A DNA stretch of 64,000 bases from Acetobacteraceae bacterium (lineage in GTDB: Bacteria > Pseudomonadota > Alphaproteobacteria > Acetobacterales > Acetobacteraceae): positions 310,001-374,000 of the forward strand of contig JARLIM010000021.1 in the NCBI GenBank assembly GCA_031291725.1, given 5' to 3'. Numbering within the stretch: the stretch's first letter is position 1; each line of letters begins with the position of its first letter. Shown here in pieces: positions 1 through 64,000 of this stretch. Below the pieces are notes generated by a model. It ran no database searches. It was not told the origin of the DNA and saw nothing but the letters and a program-made list of their open reading frames with translations. The translations under genes and the position numbers were made by a program.

Positions 1-821
1 GCGGCGGCACCGGCTTGCGCCCCACCTTTGGCCGCACCAGCCGCATCGGCGCCATGGCGCTGGCATGGTCGCTCGACAAAGTGGGCACCATTTGCCGCCA
101 TGTGGAGGACACCGCCCTGGTGCTCGACGCGCTGAACGGCTTTGACGCACGCGATGCAGGCAGCATCGATGCGCCCTTCGCCTTTGATGCCACCGCACCG
201 CTCGGCGCTCTGCGCATCGGCTATTTCGCGGAGGATTTCGCCGATCCGCTCGATCAGCCCGGCCTGGACGCCATCCGCGCCCTTGGCCTGGAATTGGTGC
301 CGCTCACCCGCTCCTCCCTGCCATTCGAGGCATTGAACGACATCCTCACCGCTGAGGCGGCGGCGGCGTTTGAGGAGCTCACCTTGTCCGATCGCGACGA
401 TCTGCTCACCTGGCAGGAAGATTATTCCTGGCCGAGCACCTTCCGCCGTGCCCGCTTCCTCTCCGCCGTCGATCACGTCAATCGCGACCGGCTGCGGCGG
501 TTGGTGATGCGCGAGGCGGCTTGCTGGTTCGAACAGGTGGATGCCATCGTGGGTGCCCCTTTGGTGGGGCCGATGGCGGTGATCACCAATTTCACCGGCC
601 ATCCTTGCCTGTCGTTGCGCAGCGGCTTTCGCCAGATCGGCACACGATCTCCGCGCGGGCTTGGGGTTCCGGTGGCGGTTTCTGCGGAAAGGCAGTATCG
701 CGTGCCGCATGCAGTCTGGCTGTGGGGGCGACTGTTCGAGGAAGACACCATCCTGCGCCTGGGCCGGGCGTTGGAGGCATCATTCGGCGTGGCAAAGCTG
801 CGCCCGGAGGGTTTCGCATGA
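1..821 (+). CDS. Amidase, C-terminal part (5' end outside window)
   Basis: C-terminal portion of an amidase-signature-family enzyme, which hydrolyses or transfers amide nitrogen using a Ser-cisSer-Lys triad. The reading frame is open from base 3, so the start lies upstream and the catalytic Lys and Ser residues are not visible. What is seen is the family block that follows the catalytic region: GLRPTFGR, then SLDKVGTICRHVEDTALVLD, where comparable proteins read SLDK.GP..RTVED. About 270 residues remain, which fits the C-terminal half of a 450-500 residue protein. The stop overlaps the next start (ATGA), so the two genes are probably co-translated. Substrate cannot be inferred; GatA is unlikely because no gatB or gatC is adjacent. 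Confidence 0.8.
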   Translation, partial: GGTGLRPTFGRTSRIGAMALAWSLDKVGTICRHVEDTALVLDALNGFDARDAGSIDAPFAFDATAPLGALRIGYFAEDFADPLDQPGLDAIRALGLELVPLTRSSLPFEALNDILTAEAAAAFEELTLSDRDDLLTWQEDYSWPSTFRRARFLSAVDHVNRDRLRRLVMREAACWFEQVDAIVGAPLVGPMAVITNFTGHPCLSLRSGFRQIGTRSPRGLGVPVAVSAERQYRVPHAVWLWGRLFEEDTILRLGRALEASFGVAKLRPEGFA

Positions 822-1339
822 TCACCCCGCTCTATGCCCGCGCGATGGCGGCCTATAACAGCGAAATGAACCGCCGCCTCTACGCCGCCGCCGCCCGCAT
901 CCCCGACGCCACACGGCGCGAGGATGGCGGCCTGTTCTGGGGCTCGCTGCATCGCACGCTCTGCCATCTGATGTGGGCGGATGAGATGTGGATGTCGCGC
1001 TTCGATGGCTGGATCAAACCCACCGTGCCGTTGAAGGAAAGCGGGCGTCTGTTCGAACGCTTCGACGACCTCGCCGCCGCCCGCGCGGTGGCGGATCGCA
1101 AGATCGAAGCCTGGACCTATCGGCTCACCCCGCAGGACATCGCCCGGCCATGCGTCTGGTTCAGTGGGGCGACGAACTCCGAACGCACCGCACCGATGGG
1201 TCTGCTGATCACGCATTTCTTCAACCACCAAACCCATCATCGCGGCCAGGCCCACGCGCTGATCACCCGCGCGGGCGATGACGTGGGCGATACGGATTTG
1301 TTTCTTGTGGTGCCGGAAGAGATTTTCGATCCGATATGA
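818..1339 (+). CDS. DinB-family protein
   Basis: 173-residue protein of the DinB/YfiT-like four-helix-bundle superfamily, putative metal-dependent enzymes often using a low-molecular-weight thiol. The start at 818 overlaps the amidase stop in an ATGA. Sequence features are an early helix with LHRTLCHLMWADEMW, which carries the first conserved His, and the C-terminal HFFNHQTHHRGQ containing the H-x3-H metal pair typical of the fold. Co-translation with the amidase suggests a shared pathway, but the substrate is unknown. The tandem repeat array starts 14 bases after its stop. Confidence 0.82.
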   Translation: MITPLYARAMAAYNSEMNRRLYAAAARIPDATRREDGGLFWGSLHRTLCHLMWADEMWMSRFDGWIKPTVPLKESGRLFERFDDLAAARAVADRKIEAWTYRLTPQDIARPCVWFSGATNSERTAPMGLLITHFFNHQTHHRGQAHALITRAGDDVGDTDLFLVVPEEIFDPI

Positions 1340-1353
1340 GGATTGCACCCCCC

Positions 1354-1800
1354 GTCATGGCGCGCGAAGCGCAGCCATCCACCGCGATGCAGCCAACTGA
1401 GCGATGGATTGCGGCACTGCGTGCCACAATGACGGTTTGAAGGTGGTCAGCCCACACACCTCCCCCCATCCCCCCGTCATGGCGCGCGAAGCGCAGCCAT
1501 CCACCGCGATGCAGCCAATCCCAGCGATGGATTGCGGCACTGCGTGCCACAATGACGGTTTGAAGGTGGTCAGCCCGCACACCTCCCCCTCTCGTCATGG
1601 CGCGCGAAGCGCAGCCATCCACCGCGATGCAGCCAATCCCAGCGATGGATTGCGGCACTGCGTGCCACAATGACGGTTTGAAGGTGGTCAGCCCACACAC
1701 CTCCCCCCCACGTCATGGCGCGCGAAGCGCAGCCATCCACCGCGATGCAGCCAATCCCAGCGATGGATTGCGGCACTGCGTGCCACAATGACGGTTTGAG
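1354..1800. repeat. Four-copy tandem array of a ~118-bp unit
   Basis: Four near-identical copies begin at 1354, 1476, 1594 and 1712 (spacings 122, 118, 118). Each starts GTCATGGCGCGCGAAGCGC, passes through a block ending TGGATTGCGGCACTGCG, and reaches CACAATGACGG. A spacer beginning TTTGAAGGTGGTCAGCCC then leads into the next copy. Within each unit the two ends form an imperfect inverted repeat (GTCATgGCGCGC against GTCATtGTGGCACGC), so one unit is a long-hairpin element like those dispersed elsewhere in the window. ORFs through the array merely translate the repeat and are not genes. The array fills the gap between the convergent dinB-like gene and formate-THF ligase. Confidence 0.93.
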
Positions 1801-1817
1801 AGGCAGGATCGCCCCCC

Positions 1818-3485
1818 TTAAAACAGCCCGACAATCTCCCCATTGCCGTCCAGCCCGATGGCATGGGCGGCGGGTATTTTCGGCAGGCCGGGCATCGTCA
1901 TGATGTCGCCGCACAGCGCCACCACAAATCCCGCCCCCGCCGCCAGCCGCACATCGCGCACCGGCAGCGTGTGGCCGGTGGGGGCGCCCATCACATGCGG
2001 ATCGGCGGTGAAGCTCATCTGCGTCTTGGCCATGCAGATCGGGAAGCGGCCATAACCGGCCTCCTCATAGTGTCGCAGTTTGCGGGCAGCCATCGGGGAG
2101 AGCGCGATGTCGGACGCACGATAGATTTTGGTGGCGATCGTGCGGATCTTGTCCACCAGCTTCATCTCGTCCGGATAGATCGGCGCGAAATTGGCAGCGC
2201 CGGACTCGATGCGCTTGACCACCGCCCGCGCCAGCGTTTCCGCCCCCTTCGCGCCATCGGCCCAATGGGTGCACAGCGCCATCTCCACCCCCACGCCGCG
2301 CAAGGCCGCGTTGACCACGGCAATCTCGGCATCGGTGTCCGAGGTGAAACGGTTGAGGGCGACGACCACCGGCAGGCCGAAGCTCTGCATGTTCTCCACA
2401 TGGCGCAGCAGATTGACCACGCCACGCTGCACCGCCTCGGTGTCTTCCCGGCCCAGATCGGCCTTGGCGACATTGCCGTGCATCTTCAGCGCCCGCACCG
2501 TGCCCACCACCACCGCACAGCCAGGCTTCAGCCCGCCCATCCGGCTTTTGATGTCGAGGAATTTCTCGCCGCCCAGATCGGCCCCGAAGCCCGCTTCCGT
2601 GACAACGATATCGGCCAATTTCATCGCCGTGCGGGTGGCGATCAGCGAATTGCAGCCATGGGCGATATTGGCGAACGGCCCGCCATGCACCAGGGCCGGC
2701 GTGCGCTCCAGCGTCTGCACCAGATTGGGCTGCAAGGCGGTCTTCAACAGCACCGCCATCGCGCCATCGGCCTTCAGATCGGCCGCCGTCACCGGCTTAC
2801 CCTCCCGCGTCTGCGCCACAACGATGCGCCCCAGACGGGCTTGCAGATCGGCCAGATCGGCGGCGAGGCAGAACACCGCCATCACTTCGGAGGCAACCGT
2901 GATATCAAACCCATCCTCGCGCACCGGCCCATTGGTGCTGCCCATGCCGGTGACGATGGACCGCAACGCACGGTCATTCAAGTCCATCACCCGCTTCCAG
3001 GTGATCTTGCGCGTGTCGATACCCAGCGCGTTGCCGTGATGCAGATGGTTGTCGATCAGCGCCGAGAGCAGGTTATGCGCGCTGGTGATGGCGTGGAAAT
3101 CGCCGGTGAAATGCAGGTTGATGTCCTCCATCGGACCCACCTGCGCCCAACCGCCGCCCGTCGCCCCGCCTTTCACACCGAAACACGGCCCCAGACTCGG
3201 CTCACGCAAGGCGATCATCGCCCGTTTGCCAATCAGGCGCAGCGCATCGGCCAGCCCGACCGTCGTGGTGGTCTTGCCCTCACCGGCAGGCGTGGGCGAG
3301 ATGCCGCTGACCAGCACCAGTGCACCATCCGGGCGATCCCGCAGCGAGGCGATGAAGGATGCGCTGATCTTGGCCTTGGTGCGACCATACGGCTCCAACG
3401 CCTCATCTGGGATGCCCGCAATGGCGGCGATCTCGGCAATCGGGCGCAAAGCGACGCGGTGGGCGATGTCGAGATCAGTGGTCAT
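1818..3485 (-). CDS. fhs: Formate-tetrahydrofolate ligase
   Basis: Catalyses ATP-dependent formylation of tetrahydrofolate to 10-formyl-THF, feeding purine and formyl-Met synthesis or one-carbon assimilation. The protein is 555 residues, the usual length for the monofunctional enzyme. The P-loop [16 protein letters not shown] lies near residue 65. Other diagnostic blocks are [36 protein letters not shown] and the internal [14 protein letters not shown]. The ATG at 3485 is chosen because it begins [16 protein letters not shown] and has GGAG about 11 bases upstream; a longer frame would need TTG. No one-carbon genes sit next to it in the window. Confidence 0.97.
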
Positions 3486-3623
3486 GCCGGATTCGTCTCC
3501 CCACGGGTTTGACCGCAATGTGCCGACAGCCGGGGGTGACGTCCATATGGCGAGCTTGACATCGATACCACGTTGGTGATTCCGCTGAATTTGGTTCGCG
3601 TTTTATTTGGGGAACACAATCAT

Positions 3624-4103
3624 ATGCAAACCCTGCTCGAAGCCGCCGCACGCTGCGCTGCCCTGCTGATCGCGCGGGGCGAGACAATCGCGGTTGCCGA
3701 AAGCTCGGCCGGCGGGCTGATCAGCGCCGCCCTGCTCGCAGTCCCCGGGGCTTCCGCCTATTTCCGGGGTGGCGATGTGATCTACACCCAACAGGCCCGC
3801 GCCGCCTTCGGCATCACGACGGCTGCGATGTCCGGCATGCGCGCCTCCACCCAGCCCTACGTGCAATTGCTGGCGCAAACGGCGCAACATCGTCTCGGCA
3901 CAATCTGGGCTCTGGCGGAGTCCGGCGCCACCGGCCCCACCGGCAACCGCTATGGCGATGCGGCGGGGCATGTGTGTCTGGCCGTGGCTGGCCCGGTCAG
4001 CCGCAGCCTGACCATCGAAACTGGCCACGGCGACCGCTTGGCGAACATGCGCGCCTTTGCTGCTGCTGCTTTGGCGCTGTTGGAAGAGGCGCTATCGGCC
4101 TGA
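3624..4103 (+). CDS. CinA C-terminal-domain protein (NMN amidohydrolase type)
   Basis: 159-residue stand-alone CinA-C domain. Characterised relatives (PncC) deamidate nicotinamide mononucleotide to nicotinate mononucleotide in NAD salvage. Motifs seen are AESSAGGLISAALLAVPGAS and YFRGGDVIYT near residues 24-55, and ESGATGPTGNRYGDAAGH near residue 95; the family norm is AESCTGGL with a Ser as key residue. It lacks the N-terminal MoCF-like domain of full-length CinA. The ATG at 3624 is preceded by GGGGAA. Divergent from fhs, with the shared upstream region at 3486-3623. Confidence 0.88.
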   Translation: MQTLLEAAARCAALLIARGETIAVAESSAGGLISAALLAVPGASAYFRGGDVIYTQQARAAFGITTAAMSGMRASTQPYVQLLAQTAQHRLGTIWALAESGATGPTGNRYGDAAGHVCLAVAGPVSRSLTIETGHGDRLANMRAFAAAALALLEEALSA

Positions 4104-4191
4104 TATCACCAGAGCCTGCCAATCCTTGTGTGACGTCTTCGCCTGACGTCTTTGCTTGACTCAGGCCAGCGCAGACCGCACTCACCACCGC

Positions 4192-5988
4192 ATGGCCGCC
4201 CCTCCCCTTCTCGCTCTGCAAGACATTCACGTTGCCCTTGGCAGCGCCCCTCTTCTCACCGGCGCTGAAATCGCCGTCAGCCCTGGCGAACGGCTCTGCC
4301 TCGTCGGCCGCAATGGCTCGGGCAAATCGACGCTGCTGAAAATCGCGGCAGGCATGATCCCCGCCGATCGTGGCACCGTGTTCATCCAGCCGGGGGCGAC
4401 CATCCGCTATCTGCCGCAGGAGCCGGATCTGACCGGCTATGCCAACACGCTGACCTATGTCGAATCGGGGCTTGGGCCGGGGGATGACGAATACCGGGCG
4501 CGCTATCTGCTCGAACAACTCGGCTTGGATGGCACCGAGAAGCCCGATAACCTCTCCGGTGGCGAAGCCCGCCGCGCCGCCCTCGCCCGCGTGCTGGCGC
4601 CCAACCCCGACATCTTGCTGCTCGACGAGCCAACCAACCATCTCGATCTGCCCGCCATCGCCTGGCTGGAAGCCGAGCTGGCCTCGATGCGTTCGGCCCT
4701 GGTGCTGATCAGCCATGACCGTCGCCTGCTGGAAAGCCTCTCGCGCGCCATTGTCTGGCTGGATCGCGGCATTGCGCGCCGCATCGAACGCGGTTTCGCG
4801 CATTTCGAGGCGTGGCGCGACGAAGTGCTCGAACAGGAGGAGCGCGACCGCCACAAGCTCGGCCGCAAGCTGGTGATGGAAGAGGATTGGCTGCGCTATG
4901 GCGTCACCGCGCGCCGCAAGCGCAACGTCAAACGCCTCGCCGGTCTGCATGACCTGCGGGAGAAAACCCGCCAACGCAACGGCCCGCTGGGCGGTGCGCG
5001 GCTTGTCAGCCAGGAGGCCGATATCTCCGGCAAGCTGGTGGCGGTGGCGGAAGACGTGTCGATCAGCTTCGATGGTCGCCCGATTGTCAAAAACCTCACC
5101 ACCCGCATTCTGCGCGGCGATCGGGTGGGCATTATCGGGCCGAACGGCGCGGGGAAATCCACCCTGCTCAAGCTGCTGACCGGCGAGTTGCAGCCCGATT
5201 CCGGTGAAATCCGCCTCGGCGCCTCGCTGCAAACCGTCATTCTCGATCAAAGCCGCTCCAGCCTCGACCCTGACACCACGTTGTCCGACACGCTCACCGG
5301 CGGCACCGGGCAGCATGTGGAGGTGGGCAACGAGAAGCGCCACGTCATCGGCTATATGAAGGACTTCCTCTTTGCCCCCGAACAGGCGCGCACCCCGGTG
5401 GGCGTGCTGTCGGGTGGCGAGCGTGGGCGGGTGACGTTGGCCGTCGCCCTGGCCAAACCGTCCAATTTGCTCATCCTGGACGAGCCGACCAACGATCTCG
5501 ATCTGGAGACGCTAGAGCTGTTGCAGGAATTGCTGTCCGACTATGCCGGCACCGTCATCCTGGTCAGCCATGACCGTGACTTCCTGGATCGGGTCTGCAC
5601 CAGCGTGATCCATTCCGAAGGGGACGGCGTGTGGATCGAATATCCGGGCGGCTATTCGGACATGCTGATCCAACGCGGCGGCGCGGTGAAGGCGGAGGCC
5701 GAGAAGGCCAAGGCGGCATCGGCCGCGGCGGCTCCTCGGGTGTCCACGGGCGCGAAAAAAATGAGCTTCAAGGACAAGCACGCCTTGGAGACGCTGCCGG
5801 GCGAGATCGCCAAGCTCACCGCCGAAGCGGCCAAGCTGCGCCGTATTCTGGACGACCCCCAACTCTACATCCGCGACCGCGCCCGCTTCGACAAGGCAAC
5901 CGAGATGCTGGCCCGCACCGAGACATCTCTGGCGACCGCCGAGGAGCGCTGGCTTGAATTGGAACTGATGCGCGAAGAGTTAGCGTAA
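4192..5988 (+). CDS. ABC-F family ATPase, Uup-like
   Basis: Soluble protein of two fused ABC ATPase domains with no membrane segments, the ABC-F architecture that acts on ribosomes or nucleic acid. First domain: Walker A GRNGSGKST, signature LSGGEARRAALA, Walker B ILLLDEPTNHLD. Second domain: GPNGAGKST, LSGGERGRVTLA, LLILDEPTNDLD. A basic linker lies between them (about residues 225-275). The last 85 or so residues are a charged coiled coil after an Ala/Lys linker, as in Uup rather than EttA. The start at 4192 is the first ATG; no strong Shine-Dalgarno is seen. 598 residues. Confidence 0.93.
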   Translation: MAAPPLLALQDIHVALGSAPLLTGAEIAVSPGERLCLVGRNGSGKSTLLKIAAGMIPADRGTVFIQPGATIRYLPQEPDLTGYANTLTYVESGLGPGDDEYRARYLLEQLGLDGTEKPDNLSGGEARRAALARVLAPNPDILLLDEPTNHLDLPAIAWLEAELASMRSALVLISHDRRLLESLSRAIVWLDRGIARRIERGFAHFEAWRDEVLEQEERDRHKLGRKLVMEEDWLRYGVTARRKRNVKRLAGLHDLREKTRQRNGPLGGARLVSQEADISGKLVAVAEDVSISFDGRPIVKNLTTRILRGDRVGIIGPNGAGKSTLLKLLTGELQPDSGEIRLGASLQTVILDQSRSSLDPDTTLSDTLTGGTGQHVEVGNEKRHVIGYMKDFLFAPEQARTPVGVLSGGERGRVTLAVALAKPSNLLILDEPTNDLDLETLELLQELLSDYAGTVILVSHDRDFLDRVCTSVIHSEGDGVWIEYPGGYSDMLIQRGGAVKAEAEKAKAASAAAAPRVSTGAKKMSFKDKHALETLPGEIAKLTAEAAKLRRILDDPQLYIRDRARFDKATEMLARTETSLATAEERWLELELMREELA

Positions 5989-6062
5989 GGCGGATCCACC
6001 CACCCTTTTGCAAAACCAACACTGCCCCCCTAAGCTGACGCCAACAGGGGAGCAAAACCACC

Positions 6063-7775
6063 ATGACCGACGCCATCAAATCCGGCCTGCGCAAGGGCTT
6101 GACCAGCTACGGCGATCCTGGTTTCTCGCTGTTCCTGCGCCGGGTGTTCATCAAGGCGATGGGCTATTCCGATGACGCGCTGGATCGTCCGATCATCGGC
6201 ATCATCAACACCTATTCCGACTTCAACCCCTGCCACGGCAACGTGCCGGAACTGGTGGAGGCGGTGAAGCGCGGCGTGATGTTGGCCGGGGGCATGCCGA
6301 TGGCCTTCCCCACAATCTCCATCCATGAGAGCTTCGCGCACCCCACCAGCATGTTCCTGCGCAACCTGATGGCGCTGGACACCGAGGAGATGATCCGCGC
6401 CCAGCCGATGGACGCCGTGGTGGTGATCGGCGGCTGCGACAAGACGATTCCGGCCCAGTTGATGGGGGCGGCCTCGGCCAATATTCCCGCCATCGTTGTG
6501 CCCACCGGCCCGATGCTGGTCGGCCATCATCAGGGCGAAGTGCTCGGTGCCTGCACGGATTGCCGCAGGCTGTGGGGCCAGTTCCGCGCCGGGGATCGCA
6601 CGGAAGCCGAGATGGACGAGATCAGCGGCCGCCTCGCCCCCACCAAGGGCACCTGCATGGTGATGGGCACCGCCTCCACCATTGCCTGCATGGTCGAAGC
6701 CCTCGGCATGTCCCTGCCCGGCTCAGCCACCATCCCGGCCACCCATGCCGATCGCATTCGTGTGGCGGAAGCCTCTGGAGCCGCCGCAATCCGGCTGGCC
6801 AGGGATGGCCTGACGCCTGACAAGATCATGACCAAGGCCGCTTTCCGCAACGCGCTCACCGTGTTGCAGGCCATTGGCGGCTCCACCAACGGTCTGGTGC
6901 ATTTCACCGCCATCGCAGGCCGGCTTGGCATTGAGATCGACATGGACGAGTTCGACCGTCTGGGGCTGGACGTGCCGGTGCTGGTCGATCTCAAACCCTC
7001 CGGCCAGCATTACATGGAGCATTTCCACTGGGCCGGCGGCGTGCCGCGTCTGCTGCGCGAATTGGGCGAATTGATCGACGGCACGCAGATCACCGTCTCC
7101 GGCGGCACTCTGGCCGATTCGGCGGCAGCGGCGGATATGGTCAAGGGGCAGGAGGTGATCCGCTCGCGTGCCAACCCCATTCATCAAGGCGGCGGGCTGG
7201 CGGTGCTGCGCGGCAACCTCGCCCCACGCACGGCGATCATCAAACGCTCGGCCGCGTCGGCGTCCCTGCTCCAGCATGAAGGCCGCGCGGTGGTGTTCGA
7301 CAGCCTGGCCGATATGGACAACCGCATCGACAGCGACGACCTCGATGTGCAGGCCGATGACGTGCTGGTGCTGCGCAATGCGGGGCCAAGGGGCGCACCT
7401 GGGATGCCGGAAGCGGGCTACATCCCAATTCCGCGCAAACTCGCGCGGCAGGGTGTGAAGGACATGGTGCGGATTTCAGACGCGCGCATGTCCGGCACCG
7501 CCTTCGGCTCCATCGTGCTGCACATCACCCCGGAAGCGGCCATCGGTGGGCCGCTGGCCATGGTGCGCAATGGCGATCGCATTCGGCTCGATGCACAGGC
7601 GCGGCGGATCGATCTGTTGGTATCAGACGAAGAACTTGCCGCCCGCGCCGCACAGTGGACAGCCCCGGCTGAACCCGCCGGTGCCGAGCGCGGCTATCTG
7701 CGGCTGTTCCTCGATCAGGTGACGCAGGCCGATCAAGGCTGCGATTTCGCGTTCTGCATTCCCAAGGCGAAATAG
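6063..7775 (+). CDS. IlvD/Edd-family dehydratase, pentonate (sugar-acid) type
   Basis: Fe-S dependent dehydratase of the IlvD/Edd family, 570 residues, which removes water from 2,3-dihydroxy acids. Probable cluster cysteines are in NPCHGN, GGCDKTIPAQ and KGTCMVMGTAST. The last block matters: true dihydroxyacid dehydratase (IlvD) usually reads GACGGMYTANTM there, while arabonate/xylonate dehydratases read MGTAST as here. A sugar-acid substrate (L-arabonate, D-xylonate or similar) is therefore more likely than branched-chain amino acid synthesis; the exact sugar acid is unknown. GGGGAGC lies just upstream of the ATG. It appears monocistronic, facing the convergent brnTA pair. Confidence 0.9.
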   Translation: MTDAIKSGLRKGLTSYGDPGFSLFLRRVFIKAMGYSDDALDRPIIGIINTYSDFNPCHGNVPELVEAVKRGVMLAGGMPMAFPTISIHESFAHPTSMFLRNLMALDTEEMIRAQPMDAVVVIGGCDKTIPAQLMGAASANIPAIVVPTGPMLVGHHQGEVLGACTDCRRLWGQFRAGDRTEAEMDEISGRLAPTKGTCMVMGTASTIACMVEALGMSLPGSATIPATHADRIRVAEASGAAAIRLARDGLTPDKIMTKAAFRNALTVLQAIGGSTNGLVHFTAIAGRLGIEIDMDEFDRLGLDVPVLVDLKPSGQHYMEHFHWAGGVPRLLRELGELIDGTQITVSGGTLADSAAAADMVKGQEVIRSRANPIHQGGGLAVLRGNLAPRTAIIKRSAASASLLQHEGRAVVFDSLADMDNRIDSDDLDVQADDVLVLRNAGPRGAPGMPEAGYIPIPRKLARQGVKDMVRISDARMSGTAFGSIVLHITPEAAIGGPLAMVRNGDRIRLDAQARRIDLLVSDEELAARAAQWTAPAEPAGAERGYLRLFLDQVTQADQGCDFAFCIPKAK

Positions 7776-7815
7776 GGCGGACGGGGCGAAGCCGTCATCG
7801 CCCTCCGATTTCAGC

Positions 7816-8124
7816 TCACCTGCCCTGCTTGGACTGTGCCGCCACATAGGCTTTCAGCACCTCGTTGATCCGGGTCTGATAGCCGCGGCCGAACTGCGAG
7901 AACCAATTGATCACGTCTTCATCAATCCGCATCGTCACCATGCGGCGTGGGCCAGGCGGCACGAAGACAGTCATCTGCGCCAATTGCTCATCGGTCAGCA
8001 ACGGGCAGTCCGGGTCTTCGGCTGCCGCTTTTTCGATCTCTTCATCCGTCATCTTCGCCAGCCGGTCCCAGTCAGTGAGGCCTTTCATCTGACTGAGTTG
8101 CTCGCGCGTATATCGCATAATCAT
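7816..8124 (-). CDS. brnA: BrnA-family antitoxin
   Basis: 102-residue antitoxin of a type II toxin-antitoxin pair; BrnA neutralises BrnT and represses the operon. The C-terminal half carries the family signature VTMRIDEDVINWFSQFGRGY followed by QTRINEVLKAYV, the ribbon-helix-helix-like DNA-binding region, while the acidic N-terminal half is expected to bind the toxin. The ATG at 8124 (MIMRYTR) has GGAAAAGAAG upstream; an in-frame ATG at 8118 is an alternative. The gene overlaps the 3' end of brnT by about 50 bases, the usual brnTA arrangement. Confidence 0.9.
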   Translation of the reverse strand: MIMRYTREQLSQMKGLTDWDRLAKMTDEEIEKAAAEDPDCPLLTDEQLAQMTVFVPPGPRRMVTMRIDEDVINWFSQFGRGYQTRINEVLKAYVAAQSKQGR

Positions 8125-8380
8125 AGTAGAGCTTCTTTTCCTTGCGATTTGCAGGCCGAGCACTGATCAGCCGGACAACCTCAGCACGCATCGTATAGAC
8201 CGCCTGCAACACCCTGCCCGCCGCTTGCCCAATGGCCAGATATCTTGGTTCGCCATAATCCTTGCGAACATCAGGGAATGACAACACGACGCCATCGAAT
8301 ATTTCGTAGGTATCGATAAAATCGACACCATGCTTGGCCAGATTGGCCAACCGCTTACGCTCGTCCCACTCGAATTCCAT
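8072..8380 (-). CDS. brnT: BrnT-family toxin (RelE-like ribonuclease)
   Basis: 102-residue BrnT toxin, a RelE-fold ribonuclease. Seen: the family N-terminus MEFEWDERKRLANLAKHGVD, then a central DVRKDYGEPRYLAIGQ strand block and the C-terminal VVRLISARPANRKEKKLYYD, matching the R-x-ISAR-x-A-x-x-x-E pattern. The start at 8380 is preferred over an upstream in-frame ATG at 8407 because the upstream ATG lies inside a perfect palindromic operator and has no ribosome-binding site, whereas AGGCAG precedes 8380. Toxin comes first and antitoxin second, overlapping. Confidence 0.92.
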   Translation of the reverse strand: MEFEWDERKRLANLAKHGVDFIDTYEIFDGVVLSFPDVRKDYGEPRYLAIGQAAGRVLQAVYTMRAEVVRLISARPANRKEKKLYYDYAIYARATQSDERPH

Positions 8381-8396
8381 CGGAAAACTGCCTGAA

Positions 8397-8418
8397 TGTA
8401 TTGACATTTGTCAATACA
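8397..8418. promoter_or_regulatory. Palindromic operator of brnTA
   Basis: Perfect inverted repeat with 10-base arms, TGTATTGACA and TGTCAATACA, separated by TT, lying 17 bases upstream of the chosen brnT start. A TTGACA -35-like hexamer is contained in the left arm read on the minus strand. Autoregulation by the BrnA-BrnT complex at such a site is established for the family; binding here is inferred. Confidence 0.75.
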
Positions 8419-8547
8419 ATTGGGGGTCTATCTCTGATCACGCGCCAGTCGCAGAGATCATGAGACCACCCGGCTTTGCGGGGGGCAATTCCGCAAAAGC
8501 CCGCATCATCGGCCCGGCTCACGCCAGAGCCGATGATGTGAATGCGA

Positions 8548-8985
8548 TTACTGCCAGTCTTGTCCAGCACGATTGGCCACTTCGGCCAGGGTGCGGACAT
8601 AGTTTGCGCCCTCGCGTGTGCGGCGGATCAGCACGCGGCGGCGATCCTGTTTGTCCTCGGCGCGGCTGACCAGATCGGCGTCCACCAGACGATCGAGAAT
8701 GCGCGTCACGCCGGGACGAGAGACATTGAGCATATTCGCCAAGCTGGTCACGGTCTGGGTCTCGTCACGCAGATAGACGCTCAACAGCGCGGTCAATTGG
8801 CGCGCGGTCAGATCCCGGCCGTCCTGGCGCACCAAGGCCAGCATCGTGCCGCATATCACGTCAATCGGTTGGCGGTTGCTTGACATTGCGGGCGAAACAC
8901 TGAGCGCCCCAACCTCCGTCATTCCCGTAGCACCGACCGGAATGCCCTTCCGCGAACGGCTTTTGGTTGCGACCATCTCATGCAT
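8548..8985 (-). CDS. MarR-family transcriptional regulator
   Basis: 145-residue winged-helix regulator of the MarR family. The core includes LTARQLTALLSVYL, then the recognition region TVTSLANMLNVSRPGVTRIL and the wing DKQDRRRVLIRRTREG, where the D-x-R-D/R-x-R pattern is diagnostic. The N-terminal 40 residues are basic and poorly conserved. The start at 8985 is supported by GGAAGGGTGAG upstream. It has no obvious partner gene: brnTA lies downstream on the same strand after about 140 bases, and an AT-rich gap lies upstream. Ligand and targets are unknown. Confidence 0.87.
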   Translation of the reverse strand: MHEMVATKSRSRKGIPVGATGMTEVGALSVSPAMSSNRQPIDVICGTMLALVRQDGRDLTARQLTALLSVYLRDETQTVTSLANMLNVSRPGVTRILDRLVDADLVSRAEDKQDRRRVLIRRTREGANYVRTLAEVANRAGQDWQ

Positions 8986-9492
8986 TGCTGTCTCACCCTT
9001 CCTCTGCCTCCGACGTTCGCGCCCGTCCACGAGCAGCAAACCCTCGGCACCCCAATGATTGCGCTTTCGCCCTTACCTACCGCGATTACAAAGCACTTCT
9101 AGCGGAAATAAGGCCCGTCATTAGAAAATACGCCAGTGCACGTCACAATCAATTCACGAATCCGCGCGCACACGCGCCTGTGAATACCCATCTTATACAC
9201 AAAACTCAGTCGAGTTTCGGATTAATTAATCGTAAAATTCTCAATGAATTTATATTAATTGTAAGTGTTATTTTATTTATTGTGAAATTACCCACTCACA
9301 AACGCGAGAGCTTCAATAAAATTTGGAAAATTGTGCAAAAACAAACAATGAAATTTTAGACGCAACCACGACACATCTGAATATTTGCCTTCTCACGCGC
9401 TGCACTCGGCATGCATGACAGCTCTAAAATGTCTCAATATCGATTTTTTTGACCAACACAGCTCAGTTGCAACATGGTGCAAAAGAGCCGGG
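8986..9492. other. AT-rich intergenic region, no gene recognised
   Basis: About 500 bases without a credible gene. The stretch 9170-9360 is strikingly AT-rich (runs such as TTATTTTATTTATTG), unlike the surrounding GC-rich DNA. A 130-codon frame crosses it (8967-9359), but its composition changes midway, it has no ribosome-binding site and no family resemblance, so it is not called. The region must contain the marR promoter at its left side. Confidence 0.6.
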
Positions 9493-9514
9493 GCTGAGGA
9501 GAAAGCTCCTCAGC
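9493..9514 (-). terminator. Hairpin at the 3' end of mccA
   Basis: Perfect 9-bp stem GCTGAGGAG/CTCCTCAGC with a 4-base loop. It overlaps the mccA stop codon and is followed on the minus strand by a short CTCTTTTG run. Position and shape suit an intrinsic terminator for the leucine operon; the T-run is short, so efficiency is uncertain. Confidence 0.55.
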
Positions 9515-11444
9515 TGGCCAATTCAACCAATTCTGCGCCGTCGCTGACCATATCCCCAGCGGCAACATTGATCATCCGCACCACACCATCCTGCGGCGCA
9601 GTCAGGGCGAGTTCCATTTTCATCGCCTCCAGCACCACCAATGTCTGCCCTTGCGTGACAGAATCGCCCGCGTTGACCAGCACAGATACAACCCGGCCCG
9701 GAATCGGGGCCAAGACGCGGCCGCTGCCAGCATGCGCGGCTTTGGGCGGCGACAGCAGGTCGGGCAGCACGAAGACAAGGTTCACACCATCGCGGATCAC
9801 CACCACCGACAAACCGTCGCGCAGCACAGTCAGGCGATGCCTGACCCCATCGATGCGCACACCGCCTTCCACGCTCTCCGCCCGGACCGTCTGCCCCTCC
9901 CAGGTCAGCGCCCAGCCATGAATGCCGGGGGTGGCCATGATGTCGAAGCTGACATCGCCGCATGTCAGCGACACCCGCCGCTGTGACGGCAGATTGAGTT
10001 GCCAGCCATCCTGTGCCGCCCACGGGTCGGCCTGCGCAGCGCCGGGCACCAAAATCGCCAAAGCCGCCGCAGCCACCGCCACCGGATCGGGTGCGGCTGC
10101 GGCCTCCAGCAAATGCGGACGCGCACCGATGAATCCGGTTTCCACATCGCCCGCAGCGAACGCAGGCTCGGCGGCAATGCCGCGCAGCAGGCCCAGATTG
10201 GTCTGCACGCCCACCACTTCGCACGCCGCCAGCGCCCGTTCCAGCCGGTGCAACGCCACCGCACGATCCGGGCCGTGGGTGATGATCTTGGCGATCATCG
10301 GGTCGTAAAACGCCGTGATCTCATCGCCCGACCGCACACCGGCATCGATGCGCGCACGATCTTCCGGCAGCACCAGATGCACCAATCTCCCCACCGACGG
10401 CAGGAAGTTGCGCAGCGGGTCTTCGGCATACAGCCGGGCCTCGAAGGCATGGCCGTTGAGTTGCACCTGATCCTGGGTGATCGGCAGAGCCTCGCCCGAG
10501 GCCACGCGCAATTGCCATTCGACCAGATCGAGCCCGGTGATCGCCTCCGTCACCGGATGCTCCACCTGAAGACGGGTGTTCATTTCCATGAAGGCGAAGC
10601 TGTCGCCCTCGACGATGAATTCCACCGTGCCCGCGCCGACATAGCCCACCGCCCGCGCCGCCGCCACCGCCGCCTCCCCCATCGCACGCCGCATCTCGGC
10701 GGACAGGCCTGGGGCGGGCGCCTCCTCGATCACCTTCTGATGGCGGCGCTGCACCGAGCAATCGCGTTCGGCCAGATACAGGCAGGCGCCGTGACTGTCG
10801 GCAAAGACCTGGATTTCGACATGGCGCGGATGGGTCAGATAGCGCTCGATCAACACGCGCTCATCGCCGAAGGACGATAACGCCTCGCGCTTGGCGCCTG
10901 CCAGTTCGGCGGCGAAATCGGCGGCCTCCCGCACCACGCGCATGCCCTTGCCGCCACCGCCGGCACTGGCCTTGATCAACACCGGATAGCCGATCCGCCC
11001 AGCCTCATATTCCAGCAATTCCGGCGATTGATCCTCGCCGTGATAGCCCGGCACCAGCGGCACCCCGGCCTGCTGCATCAACGCCTTGGCCTCGCTTTTG
11101 CCCCCCATCGCGCGGATGGAGGAGGCAGGCGGGCCGATGAACACCACACCGGCTTCGGCACAGGCATCGGCGAAAGCGGCGTTCTCGGACAGGAAGCCAT
11201 AGCCCGGATGCACAGCCTGTGCGCCGGCGCGTTTGCACACATCCAGGATCGCATCGGCGCGCAGATAGCTCTCCCGCGCCGGGGCCGCCCCGATATGATA
11301 GGCCTCGTCCGCCATCGCCACATGCATGGAATGGGCATCGGCGTCGGAATAGACGGCCACCGTTGCGATGCCGAGTTGGCGGGCCGTGCGGATCACCCGA
11401 CAGGCGATTTCACCACGATTGGCGATGAGGATTTTGCTGAACAT
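9510..11444 (-). CDS. mccA: Methylcrotonyl-CoA carboxylase, biotin-carrying alpha subunit
   Basis: 644-residue acyl-CoA carboxylase alpha subunit: biotin carboxylase followed by a biotin carrier domain. Seen: N-terminal KILIANRGEIACRVIRTARQ, ATP-grasp loop ASAGGGGKGMRVV, then RDCSVQRRHQKVIEEAPAPG, EMNTRLQVEHPVTE and the biotinylation motif EAMKM with Lys near residue 609. With the carboxyltransferase and isovaleryl-CoA dehydrogenase genes directly upstream, the substrate is most likely 3-methylcrotonyl-CoA in leucine breakdown, not acetyl- or propionyl-CoA. It is separated from mccB by a 106-base gap containing a GTCAT/ATGAC palindrome. Confidence 0.92.
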   Translation of the reverse strand: MFSKILIANRGEIACRVIRTARQLGIATVAVYSDADAHSMHVAMADEAYHIGAAPARESYLRADAILDVCKRAGAQAVHPGYGFLSENAAFADACAEAGVVFIGPPASSIRAMGGKSEAKALMQQAGVPLVPGYHGEDQSPELLEYEAGRIGYPVLIKASAGGGGKGMRVVREAADFAAELAGAKREALSSFGDERVLIERYLTHPRHVEIQVFADSHGACLYLAERDCSVQRRHQKVIEEAPAPGLSAEMRRAMGEAAVAAARAVGYVGAGTVEFIVEGDSFAFMEMNTRLQVEHPVTEAITGLDLVEWQLRVASGEALPITQDQVQLNGHAFEARLYAEDPLRNFLPSVGRLVHLVLPEDRARIDAGVRSGDEITAFYDPMIAKIITHGPDRAVALHRLERALAACEVVGVQTNLGLLRGIAAEPAFAAGDVETGFIGARPHLLEAAAAPDPVAVAAAALAILVPGAAQADPWAAQDGWQLNLPSQRRVSLTCGDVSFDIMATPGIHGWALTWEGQTVRAESVEGGVRIDGVRHRLTVLRDGLSVVVIRDGVNLVFVLPDLLSPPKAAHAGSGRVLAPIPGRVVSVLVNAGDSVTQGQTLVVLEAMKMELALTAPQDGVVRMINVAAGDMVSDGAELVELAS

Positions 11445-11462
11445 GGCCGTCTTTCATTTCCT

Positions 11463-11544
11463 CCGTCATCACACGCGCAGTGCGGCAATCCACCGCCATG
11501 CAGCCGTTCCCTGTTGGATTGCTGCGCTCCGCTGGCAATGACGG
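11463..11544. repeat. GTCAT...ATGAC palindromic element
   Basis: Imperfect inverted repeat between mccB and mccA. It starts GTCATCACACGCGCAGTGCGG and ends GCTGGCAATGACGG, with an internal GCAATCCACC/GGATTGC pair. It is a relative of the tandem unit at 1354-1800 and of the elements at 34.6, 40.9 and 55.7 kb. Confidence 0.75.
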
Positions 11545-11550
11545 CGGGGG

Positions 11551-13155
11551 TTACATCCTGAACACACCGAACGTCGTCTCGGGGATCGGCGCATTCAGCG
11601 CTGCCGACAAGCCCAGCGCCAACACACGCCGTGTGTCCGCCGGATCGATGATCCCGTCATCCCACAGCCGTGCCGAGGCGTAGTACGGATGGCCCTGGGT
11701 TTCATATTGCGCCCGAATGGGGTTTTTGAACGCCTCCTCATCCTCCGCCGACCACGCACCGCCCTTGGCCTCGATGGCGTCACGCCGCAGGGTTGCCAGC
11801 ACACTCGCCGCCTGCTCGCCACCCATCACCGAAATGCGGGCATTGGGCCACATCCACAGGAAGCGCGGTGAGAAGGCACGTCCACACATGCCGTAATTGC
11901 CCGCACCGAAACTGCCGCCGATCACCACGGTGAATTTCGGCACCGCCACGGTGGAGACGGCGGTGACGAATTTCGCACCGTCTTTGGCAATCCCGCCCGC
12001 CTCGTATTTCGAGCCCACCATGAAGCCGGTGATGTTTTGCAGGAACACCAGCGGAATCTTGCGCTGGCCGCAGAGTTCCACGAAATGCGCCCCCTTCAGC
12101 GCGCTCTCGCTGAACAGAATGCCGTTATTGGCCACGATGCCCACCGGCATGCCCTCGATATGCGCAAAGCCCGTCACCAGCGTGGTGCCGTAATTGGCTT
12201 TGAACTCATCGAACTCGCTGGCATCGACGATGCGGGCGATCACCTCGCGCACATCGAACGGCTTGCGACGGTCTGAGGGGATGATGCCGTAGATCTCCGC
12301 CGGGTCGTAGGCAGGCGGGCGGGCCGCGATGATCTCCACCTCCGGCCGCTTGGTGCGGTTCAGCGTGCGGACAATGCGGCGTGCAATGCCGAGCGCGTGG
12401 CCGTCATTCTCCGCCAGATGATCGACCACACCCGAGGTGCGCGCATGCAGATCGCCACCGCCGAGCGCCTCGGCTGTCACCACCTCGCCAGTGGCCGCCT
12501 TCACCAAAGGCGGGCCGCCAAGGAAGATGGTGCCCTGGTTGCGCACGATGATGCTCTCATCACTCATCGCAGGCACATACGCGCCGCCTGCCGTGCACGA
12601 GCCCATCACCACGGCAATCTGCGCGATGCCCGCCGCCGACATATTGGCCTGATTGTAGAAAATCCGCCCAAAATGGTCGCGATCCGGGAACACCTCGTCC
12701 TGGTTCGGCAAATTCGCCCCGCCGGAATCGACCAGATAAATGCAGGGCAGATTGTTCTGCTGCGCAATCTCCTGCGCGCGCACATGCTTTTTCACCGTCA
12801 GCGGAAAATACGTGCCGCCTTTCACGGTGGCATCATTGCAGACGATGACGCATTCGCGCCCCGCCACCCGGCCAATCCCGGTGATCACACCCGCCGCCGG
12901 AATATCCTCGCCATACATGCCATAGGCGGCGAAGGCGGAGAATTCCAGGAAGGGCGTGCCGGGGTCGAGCAGATTGGCAATGCGGTCACGCGGCAGCAAT
13001 TTGCCACGCGCGGTGTGGCGATTGCGCGAGATCTCGTTGCCGCCAAGGGCGATGCGCTCCGTCTTGGCGCGCAGATCGGCGACGATCTCCCGCATCACCT
13101 CGGCATTGGCCGCAGCCGCCGGGTCGCGCGGGTTGTAATGAGAGACCAGACGCAT
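11551..13155 (-). CDS. mccB: Methylcrotonyl-CoA carboxylase, carboxyltransferase beta subunit
   Basis: 534-residue carboxyltransferase that moves CO2 from carboxybiotin to 3-methylcrotonyl-CoA. Seen: [18 protein letters not shown] near the N-terminus, then [59 protein letters not shown] and [19 protein letters not shown], all typical of the MccB/LiuB group. The ATG at 13155 overlaps the ivd stop by one base (TGATG) and is preceded by AAGGAGA; a GTG one codon earlier is possible. Middle gene of ivd-mccB-mccA. No AtuC-type glutaconyl-CoA hydratase or HMG-CoA lyase gene is in the window. Confidence 0.94.
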
Positions 13156-14324
13156 CACGCAGTCTCCTTGAACAGCTCCCGGCCGATCAGCATGCGGCGG
13201 ATTTCGCTGGTGCCCGCACCGATTTCATACAGCTTGGCATCGCGCAGCAGACGGCCGGTGGCGTAGTCGTTGATATAGCCATTGCCGCCCAGCGTCTGAA
13301 TCGCCTCCAACGCCATCCAAGTGGCCTTTTCCGCCGCATACAAGATCGCCCCCGCCGCGTCCTTGCGCGTGGTGCGGCCCTTGTCGCAAGCCTTTGCCAC
13401 CGTATAGACGTAGGATTTGGCGGCATTCATGATGGTGTACATATCCGCCATCTTGCCCTGCATCAGCTGGAACTCGCCGATGGACTGGCCGAATTGCTTG
13501 CGGTCATGGATGTAGGGCAGCACGATGTCCATGCAGGCCTGCATGATGCCCAGCGGCCCACCGGCCAGCACCGCGCGTTCATAATCAAGACCGCTCATCA
13601 GCACGTTCACGCCATGGCCAAGCGTGCCGAGCACGTTCTCCTCCGGCACTTCGCAATCCTCAAACACCAGCTCGCCGGTGTCCGATCCGCGCATGCCGAG
13701 CTTGTCGAGCTTCTGGGCGCAGGAGAAGCCTTTGAAATCCTTCTCGATCAGGAAGGTGGTGATCCCACGCGGACCGGCATTGATGTCGGTTTTGGCATAG
13801 ACCACCAGCACGTCGGCGGTGGGTCCGTTGGTGATCCAGAATTTGCTGCCGTTGAGGATGTAGCGGTCGCCCTTCTTCTCGGCGCGCAGCTTCATCGACA
13901 CCACATCCGAGCCAGCGCCGGGTTCGGACATCGCCAATGCCCCCACATGCTCGCCGCTGATCAGCTTGGGCAGATAGCGGGCCTTCTGTTCGGCATTGCC
14001 GTTGCGATGGATCTGGTTGACGCACAAATTGGAGTGGGCGCCGTAGGACAGACCGACCGAGGCCGAAGCGCGGGAGATTTCCTCCATCGCCACCACATGG
14101 GCCAGATAGCTCATGCCGGCACCGCCAAATTCCTCGCTCGCCGTCACCCCCAACACGCCCAGATCGCCCAGCTTGCGCCACAGATCGGCGGGGAAGGTGT
14201 TGACGCGGTCGATCTCGGCCGCGCGCGGGGCGATCTCATCGGCGCTGAAGGCTGCAATCGAGTCGCGCAGCGCGTCGATTTCCTCGCCAAGATCGAAATC
14301 CATGCCATTGAAGTGATTGGACAT
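13155..14324 (-). CDS. ivd: Isovaleryl-CoA dehydrogenase
   Basis: FAD-dependent acyl-CoA dehydrogenase, 389 residues, oxidising isovaleryl-CoA to 3-methylcrotonyl-CoA. Motifs: [39 protein letters not shown] and [20 protein letters not shown]. Substrate class is supported by the catalytic base. The usual C-terminal EGTNEI Glu is replaced by GAGTSEI, while a Glu is present in [12 protein letters not shown] near residue 250, the arrangement known for isovaleryl-CoA dehydrogenases. The start at 14324 ([10 protein letters not shown]) has GGGGAA just upstream; a longer in-frame start at 14342 is less likely. First gene of the leucine operon. Confidence 0.95.
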
Positions 14325-14374
14325 TTCCCCGTCTTCCTTCATTAAGCCAACTGGCCGCGCCCGGCCTGATATAA

Positions 14375-14390
14375 ACGAACATACGTTAGT
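14375..14390. promoter_or_regulatory. Probable TetR operator between ivd and its divergent regulator
   Basis: Imperfect 16-base palindrome ACGAACATACGTTAGT, in which 6 of 8 half-site pairs match, in the 137-base divergent gap. It is 50 bases upstream of ivd and 71 upstream of the tetR gene. Size, symmetry and position suit a TetR-family site controlling both directions; inferred. Confidence 0.6.
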
Positions 14391-14461
14391 ATTTTTGCTT
14401 GTTCAAGCGGCTCCCGCATGGCTAGGATAGCTTAAATTTCGCCCCTGTCAGAAAGCATTCG

Positions 14462-15055
14462 ATGGCCCGCATTGCTGGCTCCAACGGCCCCCGCACCGCA
14501 GCCCAGATCCGTCGTGCGGCGTTGAAGCTGATCACGCGACATGGCTATGAGGCGATGAGCCTGCGGGCACTGGCCGCCGATGTCGGCATCCAGGCGGCCT
14601 CGCTCTACAACCACATCAAAACCAAGCAAGACCTGCTCTATCAGATCATCGCCGAGCATCTGGATGCGCTGATGCAATCAGCCGATGTGGCGGTGGCGCA
14701 GGCGGGGGCAGACCCGGTGGCCCGGCTGCGCGCCTTCATCGGGCATCATCTGCTCTATCATCTCGACAAGCGGCAGGAAGTGTTCATCGCCAATTTCGAG
14801 CTGCGCGCGTTGGAGCCCGCCAATCTGGCCAAGGCCGTCGCACAACGCCGCGCCTATGAGGAGCGGTTGATCAGGCTGATCGAGGACGGGATTGCGCAAG
14901 CCGCGCTGAAGCCCACCGACACCCGTATCGCCGCCTACGCCATGCTGGCGATGCTCACCGGGGCGTGTACGTGGTTCCGACCGGATGGGCGATTGTCGAA
15001 GGCGGAGCTGGTGCAGTTGCACACCGATCTGATTTTGAACGGCTGTGCGGCGTAG
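14462..15055 (+). CDS. TetR-family regulator of the leucine operon
   Basis: 197-residue TetR-type regulator. N-terminal helix-turn-helix: RRAALKLITRHGYEAMSLRA then LAADVGIQAASLYNHIKTKQ, with the usual LYNHI/LYYHF recognition helix. The C-terminal ligand domain is divergent. It is transcribed away from ivd-mccB-mccA across a short gap with a palindrome. TetR-type LiuQ regulators of leucine/isovalerate genes are known in some proteobacteria, so an equivalent local role is inferred; orthology is not shown. A GGGCGG/CCGCCC hairpin follows the stop. Confidence 0.88.
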   Translation: MARIAGSNGPRTAAQIRRAALKLITRHGYEAMSLRALAADVGIQAASLYNHIKTKQDLLYQIIAEHLDALMQSADVAVAQAGADPVARLRAFIGHHLLYHLDKRQEVFIANFELRALEPANLAKAVAQRRAYEERLIRLIEDGIAQAALKPTDTRIAAYAMLAMLTGACTWFRPDGRLSKAELVQLHTDLILNGCAA

Positions 15056-15080
15056 GGCGGATCCACGACCCGCCCCACGC
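15050..15080. terminator. GGGCGG/CCGCCC hairpin between tetR and ligB
   Basis: Short inverted repeat with arms GCGTAGGGCGG and CCGCCCCACGC around ATCCACGAC, in the 32-base gap between convergent genes. The same design occurs at 38727-38755 and, degraded, near 57534. It probably serves as a bidirectional terminator; there is no T-run. Confidence 0.5.
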
Positions 15081-15087
15081 TGTACGA

Positions 15088-16387
<1,300 letters not shown>

Positions 16388-16432
16388 CTGGCTTCCCCCT
16401 CGCTTGGCTGCACCCCGCAGCGACTCATGCCA

Positions 16433-16565
16433 CATGACATGGCATCGCGTGGCCGCAATACACCATTCGAAATACGACGGCGCGGCTCAGATTTGGCTTC
16501 TGCCCCCTGCTGCACGCCACAACGACATCACCCCGCCATTGCGGCCCTTCGTGTCGCAATGACGG
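16433..16565. repeat. Degenerate palindromic element between acyl-CoA ligase and ligA
   Basis: The gap holds a degenerate relative of the GTCATTGC family. A CCATTGCGGCCCTTCG... segment ends GTCGCAATGACGG, with a diverged ATGACATGGCATCGCGTGG at the other side. Less symmetric than the other copies. Confidence 0.5.
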
Positions 16566-16582
16566 TGTGGTGCGATCCAGTT

Positions 16583-18235
16583 CTACGCGAAATCCTCCTC
16601 GCGGAACTCACCCTCGGGTCGCGCACTCAGCCCTTCTTCCGTCTTGCGCAATTCCACCCGGCGGATCTTGCCGCTGATCGTCTTCGGCAGATCGGCGAAT
16701 TGCAGGCGGCGGATGCGTTTGTAGGGCGCCAGCCGGGCGCGGCAATGCTGGAAGATCGATTGCGCGGTCTCGGCATCCGGCTCAGCCCCTGCGACGAGGG
16801 AGACATACGCCTTCGGCACCGCCAGACGCAGCGCATCGGGGGCAGGCACCACCGCCGCCTCCGCCACCAGCGGGTGCTCGATCAGCACGCTTTCCAACTC
16901 GAACGGTGAGATGCGGTAATCGGAGGCTTTGAAGACGTCATCCGCGCGGCCGACATAGGTCAGATAGCCATCCGCATCGCGGTTCGCCACGTCGCCGGTG
17001 CGATAGACGGTGGCTTCAATGCCGGAGAACGAGCCGTCATCCTGCTGATAGCCGCGCATCAATGAGACGGGTGCGGGGTCTAGCGCGATGCACACCGCCC
17101 CTTCCTGCGCGTCATTGTCGTCCACATCCAGCAGCCGGATGCGATAGCCCGGCAGCGGGCGGCCCATCGAGCCGGGGCGGAGTGGCTGGCCGGGCGGGTT
17201 GCCGATCTGCGCCGTGGTCTCGGTCTGGCCATAGCCATCGCGAATCGTCAGCCCCCAGGCGTGTTCGACCTGCGAGATCACCTCCGGGTTGAGCGGCTCC
17301 CCCGCCCCGCAGACCTCGCGCAGCGCGGTCTTCCAACGCCCGAGATCCTCCTGAATGAACATCCGCCACACCGTGGGCGGTGCACACAGCGTCGTCACAC
17401 CATTGTCGCGGATCGCATCGAGCAGCGAGGCCGCATGGAAGCGGGGTTGATTGCAGATAAACACCGTCGCCCCGGCAATCCAGGGCGCGAAGAAGCAACT
17501 CCAGGCATGTTTCGCCCAGCCCGGCGAGGAGATGTTCAGATGCACATCGCCCGGCTGCAGGCCCAGCCAGTAGACCGTCGAGAGATGGCCGATCGGGTAG
17601 GACGCATGGGTGTGCAGCACCAGCTTGGGCCGCGCCGTGGTGCCTGAGGTGAAATAGAGCAGCAGCGGGTCCGACGCCTTGGTGGGCCGATCCGCCGTAT
17701 ATTCCCGGCTGCCGCCGCGCAACGTGTCAAACTCGATGCAGCCGGCAGCCGGCCCGACCGTGATGCGCACAGCGTCCACATTGGCGATCTTGTCCACGTC
17801 CGCCGCGGCGGTGATGACAAAGCGCGCCCTGACGCGGGCCACGCGCTCGGCCAGATCGTCCGCGGTGAGCAGCGTGGTGGCGGGCACCACCACAGCGCCC
17901 AGCTTCATCGCCGCCAGCATCGTCTCCCATAACGGGACCACATTGCCGAGCATCAGCAGGATGCGATCGCCGCGCCTGACGCCCAGATCGCGCATGCCGT
18001 TGGCAACAGCGTTGGAGCGGGCGGAGAGTTCGGCAAAACTCACATCTGCCGCACCAGCGCCCACAATGCGCAGAGCCGAGCGCTTGCCCTGCTCGCCTTT
18101 GGCCAGCACGCCGTCGAACCAGTCGATGGCAAAGTTGAACTCATCCGGGTTGGGCCACTCGAACCCCGCATAGGCGGTGGCGTAATCGGTGCGATGCGCG
18201 AGCAGAAAGTCGCGCGCTTGGGCGAAACTTGCCAT
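16583..18235 (-). CDS. AMP-forming acyl-CoA ligase
   Basis: 550-residue ANL-superfamily adenylating enzyme making an acyl-CoA from a carboxylate, ATP and CoA. Motifs: P-loop LYFTSGTTARPKLVLHTH near residue 205, DGYGQTETT (A5) near residue 345, YRTGDVANRDADGYLTYVGR (A7/A8) and the C-terminal PKTISGKIRRVELR with the catalytic Lys. It resembles medium-chain or aromatic acyl-CoA synthetases, and the substrate is not certain. Its start overlaps the mmsB stop by one base (TGATG), so it is third in an ibd-mmsB-ligase operon; a branched short-chain acid is a reasonable guess. Confidence 0.9.
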   Translation of the reverse strand: MASFAQARDFLLAHRTDYATAYAGFEWPNPDEFNFAIDWFDGVLAKGEQGKRSALRIVGAGAADVSFAELSARSNAVANGMRDLGVRRGDRILLMLGNVVPLWETMLAAMKLGAVVVPATTLLTADDLAERVARVRARFVITAAADVDKIANVDAVRITVGPAAGCIEFDTLRGGSREYTADRPTKASDPLLLYFTSGTTARPKLVLHTHASYPIGHLSTVYWLGLQPGDVHLNISSPGWAKHAWSCFFAPWIAGATVFICNQPRFHAASLLDAIRDNGVTTLCAPPTVWRMFIQEDLGRWKTALREVCGAGEPLNPEVISQVEHAWGLTIRDGYGQTETTAQIGNPPGQPLRPGSMGRPLPGYRIRLLDVDDNDAQEGAVCIALDPAPVSLMRGYQQDDGSFSGIEATVYRTGDVANRDADGYLTYVGRADDVFKASDYRISPFELESVLIEHPLVAEAAVVPAPDALRLAVPKAYVSLVAGAEPDAETAQSIFQHCRARLAPYKRIRRLQFADLPKTISGKIRRVELRKTEEGLSARPEGEFREEDFA

Positions 18236-19122
18236 CAGCCATTGCCCTCCAGATCGGCGAGGAATTTATAGGCATAGGAGAAATCCTTGCCCGCGAAGCC
18301 GGAATTGACGAGTTCCTGATAGAAGCCGGTCGCCACCGCGCCGAGCTTGGTCACCGCCCCGCTCTCCAGTGCCGCTTCCTGCGACAGCTTCAAATCCTTC
18401 AGCATCAAGGCTGCCGCAAAGCCAGGTTGCCAATCGCGATTGGCCGGCGAAGTCGGCACCGGGCCGGGGGCCGGGCAATAGGCGGTCAGCGACCAGCACT
18501 GGCCAGAGGATTTGCTCGCCACATCGAACAGACGCTGATGATCCAGCCCCAAGCGGTCGGCCAGCGCGAAGGCTTCCGAGACGGCGATCATCGAGATGCC
18601 GAGGATCATGTTGTTGCAAATCTTCGCCGCCTGCCCGGCACCGGAATCGCCACAATGCACGATGGTCTTGCCCATCGCGGCCAACACCGGCTGTGCCGTG
18701 GCGAAGGCGTCTTCTGGCCCACCGACCATGAATGTCAGCGAGCCCGCCGCCGCCCCGCCCACGCCGCCGGAGACCGGGGCGTCGAGCATCACGAAACCAT
18801 GTGCCGCCGCATCGCTCGCCACATCGCGGGCCGAGGTGACGTCGATGGTGGAACTGTCGATCAGCAGGCAGCCAGCGGGCGCGTGCACCAGCACATCGGC
18901 ATAGACCTCGCGCACATGCTTGCCCGCCGGCAGCATGGTCACGACGATCTCGGCCTGCGCCACCGCCGCCCCGATCGTCTCGGCGGCGCTGCCATGTGCA
19001 GCCAAGGCGTCACGTGCGGCGGGAACAACATCGAAGCCCGTCACATCATGACCCGCTTTGACCAGATTAAGGGCCATCGGCAGGCCCATATTGCCCAGAC
19101 CCAGGAATGCAATGCGGCTCAT
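18235..19122 (-). CDS. mmsB: 3-Hydroxyisobutyrate dehydrogenase
   Basis: 295-residue NAD-dependent beta-hydroxyacid dehydrogenase converting 3-hydroxyisobutyrate to methylmalonate semialdehyde in valine catabolism. N-terminal Rossmann motif FLGLGNMGLPMALNLVKAGH. Family signature DAPVSGGVGGAAAGSLTFMV near residue 115. Catalytic Lys in GAGQAAKICNNM near residue 167. The adjacent isobutyryl-CoA dehydrogenase supports the valine assignment over other beta-hydroxyacid dehydrogenases. It overlaps the upstream gene by four bases. Methylmalonate-semialdehyde dehydrogenase and 3-hydroxyisobutyryl-CoA hydrolase are not in the window. Confidence 0.93.
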   Translation of the reverse strand: MSRIAFLGLGNMGLPMALNLVKAGHDVTGFDVVPAARDALAAHGSAAETIGAAVAQAEIVVTMLPAGKHVREVYADVLVHAPAGCLLIDSSTIDVTSARDVASDAAAHGFVMLDAPVSGGVGGAAAGSLTFMVGGPEDAFATAQPVLAAMGKTIVHCGDSGAGQAAKICNNMILGISMIAVSEAFALADRLGLDHQRLFDVASKSSGQCWSLTAYCPAPGPVPTSPANRDWQPGFAAALMLKDLKLSQEAALESGAVTKLGAVATGFYQELVNSGFAGKDFSYAYKFLADLEGNG

Positions 19123-20264
19123 GATGCCTCCAGCAATTTGCGCGCAATGATCACGCGCATGATTTCGTTGGTTCCTTCAAGGATGCGATGCACCCGCAGA
19201 TCGCGCAGATAGCGTTCGATCTGATAGTCTTTGATGTAGCCGTAGCCACCATGCAGTTGCAGCGCCTCATCGACGATGTGCGAGCAGGCATCGGTGGCAA
19301 AACGCTTGGCCATCGCACAGCGCAGCGTGGCATCGCGCGCCCCGGTGTCGAGAGCGACGGCGGCGCGATGCACCATCAAGCGGGCGGCTTCCAGTTCGGT
19401 GGCCATGTCGGCGAGTTTGAACTGCAGCGCCTGGAATTCCGACAAGGTTTTACCGAAAGCGCGGCGCTGCTTCACATAAGCCAACGCCGCATCCAGACAC
19501 GCCTGCGCACCGCCCAGCGAACAGGCGGCGATGTTGATGCGCCCGCCATCGAGCCCCATCATGGCAGTGCGAAACCCATCCCCCTCCGCCCCGAGCCGAT
19601 TGGCCACCGGCACGTGGCAATCGGTGAAATTGACCACCGAGGTCGGCTGGCTGTTCCAGCCCATCTTGCTCTCGGGTTTGCCGAAAGACAGGCCGGGCGA
19701 GCCGTCTTCCACCACCACGCAGGAAATCCCCTTCGGCCCATCCACGCCGGTGCGCAGCATCACCGCATAGAGATCGGACCTGCCTCCGCCGGAGATGAAT
19801 GCTTTCGAGCCATTGACGCGGTATTGCGCATTGCCCTCTGCCACTGCCCGCGTGCGCAACGCCGCCGCATCGGAGCCACAGCCGGGTTCGGTCAGCGCGT
19901 AGGAGGCGAATTTGTCGCCCATCACCACATCTTCCAACCACCGCCCGCGCTGATCGTCATTGCCGAAGCGGGCGATCATGCCGGCGACCATGTTGTGAAT
20001 GGTCAGAAACGCCGTGGTGGACGGGTCGGCATAGGCCAATTCTTCAAAAATGATCGCCGCATCCAGGCGCGACAATCCGGTGCCGCCGAGTGCCTCGGGC
20101 ACATAGATGCCACCGAATCCCAATTGGCAGGCCTCGCGCAATTCCTCGGCTGGGAAGTGCTTTTCCTCATCCCAACGCCCGGCATGGGGGGCAAGGCGGT
20201 CTCGGGCGAAGTCGCGTGCGGTGCGCTGAAAGGCGCGTTGGTCTTCGCTCAGGTCGAAGTCCAT
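19119..20264 (-). CDS. Isobutyryl-CoA dehydrogenase (acyl-CoA dehydrogenase)
   Basis: 381-residue FAD acyl-CoA dehydrogenase, probably oxidising isobutyryl-CoA to methacrylyl-CoA. Seen: MDFDLSEDQRAFQRTARDFA, ALTEPGCGSDAAALRTRAVA, QALQFKLADMATELEAARLM and GGYGYIKDYQIERYLRDLRV followed by HRILEGTNEIMR. Here the catalytic Glu is in the usual EGTNEI position, unlike the ivd gene at 13.2 kb. The substrate rests on resemblance to the ACAD8 type and on mmsB immediately downstream. First gene of the valine operon. Confidence 0.9.
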   Translation of the reverse strand: MDFDLSEDQRAFQRTARDFARDRLAPHAGRWDEEKHFPAEELREACQLGFGGIYVPEALGGTGLSRLDAAIIFEELAYADPSTTAFLTIHNMVAGMIARFGNDDQRGRWLEDVVMGDKFASYALTEPGCGSDAAALRTRAVAEGNAQYRVNGSKAFISGGGRSDLYAVMLRTGVDGPKGISCVVVEDGSPGLSFGKPESKMGWNSQPTSVVNFTDCHVPVANRLGAEGDGFRTAMMGLDGGRINIAACSLGGAQACLDAALAYVKQRRAFGKTLSEFQALQFKLADMATELEAARLMVHRAAVALDTGARDATLRCAMAKRFATDACSHIVDEALQLHGGYGYIKDYQIERYLRDLRVHRILEGTNEIMRVIIARKLLEAS

Positions 20265-20338
20265 CCAGCAACATCCTTATCATGGCGGCCGCCGTACCCC
20301 CCGATACGGTTCCGAATTGGCGGTTATCCCCCTTATGC

Positions 20339-20384
20339 GTCGTTGCGAGGAACGCTGCACACACGCAGCGCTCCCCACAACGAC
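20339..20384. repeat. GTCGTTGCGAGG-type hairpin after the MFS gene
   Basis: Inverted repeat with left end GTCGTTGCGAGGAACGCTGC and right end GCAGCGCTCCCCACAACGAC, in the 127-base gap between the MFS gene and isobutyryl-CoA dehydrogenase (both leftward). It is a variant of the GTCATTGCGAGG family and likely terminates or attenuates MFS transcription. Confidence 0.65.
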
Positions 20385-20391
20385 GACAATC

Positions 20392-21783
20392 TCAGTGCGA
20401 AATCTGCTCCAGTTCCAGCGCGCGGGTGCGCGGGCCCAGAATGCCGATGGACAGCACCACCATCGCCATCGCGAAAGCAATCAACCCGAACACGCCGCCA
20501 GTGCCGGCCGTGTTGAGGAAGAAGCCGATGATGAAGCTGGCAAACACCGTGCTGATCCGGCTGAACGAATAGGTGAACCCCACGGCGCGGGCGCGGATGC
20601 GGGTGGGGAACAATTCGGTCTGATAGCCGTGGAAGGCGTAGGACATCACGTTGTTGGACAGCGTGATCAACACACCGAAGACGATCAGCAACGTCATCGT
20701 CGTCTGCATTGAGAAGAACACACCGAACACACCCACACAGGCCGCCGCCCCCACCAACTGCCATTTCCGCTCGCATTTATCGGCAAACAGATAGGCCAGC
20801 GCCGGGCCGAATGGCGAGGCGATGGCGATGATGAAGGCGTATTGCAGGCTCGCCCCCAGCTTGATGCCGGTCTGCTGCGCGATCAGCGTCGGCACCCAGG
20901 CGGCAAAGCCATAGAAGCCGAAGGTTTGGAAGAACTGGAAGATCATCAGCATGATCGTGCGGGTGCGATACGGGCCCTGCCACACTTCAGAGAAGCTGCC
21001 CAGCGGCTCGGCCTTGTCCACCGCATGGTCGGCTGGCGTCGGCAGAGCAGCCCCGCCGAGATCGCCACGCACATTCGCCTCAATGGCGGCCGTGATCGCC
21101 TCGGCCTCATCCAGACGCCCCTGCTGGATCAACCAGCGCGGGCTTTCCGGCACGCCACGGCGCAGGAACCACACGAACAGCGCGCCCACCGAGCCCAGCA
21201 GCACCACCCAACGCCAGCCATCGATGCCCAATGGTTGCTGCGGTACCAGCATATACGCCACGAAGGCGACAATCGGCACCACGGCAAACTGAATCGTCTG
21301 GTTCACCGCAAAGGCGCGGCCGCGAATGCTTCTGGGCACCAATTCGGCGATGTAGGTGTCAATCGTCACCAACTCCACGCCAACGCCGATCCCGGCAATC
21401 AATCGCCACATGCACACGGTAAAGCCGGTGCTCTGAAACGCCATGATCAACGTGGCCGCCGAATACCACAGCATCGACCAGGTGAAGATCGTCCGCCGTC
21501 CATATTTATCGGCGACAAAGCCGAAGACGAACGTGCCGATGAACAGGCCCGCGAAGGTGGAGGCGACGAACAGCGCCGGGCCGGAGAAGATCGCCACCGA
21601 CACATTGGCCAGCAAACCGGCCTTGACCAGGCCGGGAATGACATAGCCGGTCATAAACAGTTCGTAGAACTCAAACATGCCGCCCAATGAGAGCAGCGCC
21701 ACCAGCGTCCAGATATGTCTGGTGGCAGGCAGGCGATCAAGGCGCGCCAAAATAGCAGCTGATCGAGACATGCTGGATGACAT
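20392..21783 (-). CDS. MFS transporter (metabolite:H+ symporter type)
   Basis: 463-residue major facilitator with about 12 hydrophobic segments in two halves. Family marks: GGMFEFYELFMTGYVIPGL in TM1; FVFGFVADKYGRRTIF, the MFS D-x-y-G-R-R loop 2-3 motif; RLIAGIGVGVELVTIDTYIA; and PESPRWLIQQGRLDEAEAI after TM6, as in the sugar porter and SV2-like metabolite:proton symporters. The long central cytoplasmic loop is typical. Substrate is unknown; neighbours suggest an organic or aromatic acid rather than a sugar. GGGGGAAACGG precedes the ATG. Confidence 0.85.
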   Translation of the reverse strand: MSSSMSRSAAILARLDRLPATRHIWTLVALLSLGGMFEFYELFMTGYVIPGLVKAGLLANVSVAIFSGPALFVASTFAGLFIGTFVFGFVADKYGRRTIFTWSMLWYSAATLIMAFQSTGFTVCMWRLIAGIGVGVELVTIDTYIAELVPRSIRGRAFAVNQTIQFAVVPIVAFVAYMLVPQQPLGIDGWRWVVLLGSVGALFVWFLRRGVPESPRWLIQQGRLDEAEAITAAIEANVRGDLGGAALPTPADHAVDKAEPLGSFSEVWQGPYRTRTIMLMIFQFFQTFGFYGFAAWVPTLIAQQTGIKLGASLQYAFIIAIASPFGPALAYLFADKCERKWQLVGAAACVGVFGVFFSMQTTMTLLIVFGVLITLSNNVMSYAFHGYQTELFPTRIRARAVGFTYSFSRISTVFASFIIGFFLNTAGTGGVFGLIAFAMAMVVLSIGILGPRTRALELEQISH

Positions 21784-21923
21784 TTTCCGTTTCCCCCGGA
21801 ATCGACGTTGAAACGCCGTGGCTGTTATCCCCCTATCATCGGCGGTTGCGCGGCGCGGTCAACCTCTGCGGGGAAGATCTTTTGTGACGTCGCGCGTTGC
21901 TGGGGCGCTTCCGGCTTCCAATT

Positions 21924-24257
21924 TCATGTTGTCAGCAACCCGCCCAAGCATTCCAAGCTCCGCAATTCGCCCTCTGGCACAATAACGCGCATCGCGCTCC
22001 AGGGCAGCACGTAGTCACCGCTGGCCAGTGCCTCCACCGTCACGCGATCAGGCGCCCAACGCAGCGTGATGGCAACCCACGTGACGGCTCCAGCCACGCT
22101 GATGCCGTCATCCTCGATCAGGTCGAACCGGCTCTCACCCGTGCCCGGTCCTGGAAAGACCAGCAATTCCCGACTCGGCTCATCATGCAATGTCTGACGC
22201 GACACCCGCCCGGCCAACGGCACAATGCCACCGGCGGGCACAAACAGCGGCAATTTCGACAAGGGAGCTTCGGTGGTGATGCTCTGCCCCGCGGCAAATC
22301 GCTCGCCACTCCAGAAATCGAACCAACATTGCGGCCCGGCCGGCAGATAAACACGCCGCAGCAAAGCCCCCGCTTCCACCACCGGGGCGGCGAGCACATT
22401 GGGGCCGAGCATCAGATCCGGACAATCCGCCCAGGCGAGCGCATCGGCGGGGAAATGCGCGAATGTCGGCAAAAGCGGCGGCGTGCCGTCTTCGGATTGC
22501 CGGACCATCAGCGAATAGAAATACGGCATCAGGCGATAGCGCAGCCGGATCGCCTCCCGCACATCGGCGAGCACCTCCTCATGCAGCCAGGGCGAGGTGT
22601 AGATGCCGTCCGGCTTCCAGGAATTCATGATGAAACGCGGATGCAGCGCGCCCGCCTGGGTCCAGCGCACCAGCAATTCCGCATCCGGCACCGGGCCGGA
22701 GAAGCCGCCGACATCGTGGCCGGTGTTGCCGATGCCCGACAGGCTCATCGTGAGCCCCGTCCGCAGCCCCCAGGCGAGACCGCGCCACGAGGTTTCGTTG
22801 TCGCCGCTCCAACTCTGCGCATAACGCTGAATGCCCGGCATGCCCGCGCGGCTGATGGTGAAGCCGCGCTCGTCCGGCGCATGGGCCAGTGTGGCTTCCA
22901 ACGTGGCGCGGCTCATCAAATGGCACTGCACCGGCCGCGCCAGATTGAACGTCACCGACAGACCGAAACCCTCGCAGATCGCGGTTTCGTCATCAAACCC
23001 GTATTCGTTGTTGTCATTCCACCCAGCGGTGATGCCGGTGGCCAGCACATCGCGCGACACGCCGCCTTGCCACCAGGCCACCGCAATCGGATTGGTGAAA
23101 TCCAGATGCGCGCCCTCGCCATCCCAGAACTGGCGCATGACGGGCTTACCATCGTCCCCCATCACATAGCCCGCCTGTGGCTCCTGATAACGCGGATGAT
23201 CGTCGAGCAGGCAGGGCTTGATATTGGCCACCACCCGCATCCCGGCCTCGGCAAAGCGCCGCATCATCGCCTTCGGTTCCGGGTATTTCGAACGGTTCCA
23301 GGTGAAGACGTAGCGCTTCGCGCCGATCATCGTGTAGCCGGAGCCAACATGGAATCCGCTGATCGGGATCTGATCGGCAATGCAGCGGTCGATAAACTGC
23401 GCCGACCGCTCCTGCCCGTTCGGGCTATCGGCAAGCGCCATCGCGGTTTGCGAAAACCCCAATGTCCAGCGCGGCACTTTCGGCGGACGCCCCGTCAGGG
23501 CCAGGAATTTCCGCGTCACATCCACCACGCCGGGGCCGGGAAAGACGTAGTAATCCAGATCGCCATCGCCCGCTTCATAGGTGCGGAACAGGCCATAATA
23601 ATTGTCGTGCTCGCAGCCGAGATCGACCGCCGCCTCGGCCAGATTGTCATAGAACACGCCCGATGCCACGCCGCTCTGCCCATCCACGGCGATCAGGAAC
23701 GGCCAATGCTTATACATCGGATCGCCGCGTTCGGGGTCATAGCCCAGGCTGTCCCGCATCGCGATGCGCAACCGCCGCCCGTGCAGATCGAGTGGCCCGG
23801 TCTTGTCGCCCAGGCCGAAATAGCGGTCCCGCCGATCACGGGCGAAAGCATGCAGGATGCGGTTCTGGCCGAACATCACCGGATGCGTCTGCCGCTCGCG
23901 CGCGAACACCGTGCCATCGGGCAGCGACCAGACGATGCCGAACGGGGCCAGTCGGATGCTGGCGATCATCTCGGGGGCCACAAGACGGATTTCGTCCTCA
24001 TATTGCTCCACGGCCGCCAGCCCCTCCGGCCAGCCGGATTCGTCATCGCGATCCAACCCCTGCCACGGCGTATCAACCAAACCGGGACGCAGCACCGACC
24101 AGGATTTACGCGCGCGAAATCCCTCGGCGCGCCGGAACAACACGCGGCCCAGATCGGGGCCGAGGATGGAGACGCGGCAAAGCAGCCCATGGCCGCAATC
24201 GAGTTCAACGCCGCGCGCCGTGATGGCGTGCAGAGTGGCGGAGCGGACGGGTTTCAT
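21924..24257 (-). CDS. Glycoside hydrolase family 31 (alpha-glycosidase)
   Basis: 777-residue GH31 enzyme, a retaining alpha-glycosidase. The nucleophile Asp is in ITAGWNDNNEYGFDDE near residue 415 and the acid/base Asp in SWSGDNETSWRGL near residue 485. The downstream GIGNTGHDVGGFSGPVPDAE block and the N-terminal beta-sandwich region also fit the family. No signal peptide is visible, so it is probably cytoplasmic and acts on imported oligosaccharides. Its start overlaps the ABC ATPase stop by four bases (ATGA), placing it last in a sugar-uptake operon. Alpha-glucosidase is the default guess; alpha-xylosidase is also possible. Confidence 0.93.
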   Translation of the reverse strand: MKPVRSATLHAITARGVELDCGHGLLCRVSILGPDLGRVLFRRAEGFRARKSWSVLRPGLVDTPWQGLDRDDESGWPEGLAAVEQYEDEIRLVAPEMIASIRLAPFGIVWSLPDGTVFARERQTHPVMFGQNRILHAFARDRRDRYFGLGDKTGPLDLHGRRLRIAMRDSLGYDPERGDPMYKHWPFLIAVDGQSGVASGVFYDNLAEAAVDLGCEHDNYYGLFRTYEAGDGDLDYYVFPGPGVVDVTRKFLALTGRPPKVPRWTLGFSQTAMALADSPNGQERSAQFIDRCIADQIPISGFHVGSGYTMIGAKRYVFTWNRSKYPEPKAMMRRFAEAGMRVVANIKPCLLDDHPRYQEPQAGYVMGDDGKPVMRQFWDGEGAHLDFTNPIAVAWWQGGVSRDVLATGITAGWNDNNEYGFDDETAICEGFGLSVTFNLARPVQCHLMSRATLEATLAHAPDERGFTISRAGMPGIQRYAQSWSGDNETSWRGLAWGLRTGLTMSLSGIGNTGHDVGGFSGPVPDAELLVRWTQAGALHPRFIMNSWKPDGIYTSPWLHEEVLADVREAIRLRYRLMPYFYSLMVRQSEDGTPPLLPTFAHFPADALAWADCPDLMLGPNVLAAPVVEAGALLRRVYLPAGPQCWFDFWSGERFAAGQSITTEAPLSKLPLFVPAGGIVPLAGRVSRQTLHDEPSRELLVFPGPGTGESRFDLIEDDGISVAGAVTWVAITLRWAPDRVTVEALASGDYVLPWSAMRVIVPEGELRSLECLGGLLTT

Positions 24258-25336
24258 GCGGCATCCTTTCGCGCGAGCGCCAATCCGGCCGCATCAAACA
24301 CATGCAAATTCTCGCGCGGCAGGCCGATATGGGCCGTCTCTCCCAGACGGAGCGATGTCTGCCCGGCGATCTGCACCGTGAGATCGAACGCATCGATGCG
24401 CACCGTGGACAGCCCGCCCAATTGCTCCACTAGCGTGATGCCGCCCTTGACCACACCAACCGGGTCGATCGCCGCATGCTCGGGTCTGATACCGAGCGTG
24501 AGCCTCGCCCCCGGCGCCAGCCCATCGGCCCGCCGATCCGTCGCCACCAGACCGAAGCCCGGCAACGACACCACCGCACAGCCATCGCGCGCCTCGGCAA
24601 ATTCGCCGTCGAGGAAGTTCATCCGAGGCGAGCCGATAAAGCCCGCCACGAAGCGGTTGGCAGGCGCGTTGTAGAGATCGAGCGGCCGCCCCACCTGCTC
24701 CACCCGCCCGGCGCGCAGCACCACGATCTGATCGGCGAGCGTCATCGCCTCCACCTGATCATGGGTGACATAGACCATCGTCGATTGCAGCCGCCGATGC
24801 AGGGCGGCGAGTTCGGCGCGCATATCCACCCGCAATTCGGCATCGAGGTTGGACAGCGGCTCATCGAACAGGAAGATCTTCGGCTCTCGCACAATCGCCC
24901 GCCCAATCGCCACACGCTGGCGCTGGCCGCCGGAGAGGGCGGTGGGTTTGCGGCTCAGATACGGCTCCAACCGCAACATCCGCGCCGCCTCCGCCACACG
25001 GCGCGCGATCTCGGCCTTGGGCGTTGCGATGTTCTCCAGCCCGAACGCCATGTTCTGATAGACGGTCATATGCGGATACAGCGCGTAGGACTGGAACACC
25101 ATCGCCAGCCCCCGCCGCGCCGCCGCCACGTCATTGACCTCCGCGCCATCGATGACGACCTCGCCGGAGGTCACACTCTCCAGCCCACAGATCATCCGCA
25201 ACAGCGTCGATTTGCCGCAGCCCGAGGGGCCAACGAACACGGTGAAGCTGCCATCCGGCACCTCGAAGGAGACGTTGTGGATCACCTTGGATGTGCCGAA
25301 TTGTTTGCACACATCCCGCACGGATAGCGCGCCCAT
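24254..25336 (-). CDS. Sugar ABC transporter ATP-binding protein (MalK/UgpC/AglK type)
   Basis: 360-residue ATPase of a CUT1 sugar importer. Walker A GPSGCGKSTLLRMICGLE near residue 38, signature LSGGQRQRVAIGRAI, Walker B KIFLFDEPLSNLDAELR, and a C-terminal OB-like regulatory extension (LTLGIRPEHAAIDPVG) that separates MalK-type ATPases from others. The start at 25336 (MGALSVRDVCKQFG) overlaps the permease stop by one base. Downstream of it is the GH31 gene. Confidence 0.95.
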   Translation of the reverse strand: MGALSVRDVCKQFGTSKVIHNVSFEVPDGSFTVFVGPSGCGKSTLLRMICGLESVTSGEVVIDGAEVNDVAAARRGLAMVFQSYALYPHMTVYQNMAFGLENIATPKAEIARRVAEAARMLRLEPYLSRKPTALSGGQRQRVAIGRAIVREPKIFLFDEPLSNLDAELRVDMRAELAALHRRLQSTMVYVTHDQVEAMTLADQIVVLRAGRVEQVGRPLDLYNAPANRFVAGFIGSPRMNFLDGEFAEARDGCAVVSLPGFGLVATDRRADGLAPGARLTLGIRPEHAAIDPVGVVKGGITLVEQLGGLSTVRIDAFDLTVQIAGQTSLRLGETAHIGLPRENLHVFDAAGLALARKDAA

Positions 25337-26379
25337 CACTTCACCCCCGCAGAGGCGATGCCCTGCGCAATATGTTTTTGCAGCACCATGAAAATCGCCG
25401 TCACCGGCAGCAGAGTCAGCACCGTCATCGCCAGCAGATAATGCCATTGCGTGGTCAACTCGCCCTGGAATGAGTTGAGGGCCAGCGGCAGGGTGAAGCT
25501 CTCCGACCGGGTGAGCACCACCATCGGCCAGAGAAACTCATTCCAGCGCCACATCACCGAGAATATCGCCAGCACCGCAAGGGCCGGGGCGGAGAGCGGC
25601 AGCACGATGCGCCAATAGATCCGCCACTCCGACGCATTGTCCATCCGCGCCGCCTCGATCAACTCGTCAGGCAGCGTGAGCATGTATTGCCGCAACAGGA
25701 ACACCCCTGTCGGTGTGGCAACGGCCGGCCAGATCACGCCCCAAGGTGTGTCGGTCAGGCCCAATTGGCTGGCGATGAGGTAGTTGGGCACCAGCACAAT
25801 CGTGGGCGGGATCATCAGTGTGGCCAGCATCAGCAGAAACACCGGATCGCGCCCGGCAAATTTGTATTTGCTCAACGCGAAGGCGGCCATGGAGTTCATC
25901 AGCAGCGTGATCAGTGTTGCCACCACGGTGATGAACAGCGAGTTCCAGACAATCCGACCGAAGGCGAAGCGGCTGAACAGTTCGGTGAAATTCTCCCACG
26001 CCGCATGGAGGCGCATCACCGGGGTGCGCTCCTCCAGCTTCACCCGAATCAGCTTGTCCGGGGCCGCCGGATCGACGAGTTGCGATTGCAGCCCCATCCT
26101 GCGGACTTCCGCCAATGTCTCGCCCGCATGCGCGCCTGCGGTGACGGTGAACAGTTTCAGCGCGCCGCCACGTTGCGGCACTTCCACACTGGCCTGTTCA
26201 TAGGGAAGGATGGTGGGCGGGAATGCCTGTAAGCCGCTCTCGCTTTTCACCGAGGACAGCACCAGCCACAGCACCGGGCCGAACATGATCAGCGTGCCGA
26301 GGACGAGGTAGATGTGGGCGGCCCAATCGGTCCAGTCCCAGCCGATGCGCGCGCGGCGGGCGGTGAGCAGATTAGCCAT
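25336..26379 (-). CDS. Sugar ABC permease, MalG/AglG type, with a large periplasmic loop
   Basis: 347-residue inner-membrane permease of the CUT1 family. The coupling (EAA) motif is PDELIEAARMDNASEWRIYW followed by RIVLPLSAPA. About six TM segments; residues ~43-128 between TM1 and TM2 form an unusually long hydrophilic loop (LPYEQASVEVPQRGG...) not found in short MalG proteins but known in alpha-glucoside AglG-type permeases. It ends at the ATPase start and overlaps the upstream permease end by eight bases. Confidence 0.92.
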   Translation of the reverse strand: MANLLTARRARIGWDWTDWAAHIYLVLGTLIMFGPVLWLVLSSVKSESGLQAFPPTILPYEQASVEVPQRGGALKLFTVTAGAHAGETLAEVRRMGLQSQLVDPAAPDKLIRVKLEERTPVMRLHAAWENFTELFSRFAFGRIVWNSLFITVVATLITLLMNSMAAFALSKYKFAGRDPVFLLMLATLMIPPTIVLVPNYLIASQLGLTDTPWGVIWPAVATPTGVFLLRQYMLTLPDELIEAARMDNASEWRIYWRIVLPLSAPALAVLAIFSVMWRWNEFLWPMVVLTRSESFTLPLALNSFQGELTTQWHYLLAMTVLTLLPVTAIFMVLQKHIAQGIASAGVK

Positions 26380-27346
26380 TCTTTTTCTGGCTCCCCTTCA
26401 TCTGCGCCAGCGTCAACACCAACAACACCCCCGCCAGCAGCAGCGAGGCGGCGGCGGCGAGGCCGTATTGGCGGATTTGATCGGCAAAGCCGGTTTTGTA
26501 GATGTACTGCACCACGAACACCGTCGCCGAGCCGGGGCCACCGCCGGTGAGCACATAGACCTCGTCGAAGACCTGCACCGCGCGGATCAGGCCGAGCACG
26601 AGCACCACCATCACATTGGGCATCAACAAGGGCAGCGTGATGCGCCGGAAATGGCGCCAGGGCGGTGTGGCGTCCATCTGCGAGGCTTCGTTGATCTCCG
26701 CCGGAATCGCCTGCAGGCCTGCCAGCAGGATCAGCGTGTAGAAGCCCATATGCGCCCAGATCGAGACGAACACGCTCCAGAAGAACGCCCAATGCGGATC
26801 GAGCAGCCAATTCGTCGGCTCCGCCCCCACCCCGATCATCGCCGCGTTCAGCAAGCCCTCGCGTTGCAGAATCCACTTCCAGATCAGGGCGACGACCACC
26901 GGCGAGAGCAGCACCGGATAAAAGAACGCCGCCCGGAAAAAGCTGCGTCCGATGATCTTTCTGTTCAGCACAATGGCCGTCAGCAGGCTGAAAGCCAGCA
27001 TCAGCCCCACCTGAAAGACCACAAAGCGCAGCGTGTTCCACACCCCGTGCCAGAACAGATCGCGATGACAGGTGTTGGCGTCGAAATGGTCGGTGCAGTC
27101 CAGCAGGGATGCGAAATTCTCCGCCCCCACATAAGGCCGCTGCGACGGCAACAGATTGGTGCCGCCGGTGAGGGCGTAGTGGATGTCGAAGGCTATCGGC
27201 AGAAAGGTGAACAGCGCAAAGACCGCCAGATTCGGCGCCACGAACACCCACCCCAGACGCCCCTTGCTCAACCGGCCCTGCGCCCAGCGCATCGGGCGTT
27301 CGGGAAGGTTCATCAGAAAGGCGAACAGGGTGGAGATCGGGTTCAT
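26372..27346 (-). CDS. Sugar ABC permease, MalF/AglF type
   Basis: 324-residue CUT1 permease partner. The N-terminal cytoplasmic segment is followed by TM1 (LAVFALFTFLPIAFDIHYAL), then a periplasmic loop with two Cys residues (CTDHFDANTCHRD) that could form a disulfide. The EAA motif is PAEINEASQMDATPPWRHF then RRITLPLLMPN. It forms a heterodimer with the downstream permease. A 143-base gap with a strong palindrome separates it from the binding-protein gene, the classic position for an mRNA-stabilising element. Confidence 0.92.
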   Translation of the reverse strand: MNPISTLFAFLMNLPERPMRWAQGRLSKGRLGWVFVAPNLAVFALFTFLPIAFDIHYALTGGTNLLPSQRPYVGAENFASLLDCTDHFDANTCHRDLFWHGVWNTLRFVVFQVGLMLAFSLLTAIVLNRKIIGRSFFRAAFFYPVLLSPVVVALIWKWILQREGLLNAAMIGVGAEPTNWLLDPHWAFFWSVFVSIWAHMGFYTLILLAGLQAIPAEINEASQMDATPPWRHFRRITLPLLMPNVMVVLVLGLIRAVQVFDEVYVLTGGGPGSATVFVVQYIYKTGFADQIRQYGLAAAASLLLAGVLLVLTLAQMKGSQKKNG

Positions 27347-27391
27347 GCACCTACTCTGAAATCGTCATAGCGAGGAACAACGCTTGCGGAA

Positions 27392-27458
27392 GGTGCCAAT
27401 TCCGCAGGAATTGCACCTTCTGCCGGGCCGATGGTGCAATTCCTGCGGAATTGGCACC
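27392..27458. repeat. Perfect 26-bp inverted repeat between binding protein and permease genes
   Basis: Left arm 27392-27417 begins GGTGCCAATTCC and right arm 27433-27458 ends GGAATTGGCACC; the arms are exact reverse complements with a 15-base loop. Each arm is itself nearly palindromic around AATTCC-GC-AGGAATT, so alternative single or double hairpins can form. Its site matches the E. coli malE-malF REP position, where such structures protect upstream mRNA. Confidence 0.9.
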
Positions 27459-27489
27459 CTACGCCTTCTCGCAACAGCCGGTTGGCCTC

Positions 27490-28749
27490 TTACTTTTTGC
27501 TCGCCGCCACCGCATCGGCCACGTCGGACGTGATGCGCGCATAGGCCTGATCGAGCGTCATCTGGCCGGCCATCACGGCGGCGATGCGATCAGCCACCGC
27601 GCCGAAGATCGGGCGGCTCATCACGTCACCCTGCAGCTTGTAGGCCAGCGGGGTCAGCGTTGCCGCATCGGCGCCGAATTGCTGGATCGCCGCCGTGCCC
27701 GCCTTGGAGAGCTTGTACGGCAGTCCCTTCTTCTGCAACGCCACATTGGCCGGCACGTTGGAGGTCATCACCATCCATTCGGCATAGACCGGCGCCGAGG
27801 CCAGATAATCGAGGAATGCGCCGACATCCTTCGGGTGCTTGCTGTGCTTCAGCGCCACGAAAGCCGCGCCGCCGGGCATCCCTGTGCAGCCACCGCGACC
27901 ACAAGGCTCGGCTCCCACCACCCAGTCAAACCCATCGCCCACCGTCTTTTCCAGGCGAGAGAGTTGCCAGGAGCCGGAGAGATAGACAGCGATGCGGCCA
28001 TTGGCGAAATCGTCAAAGGCGTCGCGATAGCCGGTGGCCGCCTGCGACCAGATATCGCCCTTGACGGTGCCATCCTTCGCCCAGGCCACATAGCGGCTGG
28101 CCATTGCCTTGAAGCCGTCATCGATCACCGCCGGGCTGCCATCGGCGGCGAAATATGTCGCGCCCATCGAGATCGACGGGCCTGCGAAGCGGGCACCGGA
28201 GCGGTCCCACGCCATGCCGCCGACGATCTTGGTGGCCTCTTTGACCTGCTTGACCGCCGTCGCCCACTCATCCCACGTCGCCCCCGCCTTCGGTACCGCC
28301 ACACCCGCCTGATCGAACAGCGTTTTGTTGACCAGCGGGGCGGAAATCGTCAGCTGCGTCATCAGGCCGTAAATGCCGTGATCGTTGGCATCGCGCCGCA
28401 TCCAGCCCAGCGTGCCGCCGTAATTGGCTTCCCAATAGGCGGGGTCTTTCACATAGGGCGTCAGGTCGAGCATGTATGCCATGATCGGCCCGAAATCGGT
28501 GGTGCGCACAATGTCCGGCCCTTGGCCTGCGGCAAGTTGCACCGGCAGGCTTTCCTGGATCGCCTTGAACGACATTTTGTCGATGGCGATCTTGATGTCC
28601 GGGTTGGCCTGCATGAAGCGGGCGGCGAGAATCTCGGTGGATTCGCACTCATTGCCATCGGAATAACAGGCAATCCGCACCTCTCCGGCGCGCGCCGTGG
28701 CAGATGTGAGCAACACGGCAAGGCTTGCGGCAATGATGGCGTGGCGCAC
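27490..28749 (-). CDS. Sugar ABC transporter substrate-binding protein
   Basis: 419-residue periplasmic binding protein (SBP family 1). A Sec signal peptide occupies about residues 1-21 (IIAASLAVLLTSATARA-GEV), followed by ARFMQANPDIKIAIDKMSFK and LAAGQGPDIVRTTDF, typical of CUT1 binding proteins. Start is GTG at 28749 with GGGAGA upstream; no suitable ATG is near. It leads the operon binding protein - permease - permease - ATPase - GH31, the order known for alpha-glucoside (aglEFG...K) importers, so an alpha-linked oligosaccharide is the likely ligand. Confidence 0.92.
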   Translation of the reverse strand: MRHAIIAASLAVLLTSATARAGEVRIACYSDGNECESTEILAARFMQANPDIKIAIDKMSFKAIQESLPVQLAAGQGPDIVRTTDFGPIMAYMLDLTPYVKDPAYWEANYGGTLGWMRRDANDHGIYGLMTQLTISAPLVNKTLFDQAGVAVPKAGATWDEWATAVKQVKEATKIVGGMAWDRSGARFAGPSISMGATYFAADGSPAVIDDGFKAMASRYVAWAKDGTVKGDIWSQAATGYRDAFDDFANGRIAVYLSGSWQLSRLEKTVGDGFDWVVGAEPCGRGGCTGMPGGAAFVALKHSKHPKDVGAFLDYLASAPVYAEWMVMTSNVPANVALQKKGLPYKLSKAGTAAIQQFGADAATLTPLAYKLQGDVMSRPIFGAVADRIAAVMAGQMTLDQAYARITSDVADAVAASKK

Positions 28750-28852
28750 CGGTCTCTCCCGTCGATGTTTTCGTTAACACGACCATGCAACAAGCTGTCG
28801 TCGTTTGGAAAGTGACATTGCGCGGATGCACACGCTGCTCTAGGCACGCGGC

Positions 28853-29998
28853 ATGAAGCTGCCTCGCCCCCGATCCGCTCTCGCTGCTCTGGCCGTTCTG
28901 GCCGTGTTGCTGCGTCTGACGGTCTATTGGCTGGCCGCACAGCCGTTCGGGCCGTTTGCCGATACGATGTGTCAATATGATTGCGGCTGGTATCTGCGGA
29001 TCGGCTTTTCCGGCTATGGCGCTGATGCCGAATTCGCCAATTACGGCGCGCTGCCGCATTGGGCGTTTTTTCCGCTCTTCCCCCTGCTGCTGCGCCTGAG
29101 CTTCGCGTTGCTGCACGCCACCGCAGACCTCGCCTCGCAGGAGGTGGCCGGCATGGTGGCGGCCAATCTGCTCTATGTCGGATTCATCCTGACCGCCTTC
29201 GCCTATGCAAGCCGAACCCGCCCAACGCTGGATCGGCGGCTGTTGCTGCTGGTGCTGGTGGTGTCGCCCTATGGTTATTTCTTCTCGGCCGTCTACACCG
29301 AGGGGCTGTTCAACCTGCTGCTGTTGGCGGCGGTGATGATGTTGGCCGAGCGACGTATGCTCGCCTGCGCAACCCTGACCGCCCTGCTCTGCGCCACACG
29401 ACCGACCGGGGTGTTGATGCTGCTGCCCATCGGCATCGAACGCCTGCGTCACCTCTGGCGTGGCCGCACCCGTCCGGACCGCATGGCCCTGCTTGGCGAG
29501 ACGTTGTTGCCGCTGGCCATTGCGCCGCTGGGATTGTCGCTGTTCATGGCAGCGCAATACATCTCCGTTGGGGATGGGCTGGCCTTCAGCCATGTGCAGA
29601 TCCTGTGGGATCGCCATTGGATCGGCCCATTGACCACTCTCACCCATGGCATGATGCAAGAAGATTGGGCCAATCTGCTCACCCCAACCGCACCGCCGAG
29701 CCAGAGCTATGACGCCGCCTGGGCGCTGCTGGGGCTGGGGCTGGCCGGCTTTCTGGCGTGGCGGCGGCGGTGGATGGAGGCGTGGTTGCTGGCGGCGGGC
29801 ATTTTACTGCCCGCGTCAACCGCGCTGCACTCCCTGCCCCGCTTCGTCGCCACCAGCCCCTTCGTGCTGCTGACCTTGGCGCAGGCGATTGCCCGCGTGC
29901 AGCTGCCACATGGGCGGTTGGCGATCTTCATCCTTCTTGCGGTGCTGCATCTGGCCACGCTGGGGCTATGGTTCATCGGCGCGAATTCGGCGTATTGA
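28853..29998 (+). CDS. PIG-V-like multi-pass membrane mannosyltransferase
   Basis: 381-residue polytopic membrane protein resembling bacterial PIG-V/GT-C glycosyltransferases, which transfer sugar from a polyprenyl-phosphate donor. Features: an N-terminal TM segment, then a periplasmic loop with CQYDCGWYLRIGFSGY and NYGALPHWAFFPLFPLL, the conserved D and HWAFFP blocks of the family, and SPYGYFFSAVYTEGLFNLLL. About 9-10 TM segments. Divergent from the sugar operon across 103 bases. The acceptor is unknown. Confidence 0.75.
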   Translation: MKLPRPRSALAALAVLAVLLRLTVYWLAAQPFGPFADTMCQYDCGWYLRIGFSGYGADAEFANYGALPHWAFFPLFPLLLRLSFALLHATADLASQEVAGMVAANLLYVGFILTAFAYASRTRPTLDRRLLLLVLVVSPYGYFFSAVYTEGLFNLLLLAAVMMLAERRMLACATLTALLCATRPTGVLMLLPIGIERLRHLWRGRTRPDRMALLGETLLPLAIAPLGLSLFMAAQYISVGDGLAFSHVQILWDRHWIGPLTTLTHGMMQEDWANLLTPTAPPSQSYDAAWALLGLGLAGFLAWRRRWMEAWLLAAGILLPASTALHSLPRFVATSPFVLLTLAQAIARVQLPHGRLAIFILLAVLHLATLGLWFIGANSAY

Positions 29999-30003
29999 GA
30001 CGC

Positions 30004-30165
30004 ATGCCCCTCTCCGCCCGCGCCCGGCTGATCCTCGCCCTCATTCTGATGATCGCACAGGCGGCCATCGTGGCGCTGGCCTTGTTCGCCCCGCGTGTGT
30101 CGACGGCCTATCGGGCCTATTTTCTCGACCACACCGCAGCTGAATGGCACGGCGAGGGCGGCTGA
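30004..30165 (+). CDS. Small single-TM hypothetical protein
   Basis: 53-residue frame starting five bases after the PIG-V-like stop. One hydrophobic helix (ARLILALILMIAQAAIVALA) follows a short basic N-terminus, and the tail is acidic/polar. GAGA precedes the ATG. Position suggests co-expression with the membrane glycosyltransferase, perhaps as a small partner. No family recognised; it could be a chance frame, though its codon use matches its neighbours. Confidence 0.4.
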   Translation: MPLSARARLILALILMIAQAAIVALALFAPRVSTAYRAYFLDHTAAEWHGEGG

Positions 30166-30900
30166 TCAGCGCTTGCCGCGCAGGGGGAATTCAATTCCGA
30201 ACATCCGCGCACGATGAGGGGCCGCTTCCGCCGCAGGGGCAGATGTTTCCGTCACGCTCACCTGCCCCGACTGCACCGCCACCCGTCCAGGTCCGGTCAG
30301 GCGCAGGCAGGGCCAGACCACCGAGCGCGTGTCGCCGCCCTCACCCGAGATCAGCGTCTCCAGCCCAACGCTGTCATCCTTGACCAGAAATGCCTCGGGG
30401 CGAACATCCAGCGCCTCGCCATCGGCCAGCGACCGCTCCAGCACGCCGCCGGCACTTTGCACCCACACGGTCGCGCCATATTCGCCTGCCCGGAAGCTGT
30501 CGAACGATGCACCATTGCCGCCGCGAATCCGATCCGCCAGCCCGCGAATCTGTCCAGATCGTCGCTCTGCCCCCACCGAGAACAGGAAATGCCCAGCACG
30601 CACCTGCACCGCATCCCCCGGCAGCACCGGCATTGGAAATGCCTGTCCCACCACACCAAGCGACAGACCGATTCGCGCCGGGCCACGCACGATGACCACG
30701 CCCGCCATCTCGCTGCGCAAGGTCGCCGCCTCGTCCTTCCACAACAGGGCGGCAGGATTGATCTCAATCTCCTGACGCGGCAACAGCGCCACAATCACGC
30801 TGGGCAACATCCCACGCGTCAGGCGGCAGGAAATGCCTTGCCAGTCAAAGAGTTCCGGCAATTCCGGCAAAGGCACCAAAGCGCGATCGAACAGGCTCAT
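30166..30900 (-). CDS. AIM24-family protein
   Basis: 244-residue protein of the AIM24/TIGR00266 family (beta-sandwich proteins of unclear biochemical role, named after a yeast mitochondrial protein). Supporting blocks: FPMPVLPGDAVQVRAGHFLF, GNGASFDSFRAGEYGATVWV, then QSAGGVLERSLADGEALDV and VRPEAFLVKDDSVGLET. The C-terminus is Ala/Glu-rich. The start at 30900 has GGAG seven bases upstream. Convergent with the small TM gene, ending next to its stop, and 30 bases downstream of livF. Confidence 0.75.
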   Translation of the reverse strand: MSLFDRALVPLPELPELFDWQGISCRLTRGMLPSVIVALLPRQEIEINPAALLWKDEAATLRSEMAGVVIVRGPARIGLSLGVVGQAFPMPVLPGDAVQVRAGHFLFSVGAERRSGQIRGLADRIRGGNGASFDSFRAGEYGATVWVQSAGGVLERSLADGEALDVRPEAFLVKDDSVGLETLISGEGGDTRSVVWPCLRLTGPGRVAVQSGQVSVTETSAPAAEAAPHRARMFGIEFPLRGKR

Positions 30901-30930
30901 GCACACTCCGCCCGGCGTTATCCACCCGCC

Positions 30931-31653
30931 TTAATGCGCTGCCCCCAGATAGGCGGCGCGCACGGCGGGATCGTTCTTCAGCCGCTCCGCCGGACCGGAG
31001 GCGGCGATGCGGCCATTCTCCAACACATATCCGAAATCCGCTACCTCCAAGGCGGCGGCTGCGAATTGTTCCACCAGCAGCATCGTCACCTTGGCCGCCT
31101 TCAGCCGCGAGACGATGGAGAATACCTCCTCCACCAATTTCGGAGCGAGGCCCATTGACGGTTCATCGAGCAGCAGAACCTTCGGGTTGAGCATCAGCGC
31201 GCGCGCCATCGCCAACATTTGCTGCTCGCCCCCCGACAGCGTGCCCGCCAATTGCAGCCGACGCTCGGCCAGACGCGGGAAGAGCTCATACATCCGCGCC
31301 AGATCGGCCTTCACATCGCCTTTTGGGCGCGAGCCGGTCAGGCGAGTGAAGGCCCCCATCACCAGATTGTCTTCCACCGACAGTACCGGGAACACCCGGC
31401 GACCTTCCGGCGAATGCGCCAGCCCGCGGCGGGTGATCAGATGCGATTCCAAGCCTGCAATCTCGGCCCCGCCAATGCGGATCGAACCGGATTCCGGCTT
31501 GATCATGCCCGACAACGCCCGCAGCGTGGTGGTTTTGCCCGCGCCGTTGGAGCCGATCAGCGTGACCAGCTGGCCTTCCTGCACGTCGAGCGAGATTTCG
31601 TGCAACACACGCACTTTGCCGTAACCGGCGACGAGTTTCTCAACGGTGAGCAT
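30931..31653 (-). CDS. livF: Branched-chain-type ABC ATPase LivF (system 1)
   Basis: 240-residue ATPase of the hydrophobic amino-acid uptake (HAAT) family. Walker A GSNGAGKTTTLRALSGM, signature LSGGEQQMLAMARAL, Walker B VLLLDEPSMGLAP, then the LivF-type C-terminus with LLVEQFAAAALEVADFGYVL. It follows the LivM-LivG fusion by 11 bases and precedes the AIM24 gene. In this family LivF pairs with LivG below the LivH/LivM membrane pair. The ligand may be a branched amino acid or another organic acid. Confidence 0.94.
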   Translation of the reverse strand: MLTVEKLVAGYGKVRVLHEISLDVQEGQLVTLIGSNGAGKTTTLRALSGMIKPESGSIRIGGAEIAGLESHLITRRGLAHSPEGRRVFPVLSVEDNLVMGAFTRLTGSRPKGDVKADLARMYELFPRLAERRLQLAGTLSGGEQQMLAMARALMLNPKVLLLDEPSMGLAPKLVEEVFSIVSRLKAAKVTMLLVEQFAAAALEVADFGYVLENGRIAASGPAERLKNDPAVRAAYLGAAH

Positions 31654-31664
31654 CGCGCGCCTCC

Positions 31665-33647
31665 TCAGGCCAGTTCAACGGTGGTGCCGAGATAGGCGGC
31701 AATAACGCGCTCGTTGGCCTGCACCTCGGCGGGTTTGCCCTCGGCGATCTTCTGGCCGAAATCCAGCACCGTCACACGGTCGCACACGCTCATCACCACA
31801 TCCATATGATGCTCGATCAGAATCATCGTGATGCCATGCGCTTTGACCTTGCGGATAATCTCGATCAGTTCGGCGATATCGGGGGCGGTCAGACCGGCAG
31901 CAGGCTCATCGAGCAGCAGCAACTTCGGATCGAGCGCCAGCGCACGGGCAATTTCCAGCAGGCGCTGTTTGCCATAGGGCAGATTGCGCGCCTCCTCATT
32001 GGCCAGCGCCTCCAGCCCGACAAACCGCAACAGGCTGGCCGCCCGCGCCAAAGCCCGCTTTTCCTCCGCCCGCGCATGCGGCAGACCCGCGCCGATCTCG
32101 ATCATGCTGGCGCGATAGCTGTGATGCAGGCCGACCATGATGTTTTCAAGGCAGGTCAGTTCACTGAACAATTGCACATTCTGGAATGTGCGCGCGATGC
32201 CAACGCCTGCGATCTGCGAGGGTTCCAGCCCGGTGATGTCATTGCCATCGAAGGTCACGCTGCCCTGGGTGGGTTTGTAGATGCCGGTGAGCACGTTCAT
32301 CGTGGTCGATTTGCCAGAGCCGTTCGGGCCGATCAGGCCATGCACGGTGCCCGGCATCACGTCCAGATCCACCCGGTCCAACGCCTTGAGGCCGCCGAAC
32401 TGCATCACGATCTGGCTGGCCTTCAGCAAAGGCTGATCGGAGGCGGATGTCGGAGCCGTGGCCGCCCACGCATCCTCCGCCCGGCCCAGACCGGTGATAT
32501 CCACCGGTGGGCGCACCCATTCCGGGCGGAACTTGCCGACCAGATTGCGCAGAAAGCCGTATATACCCTCCGGCAGATAATAGACCACGAACAGGATCAT
32601 CAGGCCGTAAATCGTCAGCTTGAAATCGGTGATCGCCGTCATTTCCTGCGACAGCACGAAGAAGGCCACGCACAGCGCCACCGGGATCAACGCGGCACGC
32701 TTATTGGCCTCGCCGCGATAGAGCCGGATCGCCCCGATCACCACCGCAAGCGCCGCGATGATCGCCGCAGCCACACGGAATTGTTCAATATCGGCGAGCA
32801 GATTGGGCAGATAGACCACAATCGCCGAGCCCAGGATCGGGCCGACACGCGATTTTCGCCCGCCCATCGTCACCGCCAGCAGGAAGGTGACGGATTGGTC
32901 GAAGGTGATGTTGTTCGGCGCCACATATTGCTCGGAATAGGCAAACAGCGCGCCCGCCAGACCGGCAAAGGCCGCACTCGTCACAAAGGCGAGCACCTTG
33001 TGCTTATAGACCGAGACCGCCATGCAATCGGACGCAATCGGGCTATCGCGCAACGCCTCAAAGGCACGGCCATAGCGGGAGGCGACGATGCGCGAGATCA
33101 CCACCAGGGTGAACAGCAGCCCCACCACGGTTGCCAAATAGAATTGCGCCTCCCGCATCCGCGGCAGCGGCATATGCAGGAACGGCAGCGCATCGGCATA
33201 TGGCCGCCAGTCGAGAAACAGCGGACGCGACAGCTTGATGCCCAGCGGGCCTTCCGTCAGCGGCACCGCTTCGTTGATCACGATGGCGATGATGGTGCCA
33301 AAGGCCAACGTGACCATCGCCAAATACGGCCCCGTCACCCGCAAGGCGGGCAAAGCCAGCAGCGCACCGAAGGCAGCGGCGACGATCATGCCGGCGGGTA
33401 GCGCCCAATAGAAGCCGATGCCGAAGTGGAAATTCAGCGTCGCCGCCGTGTAGGCCCCGATGCCGAACAGCGCCGAATGGCCGATGGAGACTTCGCCAGT
33501 ATAGCCGAACACCACATCGAGCCCCAAAGCGAGGATGGCGAAGATGGCAATCGTGGCCAATAGATGGATGTAATACGGGCTGGTGAGCAGGAAGGGCAGT
33601 GCGAACAGCACAATGACCAGCAACGCCTTGAAGATAATGCCGCGCAT
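31665..33647 (-). CDS. Fused LivM permease - LivG ATPase (system 1)
   Basis: 660-residue single polypeptide joining an HAAT permease to its ATPase. Residues ~1-390 are LivM-like: many TM segments, with GYTGEVSIGHSALFGIGAY and the FEALRDSPIASDCMAVSVYK coupling region. A polar linker (PPVDITGLGRAEDAWAATAP) leads to a LivG domain with Walker A GPNGSGKST, LPYGKQRLLEIARALALDPK, Walker B LLLLDEPAAGLT and the diagnostic LIEHHMDVVMSVCDRV. The frame is intact throughout, so the fusion is real, not a missed stop. The ATG at 33647 is four bases after the livH stop. Confidence 0.93.
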   Translation of the reverse strand: MRGIIFKALLVIVLFALPFLLTSPYYIHLLATIAIFAILALGLDVVFGYTGEVSIGHSALFGIGAYTAATLNFHFGIGFYWALPAGMIVAAAFGALLALPALRVTGPYLAMVTLAFGTIIAIVINEAVPLTEGPLGIKLSRPLFLDWRPYADALPFLHMPLPRMREAQFYLATVVGLLFTLVVISRIVASRYGRAFEALRDSPIASDCMAVSVYKHKVLAFVTSAAFAGLAGALFAYSEQYVAPNNITFDQSVTFLLAVTMGGRKSRVGPILGSAIVVYLPNLLADIEQFRVAAAIIAALAVVIGAIRLYRGEANKRAALIPVALCVAFFVLSQEMTAITDFKLTIYGLMILFVVYYLPEGIYGFLRNLVGKFRPEWVRPPVDITGLGRAEDAWAATAPTSASDQPLLKASQIVMQFGGLKALDRVDLDVMPGTVHGLIGPNGSGKSTTMNVLTGIYKPTQGSVTFDGNDITGLEPSQIAGVGIARTFQNVQLFSELTCLENIMVGLHHSYRASMIEIGAGLPHARAEEKRALARAASLLRFVGLEALANEEARNLPYGKQRLLEIARALALDPKLLLLDEPAAGLTAPDIAELIEIIRKVKAHGITMILIEHHMDVVMSVCDRVTVLDFGQKIAEGKPAEVQANERVIAAYLGTTVELA

Positions 33648-33651
33648 CGGA

Positions 33652-34563
33652 TCAGACCTTCTTGATCGCGGACTTGCCGAACAGACCCGAAGGCTTGAAC
33701 GACAGCACCAACAACAACAGCACCAACCCCGGCACATCCTGATAGCCGGTCGAGATATAATAACCGGTCAACCGGTCGGTGATGCCGAGCAGCACGCCGC
33801 CCACCACCACGCCCACGCCCGAGGTCAGCCCGCCAATAATCGCCACCGCGAAGGCCTTCAGCCCAAGCGCCGAGCCCAGCGAGGCACCGGTCAGCGTGAC
33901 GGGGGCGACCAGCACGCCGGCAAAAGCCGCCGTCAGCGAAGACAGCGCGTACGACAGCGTGATCACCTGCGCCGTGTTCACCCCCATCAACCCGGCCGCA
34001 CCGATATCGGCCGAGGTGGCGACGACGGCCTTGCCGTAGATCGAGCGCCGATTGAACAGTTCCACCGCCGCCATCAGCGCCAATGCGCCACAGACGATCA
34101 GCACTTCCATCGGCAGAATGCGAATGCCGCCAATCTGAATCGCCGCATCGGGCAATGGGGCCGGGAAGGTGAAGGTGTCACGCCCCCAGATATTCTCCGC
34201 GAGGTTCTTGAAGATGATGCCCAGCGCGATGGTGGCCATGATCCAGCCCGCTTCGGACTTGGTTTTGATCGCCTGCCGCACACCGAGCCACTCCACCACA
34301 GCGCCTTGTGCCATGCCGAACATCAGCACGAGCGGCAGCATCAGCAGATAGGCGAGCGGCATCGGAATGCCGAGATGGCTGGCCAATTGCGTCATGATGG
34401 TGAAACCGGCCAGCGAGCCGAGCATCAATGCCTCGCCCTGGCCGAAATTCAGGGTGCGCGAGGTGGCAAATGTTAACTGATAGCCAAACGCCACCACGCC
34501 GTAAATCATGCCAACGGATATTCCGCTGACGACCAATTGAATGAAGGTCTGAAAATCGAACAT
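33652..34563 (-). CDS. livH: Branched-chain-type ABC permease LivH (system 1)
   Basis: 303-residue HAAT permease with about 8 TM helices. Typical blocks: QLVVSGISVGMIYGVVAFGY, ATSRTLNFGQGEALMLGSLA, AVVATSADIGAAGLMGVNTA and the C-terminal GFKPSGLFGKS-like end. The start at 34563 (MFDFQTFIQLVVSG) is the family-consistent one. It sits between the binding-protein gene (144-base gap with a palindrome) and the LivMG fusion. Confidence 0.93.
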   Translation of the reverse strand: MFDFQTFIQLVVSGISVGMIYGVVAFGYQLTFATSRTLNFGQGEALMLGSLAGFTIMTQLASHLGIPMPLAYLLMLPLVLMFGMAQGAVVEWLGVRQAIKTKSEAGWIMATIALGIIFKNLAENIWGRDTFTFPAPLPDAAIQIGGIRILPMEVLIVCGALALMAAVELFNRRSIYGKAVVATSADIGAAGLMGVNTAQVITLSYALSSLTAAFAGVLVAPVTLTGASLGSALGLKAFAVAIIGGLTSGVGVVVGGVLLGITDRLTGYYISTGYQDVPGLVLLLLVLSFKPSGLFGKSAIKKV

Positions 34564-34602
34564 TCCAAGGCGCCCCCGCCAGAGCCATAAACAATTCAAA
34601 CC

Positions 34603-34688
34603 GTCATTGCGAGGAGCGCTTGCGACGAAGCAACCCGCCGAGCCACATGATGCGTCTCGATGGATTGCTTCGCTGCGCTCGCAATGAC
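34603..34688. repeat. GTCATTGCGAGG palindromic element in liv operon 1
   Basis: Inverted repeat between binding-protein and livH genes. Left end GTCATTGCGAGGAGCGCTTG and ACGAAGCAACCC; right end GGATTGCTTCG and GCTCGCAATGAC. One of the most complete copies of the dispersed family, comparable to 55653-55741. Confidence 0.88.
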
Positions 34689-34707
34689 GCGACTTAACAG
34701 TGATGCA

Positions 34708-35901
34708 TCACTTCGCCTTCAGACGAACCGCATTGGCCCCTTCAAGGTCCGCCGGGTTTTCAGCCACCACCCGACCATTCTTGACCATGCCGAACACCGG
34801 AATATTGGCGGTGATCGATTCATGGTCCGTGGCGGTGAACGGGTGATCATAGACCGTCACCACGCCCTCAACCTTGGTGTTCAGGTTTTCCAGCGCGGCC
34901 TTGATCTTCGCACCATCGGTGGAGCCGGCCTGCTTGATGGCAGCCGCCAGCAGCAGCGTGCCGTCATAGCCCTGGGCGGCCGAGATCGGGCTGGGGATGC
35001 GGTCCACCTTATAAGCCGCCTGATAGGCGTCGATGAACGCCTTGCGCTTCGGCGTCGTCGGCGACTGGATGAAGGTCTGCGGCATCACCGCACCCTCGCC
35101 ATTGACCCCGGCATTGTCGATGAAGGTGCTCATCGACAGCGTCCAGGAGCCGATCAGCGGCAGCTTCCAGCCCAGCTTGGCCATGCCATTGGCAATCTGC
35201 GCCAGTTCCGGACCAATGGCGTAGGTCAGGATCACGTCCGCATTGGCGGCCTTCGCGCGAAGCAGCTGCGAGGTCATATCGGTGTCGCCGATGTTGAACT
35301 TCTCTTCGGTGACCGGCTTGATGCCCATCGCGCCGAGCGCCTTTTCCAGATCGGCCTGACCGAGCTGACCGTAATTGGTGCTGTCGGCCAGAATCGCCGG
35401 ACGCTTGAAGCCACGCTTCTTGACCGCCTCATCGGCGATCATGTTCGACTGAATGGTGTCAGCGGCGGACATACGGAAGATGTAGTTGTCCGGCTTGAAC
35501 TGCTGGGTGATCGCCGTGCCGGTGGCGACGTTGTTGATCACCGGGATTTCGGCTTCCTGGTAGAAACGCTGCGACGCGAGCGCCACACCGGTGTTGATGA
35601 AGCCCATCGTGGCGACGACCTGCTCCTTGTTGATCAGCTCCTGCGCCACCTGCACGCCAACATCGTTCTTGGCTTCGTCATCGCGCTCGACCAGCTGCAA
35701 CGGACGACCGAGAACACCACCGGCCTTGTTGATCTCTTCCACCGCCAAACGCACGCCATCGCGCATCGACACGCCCATCGAGGCCGAACCGCCGGTGAAC
35801 GGGCCGGACAGGCCAATCTTGATCGCGTCAGCGGCAAAGGCCGGGGCGGTGAGCATGGCGGTGGCGGCGAGCGCCATCAGGGTACGGCGGAGGAGGCGCA
35901 T
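34708..35901 (-). CDS. Branched-chain-type ABC substrate-binding protein (system 1)
   Basis: 397-residue periplasmic binding protein (Peripla_BP_6 type). Signal peptide ~1-24 (MRLLRRTLMALAATAMLTAP-AFA). Mature start ADAIKIGLSGPFTGGSASMG, then GVRLAVEEINKAGGVLGRPL and VVATMGFINTGVALASQRF, typical of LivJ/K-like proteins. Start at 35901 with GGGGAT upstream. It heads the operon binding protein - livH - livMG - livF. Ligand not determined; the family also carries urea, amides and aromatic acids. Confidence 0.92.
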   Translation of the reverse strand: MRLLRRTLMALAATAMLTAPAFAADAIKIGLSGPFTGGSASMGVSMRDGVRLAVEEINKAGGVLGRPLQLVERDDEAKNDVGVQVAQELINKEQVVATMGFINTGVALASQRFYQEAEIPVINNVATGTAITQQFKPDNYIFRMSAADTIQSNMIADEAVKKRGFKRPAILADSTNYGQLGQADLEKALGAMGIKPVTEEKFNIGDTDMTSQLLRAKAANADVILTYAIGPELAQIANGMAKLGWKLPLIGSWTLSMSTFIDNAGVNGEGAVMPQTFIQSPTTPKRKAFIDAYQAAYKVDRIPSPISAAQGYDGTLLLAAAIKQAGSTDGAKIKAALENLNTKVEGVVTVYDHPFTATDHESITANIPVFGMVKNGRVVAENPADLEGANAVRLKAK

Positions 35902-36221
35902 GGATGTATCCCCAAGAGATTGTTTTTGATCCGTCAACCGGACGGAGCGACGGGTTATCATATCCGACACCGTCGCACCATCGTTCAAATGAGAACTTCT
36001 CGGAAAAAAGCCTGCGTTTCCGCGCGAATTTGGCGGCGTTAAGTTATGATTGCGTTATCTCGGCTGACACATGGCAGTCTGTTGAAGCCTGTTCGCGGAG
36101 GGGCGGCGGGTCATTGTTCGTGCCAGAAAAGCCAAGGCGAAGACACGATGAGTGTGCATCGCGGCAAGCCCTGAACGACCCTGGCGCGGAAAAGGGACGC
36201 CGCGCCGACCGACAGAGTTTT
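35902..36221. other. Intergenic region upstream of liv operon 1
   Basis: 320 bases between the liv binding-protein start and the lysR stop. It should hold the liv promoter. A 7-bp GGCGCGG/CCGCGCC stem at 36183-36206 is the only clear structure and may terminate lysR. Frames crossing it are overlaps of real genes; none is convincing. Confidence 0.5.
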
Positions 36222-37121
36222 TCAGCAGCCTGCCAGGGCAATGCCACGCGCGATCTCGACGATTTCGCGGGTGATCGGATTGTCCTGCTCGCTGTTCCAC
36301 GCCACCGACACGCCGACTGCCTCCACGTGCTGCTTCAAGGGCCGAAATGTCACAGCCGGGGGCGCCAAGGCAGCCATGCCGGAGGAGACCAAAGCCACGC
36401 CAAGGCCAGAGGCGACGAGGGCGAGTTGCGCCATCGCCGAATTCACCTCCCGCGCCGGCACCGCCACAAACCCCGCCTCGCGGCAGGCGGCGACCATGCC
36501 GTCGAAATAGGCCGGGCTGATCGCACGCGGCAGCATCACCAAGGGGCGATCCTGCAAGCTGGCGATATCGATCACCTCCTGCGCAGCCAACGGATCGGTG
36601 TCGGGCACGGCGACCACGAGGCGATCGGCCATCAACGGCGATATCCGAATCGGAAAGCGGTCACGCTCCAGCCGCGCAAAGGCCAAATCAATCTCGCCCC
36701 GGCGCAACGATTCGATGGCATCGGAGGTATCCATCTCCCGCACGGCGATCACCGTCTCGGGCCGCTGGGCACGAAAGGCGCGGATCACCGGCGGCAAGGT
36801 GGCCAGCATGGCCGAGGTGATGCACCCAATGGTGACAAGCTCCCGCCGCCCCAGCTTCACCTCACGCGCCAAAGCCTCCACGGCAAGGGCAGATTCCTCA
36901 AGCCGCCGCACCGCTGGCAACAGCACTTCCCCTTCCCAGGTCGGGCGTGCGCCATAGCGTGTGCGCTCCAGCAGCTTCACCCCTAGGGCGCGTTCCAACG
37001 CCTGAATCTGCGCGGTCAGCGGCGGTTGCGACATGCCGAGGCGGGCAGCGGCACGGCCGAAATTGCCCTCCTCCACCACGGCGAGAAAATGCGTAAAACG
37101 TTTGATGAGATCGCGGTCCAT
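36222..37121 (-). CDS. LysR-family regulator, divergent from prp genes
   Basis: 299-residue LysR-type regulator. N-terminal winged helix: LIKRFTHFLAVVEEGNFGRA, then AARLGMSQPPLTAQIQALER and LGVKLLERTRYG, the standard LTTR pattern. The C-terminal effector domain is a two-lobed binding fold (MLATLPPVIRAFRAQRPETV). Divergent from prpD with a textbook LTTR box between them, so it is a candidate activator of propionate use, a role played by PrpR or other proteins in studied bacteria. GGAAAA precedes the ATG at 12 bases. Confidence 0.9.
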   Translation of the reverse strand: MDRDLIKRFTHFLAVVEEGNFGRAAARLGMSQPPLTAQIQALERALGVKLLERTRYGARPTWEGEVLLPAVRRLEESALAVEALAREVKLGRRELVTIGCITSAMLATLPPVIRAFRAQRPETVIAVREMDTSDAIESLRRGEIDLAFARLERDRFPIRISPLMADRLVVAVPDTDPLAAQEVIDIASLQDRPLVMLPRAISPAYFDGMVAACREAGFVAVPAREVNSAMAQLALVASGLGVALVSSGMAALAPPAVTFRPLKQHVEAVGVSVAWNSEQDNPITREIVEIARGIALAGC

Positions 37122-37144
37122 GGCGATACGATTTTCCTATCGCC
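37122..37144. promoter_or_regulatory. LysR-type operator (T-N11-A) in the lysR-prpD gap
   Basis: Perfect inverted repeat GGCGATA-N9-TATCGCC containing the LTTR consensus T-N11-A. It abuts the lysR start codon and lies 77 bases upstream of prpD, so bound regulator could repress itself and activate prpD. Confidence 0.75.
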
Positions 37145-37220
37145 GATCTTTGTCAATCGGATTGGACTGCATGGTCAGGGAGGCGCATGTAGCGGCCACG
37201 ATAATTAGGGGGCCAGGCAC

Positions 37221-38720
37221 ATGATCCTGCACGACGTCAAAGTTCATCCTGAGAGCGACCGCCTCGCCCGTGAAGATCAGCTGGCATGGAAGATCGCTTC
37301 CGTCGCCGCTGACCCGGTGGCGCTGGACGCCGATGTGGTGGACATGATCATCAACCGCGTCATCGACAACGCTTCGGTGGCCATCGCCTCCGTCAACCGT
37401 CACCCGGTGGTCTCCGCCCGTGCGATGGCGCTGGCGCATCCCCGCGCCGGTGGTGCCACCGTGTTCGGCTTGGGCCCGGATGTGCGCGTGCATGCCGAAT
37501 GGGCGGCTTGGGCGAACGGCACGGCGGTGCGTGAGCTTGACTATCACGACACCTTCCTTGCCGCTGAATACAGCCATCCCGGCGACAACATTCCGCCGAT
37601 CCTGGCCGTCGCACAGCAGACCGGCAAATCCGGCGCGGAGCTGATCCGTGGCCTGGCCACCGGCTATGAAATCCAGGTCAACCTTGTCAAGGCGATCTGC
37701 CTGCACGCCCATAAGATCGACCACGTCGCCCATCTCGGGCCGTCGGTGGCGGCCGGCATCGGCACCATGCTGGGTCTGGACACCGAGGTGATCTATCAGT
37801 CGGTGCAGCAGGCGCTGCATGTCACGACGGCCACCCGCCAGAGCCGCAAGGGCGAAATCTCCTCGTGGAAGGCCTATGCGCCGTCGCATGCGGGCAAGCT
37901 GGCCATTGAGGCGGTGGACCGCTCGATGCGCGGCGAAGGTGCGCCGAGCCCGATCTATGAGGGTGAAGACTCGGTCATCGCCTGGATGCTCGACGGCAAG
38001 AACGCCCATTACCAGGTGCCGCTGCCGGCGCCGGGTGAGAGCAAGCGCGCCATCATGGACACCTTCACCAAGGAGCATTCGGCCGAATACCAAAGCCAGG
38101 CCCTGATCGATCTCAGCTTCCGCATGCGCCAGCACGTCAAGAACTGGGACGATGTGAAGAGCGTTGTCATCGAGACCTCGCATCACACCCATTACGTGAT
38201 CGGCACCGGCTCGAACGACCCGCAGAAATTCGATCCGACCGCCTCGCGTGAGACGCTCGATCACTCGATCATGTATATCGTCGCCGTGGCACTGCAGGAT
38301 GGCGAGTGGCACCACGTGCGCAGCTACGCTCCGAGCCGCGCGCAGCGTGCGGACACGGTGGCGCTGTGGAACAAGATCTCCACCGTCGAGGACAAGGCCT
38401 GGACGGCGCGCTATCACTCGACCGATCCGAACGTGAAGGCCTTCGGTGGCAAGATCGTCATCACCATGAACGATGGCACCGTCATCGCCGACGAGATGGC
38501 CGTCGCCAACGCTCACACGCTGGGTGCCACGCCGTGGAAGCGCGCCGACTATGTGCGCAAGTTCCGCATCCTGACGGAAGGCATTCTGGAGCAGGCGGAA
38601 ATCGAGCGCTTCCTCGATGTCGCCCAGCGCCTGCCGGAGCTTTCCACCGAGGAACTCGCTGGCCTGACCATCGCCCTGCCGGCGGGCAATCTCGAAGTCG
38701 GCAAGCCGGGTCTGTTCTAA
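37221..38720 (+). CDS. prpD: 2-Methylcitrate dehydratase (MmgE/PrpD family)
   Basis: 499-residue PrpD, which dehydrates 2-methylcitrate to 2-methyl-cis-aconitate. Family blocks seen: [20 protein letters not shown], then [40 protein letters not shown] and SCHKPFD-equivalent [20 protein letters not shown]. Length matches PrpD (about 480-500). AGGGGGCCAGG precedes the ATG. First gene of prpD-prpC-prpB-prpE; a GGGCGGG hairpin separates it from prpC. No acnD or prpF lies in this operon, consistent with a PrpD-type dehydratase. Confidence 0.93.
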
Positions 38721-38726
38721 CCCTAT

Positions 38727-38755
38727 CGCAGGGCGGGTCCACGGCCCGCCCTGCG
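38727..38755. terminator. GGGCGGG hairpin between prpD and prpC
   Basis: Perfect 11-bp stem CGCAGGGCGGG/CCCGCCCTGCG with a 7-base loop (TCCACGG), in the short gap before prpC. Same family as 15050-15080. Within an operon it more likely attenuates or stabilises than fully terminates. Confidence 0.6.
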
Positions 38756-38786
38756 CATGATGAAGACGAAATTGAGGGAAGAAGCC

Positions 38787-39941
38787 ATGAGCGAGACTGT
38801 CGTCACCACCGGCCCGAAGCCGAAGAAGTCGGTCGCCCTGTCGGGTGTCGTCGCTGGCAACACCGCTTTGTGCAGCGTGGGCCGCACCGGCAACGATCTG
38901 CATTATCGCGGCTACGACATTCTCGAATTCGCGGACGTCAGCACGTTCGAGGAAATCGCCCATCTCCTCGTGCATGGCCGCCTGCCCAACACCGCCGAAT
39001 TGCGCGCCTATCAGATCAAGCTGAAGGCCCTGCGCGGCATTCCCAATGTGGTCAAGGCGGTGCTGGAAGCCCTTCCCGCCTCGTCCCACCCGATGGACGT
39101 GATGCGCACCGCAGTCTCCGCCCTGGGCTGCACGCTGCCGGAAGCGCATGACCACAACCATCCCGGTGCGCGCGACATCGCCGACCGCCTGATGGCCTCG
39201 CTGGGTTCGATGCTGCTGTATTGGTATCACTTCGCCTTCAACGGCCGCCGCATCGAGGTCGAGACCGACGATGACAGCATTGGCGGGCATTTCCTGCATC
39301 TGCTGCATGGCGAGGCACCGCGGGAGAGCTGGGTGCGCGCGATGCACACCTCGCTGATCCTCTACGCCGAGCACGAATTCAACGCCTCCACCTTCACCAG
39401 CCGCGTTATCACCGGCACCGGGTCGGACATCTATTCGGCGATCACCGGCGGCATCGGCGCGCTGCGTGGGCCCAAGCATGGCGGTGCCAACGAGGTCGCG
39501 CTGGAAATCCAGCAGCGCTATTCCAATCCGGATGAGGCCGAGGCCGATATCCGCGCCCGCGTGGCCAACAAGGAAGTCGTCATCGGCTTCGGCCATCCGG
39601 TCTACACGATCAGCGATCCGCGCAACGTGGTCATCAAGGGTGTGGCCAAGCGTCTGTCGGAGGAGAACGGCGATCTCAATCTCTACAACATTGCCGACCG
39701 TCTGGAATCGGTGATGTGGGAGACGAAGAAGATGTTCCCCAATCTCGATTGGTTCTCGGCCGTCTCCTACAAGCAGATGGGCGTGCCGACCTCGATGTTC
39801 ACGCCGATCTTCGTCATCGCCCGCACCTCGGGCTGGTCGGCGCATGTCATCGAACAGCGCATTGACGGCAAGATCATCCGCCCGACCGCCAATTATATCG
39901 GCCCGGACGATCAGACCTTCGTCCCGCTGGCACAGCGTTGA
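38787..39941 (+). CDS. prpC: 2-Methylcitrate synthase
   Basis: 384-residue citrate-synthase-family enzyme condensing propionyl-CoA with oxaloacetate. Seen: [60 protein letters not shown] with the active-site His, [20 protein letters not shown] and the C-terminal arginine region. Family length (~375-390) and genomic position between prpD and prpB support methylcitrate over citrate synthase. Start at 38787 (MSETVVTTG) has GAGGGAAGAAG upstream. Confidence 0.94.
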
Positions 39942-39951
39942 GGGCGCGCAG

Positions 39952-40887
39952 ATGACCTATCTGGTAGGCTCCACCTTTTCCGACATTCCGGCAGGCCAGC
40001 GTCTGCGGGAATTGTTGGCCCGCCCCGGCATCGTGCAGATGCCGGGCGCCCATAACGGTCAGGCGTCGATCCAGGCGCGCAATGCGGGCTTCGAGGCGAT
40101 CTACCTCTCCGGCGCCGCGATGACAGCCTCGATGGGCCTGCCCGATCTTGGCATCATCACGGTGGATGAGGTGGCGTTCTTCGTCCGCCAGATCACCCGC
40201 GCCAGCGGCCTGCCGCTGCTGGTCGATGGCGACACCGGCTATGGCGAGGCATTGAACGTGATGCACATGGTGCGCACTTTCGAAGATGCCGGTGCCGCTG
40301 CCGTGCATCTGGAAGATCAGCTGCTGCCGAAGAAATGCGGCCATCTGAACGACAAGAAAATCGCCGACGCGCATGACATGGCCGCCAAGGTGGCCGCCGC
40401 CCGCAAGGCCCGTCGTCATCTGTTCATCATGGCCCGCACCGATGCCGCCGCCAGCGAAGGCATGGACGGCGCCGTCGCCCGCGCCAAGCTCTACATCGAA
40501 GCCGGGGCGGACGCGATCTTCCCGGAAGCCTTGAACACCCGCGACATGTTTGTCGAATTCAAGCGCCGCATGATCGAAGACGGCTACGGCCACGTGCCGC
40601 TGCTGGCCAACATGACCGAATTCGGCCGCACCCCCTTCTACACCGCCGTCGAGTTCGAAGAGATGGGCTACAAATTCGTGATCTGGCCGGTCTCGTCGCT
40701 GCGGGTTGCCAACAAGGCGCAGGCCGACCTCTACGCCGCCATTGCCCGCGACGGCGGCACGCACAACATGGTCGAGCGCATGCAGACCCGCGCGGAACTC
40801 TACGCCACCATCGATCTGGCTGGGTTCGAGGCGCTCGACGCTTCGATCATCACCACCATCGTGCCGGAAGCCATGCCGCAACGTTAA
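39952..40887 (+). CDS. prpB: 2-Methylisocitrate lyase
   Basis: 311-residue isocitrate-lyase-superfamily enzyme splitting 2-methylisocitrate into pyruvate and succinate. Active-site motif KKCGHLNDKKI with Cys near residue 129. Other blocks: QMPGAHNGQASIQARNAGFE, PLLVDGDTGYGEALNVMHMV and VHLEDQLLPKK. Start at 39952, ten bases after the prpC stop. Followed by an 89-base palindromic element and then prpE. Confidence 0.96.
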   Translation: MTYLVGSTFSDIPAGQRLRELLARPGIVQMPGAHNGQASIQARNAGFEAIYLSGAAMTASMGLPDLGIITVDEVAFFVRQITRASGLPLLVDGDTGYGEALNVMHMVRTFEDAGAAAVHLEDQLLPKKCGHLNDKKIADAHDMAAKVAAARKARRHLFIMARTDAAASEGMDGAVARAKLYIEAGADAIFPEALNTRDMFVEFKRRMIEDGYGHVPLLANMTEFGRTPFYTAVEFEEMGYKFVIWPVSSLRVANKAQADLYAAIARDGGTHNMVERMQTRAELYATIDLAGFEALDASIITTIVPEAMPQR

Positions 40888-40896
40888 CCCCTCATC

Positions 40897-40985
40897 GTCA
40901 TTGCGAGGCGCAAAAGGCGACGCGGCAATCCATCGAAATGCCGCCTGAAGTCTCGATGGATTGCTTCGCTTGCCTCGCAATAACG
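40897..40985. repeat. GTCATTGCGAGG palindromic element between prpB and prpE
   Basis: Inverted repeat starting GTCATTGCGAGGCGCAAAAG, with inner GCAATCCATCGA/TCGATGGATTGC, ending CCTCGCAATAACG. The right terminus has T-A instead of the usual GCAATGAC. It fills most of the 124-base prpB-prpE gap. Confidence 0.85.
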
Positions 40986-41011
40986 GGTCATTTTTCACGG
41001 AGGACGCCGCC

Positions 41012-42898
41012 ATGTCCCAGACTTACGCAGACGCCTATGCCGACTGGCAGCAGCATCCGCATGCCTGGTGGGAACAGGCGGCAGACTCGTTGGAGTGGTC
41101 CAAGCGTTGGACCCAGGCCTTCGATCCGTCTTTGGGGGCGTTCGGCCAGTGGTTCGCCGGCGGTGAAATCAACATCGCCCAGAATGCGCTGGACCGCCAC
41201 GTCGCCGCAGGGCTGGGAGACAAGCCTGCGCTGATCTGGGACAGCCCGGTCACCAACGCCAAACGCACCATCACCTATGCCGAACTCACCGACAGCACCG
41301 CCCGCTTGGCCGGGGCGCTGGTGGCCCGTGGCATCGGCAAGGGCGATCGCGTCGTCATCTACATGCCGATGGTGCCGGAAGCCGCCGTGGCGATGCTCGC
41401 CTGCGCGCGCATCGGGGCGATCCATTCCGTGGTCTTCGGTGGCTTTGCCGCGCCGGAACTGGCCAAGCGCATCGAAGATGCCCGCCCGCGCGCCGTCATC
41501 TCCGCCTCCTGTGGCATCGAGCCGGGCCGTGTCGTGGCCTATAAGCCGATGCTCGATGAGGCGATCCATCTCTCGGCGCACAAGCCGGAATTCACCTTCA
41601 TCCTGCAACGCCCAATGTTGGCCGCAGAGCTGATCGCCGAGCGCGATTTCGACCTGCTGGACGAGATTGCCAACGCCACCCCGGCTGCCCCCGTACCGGT
41701 GCTGGCCACTGATCCGCTCTATATCCTCTACACCTCGGGCACCACCGGAAAGCCCAAGGGCGTTGTGCGCGATTGCGGTGGCTATGCGGTCGCCCTCTAC
41801 AATTCGATGTCGATGATCTACGGCCTCAAGCAGGACGACGTGTTCTGGTGTGCATCGGATGTGGGTTGGGTCGTCGGTCACTCCTATATCGTCTACGGCC
41901 CGTTGCTGCTCGGCTGCACCAGCGTGATGTATGAAGGCAAGCCGGTCGGCACCCCCGATGCGGGCGCTTTCTGGCGGATGATCGCCGAATACAAAGTGCG
42001 CGCCCTGTTCACCGCCCCCACCGCCTTGCGCGCCATTCGGCAGAACGACCCCGAGCTGGCATTCGTCGGCCAATACGATATCTCCAGCCTCGACACGCTG
42101 TTCCTGGCCGGCGAGCGCTGCGATCCGCCCACCGCCATCTGGGCGCATGAAAAGCTCGGCCTGCCGGTGGTCGATCATTGGTGGCAGACCGAAACCGGCT
42201 GGGCGATCACCGCCAATTTCCGGCGCTACGGCCTGTTCGCCACCAAACCCGGCAGCGGTGGCAGGGCCTGCCCCGGCTATGATCTGCAAGTGCTCGACGA
42301 TAACGGCAACATTCTGCCGCGTGGCGAGAGCGGCAATCTGTGCATCCGCCTGCCGATGCCGCCGGGCTGTGCGCCCACCTTGTGGGGTTCGGACGACAAT
42401 TACCGCAGATCCTACACCTCCGATTTCGCCGGCTGGTATCGCACCGGCGATGCCGGCCAGATCGATGCCGAGGGCGACGTGTGGATCATGGGCCGCACCG
42501 ACGACATCATCAACGTCGCCGGACACCGCCTATCCACCGGCCAGATGGAGGAAATCCTCTCCGGCCATCAGGACGTCGCGGAATGCGCCGTCATCGGTGC
42601 CGCCGACACCCTCAAGGGCCAGACGCCGATTGGCTTCGTCGTGCTGAAATCCGGCGTCAACCGGCCGCATGAGGAGATCCGCCGCGAATTGGTCGGCCGC
42701 GTGCGCGAGATCCTCGGCCCGGTGGCGGCGTTCAAGGAAGCGCTGATCGTGCCGCGCCTGCCGAAAACCCGCTCGGGCAAAATCCTGCGCGCCTCCATCC
42801 GCCGTCTGGCCGATGGGCAGGACGCCAACCCGCCTCCCACCATCGACGATCTGGCCTCGCTCGATGACATCCGATCTGCGCTGGCCCCCACGGCCTAG
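41012..42898 (+). CDS. prpE: Propionyl-CoA synthetase
   Basis: 628-residue ANL-superfamily ligase activating propionate to propionyl-CoA. N-terminal acetyl/propionyl-CoA synthetase block SLGAFGQWFAGGEINIAQNA, ATP loop LYTSGTTGKPKGVVRDCGGY, A5 region DHWWQTETGWAIT and C-terminal PKTRSGKILRASIRRLADGQ with the acetylatable catalytic Lys. Adjacency to prpDCB and PrpE-like length (~630, shorter than AcsA) support propionate. GGAGGACGCC precedes the ATG. It may also act on acrylate or acetate. Confidence 0.93.
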   Translation: MSQTYADAYADWQQHPHAWWEQAADSLEWSKRWTQAFDPSLGAFGQWFAGGEINIAQNALDRHVAAGLGDKPALIWDSPVTNAKRTITYAELTDSTARLAGALVARGIGKGDRVVIYMPMVPEAAVAMLACARIGAIHSVVFGGFAAPELAKRIEDARPRAVISASCGIEPGRVVAYKPMLDEAIHLSAHKPEFTFILQRPMLAAELIAERDFDLLDEIANATPAAPVPVLATDPLYILYTSGTTGKPKGVVRDCGGYAVALYNSMSMIYGLKQDDVFWCASDVGWVVGHSYIVYGPLLLGCTSVMYEGKPVGTPDAGAFWRMIAEYKVRALFTAPTALRAIRQNDPELAFVGQYDISSLDTLFLAGERCDPPTAIWAHEKLGLPVVDHWWQTETGWAITANFRRYGLFATKPGSGGRACPGYDLQVLDDNGNILPRGESGNLCIRLPMPPGCAPTLWGSDDNYRRSYTSDFAGWYRTGDAGQIDAEGDVWIMGRTDDIINVAGHRLSTGQMEEILSGHQDVAECAVIGAADTLKGQTPIGFVVLKSGVNRPHEEIRRELVGRVREILGPVAAFKEALIVPRLPKTRSGKILRASIRRLADGQDANPPPTIDDLASLDDIRSALAPTA

Positions 42899-43020
42899 CG
42901 CACACAGCAAACGCGTACGAAGGGTCCCCCCTCCCTCGTCCGTGTGGAATGGGCTTCCGGCAATCTCCCCCCCTTTTGCCGGGAGCCCATCTCCAAATCC
43001 CTCAGTCAAGGAGGGATCGC

Positions 43021-43047
43021 AGCACTGCGCGCGCCATGACGGGGGGA
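43021..43047. repeat. Truncated palindromic element downstream of prpE
   Basis: Partial copy with GCACTGCGCGCGCCATGACGG, one end of the unit found at 1354-1800. It lies in the convergent prpE/serine hydrolase gap (42899-43062), which otherwise shows only T- and C-rich sequence. Confidence 0.5.
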
Positions 43048-43062
43048 TGTGGCCCCCTCCCC

Positions 43063-44274
43063 TCAATCCACCACCGCCTGATACGTCAGCACCCGCAATT
43101 CGCGCCGGATCGGATAGGTGGAGGACGGCGTCAACTGCGTCAGCAGCACCACGCTCATCTCCTCCGCCGGGTCATTCCACCACGCCGTGCTCGCCGCCCC
43201 GCCCCAGGCATATTCACCCGCAGAGCCCAGCACCTGCGCCTTCGCCGGATCGAGCGTCACCGAGCAGCCCAGGCCGAAGCCCACGCCTTCATAGCTCGAC
43301 TCGCTGAACCGGGGTTGGCCCATATCGGCCATATCGCCGCGCAGATGGTTGCTGGTCATCAACTCCACCGTCTTGCGGCCAAGCAGGCGCACATCGCCCA
43401 GCGCCCCCTTGTTGAGCAGCATCTGGGCAAAGCGCAGATAATCGCCGGCGGTGGAAATCAGCCCGCCGCCGCCCGAGCGAATCTTGCCCGGCTCGCGGAA
43501 GCGGCTGGTCTGCGGGTCATCGAGCAATGTCAGCCCCGGCGTGTAATTGGCCGCGAATCGCGACAGCTTCTCGGCCGGCAGCACGAAGCTGCTATCCGTC
43601 ATCCCCAGCGGCGCCAGAATGCGCTCCTGCATGAAATCGCCGAAATCCTGGCCGGAGATCACCTGCACCAGATAGCCCAGCACGTCGGTGGCCACCGAGT
43701 AATTCCACTCCGCCCCTGGCTGGGCCAACAACGGAATCTTCGCCAGACGCTCCACAACCGTGCCCAGCGGATCATCGGAGGTCTGAAAATCGATGCCCTG
43801 ATCGCGATAGGCGGCGTCCACCAGGGTGGAGAACATGAAGTGATAGGTCAGGCCCGATGTGTGGGTCATCAGATCGCGAAAGGTGATGTCCCGCGCCGCC
43901 GGCACGGTGTCCATCTTGCCGCGATTGCCGCCCACGCACACGCGCTGCCCCGCAAAACAGGGCAGAAAGCGGGTGATCGGGTCATCGAGCTGAAAGCGGC
44001 CTTGCTCATACAGCATCAACGCCGCCACCGTCGTCAGCGGCTTGGTCATCGAATAGATGCGCACCATCGTCTCGGGCGACATCTTGGTGCCGCGCGCGAT
44101 GTCGGCCATGCCGGTGCAGCGCTGATAGGCCAGCTTGCCGCGCCGCGTCACCGAGACGCTCACGCCCGGAAGACGACCGGTGCTGACCAACTCATCCATC
44201 CACCCATCGATGCGCGACAGCCGCGCGGAGGACAGACCGACATCTTCAGGGCGGGCAACAGACAAGGCGTTCAT
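43063..44274 (-). CDS. Serine hydrolase, beta-lactamase/esterase (class C-like) family
   Basis: 403-residue serine hydrolase of the beta-lactamase-related/EstB family. Nucleophile Ser in YSMTKPLTTV (S-x-x-K, Ser near residue 75), and the Tyr of WNYSVATDVLG fits the Y-x-N/S position. Other blocks are GVSVSVTRRGKLAYQRCTGM and YAWGGAASTAWWNDPAEEMS. No signal peptide is seen, so a cytoplasmic esterase or amidase is more likely than an exported penicillin-binding protein. Start at 44274 with CGGAG upstream. Divergent from the CoA-transferase gene; actual substrate unknown. Confidence 0.85.
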   Translation of the reverse strand: MNALSVARPEDVGLSSARLSRIDGWMDELVSTGRLPGVSVSVTRRGKLAYQRCTGMADIARGTKMSPETMVRIYSMTKPLTTVAALMLYEQGRFQLDDPITRFLPCFAGQRVCVGGNRGKMDTVPAARDITFRDLMTHTSGLTYHFMFSTLVDAAYRDQGIDFQTSDDPLGTVVERLAKIPLLAQPGAEWNYSVATDVLGYLVQVISGQDFGDFMQERILAPLGMTDSSFVLPAEKLSRFAANYTPGLTLLDDPQTSRFREPGKIRSGGGGLISTAGDYLRFAQMLLNKGALGDVRLLGRKTVELMTSNHLRGDMADMGQPRFSESSYEGVGFGLGCSVTLDPAKAQVLGSAGEYAWGGAASTAWWNDPAEEMSVVLLTQLTPSSTYPIRRELRVLTYQAVVD

Positions 44275-44365
44275 GTGCAGCATCTCCGGCATTCCACCAA
44301 CAGATTTGCACAGCCTCCGCCCGCCGCCCATAGTCTGGCAGCGTCCATAAATATGAGATTCCCCC

Positions 44366-45538
44366 ATGCAGGCACTCTCCCGCTTCAAAATCCTCGATCT
44401 CACCCGCGTCCGCGCCGGGCCAACCTGCGTACGGCAATTGGCCGATCACGGGGCGCAGGTGATCAAGATCGAAAGCCCCGATGCCGATAAGGCGCAGCTC
44501 GGTGGGCCGCGTCATGGGTCAGACTTCCAAAATCTGCACCGCAACAAGCGCGGCATTGCGTTGGATTTGAAGCAACCGGAAGCCATCGCCATACTTAAGG
44601 AGTTGGTTAAGTGGGCCGATGTGCTGGTGGAAAACTTCCGCCCGGACGTCAAGGACCGCCTCGGCATCGGCTATGAGGCGATGGCGGCGATCAATCCGCG
44701 CCTGATCTATGCCTCGATGTCCGGCTTCGGCGAGGATGGCCCCTATCGCATGCGCCCCGGCTTCGATCAGATCGCCCAAGGCATGGGCGGGCTGATGTCC
44801 GTCACCGGCGAGAAGGGCCGTGGCCCGATGCGCGCGGGAATTCCGCTCGCCGATCTCACCACCGGCCATCTCACTGCCCAGGGCATTCTGATCGCTTTAC
44901 TGGAACGTGAAGTATCCGGTGTCGGCCAATGGGTGCAGACCAGCCTGCTCGCCAGCCAGATCGCGATGATGGATTTCCAGGCCGCGCGCTATCTGATGGA
45001 GGGCGAGGTGCCGGGTCAGGCGGGCAATGATCATCCCACCAACATTCCCACCGGCGTCTTTCAGACCAGCGACGGCTATATCAACATCGCCACCGCCGGC
45101 ACGCCGATCTATCACCGCCTCTGCCGCGCGATGGGGCTGGAGGATTGCATCGACGATCCGCTGTTCAGCACCAACAAGGCGCGCTCGGCCAACCGCGTCG
45201 CCCTCAACGCCCGCATTCAGGCCGTCACCCTCACCAACACCTCGGCGTACTGGGTGGACAGCCTCAACGCCGCCGAAGTGCCGTGTGGGCCGATCTACAA
45301 GATGGATGAGGTCTTCGCCGATCCGCAGGTGAAACATCTCGGCATGGCGGTCTCGGTCAATCACCCGAAATTGGGTGACATCACCATCGTCAACCAACCG
45401 ATCAAACTCAGCCGCACCCCCGCCGCCATCGTCAAGGCCACGCCGGAACTCGGGGCCGATACCGACGCCGTGCTGCACGAACTCGGCCACGACGCCGCCA
45501 CCATCGCCGCATGGCGTGCAAAAGGGGTGGTCGGGTGA
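44366..45538 (+). CDS. CaiB/BaiF-family (class III) CoA-transferase
   Basis: 390-residue family III CoA-transferase, moving CoA between carboxylic acids through an Asp. Family motifs: FKILDLTRVRAGPTCVRQLA, DHGAQVIKIESPDADKAQL, NKRGIALDLKQPEA and the catalytic-Asp region PLADLTTGHLTAQGILIALL. Substrate unknown. Its stop overlaps the following hydratase start in GTGA, indicating translational coupling and a shared pathway. Such pairs activate an acid to its CoA ester and then hydrate or cleave it. Confidence 0.92.
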   Translation: MQALSRFKILDLTRVRAGPTCVRQLADHGAQVIKIESPDADKAQLGGPRHGSDFQNLHRNKRGIALDLKQPEAIAILKELVKWADVLVENFRPDVKDRLGIGYEAMAAINPRLIYASMSGFGEDGPYRMRPGFDQIAQGMGGLMSVTGEKGRGPMRAGIPLADLTTGHLTAQGILIALLEREVSGVGQWVQTSLLASQIAMMDFQAARYLMEGEVPGQAGNDHPTNIPTGVFQTSDGYINIATAGTPIYHRLCRAMGLEDCIDDPLFSTNKARSANRVALNARIQAVTLTNTSAYWVDSLNAAEVPCGPIYKMDEVFADPQVKHLGMAVSVNHPKLGDITIVNQPIKLSRTPAAIVKATPELGADTDAVLHELGHDAATIAAWRAKGVVG

Positions 45539-46314
45539 GCGAGGAACTTCTCTACGAAGTGCGCGACGGCATCGGCTATGTGACGCTCAACCGCCCGCAC
45601 GCCCGCAACGCGCTCACCTTCGCCATGTATGAGCGGCTGTCCGAAGTGTGTGACGAGGTGGATGCCGATGCCGAGGTCAAGGCGTTGGTGCTCACCGGCG
45701 CTGGTGAGAAGGCCTTTGCCGCCGGCACCGATATCTCGCAATTCCGCGCCTTCTCCGGCCCGGAGGACGCGCTGGGTTACGAGGCGCGGATCGACCGCGT
45801 GTTGTCGCGACTGGAAGCGGTGAAAAAACCCACCATCGCCGCCATCGCGGGTGCCTGCACCGGCGGTGGGGCGGCGATTGCGGTGGCGTGCGATCTGCGC
45901 ATCGCCGCCGCCAATGCCGTCTTCGGCGTGCCGATTGCGCGCACGCTGGGCAATTGCCTGTCGATGTCCAACCTCTCGCGACTATCTGCCTTGATCGGCG
46001 CTGCCCGGACGAAGGAGTTGATCTTCACCGCCAAACTCGTCGGCGCACAGGATGCGCGCGCCATCGGTCTGGTCAGTGAGGTTCTCCCCGATGCCGATGC
46101 CCTCGCCGCACGCTCTGTTGAATTGGCGCAGATGGTGTCAGGTTTCGCCCCCCTCACCCTGCGCGCCACCAAAACCGCCCTGCTGCGCCTGCGCGAGGCA
46201 ACCGGGCTGCCGGATGATCAGGATCTGATCCGCATGTGCTATGAAAGTGCCGATTTCCGCGAGGGTCTGGAGGCGTTCCTGGGTAAGCGTCAAGCGGAGT
46301 GGCGGGGGATATAG
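45535..46314 (+). CDS. Enoyl-CoA hydratase/isomerase family protein
   Basis: 259-residue crotonase-fold protein. Oxyanion-hole and CoA-binding motifs: NRPHARNALTFAMYERLSEV, LTGAGEKAFAAGTDISQFRA and IAGACTGGGAAIAVACDLRI. GTG start at 45535 overlaps the CoA-transferase stop. The second catalytic Glu position is not identifiable with confidence, so hydratase, isomerase or hydrolase activity remains open. Possibly acts on the CoA ester made by its partner. Confidence 0.9.
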   Translation: MSEELLYEVRDGIGYVTLNRPHARNALTFAMYERLSEVCDEVDADAEVKALVLTGAGEKAFAAGTDISQFRAFSGPEDALGYEARIDRVLSRLEAVKKPTIAAIAGACTGGGAAIAVACDLRIAAANAVFGVPIARTLGNCLSMSNLSRLSALIGAARTKELIFTAKLVGAQDARAIGLVSEVLPDADALAARSVELAQMVSGFAPLTLRATKTALLRLREATGLPDDQDLIRMCYESADFREGLEAFLGKRQAEWRGI

Positions 46315-46424
46315 AGCGTTACAACTGAGGACTGAACCAACATCCTCCCCTCAATCATCAGGCTTAAAAAATACAAAACAATGACCTGAAATTGCGGCAG
46401 ATCAAACACATGACAATACAAAAC

Positions 46425-46438
46425 TGTATTTAAATACA
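46425..46438. promoter_or_regulatory. Perfect palindrome upstream of the histidine kinase
   Basis: TGTATTTAAATACA is a perfect 14-base palindrome in an AT-rich gap. An overlapping AATACA-N4-TGTATT pair is at 46415-46430, and a further TGTATACA follows at 46441. Clustered TGTAT/ATACA half-sites about 85-100 bases upstream of the kinase start suggest an operator or promoter region; no protein is assigned. Confidence 0.5.
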
Positions 46439-46521
46439 ATTGTATACACAGCCAGCATCACGCATGGTGCCGCTCGGCACACGGCGTGCTCGCAAAAATG
46501 GCACGGGAACACCAATCGCGC

Positions 46522-48366
46522 ATGCATGGCGATTTTATGATTTTGGATGTCGTCGCCAGGCTCGGTGCGCGGGCCTTCATGGTGGCGTATCTGCCAGTGC
46601 TCGGGCTGGCCAGCCTGTTGCTGATCTTCGGATGGCGCGGTGCGAACCGACCGGCATTCCAATATGCCTGGGGCGCCGCCTGCCTGTTTGCCGCCATAGC
46701 CACCCTGCTCTTTGCCCTGCGCGGCATCGTGCCGGATATAGTGGTGATTCTGGGGGCGAATTGCGCGTGGATGACCGCCTGGGCATCGCTGTGGGCGGGG
46801 GCACGTCATCTGCGCCAATGGCGTGCTCCGCTGTGGCTGGTGTTGGCCCCCGCCATGCTGTGGGTGCTGCTCAGCCTCACCGTGCCGGGCTTCTTTCACT
46901 CCATGCCCCTGCGGCAAATGCTGCTGTTCTGTCTCTGCACACCCATCTGCCTCGCCCAAGCCTGGACGATGCTGGGCTATCGCCGCCAGGACAAACCCTC
47001 CCGTGGCGCGTCAATCTCCGCCTGGCTGACACTCGGCTATGTGCTGACCACAATGGCGCTGACAGCAACCGGATATTCGCCCAGTTTCAGCGGCCTTGGC
47101 ACAATGCTGATCGGCACGGAATTCGTCAGCATCGCCTTCATCGGGCTGGTGATCGCCCACGAGCACGTCGTCGACGCAGACGCCGCCCGTCTGGCGATGG
47201 CGCAATTGCGAGAGACGGGTCTGCGCGCTGAACTTGCCGAGCGCGAAGCCGTGCAATTGCGCCACGTCCAGGCCGAGATCACCCGCCTGCTGGGCGGGCT
47301 GCCCCTGGGCATTTTCCTGCGCAGAGTCGCCCAGGACGGCACCCACACCACGATCTTTGCCGGTGGCGAAATCGAGATGATCAGCGGCTGGCCACGTTCC
47401 GTGCTGGCAGACCAGACCGCCCTGACCGCCCGGCTTGAACCCGGCACACCTCCCCGCCAGGAAGCCATGGCACGCGCCGTGCGGGAAGGCGGCTTGGTCG
47501 AAGATTGGCAGTTGCGCCAGCCCGATGGCTCGTGGCGTTGGATTCGCACCCAATTGCGCTGCTTGGCAACCTACCCGGATGGCAGTGGCGATGTGGTGGG
47601 CTACATCCAGAATATCAGCCGCGAACGCATGGCCGAGGCCCAGGCGCAGCGCGCCGGGCGCCTCGCCTCGCTGGGTGAAATGGCCACCGGCCTCGCCCAT
47701 GAATTGAACCAACCGCTGGCGGCCATCTCGCTGATGGCGGAGAATGCCGCGCGCCAAATCGGCGAAGATAAGCTGGATCGGGCGCAGGAGCGTTTGGAGA
47801 AAGTCATCATTCAAACCCAGCGCGCCAGCGACATCATCGCGCATCTGCGTGCCTTCGCCGCCAGTTGTGAGGACCAATCCATCCCCACCTCCACGGTCAA
47901 GCTGGAAGAAGCGGTTCAAGGTGCGCTTCTGCTCACCCGCTACGCTTTGCAGGAAGCCTCGGCTGAAATCGTGCTGGATTTGGGTTCACCTCCTCCGATA
48001 CTCGTCGCCGACCGTATCGGATTGGAGCGGGTGCTGGTCACATTGCTGTCCAATGCCCGCGACTCCCTGCTCACCACCCCCACCACCACCCACCGCCGCG
48101 TGCGCATCGCGGCCGAACGTGACGGCGCTGCGGGCGAGGATGTCACGATCACAGTATCCGACACTGGCGGCGGCATTCCAGAATTGGTGATGCAGCGGAT
48201 ATTCGAGCCTTTCGTGACCACCAAAGCCCCCAATCGCGGCGGGGGGCTGGGCCTGTCCACCGCCTTTGGCCTGATCAAGGCAATGGACGGCACACTGCAC
48301 GCCGAAAATCGTGACGGCGGTGCGGTGTTCACCATCCGGCTGAAGGCGGCCATGCCCGAGGGGTAA
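46522..48366 (+). CDS. Orphan sensor histidine kinase, 7-TM + PAS
   Basis: 614-residue membrane histidine kinase. About seven TM helices span residues 10-215 (VAYLPVLGLASLLLIFGW, YAWGAACLFAAIATLLFAL and others), then a short coiled linker, a PAS domain (LRRVAQDGTHTTIFAGGEIE, GYIQNISRERMAEAQ) and a kinase core: H-box ATGLAHELNQPLAAISLMAE (His near 393), N-box LVTLLSNARDSLL, G1 VSDTGGGIPE and G2 GGGLGLSTAFGLIKAM. HELNQPL resembles NtrB/DctB-like group 4 kinases. No response regulator is adjacent. Start uncertain (46486, 46498 or 46522). Confidence 0.88.
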   Translation: MHGDFMILDVVARLGARAFMVAYLPVLGLASLLLIFGWRGANRPAFQYAWGAACLFAAIATLLFALRGIVPDIVVILGANCAWMTAWASLWAGARHLRQWRAPLWLVLAPAMLWVLLSLTVPGFFHSMPLRQMLLFCLCTPICLAQAWTMLGYRRQDKPSRGASISAWLTLGYVLTTMALTATGYSPSFSGLGTMLIGTEFVSIAFIGLVIAHEHVVDADAARLAMAQLRETGLRAELAEREAVQLRHVQAEITRLLGGLPLGIFLRRVAQDGTHTTIFAGGEIEMISGWPRSVLADQTALTARLEPGTPPRQEAMARAVREGGLVEDWQLRQPDGSWRWIRTQLRCLATYPDGSGDVVGYIQNISRERMAEAQAQRAGRLASLGEMATGLAHELNQPLAAISLMAENAARQIGEDKLDRAQERLEKVIIQTQRASDIIAHLRAFAASCEDQSIPTSTVKLEEAVQGALLLTRYALQEASAEIVLDLGSPPPILVADRIGLERVLVTLLSNARDSLLTTPTTTHRRVRIAAERDGAAGEDVTITVSDTGGGIPELVMQRIFEPFVTTKAPNRGGGLGLSTAFGLIKAMDGTLHAENRDGGAVFTIRLKAAMPEG

Positions 48367-48376
48367 CAGGCCGCCT

Positions 48377-48407
48377 TAGATGTTTGGTCCCGGACTTTGA
48401 TGGTGCG
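48377..48407. repeat. Left terminal inverted repeat of the IS481-type element
   Basis: 31 bases beginning TAGATGTTTGGTCCCGGACT. One mismatch (G for A at position 6) to the reverse complement of the right end. Confidence 0.88.
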
Positions 48408-48436
48408 ATCCTGAGCCAGGAATGGAAGGACGCATT

Positions 48437-49433
48437 ATGGGCCAAGTTCTGCACGGGAGCGCCCGCACGACAGAGGCAGTCCGTCGAGCGATACAGCATA
48501 GTCAAGAGAGCCTGAGGGCGCTGTCGCGCCGCTACGGCATTAACCCCAAGACAGTGGCGAAGTGGAAAGAGCAAGCGTCTGTCGCTGACCTGCCGACCGG
48601 CCCGAAAGACGCGCATTCCACCTCGTTCAGCCTGGAAGAAGAGGCGATCATCGTTGCATTCCGGCGGCACACGCTGTTGCCGCTGGATGATTGCCTCTAC
48701 GCCCTGCTGCCGACGATCCCGCAGCTGACACGCTCGTCACTGCATCGATGTCTGCAACGCCACGGCATCTCCCGCCTGCCAGACACCGAGGGCGACACAC
48801 CAAAGCGCAAGAAATTCAAGCTCTACCCACCCGATCGGCTATTTCCACATCGATATCGCCGAGGTTCGCACGGCAGAAGGCCGGCTCTACTTGCTGGTTG
48901 CCATTGATCGCACATCAAAATTTGCCTACGCCGAATTGCACGCAAAGGCGACCCGTCGGGTGGCGGGGGATTTCCTGCGGCATCTGGTTCAACTGGTGCT
49001 CTACAAGATTCACACCGTGCTGACCGATAACGGCACGCATTTCACCACACCTGGAGCAGGCGGTTCGGCCGCTCCAGAAATCAAGCGCGCCCTGGATGCT
49101 GGTGAACCGGTGTGGGCTCATTCGTTTGAGTTGGCCTGCGCACAAGCCGACATCGACCATCGCACCACCAAGCCCAAACATCCTTGGACCAACGGCCAGG
49201 TCGAGCGGATGAACCGGACGATCAAGGACGCCACCGTCAAGCGCTTCCATTACGAAACGCATGACCAGCTACGCCAACATCTCAGCGACTTCATCGACGC
49301 CTACAATTATGCCTGTCGCCTCAAGACGCTACGCGGCCTCACACCATACGAATTCATCTGCAAAGCATGGACGACAGAGCCGCAACGGTTCAGAATCAAT
49401 CCGCACCATCAAAGTCCGGGACCAAATATCTAG
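48437..49433 (+). pseudogene. IS481-family transposase, broken by a frameshift
   Basis: The N-terminal part from 48437 (MGQVLHGSARTTEAVRRAIQ) carries an HTH (LRALSRRYGINPKTVAKWKE). Around 48826-48834 the frame shifts by +1 net: KLYPP continues only if reading resumes as IGYFHIDIAEVRTAEGRLYL in the next frame, which holds the first catalytic Asp. The second Asp is in VLTDNGTHFT and the Glu in NGQVERMNRTIKDA. Each part alone lacks a full DDE triad. No slippery heptamer is evident at the junction, so decay is more likely than programmed frameshifting. Confidence 0.85.
49402..49432. repeat. Right terminal inverted repeat of the IS481-type element
   Basis: 31 bases ending GTCCGGGACCAAATATCTA; pairs with 48377-48407. 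Confidence 0.88.
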
Positions 49434-49578
49434 CGAGTGGACGCACGGGTACTGATCAGAAGGTTTTGGTATTACGCAATGTGTGCTTGTATTGCCATTG
49501 AAATCACCGACACGACGCGGCAACATCCCACATCCGGCCGCGTTGACGCAGGCTACGATGACGGGAAGAACCAGGGAT

Positions 49579-50016
49579 ATGATAGTCGGCGTAAATCAGA
49601 TTTTGACGTCAGTATTTCTAGCTAGCCTTGCAATGCTATCACCCGTATGTGGCTTTGCTGCAACTGATAGCCCGACCATCGAATGCACGTTCCTACCAGA
49701 CAGCCAATCCCCAACAGAAAACAGGAAAAACACTTTCAAAATCACTTTCAAACAGACCCAATTTGGCATGATGTCTGTATCTGATAAATTTGGAGATAGA
49801 GATGCAAGGAGCTTTATACAAAACAACGTACTGTATGTGATTGAATATAATCAGAAAAAATTAGGAACTACAACAATGATATATTTAGAGCCCAATCAAG
49901 AAATTTTGGCAATCCGCTCTATGATTGGGACAATCGATTTACCGGGAGCAGAACACACACTAATCCTGGCTTCAAATAAGGGTAGATGTGATACCAGCTC
50001 CCCAATCCCGAAATAA
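49579..50016 (+). CDS. Hypothetical low-GC secreted protein
   Basis: 145-residue protein with a likely signal peptide (MIVGVNQILTSVFLASLAML...GFAA, cleavage near residue 29) and a short beta-rich mature part (ECTFLPDSQSPTENRKNTFK, GTTTMIYLEPNQEILAIRSM, final CDTSS) with two Cys that could pair. Its DNA is clearly more AT-rich than neighbours and uses codons such as AAA, ATA and TTA rare elsewhere in the window, suggesting transfer. Start at 49579 has AGGGAT and GGGAAGAA upstream; 49558 is an alternative. No family recognised; it lies just right of an IS. Confidence 0.6.
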   Translation: MIVGVNQILTSVFLASLAMLSPVCGFAATDSPTIECTFLPDSQSPTENRKNTFKITFKQTQFGMMSVSDKFGDRDARSFIQNNVLYVIEYNQKKLGTTTMIYLEPNQEILAIRSMIGTIDLPGAEHTLILASNKGRCDTSSPIPK

Positions 50017-50088
50017 AAATTGACCAATATGTCGGCGGCGACACACCTATGGGTAGCGCTCGCTCACCCATCCCACAATCCGCTCCCC

Positions 50089-50796
50089 CTACGCCGCTGT
50101 CACACCCAAATACCGCTCCAGCGTGGCATCATCATGCCGCAACGCCTCAGACGCGCCGCGATAGACCACCGCACCGCGCTCCAAAATCGCCGCCTGATGC
50201 GTCACCTGCAGAATTTTCTGCGCGTGCTGTTCCACGATGATCGTCGATAGTCCCTCTTCACGCACGATGCGCGACAGGGCGGCCATCAATTCCTGCACAA
50301 TGATCGGTGCCAAGCCCTCGGTCGGCTCGTCGAGCAGCATCAGGCGCGGATTGAGCACCAAGGCGCGCCCCACCGCCAACATCTGCTGTTCACCGCCCGA
50401 GAGCTGATTGCCCATGTTCGAGCGGCGCTCCTGCAAGCGCGGGAACATCTCATAGACGCGGGCAACATTCCACGGGCCTTTGATCGCCACGCAGGTCATG
50501 TTCTCCTCAACCGTCAGGCTTTTGAAGATGTTGCGCTCCTGCGGCACCCAGCCAATGCCGGCATGCGCGCGCTGTTCCGGGCGCAGTTTGGTGATGTCGC
50601 GCCCGCCCAGCCGGATCACCCCGCCCCGGCGCCGCGTCACCCCCATGATGGAATTCAGCAGCGTCGTCTTGCCCATGCCGTTGCGGCCGAGCAGCGCCAG
50701 CGATTGCCCCTCCGGCACGCTCAGCGACACATCGCCCAACACCACAGCGTTGCCGTAACCGGCGGAGAGATGTTCGATCTCCAGAATATCAGCCAT
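50089..50796 (-). CDS. livF: Liv-type ABC ATPase LivF (system 2)
   Basis: 235-residue HAAT ATPase. Walker A GRNGMGKTTLLNSIMGVTRR, signature LSGGEQQMLAVGRAL, Walker B LMLLDEPTEGLAPI and C-terminal TIIVEQHAQKILQVTHQAAI. MADILEIEHLSAGYG start at 50796 overlaps livG by eight bases. Last gene of the eleven-gene leftward cluster. Confidence 0.94.
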   Translation of the reverse strand: MADILEIEHLSAGYGNAVVLGDVSLSVPEGQSLALLGRNGMGKTTLLNSIMGVTRRRGGVIRLGGRDITKLRPEQRAHAGIGWVPQERNIFKSLTVEENMTCVAIKGPWNVARVYEMFPRLQERRSNMGNQLSGGEQQMLAVGRALVLNPRLMLLDEPTEGLAPIIVQELMAALSRIVREEGLSTIIVEQHAQKILQVTHQAAILERGAVVYRGASEALRHDDATLERYLGVTAA

Positions 50797-51541
50797 GAGC
50801 TTCTTCCCCGAGATAGACTTCCCGCACACGCGGATCATTGGCCACGTCTTCCGAACTGCCTTCCAGCAGCAGACCGCCCTGCACCAGCACCGAAATCCGG
50901 TTGGCGAAGCGGAACACCAGATCCATGTCGTGTTCGATCAACAGCACCGTCACATCGGCCGGCAAAGCCGCCAGCCCCTCCATGATCTCGCCACGCTCGC
51001 CTTCCGGCACACCGGCGGCAGGCTCGTCGAGCAGCAGCACGCGCGGGCCGCAGGCGATGGCAACGGCAATTTCCAACAGGCGCTGCTTGCCATAAGGCAG
51101 CGAGCCCACCTTGTCGGTCATCACATCGATCAGATCGAAACGCTCCAGCACATCGACCGCCGATTCCAACACCCGCTTATCGGAGCCGATACCGCGCCAG
51201 ATGTTACGGTCCATCCCAAGGCGGCGCGAGGCAGCCAGACAGACGGATTGCAACGGCGTGAAATTCGGAAACAACTGATTGATCTGGAAGGTGCGCACCA
51301 GCCCCATCTCCACCCGCTTGGCGCGAGAGGTTTTGGTAATATCAACACCTTCCAGCTCAATCCGGCCAGAAGTCGGGGTCAGCACGCCGGTCAGCAGATT
51401 GATCAGCGTGGTCTTACCCGCACCATTGGGCCCAATCAGCGCGTGACGGGCGCCCTTGTGCAGCGTCAGCGAGACATCATTTGTCGCCACCAGGCCGCCG
51501 AAGCGGCGGACGAGATGATGGGTTTGCAGGGCGACGGTCAT
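50789..51541 (-). CDS. livG: Liv-type ABC ATPase LivG (system 2)
   Basis: 250-residue HAAT ATPase. Walker A GPNGAGKTTLINLLTG, LPYGKQRLLEIAVAIACGPR, Walker B VLLLDEPAAGVPE and LIEHDMDLVFRFANRISVLV, typical of LivG. Start at 51541 overlaps the livM stop by four bases. A separate protein here, unlike the LivM-LivG fusion of system 1. Confidence 0.94.
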   Translation of the reverse strand: MTVALQTHHLVRRFGGLVATNDVSLTLHKGARHALIGPNGAGKTTLINLLTGVLTPTSGRIELEGVDITKTSRAKRVEMGLVRTFQINQLFPNFTPLQSVCLAASRRLGMDRNIWRGIGSDKRVLESAVDVLERFDLIDVMTDKVGSLPYGKQRLLEIAVAIACGPRVLLLDEPAAGVPEGERGEIMEGLAALPADVTVLLIEHDMDLVFRFANRISVLVQGGLLLEGSSEDVANDPRVREVYLGEEAHG

Positions 51542-52533
51542 GCTGCACCTCGCAGGCGACGCCACATCAGCATCGGCGCTCCGTTGATCCGTTCACGCCC
51601 GATCAACACCAGGGCCATCAGGATCAGCCCGATCCAGAATTCCCAATATTCCGGCGTCACCGTCGAAATCGCGTCCTGCACCAGCTTGAACAGCAGGGCG
51701 CCGATCAAGCCGCCATAGAGATAGCCGGTGCCGCCGATGATCAACACCAGCAGCAAATCGGCCGAGCGGTGAAACGCCAGCGTGTCGAGCGAGGCGAATT
51801 GCGTCGTCTGTGTCAGCAATGCCCCCGCGATGCCGGCATAGGCCGCGGCCACCGTATAGACCACCACCAAACGCCCGGTGATCGGAATTCCGATGGCCGA
51901 GGTGCGCAGCTGGTTCTCCTTCACCGCGCGGATCGACCAGCCGAACGGCGAGAACACGAAGCGCCGCGCGATCAGGAACAACACGAACAGCACCGCCAGC
52001 GAATAGCCATAGGCGGTCTGACCGAAGATATCGAATTCAAAGCGCCCCAGCACCGGGCCGGGCGCCACACCCTGCAACCCGTCAGCACCGCCGGTGATGT
52101 CGGGCAGCCGGTTGGCCAGTTCGTGCAGCAGCACACTCACCGCCAGCGTGACCATGATGCGGGTCAGATCGGAGCCGCGCAGCACCAGCACCGACGTCGC
52201 AAGTCCGAGCAGACCGGTGATCACCGCCACCAACAGCAAGCCGATGATCGGATCGGTGATGCCGTAAATCGTCAGCAGCCCCGCCGCGTAACAGCCAACA
52301 CCGAAAAACGCGGCATGGCCCAACGAGACAATGCCGCCATAGCCGAGGATGAGATCCAGCGAGAGCGCAAACAACCCGGTGATCGCCACTTCATTGAGCA
52401 GCAGATACTGATCCGGCAGGAAGAACAGGCTGGCAAGGGCCGCCAACCAGAAAACAATCTCCGCCGGTTTGACGCGGGAGACCTGATGCAGTGCCGCCTC
52501 GGCACGTGCAATATTTTCGGCACGTGTGGCCAT
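51538..52533 (-). CDS. livM: Liv-type ABC permease LivM (system 2)
   Basis: 331-residue HAAT permease with about 9-10 TM segments. Typical GYGGIVSLGHAAFFGVGCYA and FGWSIRAVKENQLRTSAIGI (coupling loop). Start at 52533 (MATRAENIARAEAAL), two bases after the livH stop. Pairs with LivH. Confidence 0.92.
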   Translation of the reverse strand: MATRAENIARAEAALHQVSRVKPAEIVFWLAALASLFFLPDQYLLLNEVAITGLFALSLDLILGYGGIVSLGHAAFFGVGCYAAGLLTIYGITDPIIGLLLVAVITGLLGLATSVLVLRGSDLTRIMVTLAVSVLLHELANRLPDITGGADGLQGVAPGPVLGRFEFDIFGQTAYGYSLAVLFVLFLIARRFVFSPFGWSIRAVKENQLRTSAIGIPITGRLVVVYTVAAAYAGIAGALLTQTTQFASLDTLAFHRSADLLLVLIIGGTGYLYGGLIGALLFKLVQDAISTVTPEYWEFWIGLILMALVLIGRERINGAPMLMWRRLRGAA

Positions 52534-52535
52534 GG

Positions 52536-53399
52536 TCAACGCCCTCCCGCGCGGGCAAACAGCCCCTGTGGCCGCCAGAGCAGCACCACGATCATCACGA
52601 TGTAGATAATAAACGCCCCCATCGACGGCAGATAATACTTCCCCGCCACATCGGCCACGCCGAGCAACAAGGCAGCCACCAACGGCCCGGTCATCCCCGC
52701 CGAGCCGCCGACAGCGACGACGATGAGGAAATAGACCATGAATTTCACCGGGAAAGTCGGATCAAGGCCCAGCAACTCCGCCCCCAGCGCGCCACCAAGC
52801 CCGGCCAGTCCGGAGCCGACGGCGAAGGTGACGGCGAAGACGAGATCGACATTGATCCCCAAGCCACGCGCCACCGTCGGGTCATCCACCGCGGCCCGCA
52901 GCTGCGCGCCGAAGCGGGTGCGGGCGATGGCGAATTGCAGTGCCGCCGCCAGCACGCCACACACGGCAATGATAAACAGCCGATAGGCGCCGACCGACAA
53001 CACACCCTCAATCTCAAAGCGCTGGGTGAGATAGGCGGGCAGATCGATAAACACCTGTCCGGTGCCGAGCAGCCAGCCAGTGGCCGACATCGCCACGAAG
53101 ACAAGGCCGATGCTGAACATCACCTGATCCAGATGCGGCTTGCGGTAGATGTGGATGTAGAGCGTGCGCTCCAACACCAACCCCATCAAGGCCGAGAATA
53201 CAAAAGCCAGCGGCAGGGCGGCGAAGAACGGCACCCCCAGATGGTTGACCAACACGACGGTGATATAGCCCCCCGCCATGGCAAACACGCCATGGGCAAG
53301 GTTGATCAGGTTCATCAGCCCCAGCGTGACCGACAGGCCACAGGAGATGACGAACAACAACATCCCGTAGGCAACGCCGTCGAACAGATTGGTCAGCAT
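52536..53399 (-). CDS. livH: Liv-type ABC permease LivH (system 2)
   Basis: 287-residue HAAT permease with about 8 TM segments: LFDGVAYGMLLFVISCGLSV, LMNLINLAHGVFAMAGGYIT and FGAQLRAAVDDPTVARGLGI. Start at 53399 with GGAGG 12 bases upstream; a GTG three codons earlier is possible. Follows the binding-protein gene after a 103-base gap with a strong hairpin. Confidence 0.92.
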   Translation of the reverse strand: MLTNLFDGVAYGMLLFVISCGLSVTLGLMNLINLAHGVFAMAGGYITVVLVNHLGVPFFAALPLAFVFSALMGLVLERTLYIHIYRKPHLDQVMFSIGLVFVAMSATGWLLGTGQVFIDLPAYLTQRFEIEGVLSVGAYRLFIIAVCGVLAAALQFAIARTRFGAQLRAAVDDPTVARGLGINVDLVFAVTFAVGSGLAGLGGALGAELLGLDPTFPVKFMVYFLIVVAVGGSAGMTGPLVAALLLGVADVAGKYYLPSMGAFIIYIVMIVVLLWRPQGLFARAGGR

Positions 53400-53434
53400 C
53401 GGCGGCACCGCCTCCTGGGTTGGATCGTCAAACC

Positions 53435-53478
53435 GTCATTGCAAGCGCGACGCGGCACTCCACCGCGCTTGCAATGAC
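53435..53478. repeat. Short GTCATTGC hairpin between binding protein and livH (system 2)
   Basis: Perfect 15-bp stem GTCATTGCAAGCGCG/CGCGCTTGCAATGAC with a 14-base loop. A minimal member of the dispersed family, located like a transcript-processing or attenuating structure. Confidence 0.85.
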
Positions 53479-53502
53479 GCATATCAGGCTGAATTCAGCC
53501 GG

Positions 53503-54672
53503 TTACTTCGCGCCCTTGGCCGGGTCCTTCACGCCATAAATGGCGGAAAATTCCTGGTTGTAGAGCTCTCCATTCACCTTCTCGACCTTGCGCAGATACA
53601 CGTTCATCACAACGTCGCGGGTGGCCGGATCGATGCTCACCTGACCGCGCGGGCTTTCGAAGCTGTCGCCCTTCATCGCCTCGACCAGTTCCGCACCGGT
53701 GGCCTTGCCGCCGGTCTTCTTGATGGCGTCATAGATCACCTGCATGCCGTCATTGCCAAAAACGGCCATGAAGTTCGGACGCATACCGCCATTGGCCGCC
53801 TTGAAGTCAGCGACGAACTTCTTGTTCACCGCAGAATCATGGCTGGCCGAATACGGACCAGCGGTGACAACGCCCAGCGTCACATCGCCCATCGCCTGCA
53901 GTTGGTCGTCATCGGTCACGTCGCCGGTGGCGATCAGCTTGATGCCCGACTTATCCAGGCCGCGCTCGATGAACTGCTTCATGAAGATCGCGCCCATGCC
54001 GGATGGCGTGAAGACGAACACCGTGTCCGGCTTCAGATCGGCCACGCGCTGCAGGAAGGGCGAGAAATCCGGGTTGGCGAGCGGCACGCGGACGCTGGCC
54101 AGAATTTCACCGCCGGCAGCCACAAACGTCTTGTTGAACCAGGTCTCCGCATCGATGCCCGGACCGTAATCCGACACCACGGTGACAATCTTCTTCGAGC
54201 CATTCTGCGCCGCCCAGCTGCCGAACGGCCCGGCAACGGCGGGCACCACCTGCGCCGTGCGCACGATGAACGGCGATTTCTCGGTGATCACCGAGGTGGC
54301 CGCCGCCATGACAATCATCGGAATCTTCGCCTGGGTGGCAACCGGGGCGGTGGCCAATGCCAGCGGGGTCAGACCAAAGCCTGCGATGGCATCGACATGA
54401 TCCTTCACCACCAATTCCTGCGCCAGACGCTTGGTGGTGTCCGGCACGCCCGCATCGTCGCGCAGGATCACTTCGATCTTGCGACCGGCGACCACATCGC
54501 CATGTTCCTTGACGAACAGGTTCACGGCCGCATCGATCTGCTTGCCGGTGGACTGGGAGGGCCCCGTCATCGGCACGATCAGGCCGATCTTGAACGGCGT
54601 CTGCGCGTGCGCGGCAGCGGCACTCAGCAGCAACGCTGCCGTGGCAAGGATGGTGTTGCGAAAGCTTGTCAT
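53503..54672 (-). CDS. Liv-type ABC substrate-binding protein (system 2)
   Basis: 389-residue Peripla_BP_6 protein. Signal peptide ~1-23 (ILATAALLLSAAAAHA-QTP), then FKIGLIVPMTGPSQSTGKQI and ATSVITEKSPFIVRTAQVVP. Together with livHMGF and the aromatic-type enzymes downstream and upstream, it is likely tuned to an aromatic or hydroaromatic acid, as several members of this group are; the ligand itself is not shown by sequence. Confidence 0.92.
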   Translation of the reverse strand: MTSFRNTILATAALLLSAAAAHAQTPFKIGLIVPMTGPSQSTGKQIDAAVNLFVKEHGDVVAGRKIEVILRDDAGVPDTTKRLAQELVVKDHVDAIAGFGLTPLALATAPVATQAKIPMIVMAAATSVITEKSPFIVRTAQVVPAVAGPFGSWAAQNGSKKIVTVVSDYGPGIDAETWFNKTFVAAGGEILASVRVPLANPDFSPFLQRVADLKPDTVFVFTPSGMGAIFMKQFIERGLDKSGIKLIATGDVTDDDQLQAMGDVTLGVVTAGPYSASHDSAVNKKFVADFKAANGGMRPNFMAVFGNDGMQVIYDAIKKTGGKATGAELVEAMKGDSFESPRGQVSIDPATRDVVMNVYLRKVEKVNGELYNQEFSAIYGVKDPAKGAK

Positions 54673-54730
54673 TTTGTTTCGTTTCCTCTGTCAGTTGCGG
54701 CCGATTGTTAGCTTTTGGCGCGGCAGAAGG

Positions 54731-55606
54731 TCAATCCGCCGCTTGGGACGTGGCAGACCGTTGCGCCAACAATGCATCCAGCATGGCATCAAGATCGGTG
54801 CCGTGCAGCACATCTTTTGGCAGAAGCTTCCCTTGTTGCGCCGCCAGCGCCTGCCGCTCGGCAATGGCGGGCGACATGATCGCCGGAATCCCGGCCTCGC
54901 GCACCGTCACCGCCACTTCCAGCACTTCTTCCGAGCGACGCTTGCCGTGAATCAGCGCGCGACTCATCACATAGCGCGCCAGATCGCGCCAGGCCGGGTG
55001 CGGCAGCGTGTCGCCCAGGCTGTCGAGCACTTTCTGCTCCACACCGTAATGCCGTGCCGTCTGCATGCATTCGGTGACGAGCGCCTCCAGCCCCTTGATC
55101 ATGATCGAGCGGCACATCTTCACCGATGAGGCCCCGCCGATCTCGTCGGAATAGATTTTCAAATCCATCGCCAGCCCATCGGCCGCCGCGATGAAATCGG
55201 CCGCATGCACGCCGCCCAGCCACATCGGCGAGGCCAGGCCCTTCGGCGGCACCGACGTCATCACCGCCGCTTCCACATAGCGTCCACCCGCGGCGGTCAC
55301 GGCGGCTGCCGTCTTCTGCTTGGTGCCGGGTGAGACGGAGTTCACATCCAGCACGAACGGGCCATGCCCAAGGCCGGGAAGGGCTGCTTCAAGAGCGGCC
55401 AATGCCGATCCGGCGGTCACGGAGGAGATCACCAGTTCCGCGCCCCGCACCGCTTCCACTGCCGACGCGGCAAAGCTGACGCCCTCAGCCGGCGCGACCG
55501 CGATCACGTCAAAGGCGGTGATGGTCTGCACGCCCTTCGCCCGCATATCGCGCGCGAAAATACGGCCCACTTCACCAAAGCCGATAATGGCAACGTGGCT
55601 GAACAT
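54731..55606 (-). CDS. NAD(P)-binding dehydrogenase with DUF1932 domain
   Basis: 291-residue 6-phosphogluconate/beta-hydroxyacid dehydrogenase-like protein. N-terminal Rossmann motif AIIGFGEVGRIFARDMRAKG, then central FVLDVNSVSPGTKQKTAAAV, SSVKMCRSIMIKGLEALVTE (Lys-containing helix) and a C-terminal DUF1932 region. The exact reaction is unknown. It sits between a tautomerase gene and the Liv binding protein, so it likely oxidises or reduces an intermediate of the same acid-degrading pathway, possibly replacing LigC-like chemistry; this is inference. Confidence 0.85.
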   Translation of the reverse strand: MFSHVAIIGFGEVGRIFARDMRAKGVQTITAFDVIAVAPAEGVSFAASAVEAVRGAELVISSVTAGSALAALEAALPGLGHGPFVLDVNSVSPGTKQKTAAAVTAAGGRYVEAAVMTSVPPKGLASPMWLGGVHAADFIAAADGLAMDLKIYSDEIGGASSVKMCRSIMIKGLEALVTECMQTARHYGVEQKVLDSLGDTLPHPAWRDLARYVMSRALIHGKRRSEEVLEVAVTVREAGIPAIMSPAIAERQALAAQQGKLLPKDVLHGTDLDAMLDALLAQRSATSQAAD

Positions 55607-55652
55607 GAAACCCTCCCCTTCCCTCTCACCAACCCGTCATTCCCCCCTTTCC

Positions 55653-55741
55653 GTCATTGCGAGGAGGGAACCGACGAAGCAACCCAGGAGTCACACCAAC
55701 TGACTCCTGGGTTGCTTCGTCACTGCGTTCCTCGCAATGAC
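55653..55741. repeat. Long GTCATTGCGAGG palindrome between tautomerase and dehydrogenase genes
   Basis: Arms of 41 bases: outer 13 bp GTCATTGCGAGGA/TCCTCGCAATGAC, a largely mismatched 7-base bulge, then a 21-bp inner stem containing ACGAAGCAACCCAGGAGTCA, with a 7-base loop CACCAAC. One of the most complete copies in the window. Occupies the 137-base gap within the operon. Confidence 0.9.
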
Positions 55742-55743
55742 GG

Positions 55744-56829
55744 TTAGAGCGGCCAAACCCTTGCCGGCACATACACAAACCCATCCATCAGCCGCCGCGC
55801 GGTGCGCAGCAGTGCCGAACGCCGCACCTTCAATTCCCCGTCGCTGTGCTCGACTTCCAGATCGACGGTGAAGAAGCCCGTTGGGTGCTCCACATCCAGC
55901 CGCATCGGCCCGTCCGTTGGCAACACCGCAATGCCCTCGGCCACCGAGCCCGGCAGCACGCAGGCCGTCGCCACCGAAACCGCGCCCAGCACGCCGATCG
56001 TCTTGTGCACACGATGCGGAATGAAATTGCGCGTGTTGACCGCACCACCGGCCAGCGGCGGCGAGATCAGGCACATTTTCGGCACCGTCTTTTTCGTCAC
56101 ATCGCCCAGATTCATCATCGGGCCAACCGCCAGACGCAGCGCCTCCACCTTCTGGCGCAGCTCCTGATTGGCTTCCATCGCCTCAGGCGTCTCCGCCCCG
56201 GTGATGCCGAAATCAGCAGCCCGCATCAACACCACCGGCATGCCATTGTCGATGCAGGTCACATCCACGCCATTGACCACATCCTTGGCATGACCGGTCG
56301 GCAACAGCGCGCCACAGGTGGAGCCGGCCACATCGAGGAAATCGAGCAGCACCGGCGCATGGGTTCCCGGCACACCGTCAATCCGCGCCGTGCCATCGAA
56401 ATTCGGCACGCCGTCCGGGGTCTCGATGGTGGCGATGGCGACGTTGCTGGTGTTGACCATGTGAATGCGCACCCGCGTCACATCGCCCTGCGGCGGCACA
56501 ATCCCGCGCAGCACCGCAAAGGCCGCCACACCGGCGAGGATGTTGCCGCAATTCTGCGACGGATCGATGCGGGCTTCGTCCACCACACATTGCAGGAACA
56601 GATAATCCACATCCGCATCGACACGCGACGGCTTGGAGACCACGGCGATCTTGCTCGTCAGCGGATCGGCGCCACCCATGCCGTCAATCTGCCGGATATC
56701 GGGCGAGCCCATCGCCGCCAACAGCACGGCATCACGGGTCGGGATGTCAGACGGCAGATCGTCAGCGAGGAAATACAGCCCCTTCGACGTTCCCCCCCGC
56801 ATCGCCATACAGCGAACAGCGCGTTCCAT
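55744..56829 (-). CDS. 4-Oxalomesaconate tautomerase-like (PrpF family)
   Basis: 361-residue PrpF-family isomerase. N-terminal AMRGGTSKGLYFLADDLPSD, DGMGGADPLTSKIAVV and SQNCGNILAGVAAFAVLRGI, where the conserved Cys is a candidate acid/base. In gallate and protocatechuate 4,5-cleavage pathways GalD/LigU of this family convert keto- to enol-oxalomesaconate. Adjacency to the CHA aldolase-type gene supports that role over methylaconitate isomerase (PrpF), although the prp operon is elsewhere in the window. Start four bases from the aldolase stop. Confidence 0.85.
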   Translation of the reverse strand: MERAVRCMAMRGGTSKGLYFLADDLPSDIPTRDAVLLAAMGSPDIRQIDGMGGADPLTSKIAVVSKPSRVDADVDYLFLQCVVDEARIDPSQNCGNILAGVAAFAVLRGIVPPQGDVTRVRIHMVNTSNVAIATIETPDGVPNFDGTARIDGVPGTHAPVLLDFLDVAGSTCGALLPTGHAKDVVNGVDVTCIDNGMPVVLMRAADFGITGAETPEAMEANQELRQKVEALRLAVGPMMNLGDVTKKTVPKMCLISPPLAGGAVNTRNFIPHRVHKTIGVLGAVSVATACVLPGSVAEGIAVLPTDGPMRLDVEHPTGFFTVDLEVEHSDGELKVRRSALLRTARRLMDGFVYVPARVWPL

Positions 56830-56833
56830 GGGA

Positions 56834-57520
56834 TTACTGCTCCGAATAATCGATATATTTCAGACCGGCCGCCGCCAGACGCTCGCGCATCTTGTAAAGG
56901 TCCAGCCCCAGCACACCGGCGGCCAACTGCGCGCGCTTGCCGCCTTCATTGGCTTCACGCGCTTGCGCCGCCGCCAGAACCTTCTCGGCATCCTTGCGAC
57001 GCACCACCGTCACACCGTCATCATCGGCCACGATCACATCGCCCGGATTGATCAGCTGCGTGCCGACCACCACCGGGATATTCACCGAGCCCAGCGTCTC
57101 CTTCACCGTGCCCTGCGACGAGATCGCCTTGGACCACACCGGAAAGCCCATCTCCGTCAGGTCGCGCACGTCGCGCACACCGGCATCGATGATCAGGCCG
57201 CGCACGCCGCGCGCCATCAGCGAGGTGGCAAGCAGATCGCCGAAATACCCGGCATCCGACGGCGAGGTGGGCGCCACCACCAGGATATCGCCCGGTTGGC
57301 ACTGCTCGACGGCCACATGGATCATCCAATTGTCGCACGGCGCTGCCGAGACCGTCACCGCCGAGCCTGCGATGCGCGCTCCGGCATAGATCGGACGCAG
57401 CGTGGAGCCGAGATAGCCGATGCGGCCCTGCGCCTCATGCACGGTGGAAGCGCCAATGGCGGCGAGGCCGTCAACCACTTCAAGGGCAGCGCGGGGAACA
57501 TTGCGAACGACGACGCTCAT
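56834..57520 (-). CDS. 4-Carboxy-4-hydroxy-2-oxoadipate aldolase-like (LigK/GalC, RraA fold)
   Basis: 228-residue RraA-fold aldolase/decarboxylase. Blocks: [60 protein letters not shown], with metal and pyruvate-enolate binding expected at the R/D residues, and [20 protein letters not shown]. LigK/GalC splits CHA into pyruvate and oxaloacetate. [11 protein letters not shown] start at 57520 with GGAGAAAA upstream. Together with the tautomerase it forms the tail of the 4,5-cleavage route; LigJ/GalB hydratase is missing here. Confidence 0.88.
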
Positions 57521-57567
57521 GGTTTTCTCCAATCCTAGGGCAGGTCGACGACCCGCCAATTGCGAAC

Positions 57568-59148
57568 CTAATCCTTGCTCACGCCCCAAAAGCGCGGGAA
57601 GCCGTTGGAGACGCCCTGCAACGCGCTGCGATACGCGGTCGGAGACACCACCTGCCCCAGCGGTATCGACGGCGCTTCCTCAAGGGCGACCACCTGCAAA
57701 TCGGCGCAGATCTTCTTGCGTTCAGCCTCGGTGGCCGCCTGCAGATACGCCGCATGCAGCATTTCGGTGCGCGGGCTGGTCGGCCAGCCATACCACGCCT
57801 TTTCTCCATTGCCGCGCGCGAGGAAGGAATCCGCCGGGTTGAGCTGGCCCAGCCCATTAATCGCTGACGGGAAGACGTTCCAGCCGCCCTTATCCAGGCC
57901 AAGCTTACTGTTGCGGCGCTGGAACATGGTGCCCGAATCCATCGCCTGCTGATCCACGTTCAGCCCAATACGTTTGAACAGATCGGCCGCCACATTGGCC
58001 ATCGGCCCATTCACCGGGTGATCGGTCGGCGACATGATCACCACGCGCTCCCCCTTATAGCCGGACGCTGCCACCTCGGCCTGCGCACGCGCGATGTCGG
58101 TCTTGCCGAACAACCCGTCCATGCCTGCCTTACTCGCCATCGGCGTCTCGACCGGGAACAGCCCCATCGGCACGCGCCACAGCGAGGGATCGGTGGAATA
58201 GGCGCTCATGAACTCGGTCTGATCCACCGCCCGCAGCACCGCCCGACGCAGCGCCTGATTGTCGAAGGGCGCAATGAGGCAGTTGAAGCGCAGAATGGCC
58301 ACCTGCCCGGTCGAATCATGCACGGCAATCTTGATGCGCTTATCCTTGCGCAGCACCGGCAGCAGATCGGGCGGCGGGGTTTCCAGCCAATCGACCTCGC
58401 CGGATTGCAAAGCCGCCACCGCCGTCGCCGTCTCCGGCATCGTCAGCCACTCAACCCGATCCAGCTTCACCACTTTCGGCCCAGCCGTCAGGCTCGGGCG
58501 ACCCGAAGGACGCGGCACATAACCGTGGAATTTTTCATACACCACCCGCGCCCCCGGCACGCGCTCGCTTGCCACGAAGCGGAACGGGCCGGAGCCGATC
58601 AGTTCCGGCACCGCCTTGAACGGGTCGGTATGGGCGGCCAGACGCTCGGGCATGATCGCCGGCATATTCGGCGACAGCTTGCCCAGCGCATCCGGCAGCA
58701 GGCGGAAGCTGGATTTCAGCCGGAACCGCACCGTGCGGTCGGTGGGGGCGGAAATCTCGTCCACCACCTCCATCAGGCTCATCGCGAACACATCGCGCGC
58801 GCCCCACCGTTTGATACTCGCCACCACGTCGCGCCCCAGCACCGGGCTGCCATCATGGAAGCGCAGCCCCTCACGCAGCGTGATCGTCCAATCCTTGCTG
58901 TCCGGATCGGACACCACGCCCTCGGCCATCTGGTTTTGCACCTGCATCTGCTCATCGACGCCGAACAGGCTGTCGAAGACCAGGAAGGAATGGGTGCGGG
59001 TGATGGCGTTGGTGTTCGTCACCGGGTCGAGCACGGCCAGATCGACATAGGGCACGAAGCGCAACACGCTGGAGCCCGCCGCCCGCGCAAGGCTGGGGGC
59101 GGCCAGGCTTGCAGCGGCGGCGGAGGCGAGGAAGGTGCGGCGCTGCAT
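57568..59148 (-). CDS. Tat-exported family 5 ABC substrate-binding protein
   Basis: 526-residue SBP family 5 (peptide/nickel/oligopeptide-type) binding protein. Twin-arginine signal [20 protein letters not shown] with AxA end. Mature: [40 protein letters not shown]. No permease or ATPase of the Dpp/Opp type is adjacent, so it must use components encoded elsewhere or act as an accessory binder for this cluster. Start at 59148, two bases after the aroE stop. Confidence 0.9.
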
Positions 59149-59150
59149 GG

Positions 59151-60032
59151 CTATGCTCCCGGCGTCTTGGCGCGAATGTCGTCTTCCAGCAATTGGCGCA
59201 ACGCGGGCGTCACGTTCGGACGTGTGCCGAACATGTTCTCGAACACCGGCACACCCTGGTGCATCAGCATGCCCAGCCCATCGACGCCGCGATGCCCCTG
59301 CGCGCGCGCCTGCTTCAGCAAGGCGGTTTCCAGCGGCACATACACAATATCGTACACCACCGCCGAGGGCTTGAGCGGCGTGAGATCGATCTCCATCGGT
59401 GCCTTGCCGAGCATGCCCAGCACGGTGGCATTGACCAGCAAATCCGCCTGCCCCAGGGCGGCATCCATCTCGCACCAGCCCATCACCGTCACCTTGTTGC
59501 CGCGCGGGCCGAGTTCCTTGGCGTTGAATTCGGCGGCCAGCGTGTCGGCATTCTCCCGCGTGCGGTTGAGCATGATCACATCGCACCCGCGCGTGAGCAG
59601 GCTGAACAAAATCGCCCGCGTCGCCCCACCGGCGCCCAGCACCACGGCGGTATTCGTGGCACCCTTATCCCAACCAGGAGCAGAGGCGTCGAGATTGGCG
59701 ATGAAGCCATAAGCATCGGTGTTGCCCCCCACCCAGGCATCACCCTCCAGCCAAATCGTGTTGACCGCCCCAATGGCGCGCGCGGCATCGTCGATGCGGC
59801 TCATCGCGCGCAACGCTGCCAGCTTGTGCGGCGCGGTCACATTACCGCCAACATAACCCCGCTCGCGGAAGGTGGCGAAGAATTCGGCAAACCCGTCTGG
59901 CGGCACCTCTTCGCGGCCATATTCGCCGGCAAGCCCGTAATGCTTCAACCAATAGCCATACAGCATCGGTGAGCGGGATTGCGCCACCGGATATCCCATG
60001 ATGCAGGCGCGCTTGATCGGGGCAGAGTGCAT
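59151..60032 (-). CDS. aroE: Shikimate dehydrogenase (AroE family)
   Basis: 293-residue NADP shikimate/quinate dehydrogenase. Substrate side: GYPVAQSRSPMLYGYWLKHY (two Ser that hold shikimate) and GGNVTAPHKLAALR (catalytic Lys). Cofactor side: VLGAGGATRAILFSLLTRGC and NRTRENADTLAAEF. Its position in an acid-uptake and aromatic-degradation operon, not with other aro genes, suggests a catabolic role on quinate/shikimate feeding protocatechuate; biosynthetic use is also possible. Start at 60032 with AAGGGAAA upstream. Confidence 0.88.
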   Translation of the reverse strand: MHSAPIKRACIMGYPVAQSRSPMLYGYWLKHYGLAGEYGREEVPPDGFAEFFATFRERGYVGGNVTAPHKLAALRAMSRIDDAARAIGAVNTIWLEGDAWVGGNTDAYGFIANLDASAPGWDKGATNTAVVLGAGGATRAILFSLLTRGCDVIMLNRTRENADTLAAEFNAKELGPRGNKVTVMGWCEMDAALGQADLLVNATVLGMLGKAPMEIDLTPLKPSAVVYDIVYVPLETALLKQARAQGHRGVDGLGMLMHQGVPVFENMFGTRPNVTPALRQLLEDDIRAKTPGA

Positions 60033-60192
60033 GTGCGTTTCCCTTGTTGAATGACCGGTAGAACTGGCGGCACCTGGAGTCACATCGAATTCCACCAGCA
60101 GCCCATCAGCTTTTGCTATAGCGCGCACAAATTCTACATTAACCAAATGGTGCAAAGACCACGAAATCCAATGGTTCCCCGATTGCGCATAT

Positions 60193-60657
60193 CTATGCTT
60201 TGTGAATCGGATCAATCCACGGCACGGTTTCTGGCGCTTCCACCGGCTCGATGTCCAGATTGATCACCACCGTTTCCGAATCAGAACGCATCAACACGCA
60301 TTCCAACGTTTCATCTTCGCTGGCGTTGATTTCCTGATGCGGCACGAAGGGCGGCACGAAGATGAAATCCCCCGGACCGGCCTCGGCGGTGAATTCCAAC
60401 CTTTCGCCCCAGCGCATCCGCGCACGTCCCTTGATGACATAGATCACGCTTTCCAATTCGCCATGATGATGCGCGCCGGTTTTGGCATTCGGGTGAATAT
60501 GCACCGTGCCTGCCCAAATCTTCTGCGCACCGACACGTGCCATGTCGATGGCCACCGCGCGGTCCATGCCGGGGGTGGTGGCGGTGCTCGGTTGCAGGCA
60601 ATTGCCGGGAATGACGCGAATGCCGTTTTCGCGCCAATCGTGACTATGATCGGCCAT
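60193..60657 (-). CDS. Single-domain cupin protein
   Basis: 154-residue cupin. Motif 1 GAHHHGELESVIYVIKG supplies His/His/Glu metal ligands, motif 2 PFVPHQEINAS the last His. MADHSHDWRENGIRVI start at 60657 with GAGGGAAA upstream. Likely a metal-dependent dioxygenase, isomerase or binding protein in the same acid pathway; reaction unknown. First leftward gene of the cluster, 160 bases upstream of aroE. Confidence 0.85.
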   Translation of the reverse strand: MADHSHDWRENGIRVIPGNCLQPSTATTPGMDRAVAIDMARVGAQKIWAGTVHIHPNAKTGAHHHGELESVIYVIKGRARMRWGERLEFTAEAGPGDFIFVPPFVPHQEINASEDETLECVLMRSDSETVVINLDIEPVEAPETVPWIDPIHKA

Positions 60658-60707
60658 CTGGGTTTCCCTCACCATTTGGCCGAATGTGCGCGCGCCGGAA
60701 CCCGGCT

Positions 60708-61775
60708 TCAACCCTTCTCACGGTCAAGCAATGCTCGCTTGCGGGAAATTCCCCAGCGATACCCAGCCAATCCGCCATCCTTGGCGACGATGCGATGGCA
60801 CGGCACCACCACCGCGAACGGGTTGGCCGCACACGCACTCGCCACCGCCCGCACCGCCTTGGGCATGCCGAGTTCTGTGGCAAGTTGGCTGTAAACCCGG
60901 GTCTCGCCCGGCGGAATGCTGCGCAGCGTCTCCCATACACGGCGCTGAAACGCAGTGCCGCGAATGTCCAGCGGCAGCGCGAAACCGGGGGCCGGGTGCT
61001 CGATATGCGCAATCACCCGCTCCAAATCCGCCGCCAATGCCGCATCGGCGGCGATGCTGGCCTGCGGAAAGCGGGAATGGAGTTCTGCCAGCATCGACGC
61101 GGCGTCGTCGCCCAACAGGATCGCGCAAATCCCACGCTCTGCCTGGGCCACCAGAACCAGGCCAAAATCGCTGCCGCCGACGGCATAGCCGATCCGCTCG
61201 CCCGCCCCGCCCGCACGATAGCGGCGCGGTGTCATCCCGAGCATGGAATCGGCATTGGCATAAAAACGGGCGGCGGAGTTGAAGCCGGATTCATAGACCG
61301 TCTCGGTCACACTCGCCGATCCCGCCAGTCCATCGCGCACCCGCTTGCCACGCTCCGCCTCGGCATAGGCTTTCGGCGTCACCCCGGTCAGGCGGCGAAA
61401 CAGCCGGTGGAAATGGAAGGCCGACACGCCAGCCTCCCGCGCCAGCTCCTCCAGGCGCGGCAGCGCGTCTGCGCCCTCGATCTGCCGACAGGCGGCTGCG
61501 ATCAACGCCGCCTCGCGCTCGGCTTTCGGCGGCAAATCCGGGCGACAGCGTTTGCAGGCGCGAAATCCAGCCGCCTCCGCCTCGGCCGCCCCGGCGTGAA
61601 AGGCCAGATTTTCCAGCCGTGCCGGACGCGATGCACAAGACGGACAGCAATAGATGCCGGTCGTGGCGACGGAATAGACAAAATGCCCATCCGCCGCCCG
61701 ATCCCGCGCCCGCACGGCGGCCAGACGGTCGGCCTGAGTCACATAACGTGCCCGATTGATCGCGTTCACCCGCAT
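60708..61775 (-). CDS. ada: Ada: bifunctional DNA-alkylation regulator and O6-methylguanine-DNA methyltransferase
   Basis: 355-residue three-part protein. Residues ~1-85: zinc/methylphosphotriester domain with four Cys (CCPSCASRPARLENL... RACKRCRPD). ~85-180: AraC-type HTH (LARLEELAREAGVSAFHFHRL-like). ~190-355: methyltransferase with PCHRIVAKDGGLAGYRWG, acceptor Cys near residue 326. Self-methylated Ada activates alkylation-repair genes. Start at 61775 (MRVNAI) with GGGGGAGGCG upstream. Confidence 0.95.
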   Translation of the reverse strand: MRVNAINRARYVTQADRLAAVRARDRAADGHFVYSVATTGIYCCPSCASRPARLENLAFHAGAAEAEAAGFRACKRCRPDLPPKAEREAALIAAACRQIEGADALPRLEELAREAGVSAFHFHRLFRRLTGVTPKAYAEAERGKRVRDGLAGSASVTETVYESGFNSAARFYANADSMLGMTPRRYRAGGAGERIGYAVGGSDFGLVLVAQAERGICAILLGDDAASMLAELHSRFPQASIAADAALAADLERVIAHIEHPAPGFALPLDIRGTAFQRRVWETLRSIPPGETRVYSQLATELGMPKAVRAVASACAANPFAVVVPCHRIVAKDGGLAGYRWGISRKRALLDREKG

Positions 61776-61857
61776 CGCCTCCCCCAAAACAACAACAGGA
61801 TGTCAGAGCCAACTCGGCTCTGCATCCTGTCCTTTGCGCGGCAATTCGCGGCAGCGA

Positions 61858-62532
61858 TCAGTGGTGATAGGGCGTGGCCACATCCTTGACGACGAACGCC
61901 ACCGGCTTGCCCGCGGATTGCACCAGGAACACGCTGTTCATGCCGCCCTGCTCAAGCCCCGACAAGGCAATCGGGTCCGCCGATTTATCGGTGCAGGATG
62001 CCTTCACGTTCGCCGTCGTCGGATTGACCGCGCGGGTCTTCTGGCTGCCACCATCGACATCCTTGAACACCGCCTGCCCGCCCGGATCCAACGCCAGCAC
62101 ACCGCCCGCGCAGCCCGCAATGGCATTGTAGAACGCCAGACGTGCCTTGGTCTGGTTGAACTCGGCCACATCGGTCACACCGACAATCTTCGCCCCCGCC
62201 GCATCCGGCAGCAGCAAAATCGTCAGGAAGCCATCCGGGTCGGCCGAGGCCGTGCCGGAGACGGTCTTGCCGCCAACTGAAACCGAGAGCGACAATTTCT
62301 TGCCCGCCACCGCCTCCACCACGTCATAGGCCGATACGCGATCCGAAGTGCCGGTGCCGAGCGACAAGGCCGCCCGGAAATCCGGCTTCACATCCGCCTT
62401 GGCATCCAAGGCGCTGACCACGCGCACATAGGCCGAGCCTTTCGGCGGCTGCGGCCCATAGAGCGCCTCCTGCGCCTGAGCGCCGACAAAGCTGCCGACG
62501 AACAGGGCGGAGGCCAGCAGCAGCGCGCGCAT
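61858..62532 (-). CDS. AlgF-like periplasmic protein (exopolysaccharide acetylation)
   Basis: 224-residue secreted protein resembling AlgF, an accessory factor for O-acetylation of exopolysaccharides such as alginate. Signal peptide ~1-20 (LLLASALFVGSFVGAQA-QEA). Mature start ALYGPQPPKGSAYVRVVSAL matches the AlgF LYxPxPPxGSAFVRV pattern. Its start overlaps the AlgJ-like stop by one base, so the pair is co-translated. Confidence 0.8.
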   Translation of the reverse strand: MRALLLASALFVGSFVGAQAQEALYGPQPPKGSAYVRVVSALDAKADVKPDFRAALSLGTGTSDRVSAYDVVEAVAGKKLSLSVSVGGKTVSGTASADPDGFLTILLLPDAAGAKIVGVTDVAEFNQTKARLAFYNAIAGCAGGVLALDPGGQAVFKDVDGGSQKTRAVNPTTANVKASCTDKSADPIALSGLEQGGMNSVFLVQSAGKPVAFVVKDVATPYHH

Positions 62533-63569
62533 CAGCCAACGGCCTTGGTGACGGAGCCGAGGAATTGATCGACGCTCATCGCATGCTCACCCCAGAAATC
62601 CTTGCGGTCCGGCGGGCCTTCCATGTCGGTTTCCTCAAAGTCCCAAATGATCAGCTTCGGGCGCGTTGCCTTGAAGGCTTGGGAATTCAGGTATTCGAGC
62701 AAAATGGCATACGAGCCATATTGATGCACGCGCCATGTCAGCCCAACCGGGCGGTTGAGGCCCTTGGACAGATATGGCGCATATCCGTATTTCGGCTGCG
62801 TGTAGGAGTTGCCGACCAGTTCGGTATCCGCCTTGTCGTCTTCGAGCAAGCCAGCTCCACCTGTATCAGCATCATCCTTGCGGATGGAATAATACTCCTT
62901 GGTGTATTTAGCCTTCACGGCGGGCGGCAGTTGTTCGGCCAGGTCGTTCTTCGCCTGGATCATCTTGGTGTAATCGCCTAGCTTCTTGCCACCGGCCGGG
63001 TTGGCCGGCAGCTTCATTTTGGCCAGGATCTGCTTGGACATTTCACCCGCGGCAAGCTCGGAGCCAGCAGGCGTCCAGTGGGTGTCGGTGTGGAAGAAAT
63101 ATTCCGTCGTCGGGTTTGCCTTGCGCGCGGCAAGGAACAACGTCGCCAGATCCGGCACCAACACACCGCCCTTGGTCAGCGTGCTCAATGCAAACTCATA
63201 ACGTTTATCGGCGTCCGGCACCCAGGCAAAATCCTTCGGCAGGAATTCCCGATAGATGCGCGATTTGGACGGGGTGAGCGAGATCGCCACCTCAATACCC
63301 GCCTTACGCATGATATTGACCGCATCGATGATCAGCTTGGTGGTGGTCTGGAAATGCGCCATCTCAAAGCGGCGCACCTCGTCCCAAATCGGGTAGAGCC
63401 AACCATCGCTGCCCACCACGACGAGACCCATGATCTCTGCCTGTGCCGCTCGGCTGCCTGCCGTCAGCGCCAGGGCTCCGGCTGCCATCCCACCCAGCAA
63501 TGTCCGCCGCCCGAGGGCCTGGCCTTGCGTCAGGAGAGAGGAGGAAAGCGACGAAATCTGGTCGGCCAT
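62532..63569 (-). CDS. AlgJ/AlgX-like SGNH acetyltransferase
   Basis: 345-residue Tat-exported (GRRTLLGGMAAG near residue 20) periplasmic protein of the AlgJ/AlgX family. The key catalytic motif is DTHWTPAGSELAAGEM, with a second block ELVGNSYTQPKYGYAPYLSK carrying the serine. It adds acetyl groups to exopolysaccharide with AlgI/AlgF. Polymer unknown (alginate-like or cellulose). Partner algI is presumably outside the window. Confidence 0.85.
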   Translation of the reverse strand: MADQISSLSSSLLTQGQALGRRTLLGGMAAGALALTAGSRAAQAEIMGLVVVGSDGWLYPIWDEVRRFEMAHFQTTTKLIIDAVNIMRKAGIEVAISLTPSKSRIYREFLPKDFAWVPDADKRYEFALSTLTKGGVLVPDLATLFLAARKANPTTEYFFHTDTHWTPAGSELAAGEMSKQILAKMKLPANPAGGKKLGDYTKMIQAKNDLAEQLPPAVKAKYTKEYYSIRKDDADTGGAGLLEDDKADTELVGNSYTQPKYGYAPYLSKGLNRPVGLTWRVHQYGSYAILLEYLNSQAFKATRPKLIIWDFEETDMEGPPDRKDFWGEHAMSVDQFLGSVTKAVG

Positions 63570-63725
63570 TGTAGCACTCCCGCACGCGTTAAGATGACAC
63601 AACGATACCAAGCGCGCAGGTTCGCTACAATGCAACTTACATGTCTTCACCTCCGCAACAGCCTGCACGGCAGCACGGCCGAGCGGCGAACTCACGATCA
63701 GTTGATCGCGGCAGCAAGGCCGATG

Positions 63726-64000
63726 TCAGTTCGTGGTATCGGCATTGGGGGCGTCGTTGGGCGGATTGAGCAGCGCGCGGGCTTTCACCATAAGATCCAG
63801 CGCTTCCTTATTCAGTCCACGCGCCCGCGCTGCATTGGCGCCCTGCATCGCCAGATATGGGTTGCGCGGATACAGCTTCATGCCGTCGCGCGCCAAATCG
63901 CTGGCCTGACTGTAATACTGCAAGGTCATCGCCGCCTCGATGGCCCCCGAACGCGCCGCCAGATTGCCCGGCTCCTTCTCCAGCGCCGCCAGCAAAGTGG
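63726..64000 (-). CDS. TPR-repeat protein, C-terminal end (5' part outside window)
   Basis: About 90 residues in an open frame that runs off the window. Consecutive helical repeats of TPR type (LAALEKEPGNLAARSGAIEA then AMTLQYYSQASDLARDGMKL and MQGANAARARGLNKEALDLM). Located upstream of the algJ-like gene, it could be the outer-membrane/TPR export protein of the same exopolysaccharide locus. Not assignable further. Confidence 0.7.
   Translation of the reverse strand, partial: TLLAALEKEPGNLAARSGAIEAAMTLQYYSQASDLARDGMKLYPRNPYLAMQGANAARARGLNKEALDLMVKARALLNPPNDAPNADTTN

Follow-up and report, generated by a model that had tools for sequence, protein, structure and literature searches.

In the window, by which we mean the whole stretch of 64,000 nucleotides analysed here, genes on the minus strand follow one another in the order solute-binding protein (27490..28749; PF01547, E=8.1e-26), ABC permease (26372..27346; PF00528, E=2.8e-15), second ABC permease (25336..26379; PF00528, E=7.7e-21), MalK/UgpC-type ABC ATPase (24254..25447; NF008653, 453.8 bits with a cut-off of 432) and GH31 glycosidase. 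The gap of 143 nt between the binding-protein gene upstream and the first permease gene downstream, both genes of a sugar transporter, contains a palindromic element. This placement had been proposed in the original prediction, and it is borne out by the Pfam matches on either side.

The element contains a perfect 26-bp inverted repeat with arms (27392-27417 and 27433-27458) that are 15 nt apart, and each arm is itself palindromic, with an 11-bp stem (5 bp, a bulged C, and 6 bp) and a 3-nt loop. Both the repeat and its palindromic arms had been predicted at exactly these coordinates; only the limits of the unit shift, from 27392-27458 to 27388-27462. No other perfect inverted repeat of the window with a gap of up to 30 nt is as long, and six first-order Markov shuffles of the window gave longest repeats of only 10-12 bp. 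Pairing continues outward beyond the 26-bp arms to give a 39-nt, 90% pair (27386-27424/27426-27464). A 22-nt arm pattern, allowing up to 3 mismatches, has two matches in the window against an expected 0.00, and both lie inside the element. No Rfam family matched the window above the gathering threshold, and the sub-threshold matches were nearly all to microRNA hairpins.

Within these limits the element has the make-up of a GTAG-type repetitive extragenic palindrome (REP) dimer of 75 nt on the minus strand, with two REP units arranged head to head (REPIN). Unit 1 (27433..27462, minus strand) consists of a GTAG head and a palindrome and has no differences from the 30-nt consensus unit. Unit 2 (27388..27417, plus strand) has a degenerate head, GGAA for GTAG, followed by an intact palindrome, and shows 2 differences. 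The 15-nt spacer between them (27418..27432) forms the loop of a long hairpin according to the fold and repeat analysis.

A dispersed GTAG repeat family and its transposase

The element belongs to a family with dispersed copies. When the 161 bases around it were searched against its own genome (3.39 Mb in 40 contigs, ~92% complete), at least 31 matches were found, and the places read comprise nine inverted dimers, including the window copy, and five single-unit places. The family unit is made up of the GTAG head, the stem strand GGTGC-C-AATTCC, the loop GCA and the return strand GGAATT-GCACC, and in dimers GTAG stands outside. A search of 60 genomes, the own genome among them, shows the family clearly in two: the own genome (G000) and that of a relative (G004), in which all 15 places read are dimers. 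These copy numbers are lower bounds, as scoring covered 15 of 32 candidates for G000 and 15 of 53 for G004. In the resulting set of 24 dimers, which comprises the window copy and 23 others from the two genomes, the heads point outward and are exactly GTAG in 38 of 48 cases; the window copy itself has one exact head out of two. It is intergenic, and crude ORF calling on 13 other family places was ambiguous for six. For a single 44-bp match in a further genome (G013, E=8e-4), the sequence read shows no GTAG head, and the match was treated as chance rather than as a family member.

Two REP dimers that are 96% identical (L016:1907-2034 and 3416-3543) lie in direct orientation 1509 bp apart, and the ORF between them (2065-3339) matches Sel1/TPR models only weakly, with scores under the cut-offs. 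At its start, contig C35 (L011:1-140) is an exact 140-nt reverse complement of the end of contig C27 (the end of L012) and includes a REP unit; the assembly breaks here at a longer repeat, perhaps an insertion sequence that adjoins REP units.

A gene for a REP-associated tyrosine transposase (RAYT) was found on contig C27 (C27:55421-55945, equal to L012:2122-2646) between two dimers of the family (C27:55301-55410 and C27:55956-56031). Its open frame begins MPNYRRMRVPGGTYFFT; when the frame is read through a single stop codon, the protein falls into NCBIfam NF047646, REP-associated tyrosine transposase, with E=1.1e-56. Among solved structures the closest is E. coli TnpAREP (4er8, E=9.2e-52), and an HuH motif is present at residue 59 together with a conserved-looking tyrosine near 128. 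Pfam PF01797 had no matches in the own genome, and the C27 gene has no Pfam match at all; given the strong NCBIfam match, the Pfam result is a false negative and not a sign that RAYT is missing. The reading frame is interrupted by one in-frame TGA at codon 53, where E. coli TnpAREP has a tryptophan, and this TGA may be real or may be an assembly error. A second RAYT of the own genome, on contig C38, is a broken remnant with a different GTAG-tagged palindrome beside it, and no intact RAYT was found in this ~92% complete assembly. Since the sole full-length RAYT found carries an in-frame stop, the REP family may now be immobile in its own genome.

RAYT relatives were present in 11 of the 60 genomes searched. 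All 13 RAYT loci inspected by eye have at least one GTAG-tagged palindrome within about 260 nt, and these palindromes differ in sequence from RAYT to RAYT, a pattern of RAYTs with their own neighbouring GTAG palindromes that is described as the REPtron in part of PMC3733652. The two RAYT loci of G004 contain no unit of the window REP family, and a cognate enzyme for the copies in that genome was not found. The proposal that the element is REP-like is borne out: it is a GTAG-type REP pair, and the genome that carries it also has a cognate transposase gene.

History of the junction

Orthologs of the binding protein were found in seven of eight genus genomes, own included. Of these seven, only the own genome has the REPIN at the binding-protein/permease junction, and no unit of the window family was found in the other six loci (for L102 the script did not locate the junction, and the whole 4.2-kb locus was free of the family unit). 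In three of them (L099, L101 and L103) the junction is very short and lacks any palindrome. A wider contig search returned orthologs from Rhodospirillales/Acetobacteraceae MAGs, from other alphaproteobacteria and, as one weak match, from Treponema, and the REPIN was absent from the 13 ortholog junctions inspected. The REPIN is not conserved at this site.

In the closest relative (L059, by sequence the same junction as the G004 locus L098), the gap contains a palindromic dimer of CGTC type, and similar sequence flanks the REPIN in the window. On the permease side, 27363..27387 (plus strand) resembles an older CGTC-type REP unit; its score of 15 in a blind local test was equalled by 2 of 1000 random sequences, and in a comparison with the L059 dimer none of 2000 shuffles did as well. 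On the binding-protein side, 27463..27474 (minus strand) is a probable remnant of the partner unit; it is identical to L059 at 11 of 12 positions (36 of 2000 shuffles did as well) and falls short of significance in the blind test (271 of 1000). Given this likeness of the flanks to the L059 dimer, the REPIN most probably lies within an earlier CGTC dimer that has lost its inner halves. The original prediction had described the element as unlike the CGTCATTGC family, and this is correct insofar as its core differs from the CGTCATTGC repeats elsewhere in the window; however, the CGTCATTGC-type remnants in the same gap (27363-27387 and 27463-27474) had been missed.

CGTC units are common in the own genome, with 85 matches on one strand and 80 on the other, as compared with 10 and 11 for a reversed-pattern control. 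The window itself has CGTC-type REP dimers at 34602-34689, 40896-40985 and 55652-55742, the last of which includes the second longest perfect inverted repeat of the window (21 bp from 55673), as well as shorter CGTC-headed palindromes of variant sequence at 53434-53479 and 20338-20386. In another genus genome (G001, L100), the junction downstream of the binding-protein gene has a different short CGTC-headed palindrome. Nesting was also considered as a general habit of the GTAG family and was rejected, as the flanks of the other 23 dimers score at most 12 against CGTC units whereas the permease side of the window copy scores 15.

Taken together, the dispersed copies, the dimers flanking the RAYT gene, the absence from the site in relatives and the CGTC-like flanks make it very probable that the element is a REPIN, a head-to-head pair of GTAG-tagged REP units from a family with dispersed copies, and mobile DNA that came to lie within a palindromic repeat already present. 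Against this stand the failure to find an intact RAYT in the own genome, the G004 RAYT loci without a unit of the family, the lack of a Pfam PF01797 match to the RAYT, the one degenerate GTAG head of the window copy, and the CGTC remnant on the binding-protein side, which is short and not supported by the blind test. In the proposed scenario, the REPIN would form its long hairpin as single-stranded DNA or RNA, RAYT would have acted on the single-stranded hairpin DNA and copied it to the junction, and it would have arrived when the CGTC dimer lost its inner part or afterwards. The most striking palindrome of the window is then explained as mobile DNA tied to a transposase family, and the nested site would give the relative order in which the GTAG and CGTC families arrived. 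Apart from the layering inside an older repeat, the element is ordinary.

Folding and possible effects on the message

Folded as RNA on the coding strand, the element forms a long hairpin of -62.7 kcal/mol (z = -10.5), as compared with -13.9 and -18.7 kcal/mol for the two arms folded apart, and the long form is favoured by about 30 kcal/mol. Covariation was assessed in 19 of the 24 dimers, with five long-spacer dimers (L010, L011, one of L012 and two of L016) left out of the alignment. Between the arms, 93.9% of cells are paired, five pairs are changed on both sides, and covariation is 0.110, a value that none of 500 shuffles reached (0.075 in these); related copies inflate this control, and copying between arms could mimic selection. 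Within the arms, 94.3% of cells are paired with no double changes and no excess of covariation (0.066 vs 0.070). Still, with these caveats, the REP pair behaves as one long hairpin, as is described for REPINs in part of PMC3116915. The nested palindromes had previously been thought to allow two competing folds, giving a possible switch or an RNase-protecting block; the alternatives would be the long hairpin and a separate hairpin for each arm. Both folds can indeed be drawn, each arm being an 11-bp hairpin, and during transcription the first arm could form its hairpin before the rest; nevertheless, REP dimers are ordinarily built of nested palindromes according to PMC3733652 and PMC3116915. 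Because of the energy gap, and because covariation is seen in the arm-to-arm pairs only, a balanced two-state RNA switch is highly improbable.

A REP element at malE-malF reportedly stabilises the upstream mRNA. At the present junction there are no terminator-like sites between 27000 and 28000 and no T-run at the hairpin. An intrinsic terminator or attenuator between the binding-protein and permease genes, which so stable a hairpin might suggest, is therefore a very poor candidate, the more so since the same sequence is found in many contexts, and read-through is to be expected. If the genes are co-transcribed, the chances are about even that the hairpin in the message would slow 3'-to-5' exonucleases and mildly stabilise the binding-protein part as a side effect. 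It is quite another matter whether the element is kept for its action as RNA, namely a block of 3'-to-5' decay, as at malE-malF, that would favour expression of the binding protein over that of the permease, its mobile origin being incidental. Its position on the same strand as the two genes, the predicted stability of the RNA hairpin and the expected read-through would all fit such a role, as would the CGTC dimer of G004 and the other short palindrome of G001 at the same junction; however, the family unit is absent from all six other genus loci with an ortholog, three short junctions do without a palindrome altogether, and many unrelated sites carry this sequence too. We consider maintenance of this kind unlikely, and selection for an mRNA-stabilising side effect is equally unlikely because the site is not conserved. 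Less likely again is a broader version, in which the junction would be a repeatedly used landing site (for the older CGTC dimer, the G001 palindrome and the nested GTAG REPIN) and unrelated mobile palindromes would be kept convergently, since any strong hairpin would raise the ratio of binding protein to permease. The REPIN reading accounts for the element as mobile DNA.

Relation to known REP systems

Our literature search for the string CGTCATTGCGAG returned a sole match to an unrelated plant paper, and searches on RAYT in Acetobacteraceae, REPs in Rhodospirillales and nested REPINs led to PMC3733652 or to nothing relevant, which does not prove absence from print. With the present case a Rhodospirillales-type alphaproteobacterium joins the known hosts of GTAG REPIN families, and there is one example of a GTAG dimer inside a CGTC dimer, two superfamilies that are treated apart in PMC3733652. 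The same paper reports for Anabaena variabilis that GTAG dimers lie within other palindromes, and gives CGTC repeats as missing in Acetobacteraceae, to which no exception is claimed here.

Unlike the CGTC-tagged REP dimers described in part of PMC3733652, the window element has GTAG heads and a RAYT partner, and a CGTC unit is present only in its flank at 27363. It shares with the REP/BIME elements and TnpAREP of E. coli, as far as described in part of PMC8266576, an imperfect palindrome directly after GTAG and an unpaired base in the stem. In contrast to those E. coli-type (malE-malF) REPs, which have a conserved AA-GC mismatch bulge in the stem, the window unit has a single bulged C and another stem sequence.

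The closest likeness is to the GTAG REP dimers, or REPINs, with RAYT in passages of PMC3733652 and PMC3116915. The stem GGTGC-C-AATTCC / GGAATT-GCACC appears to be the family's own, and the present family further differs in its low to moderate copy number and in the stop codon within its full-length RAYT. In common with these systems, it has outer GTAG heads, palindromic bodies, a head-to-head dimer that forms a long hairpin, dispersed copies, and copies flanking the RAYT gene.
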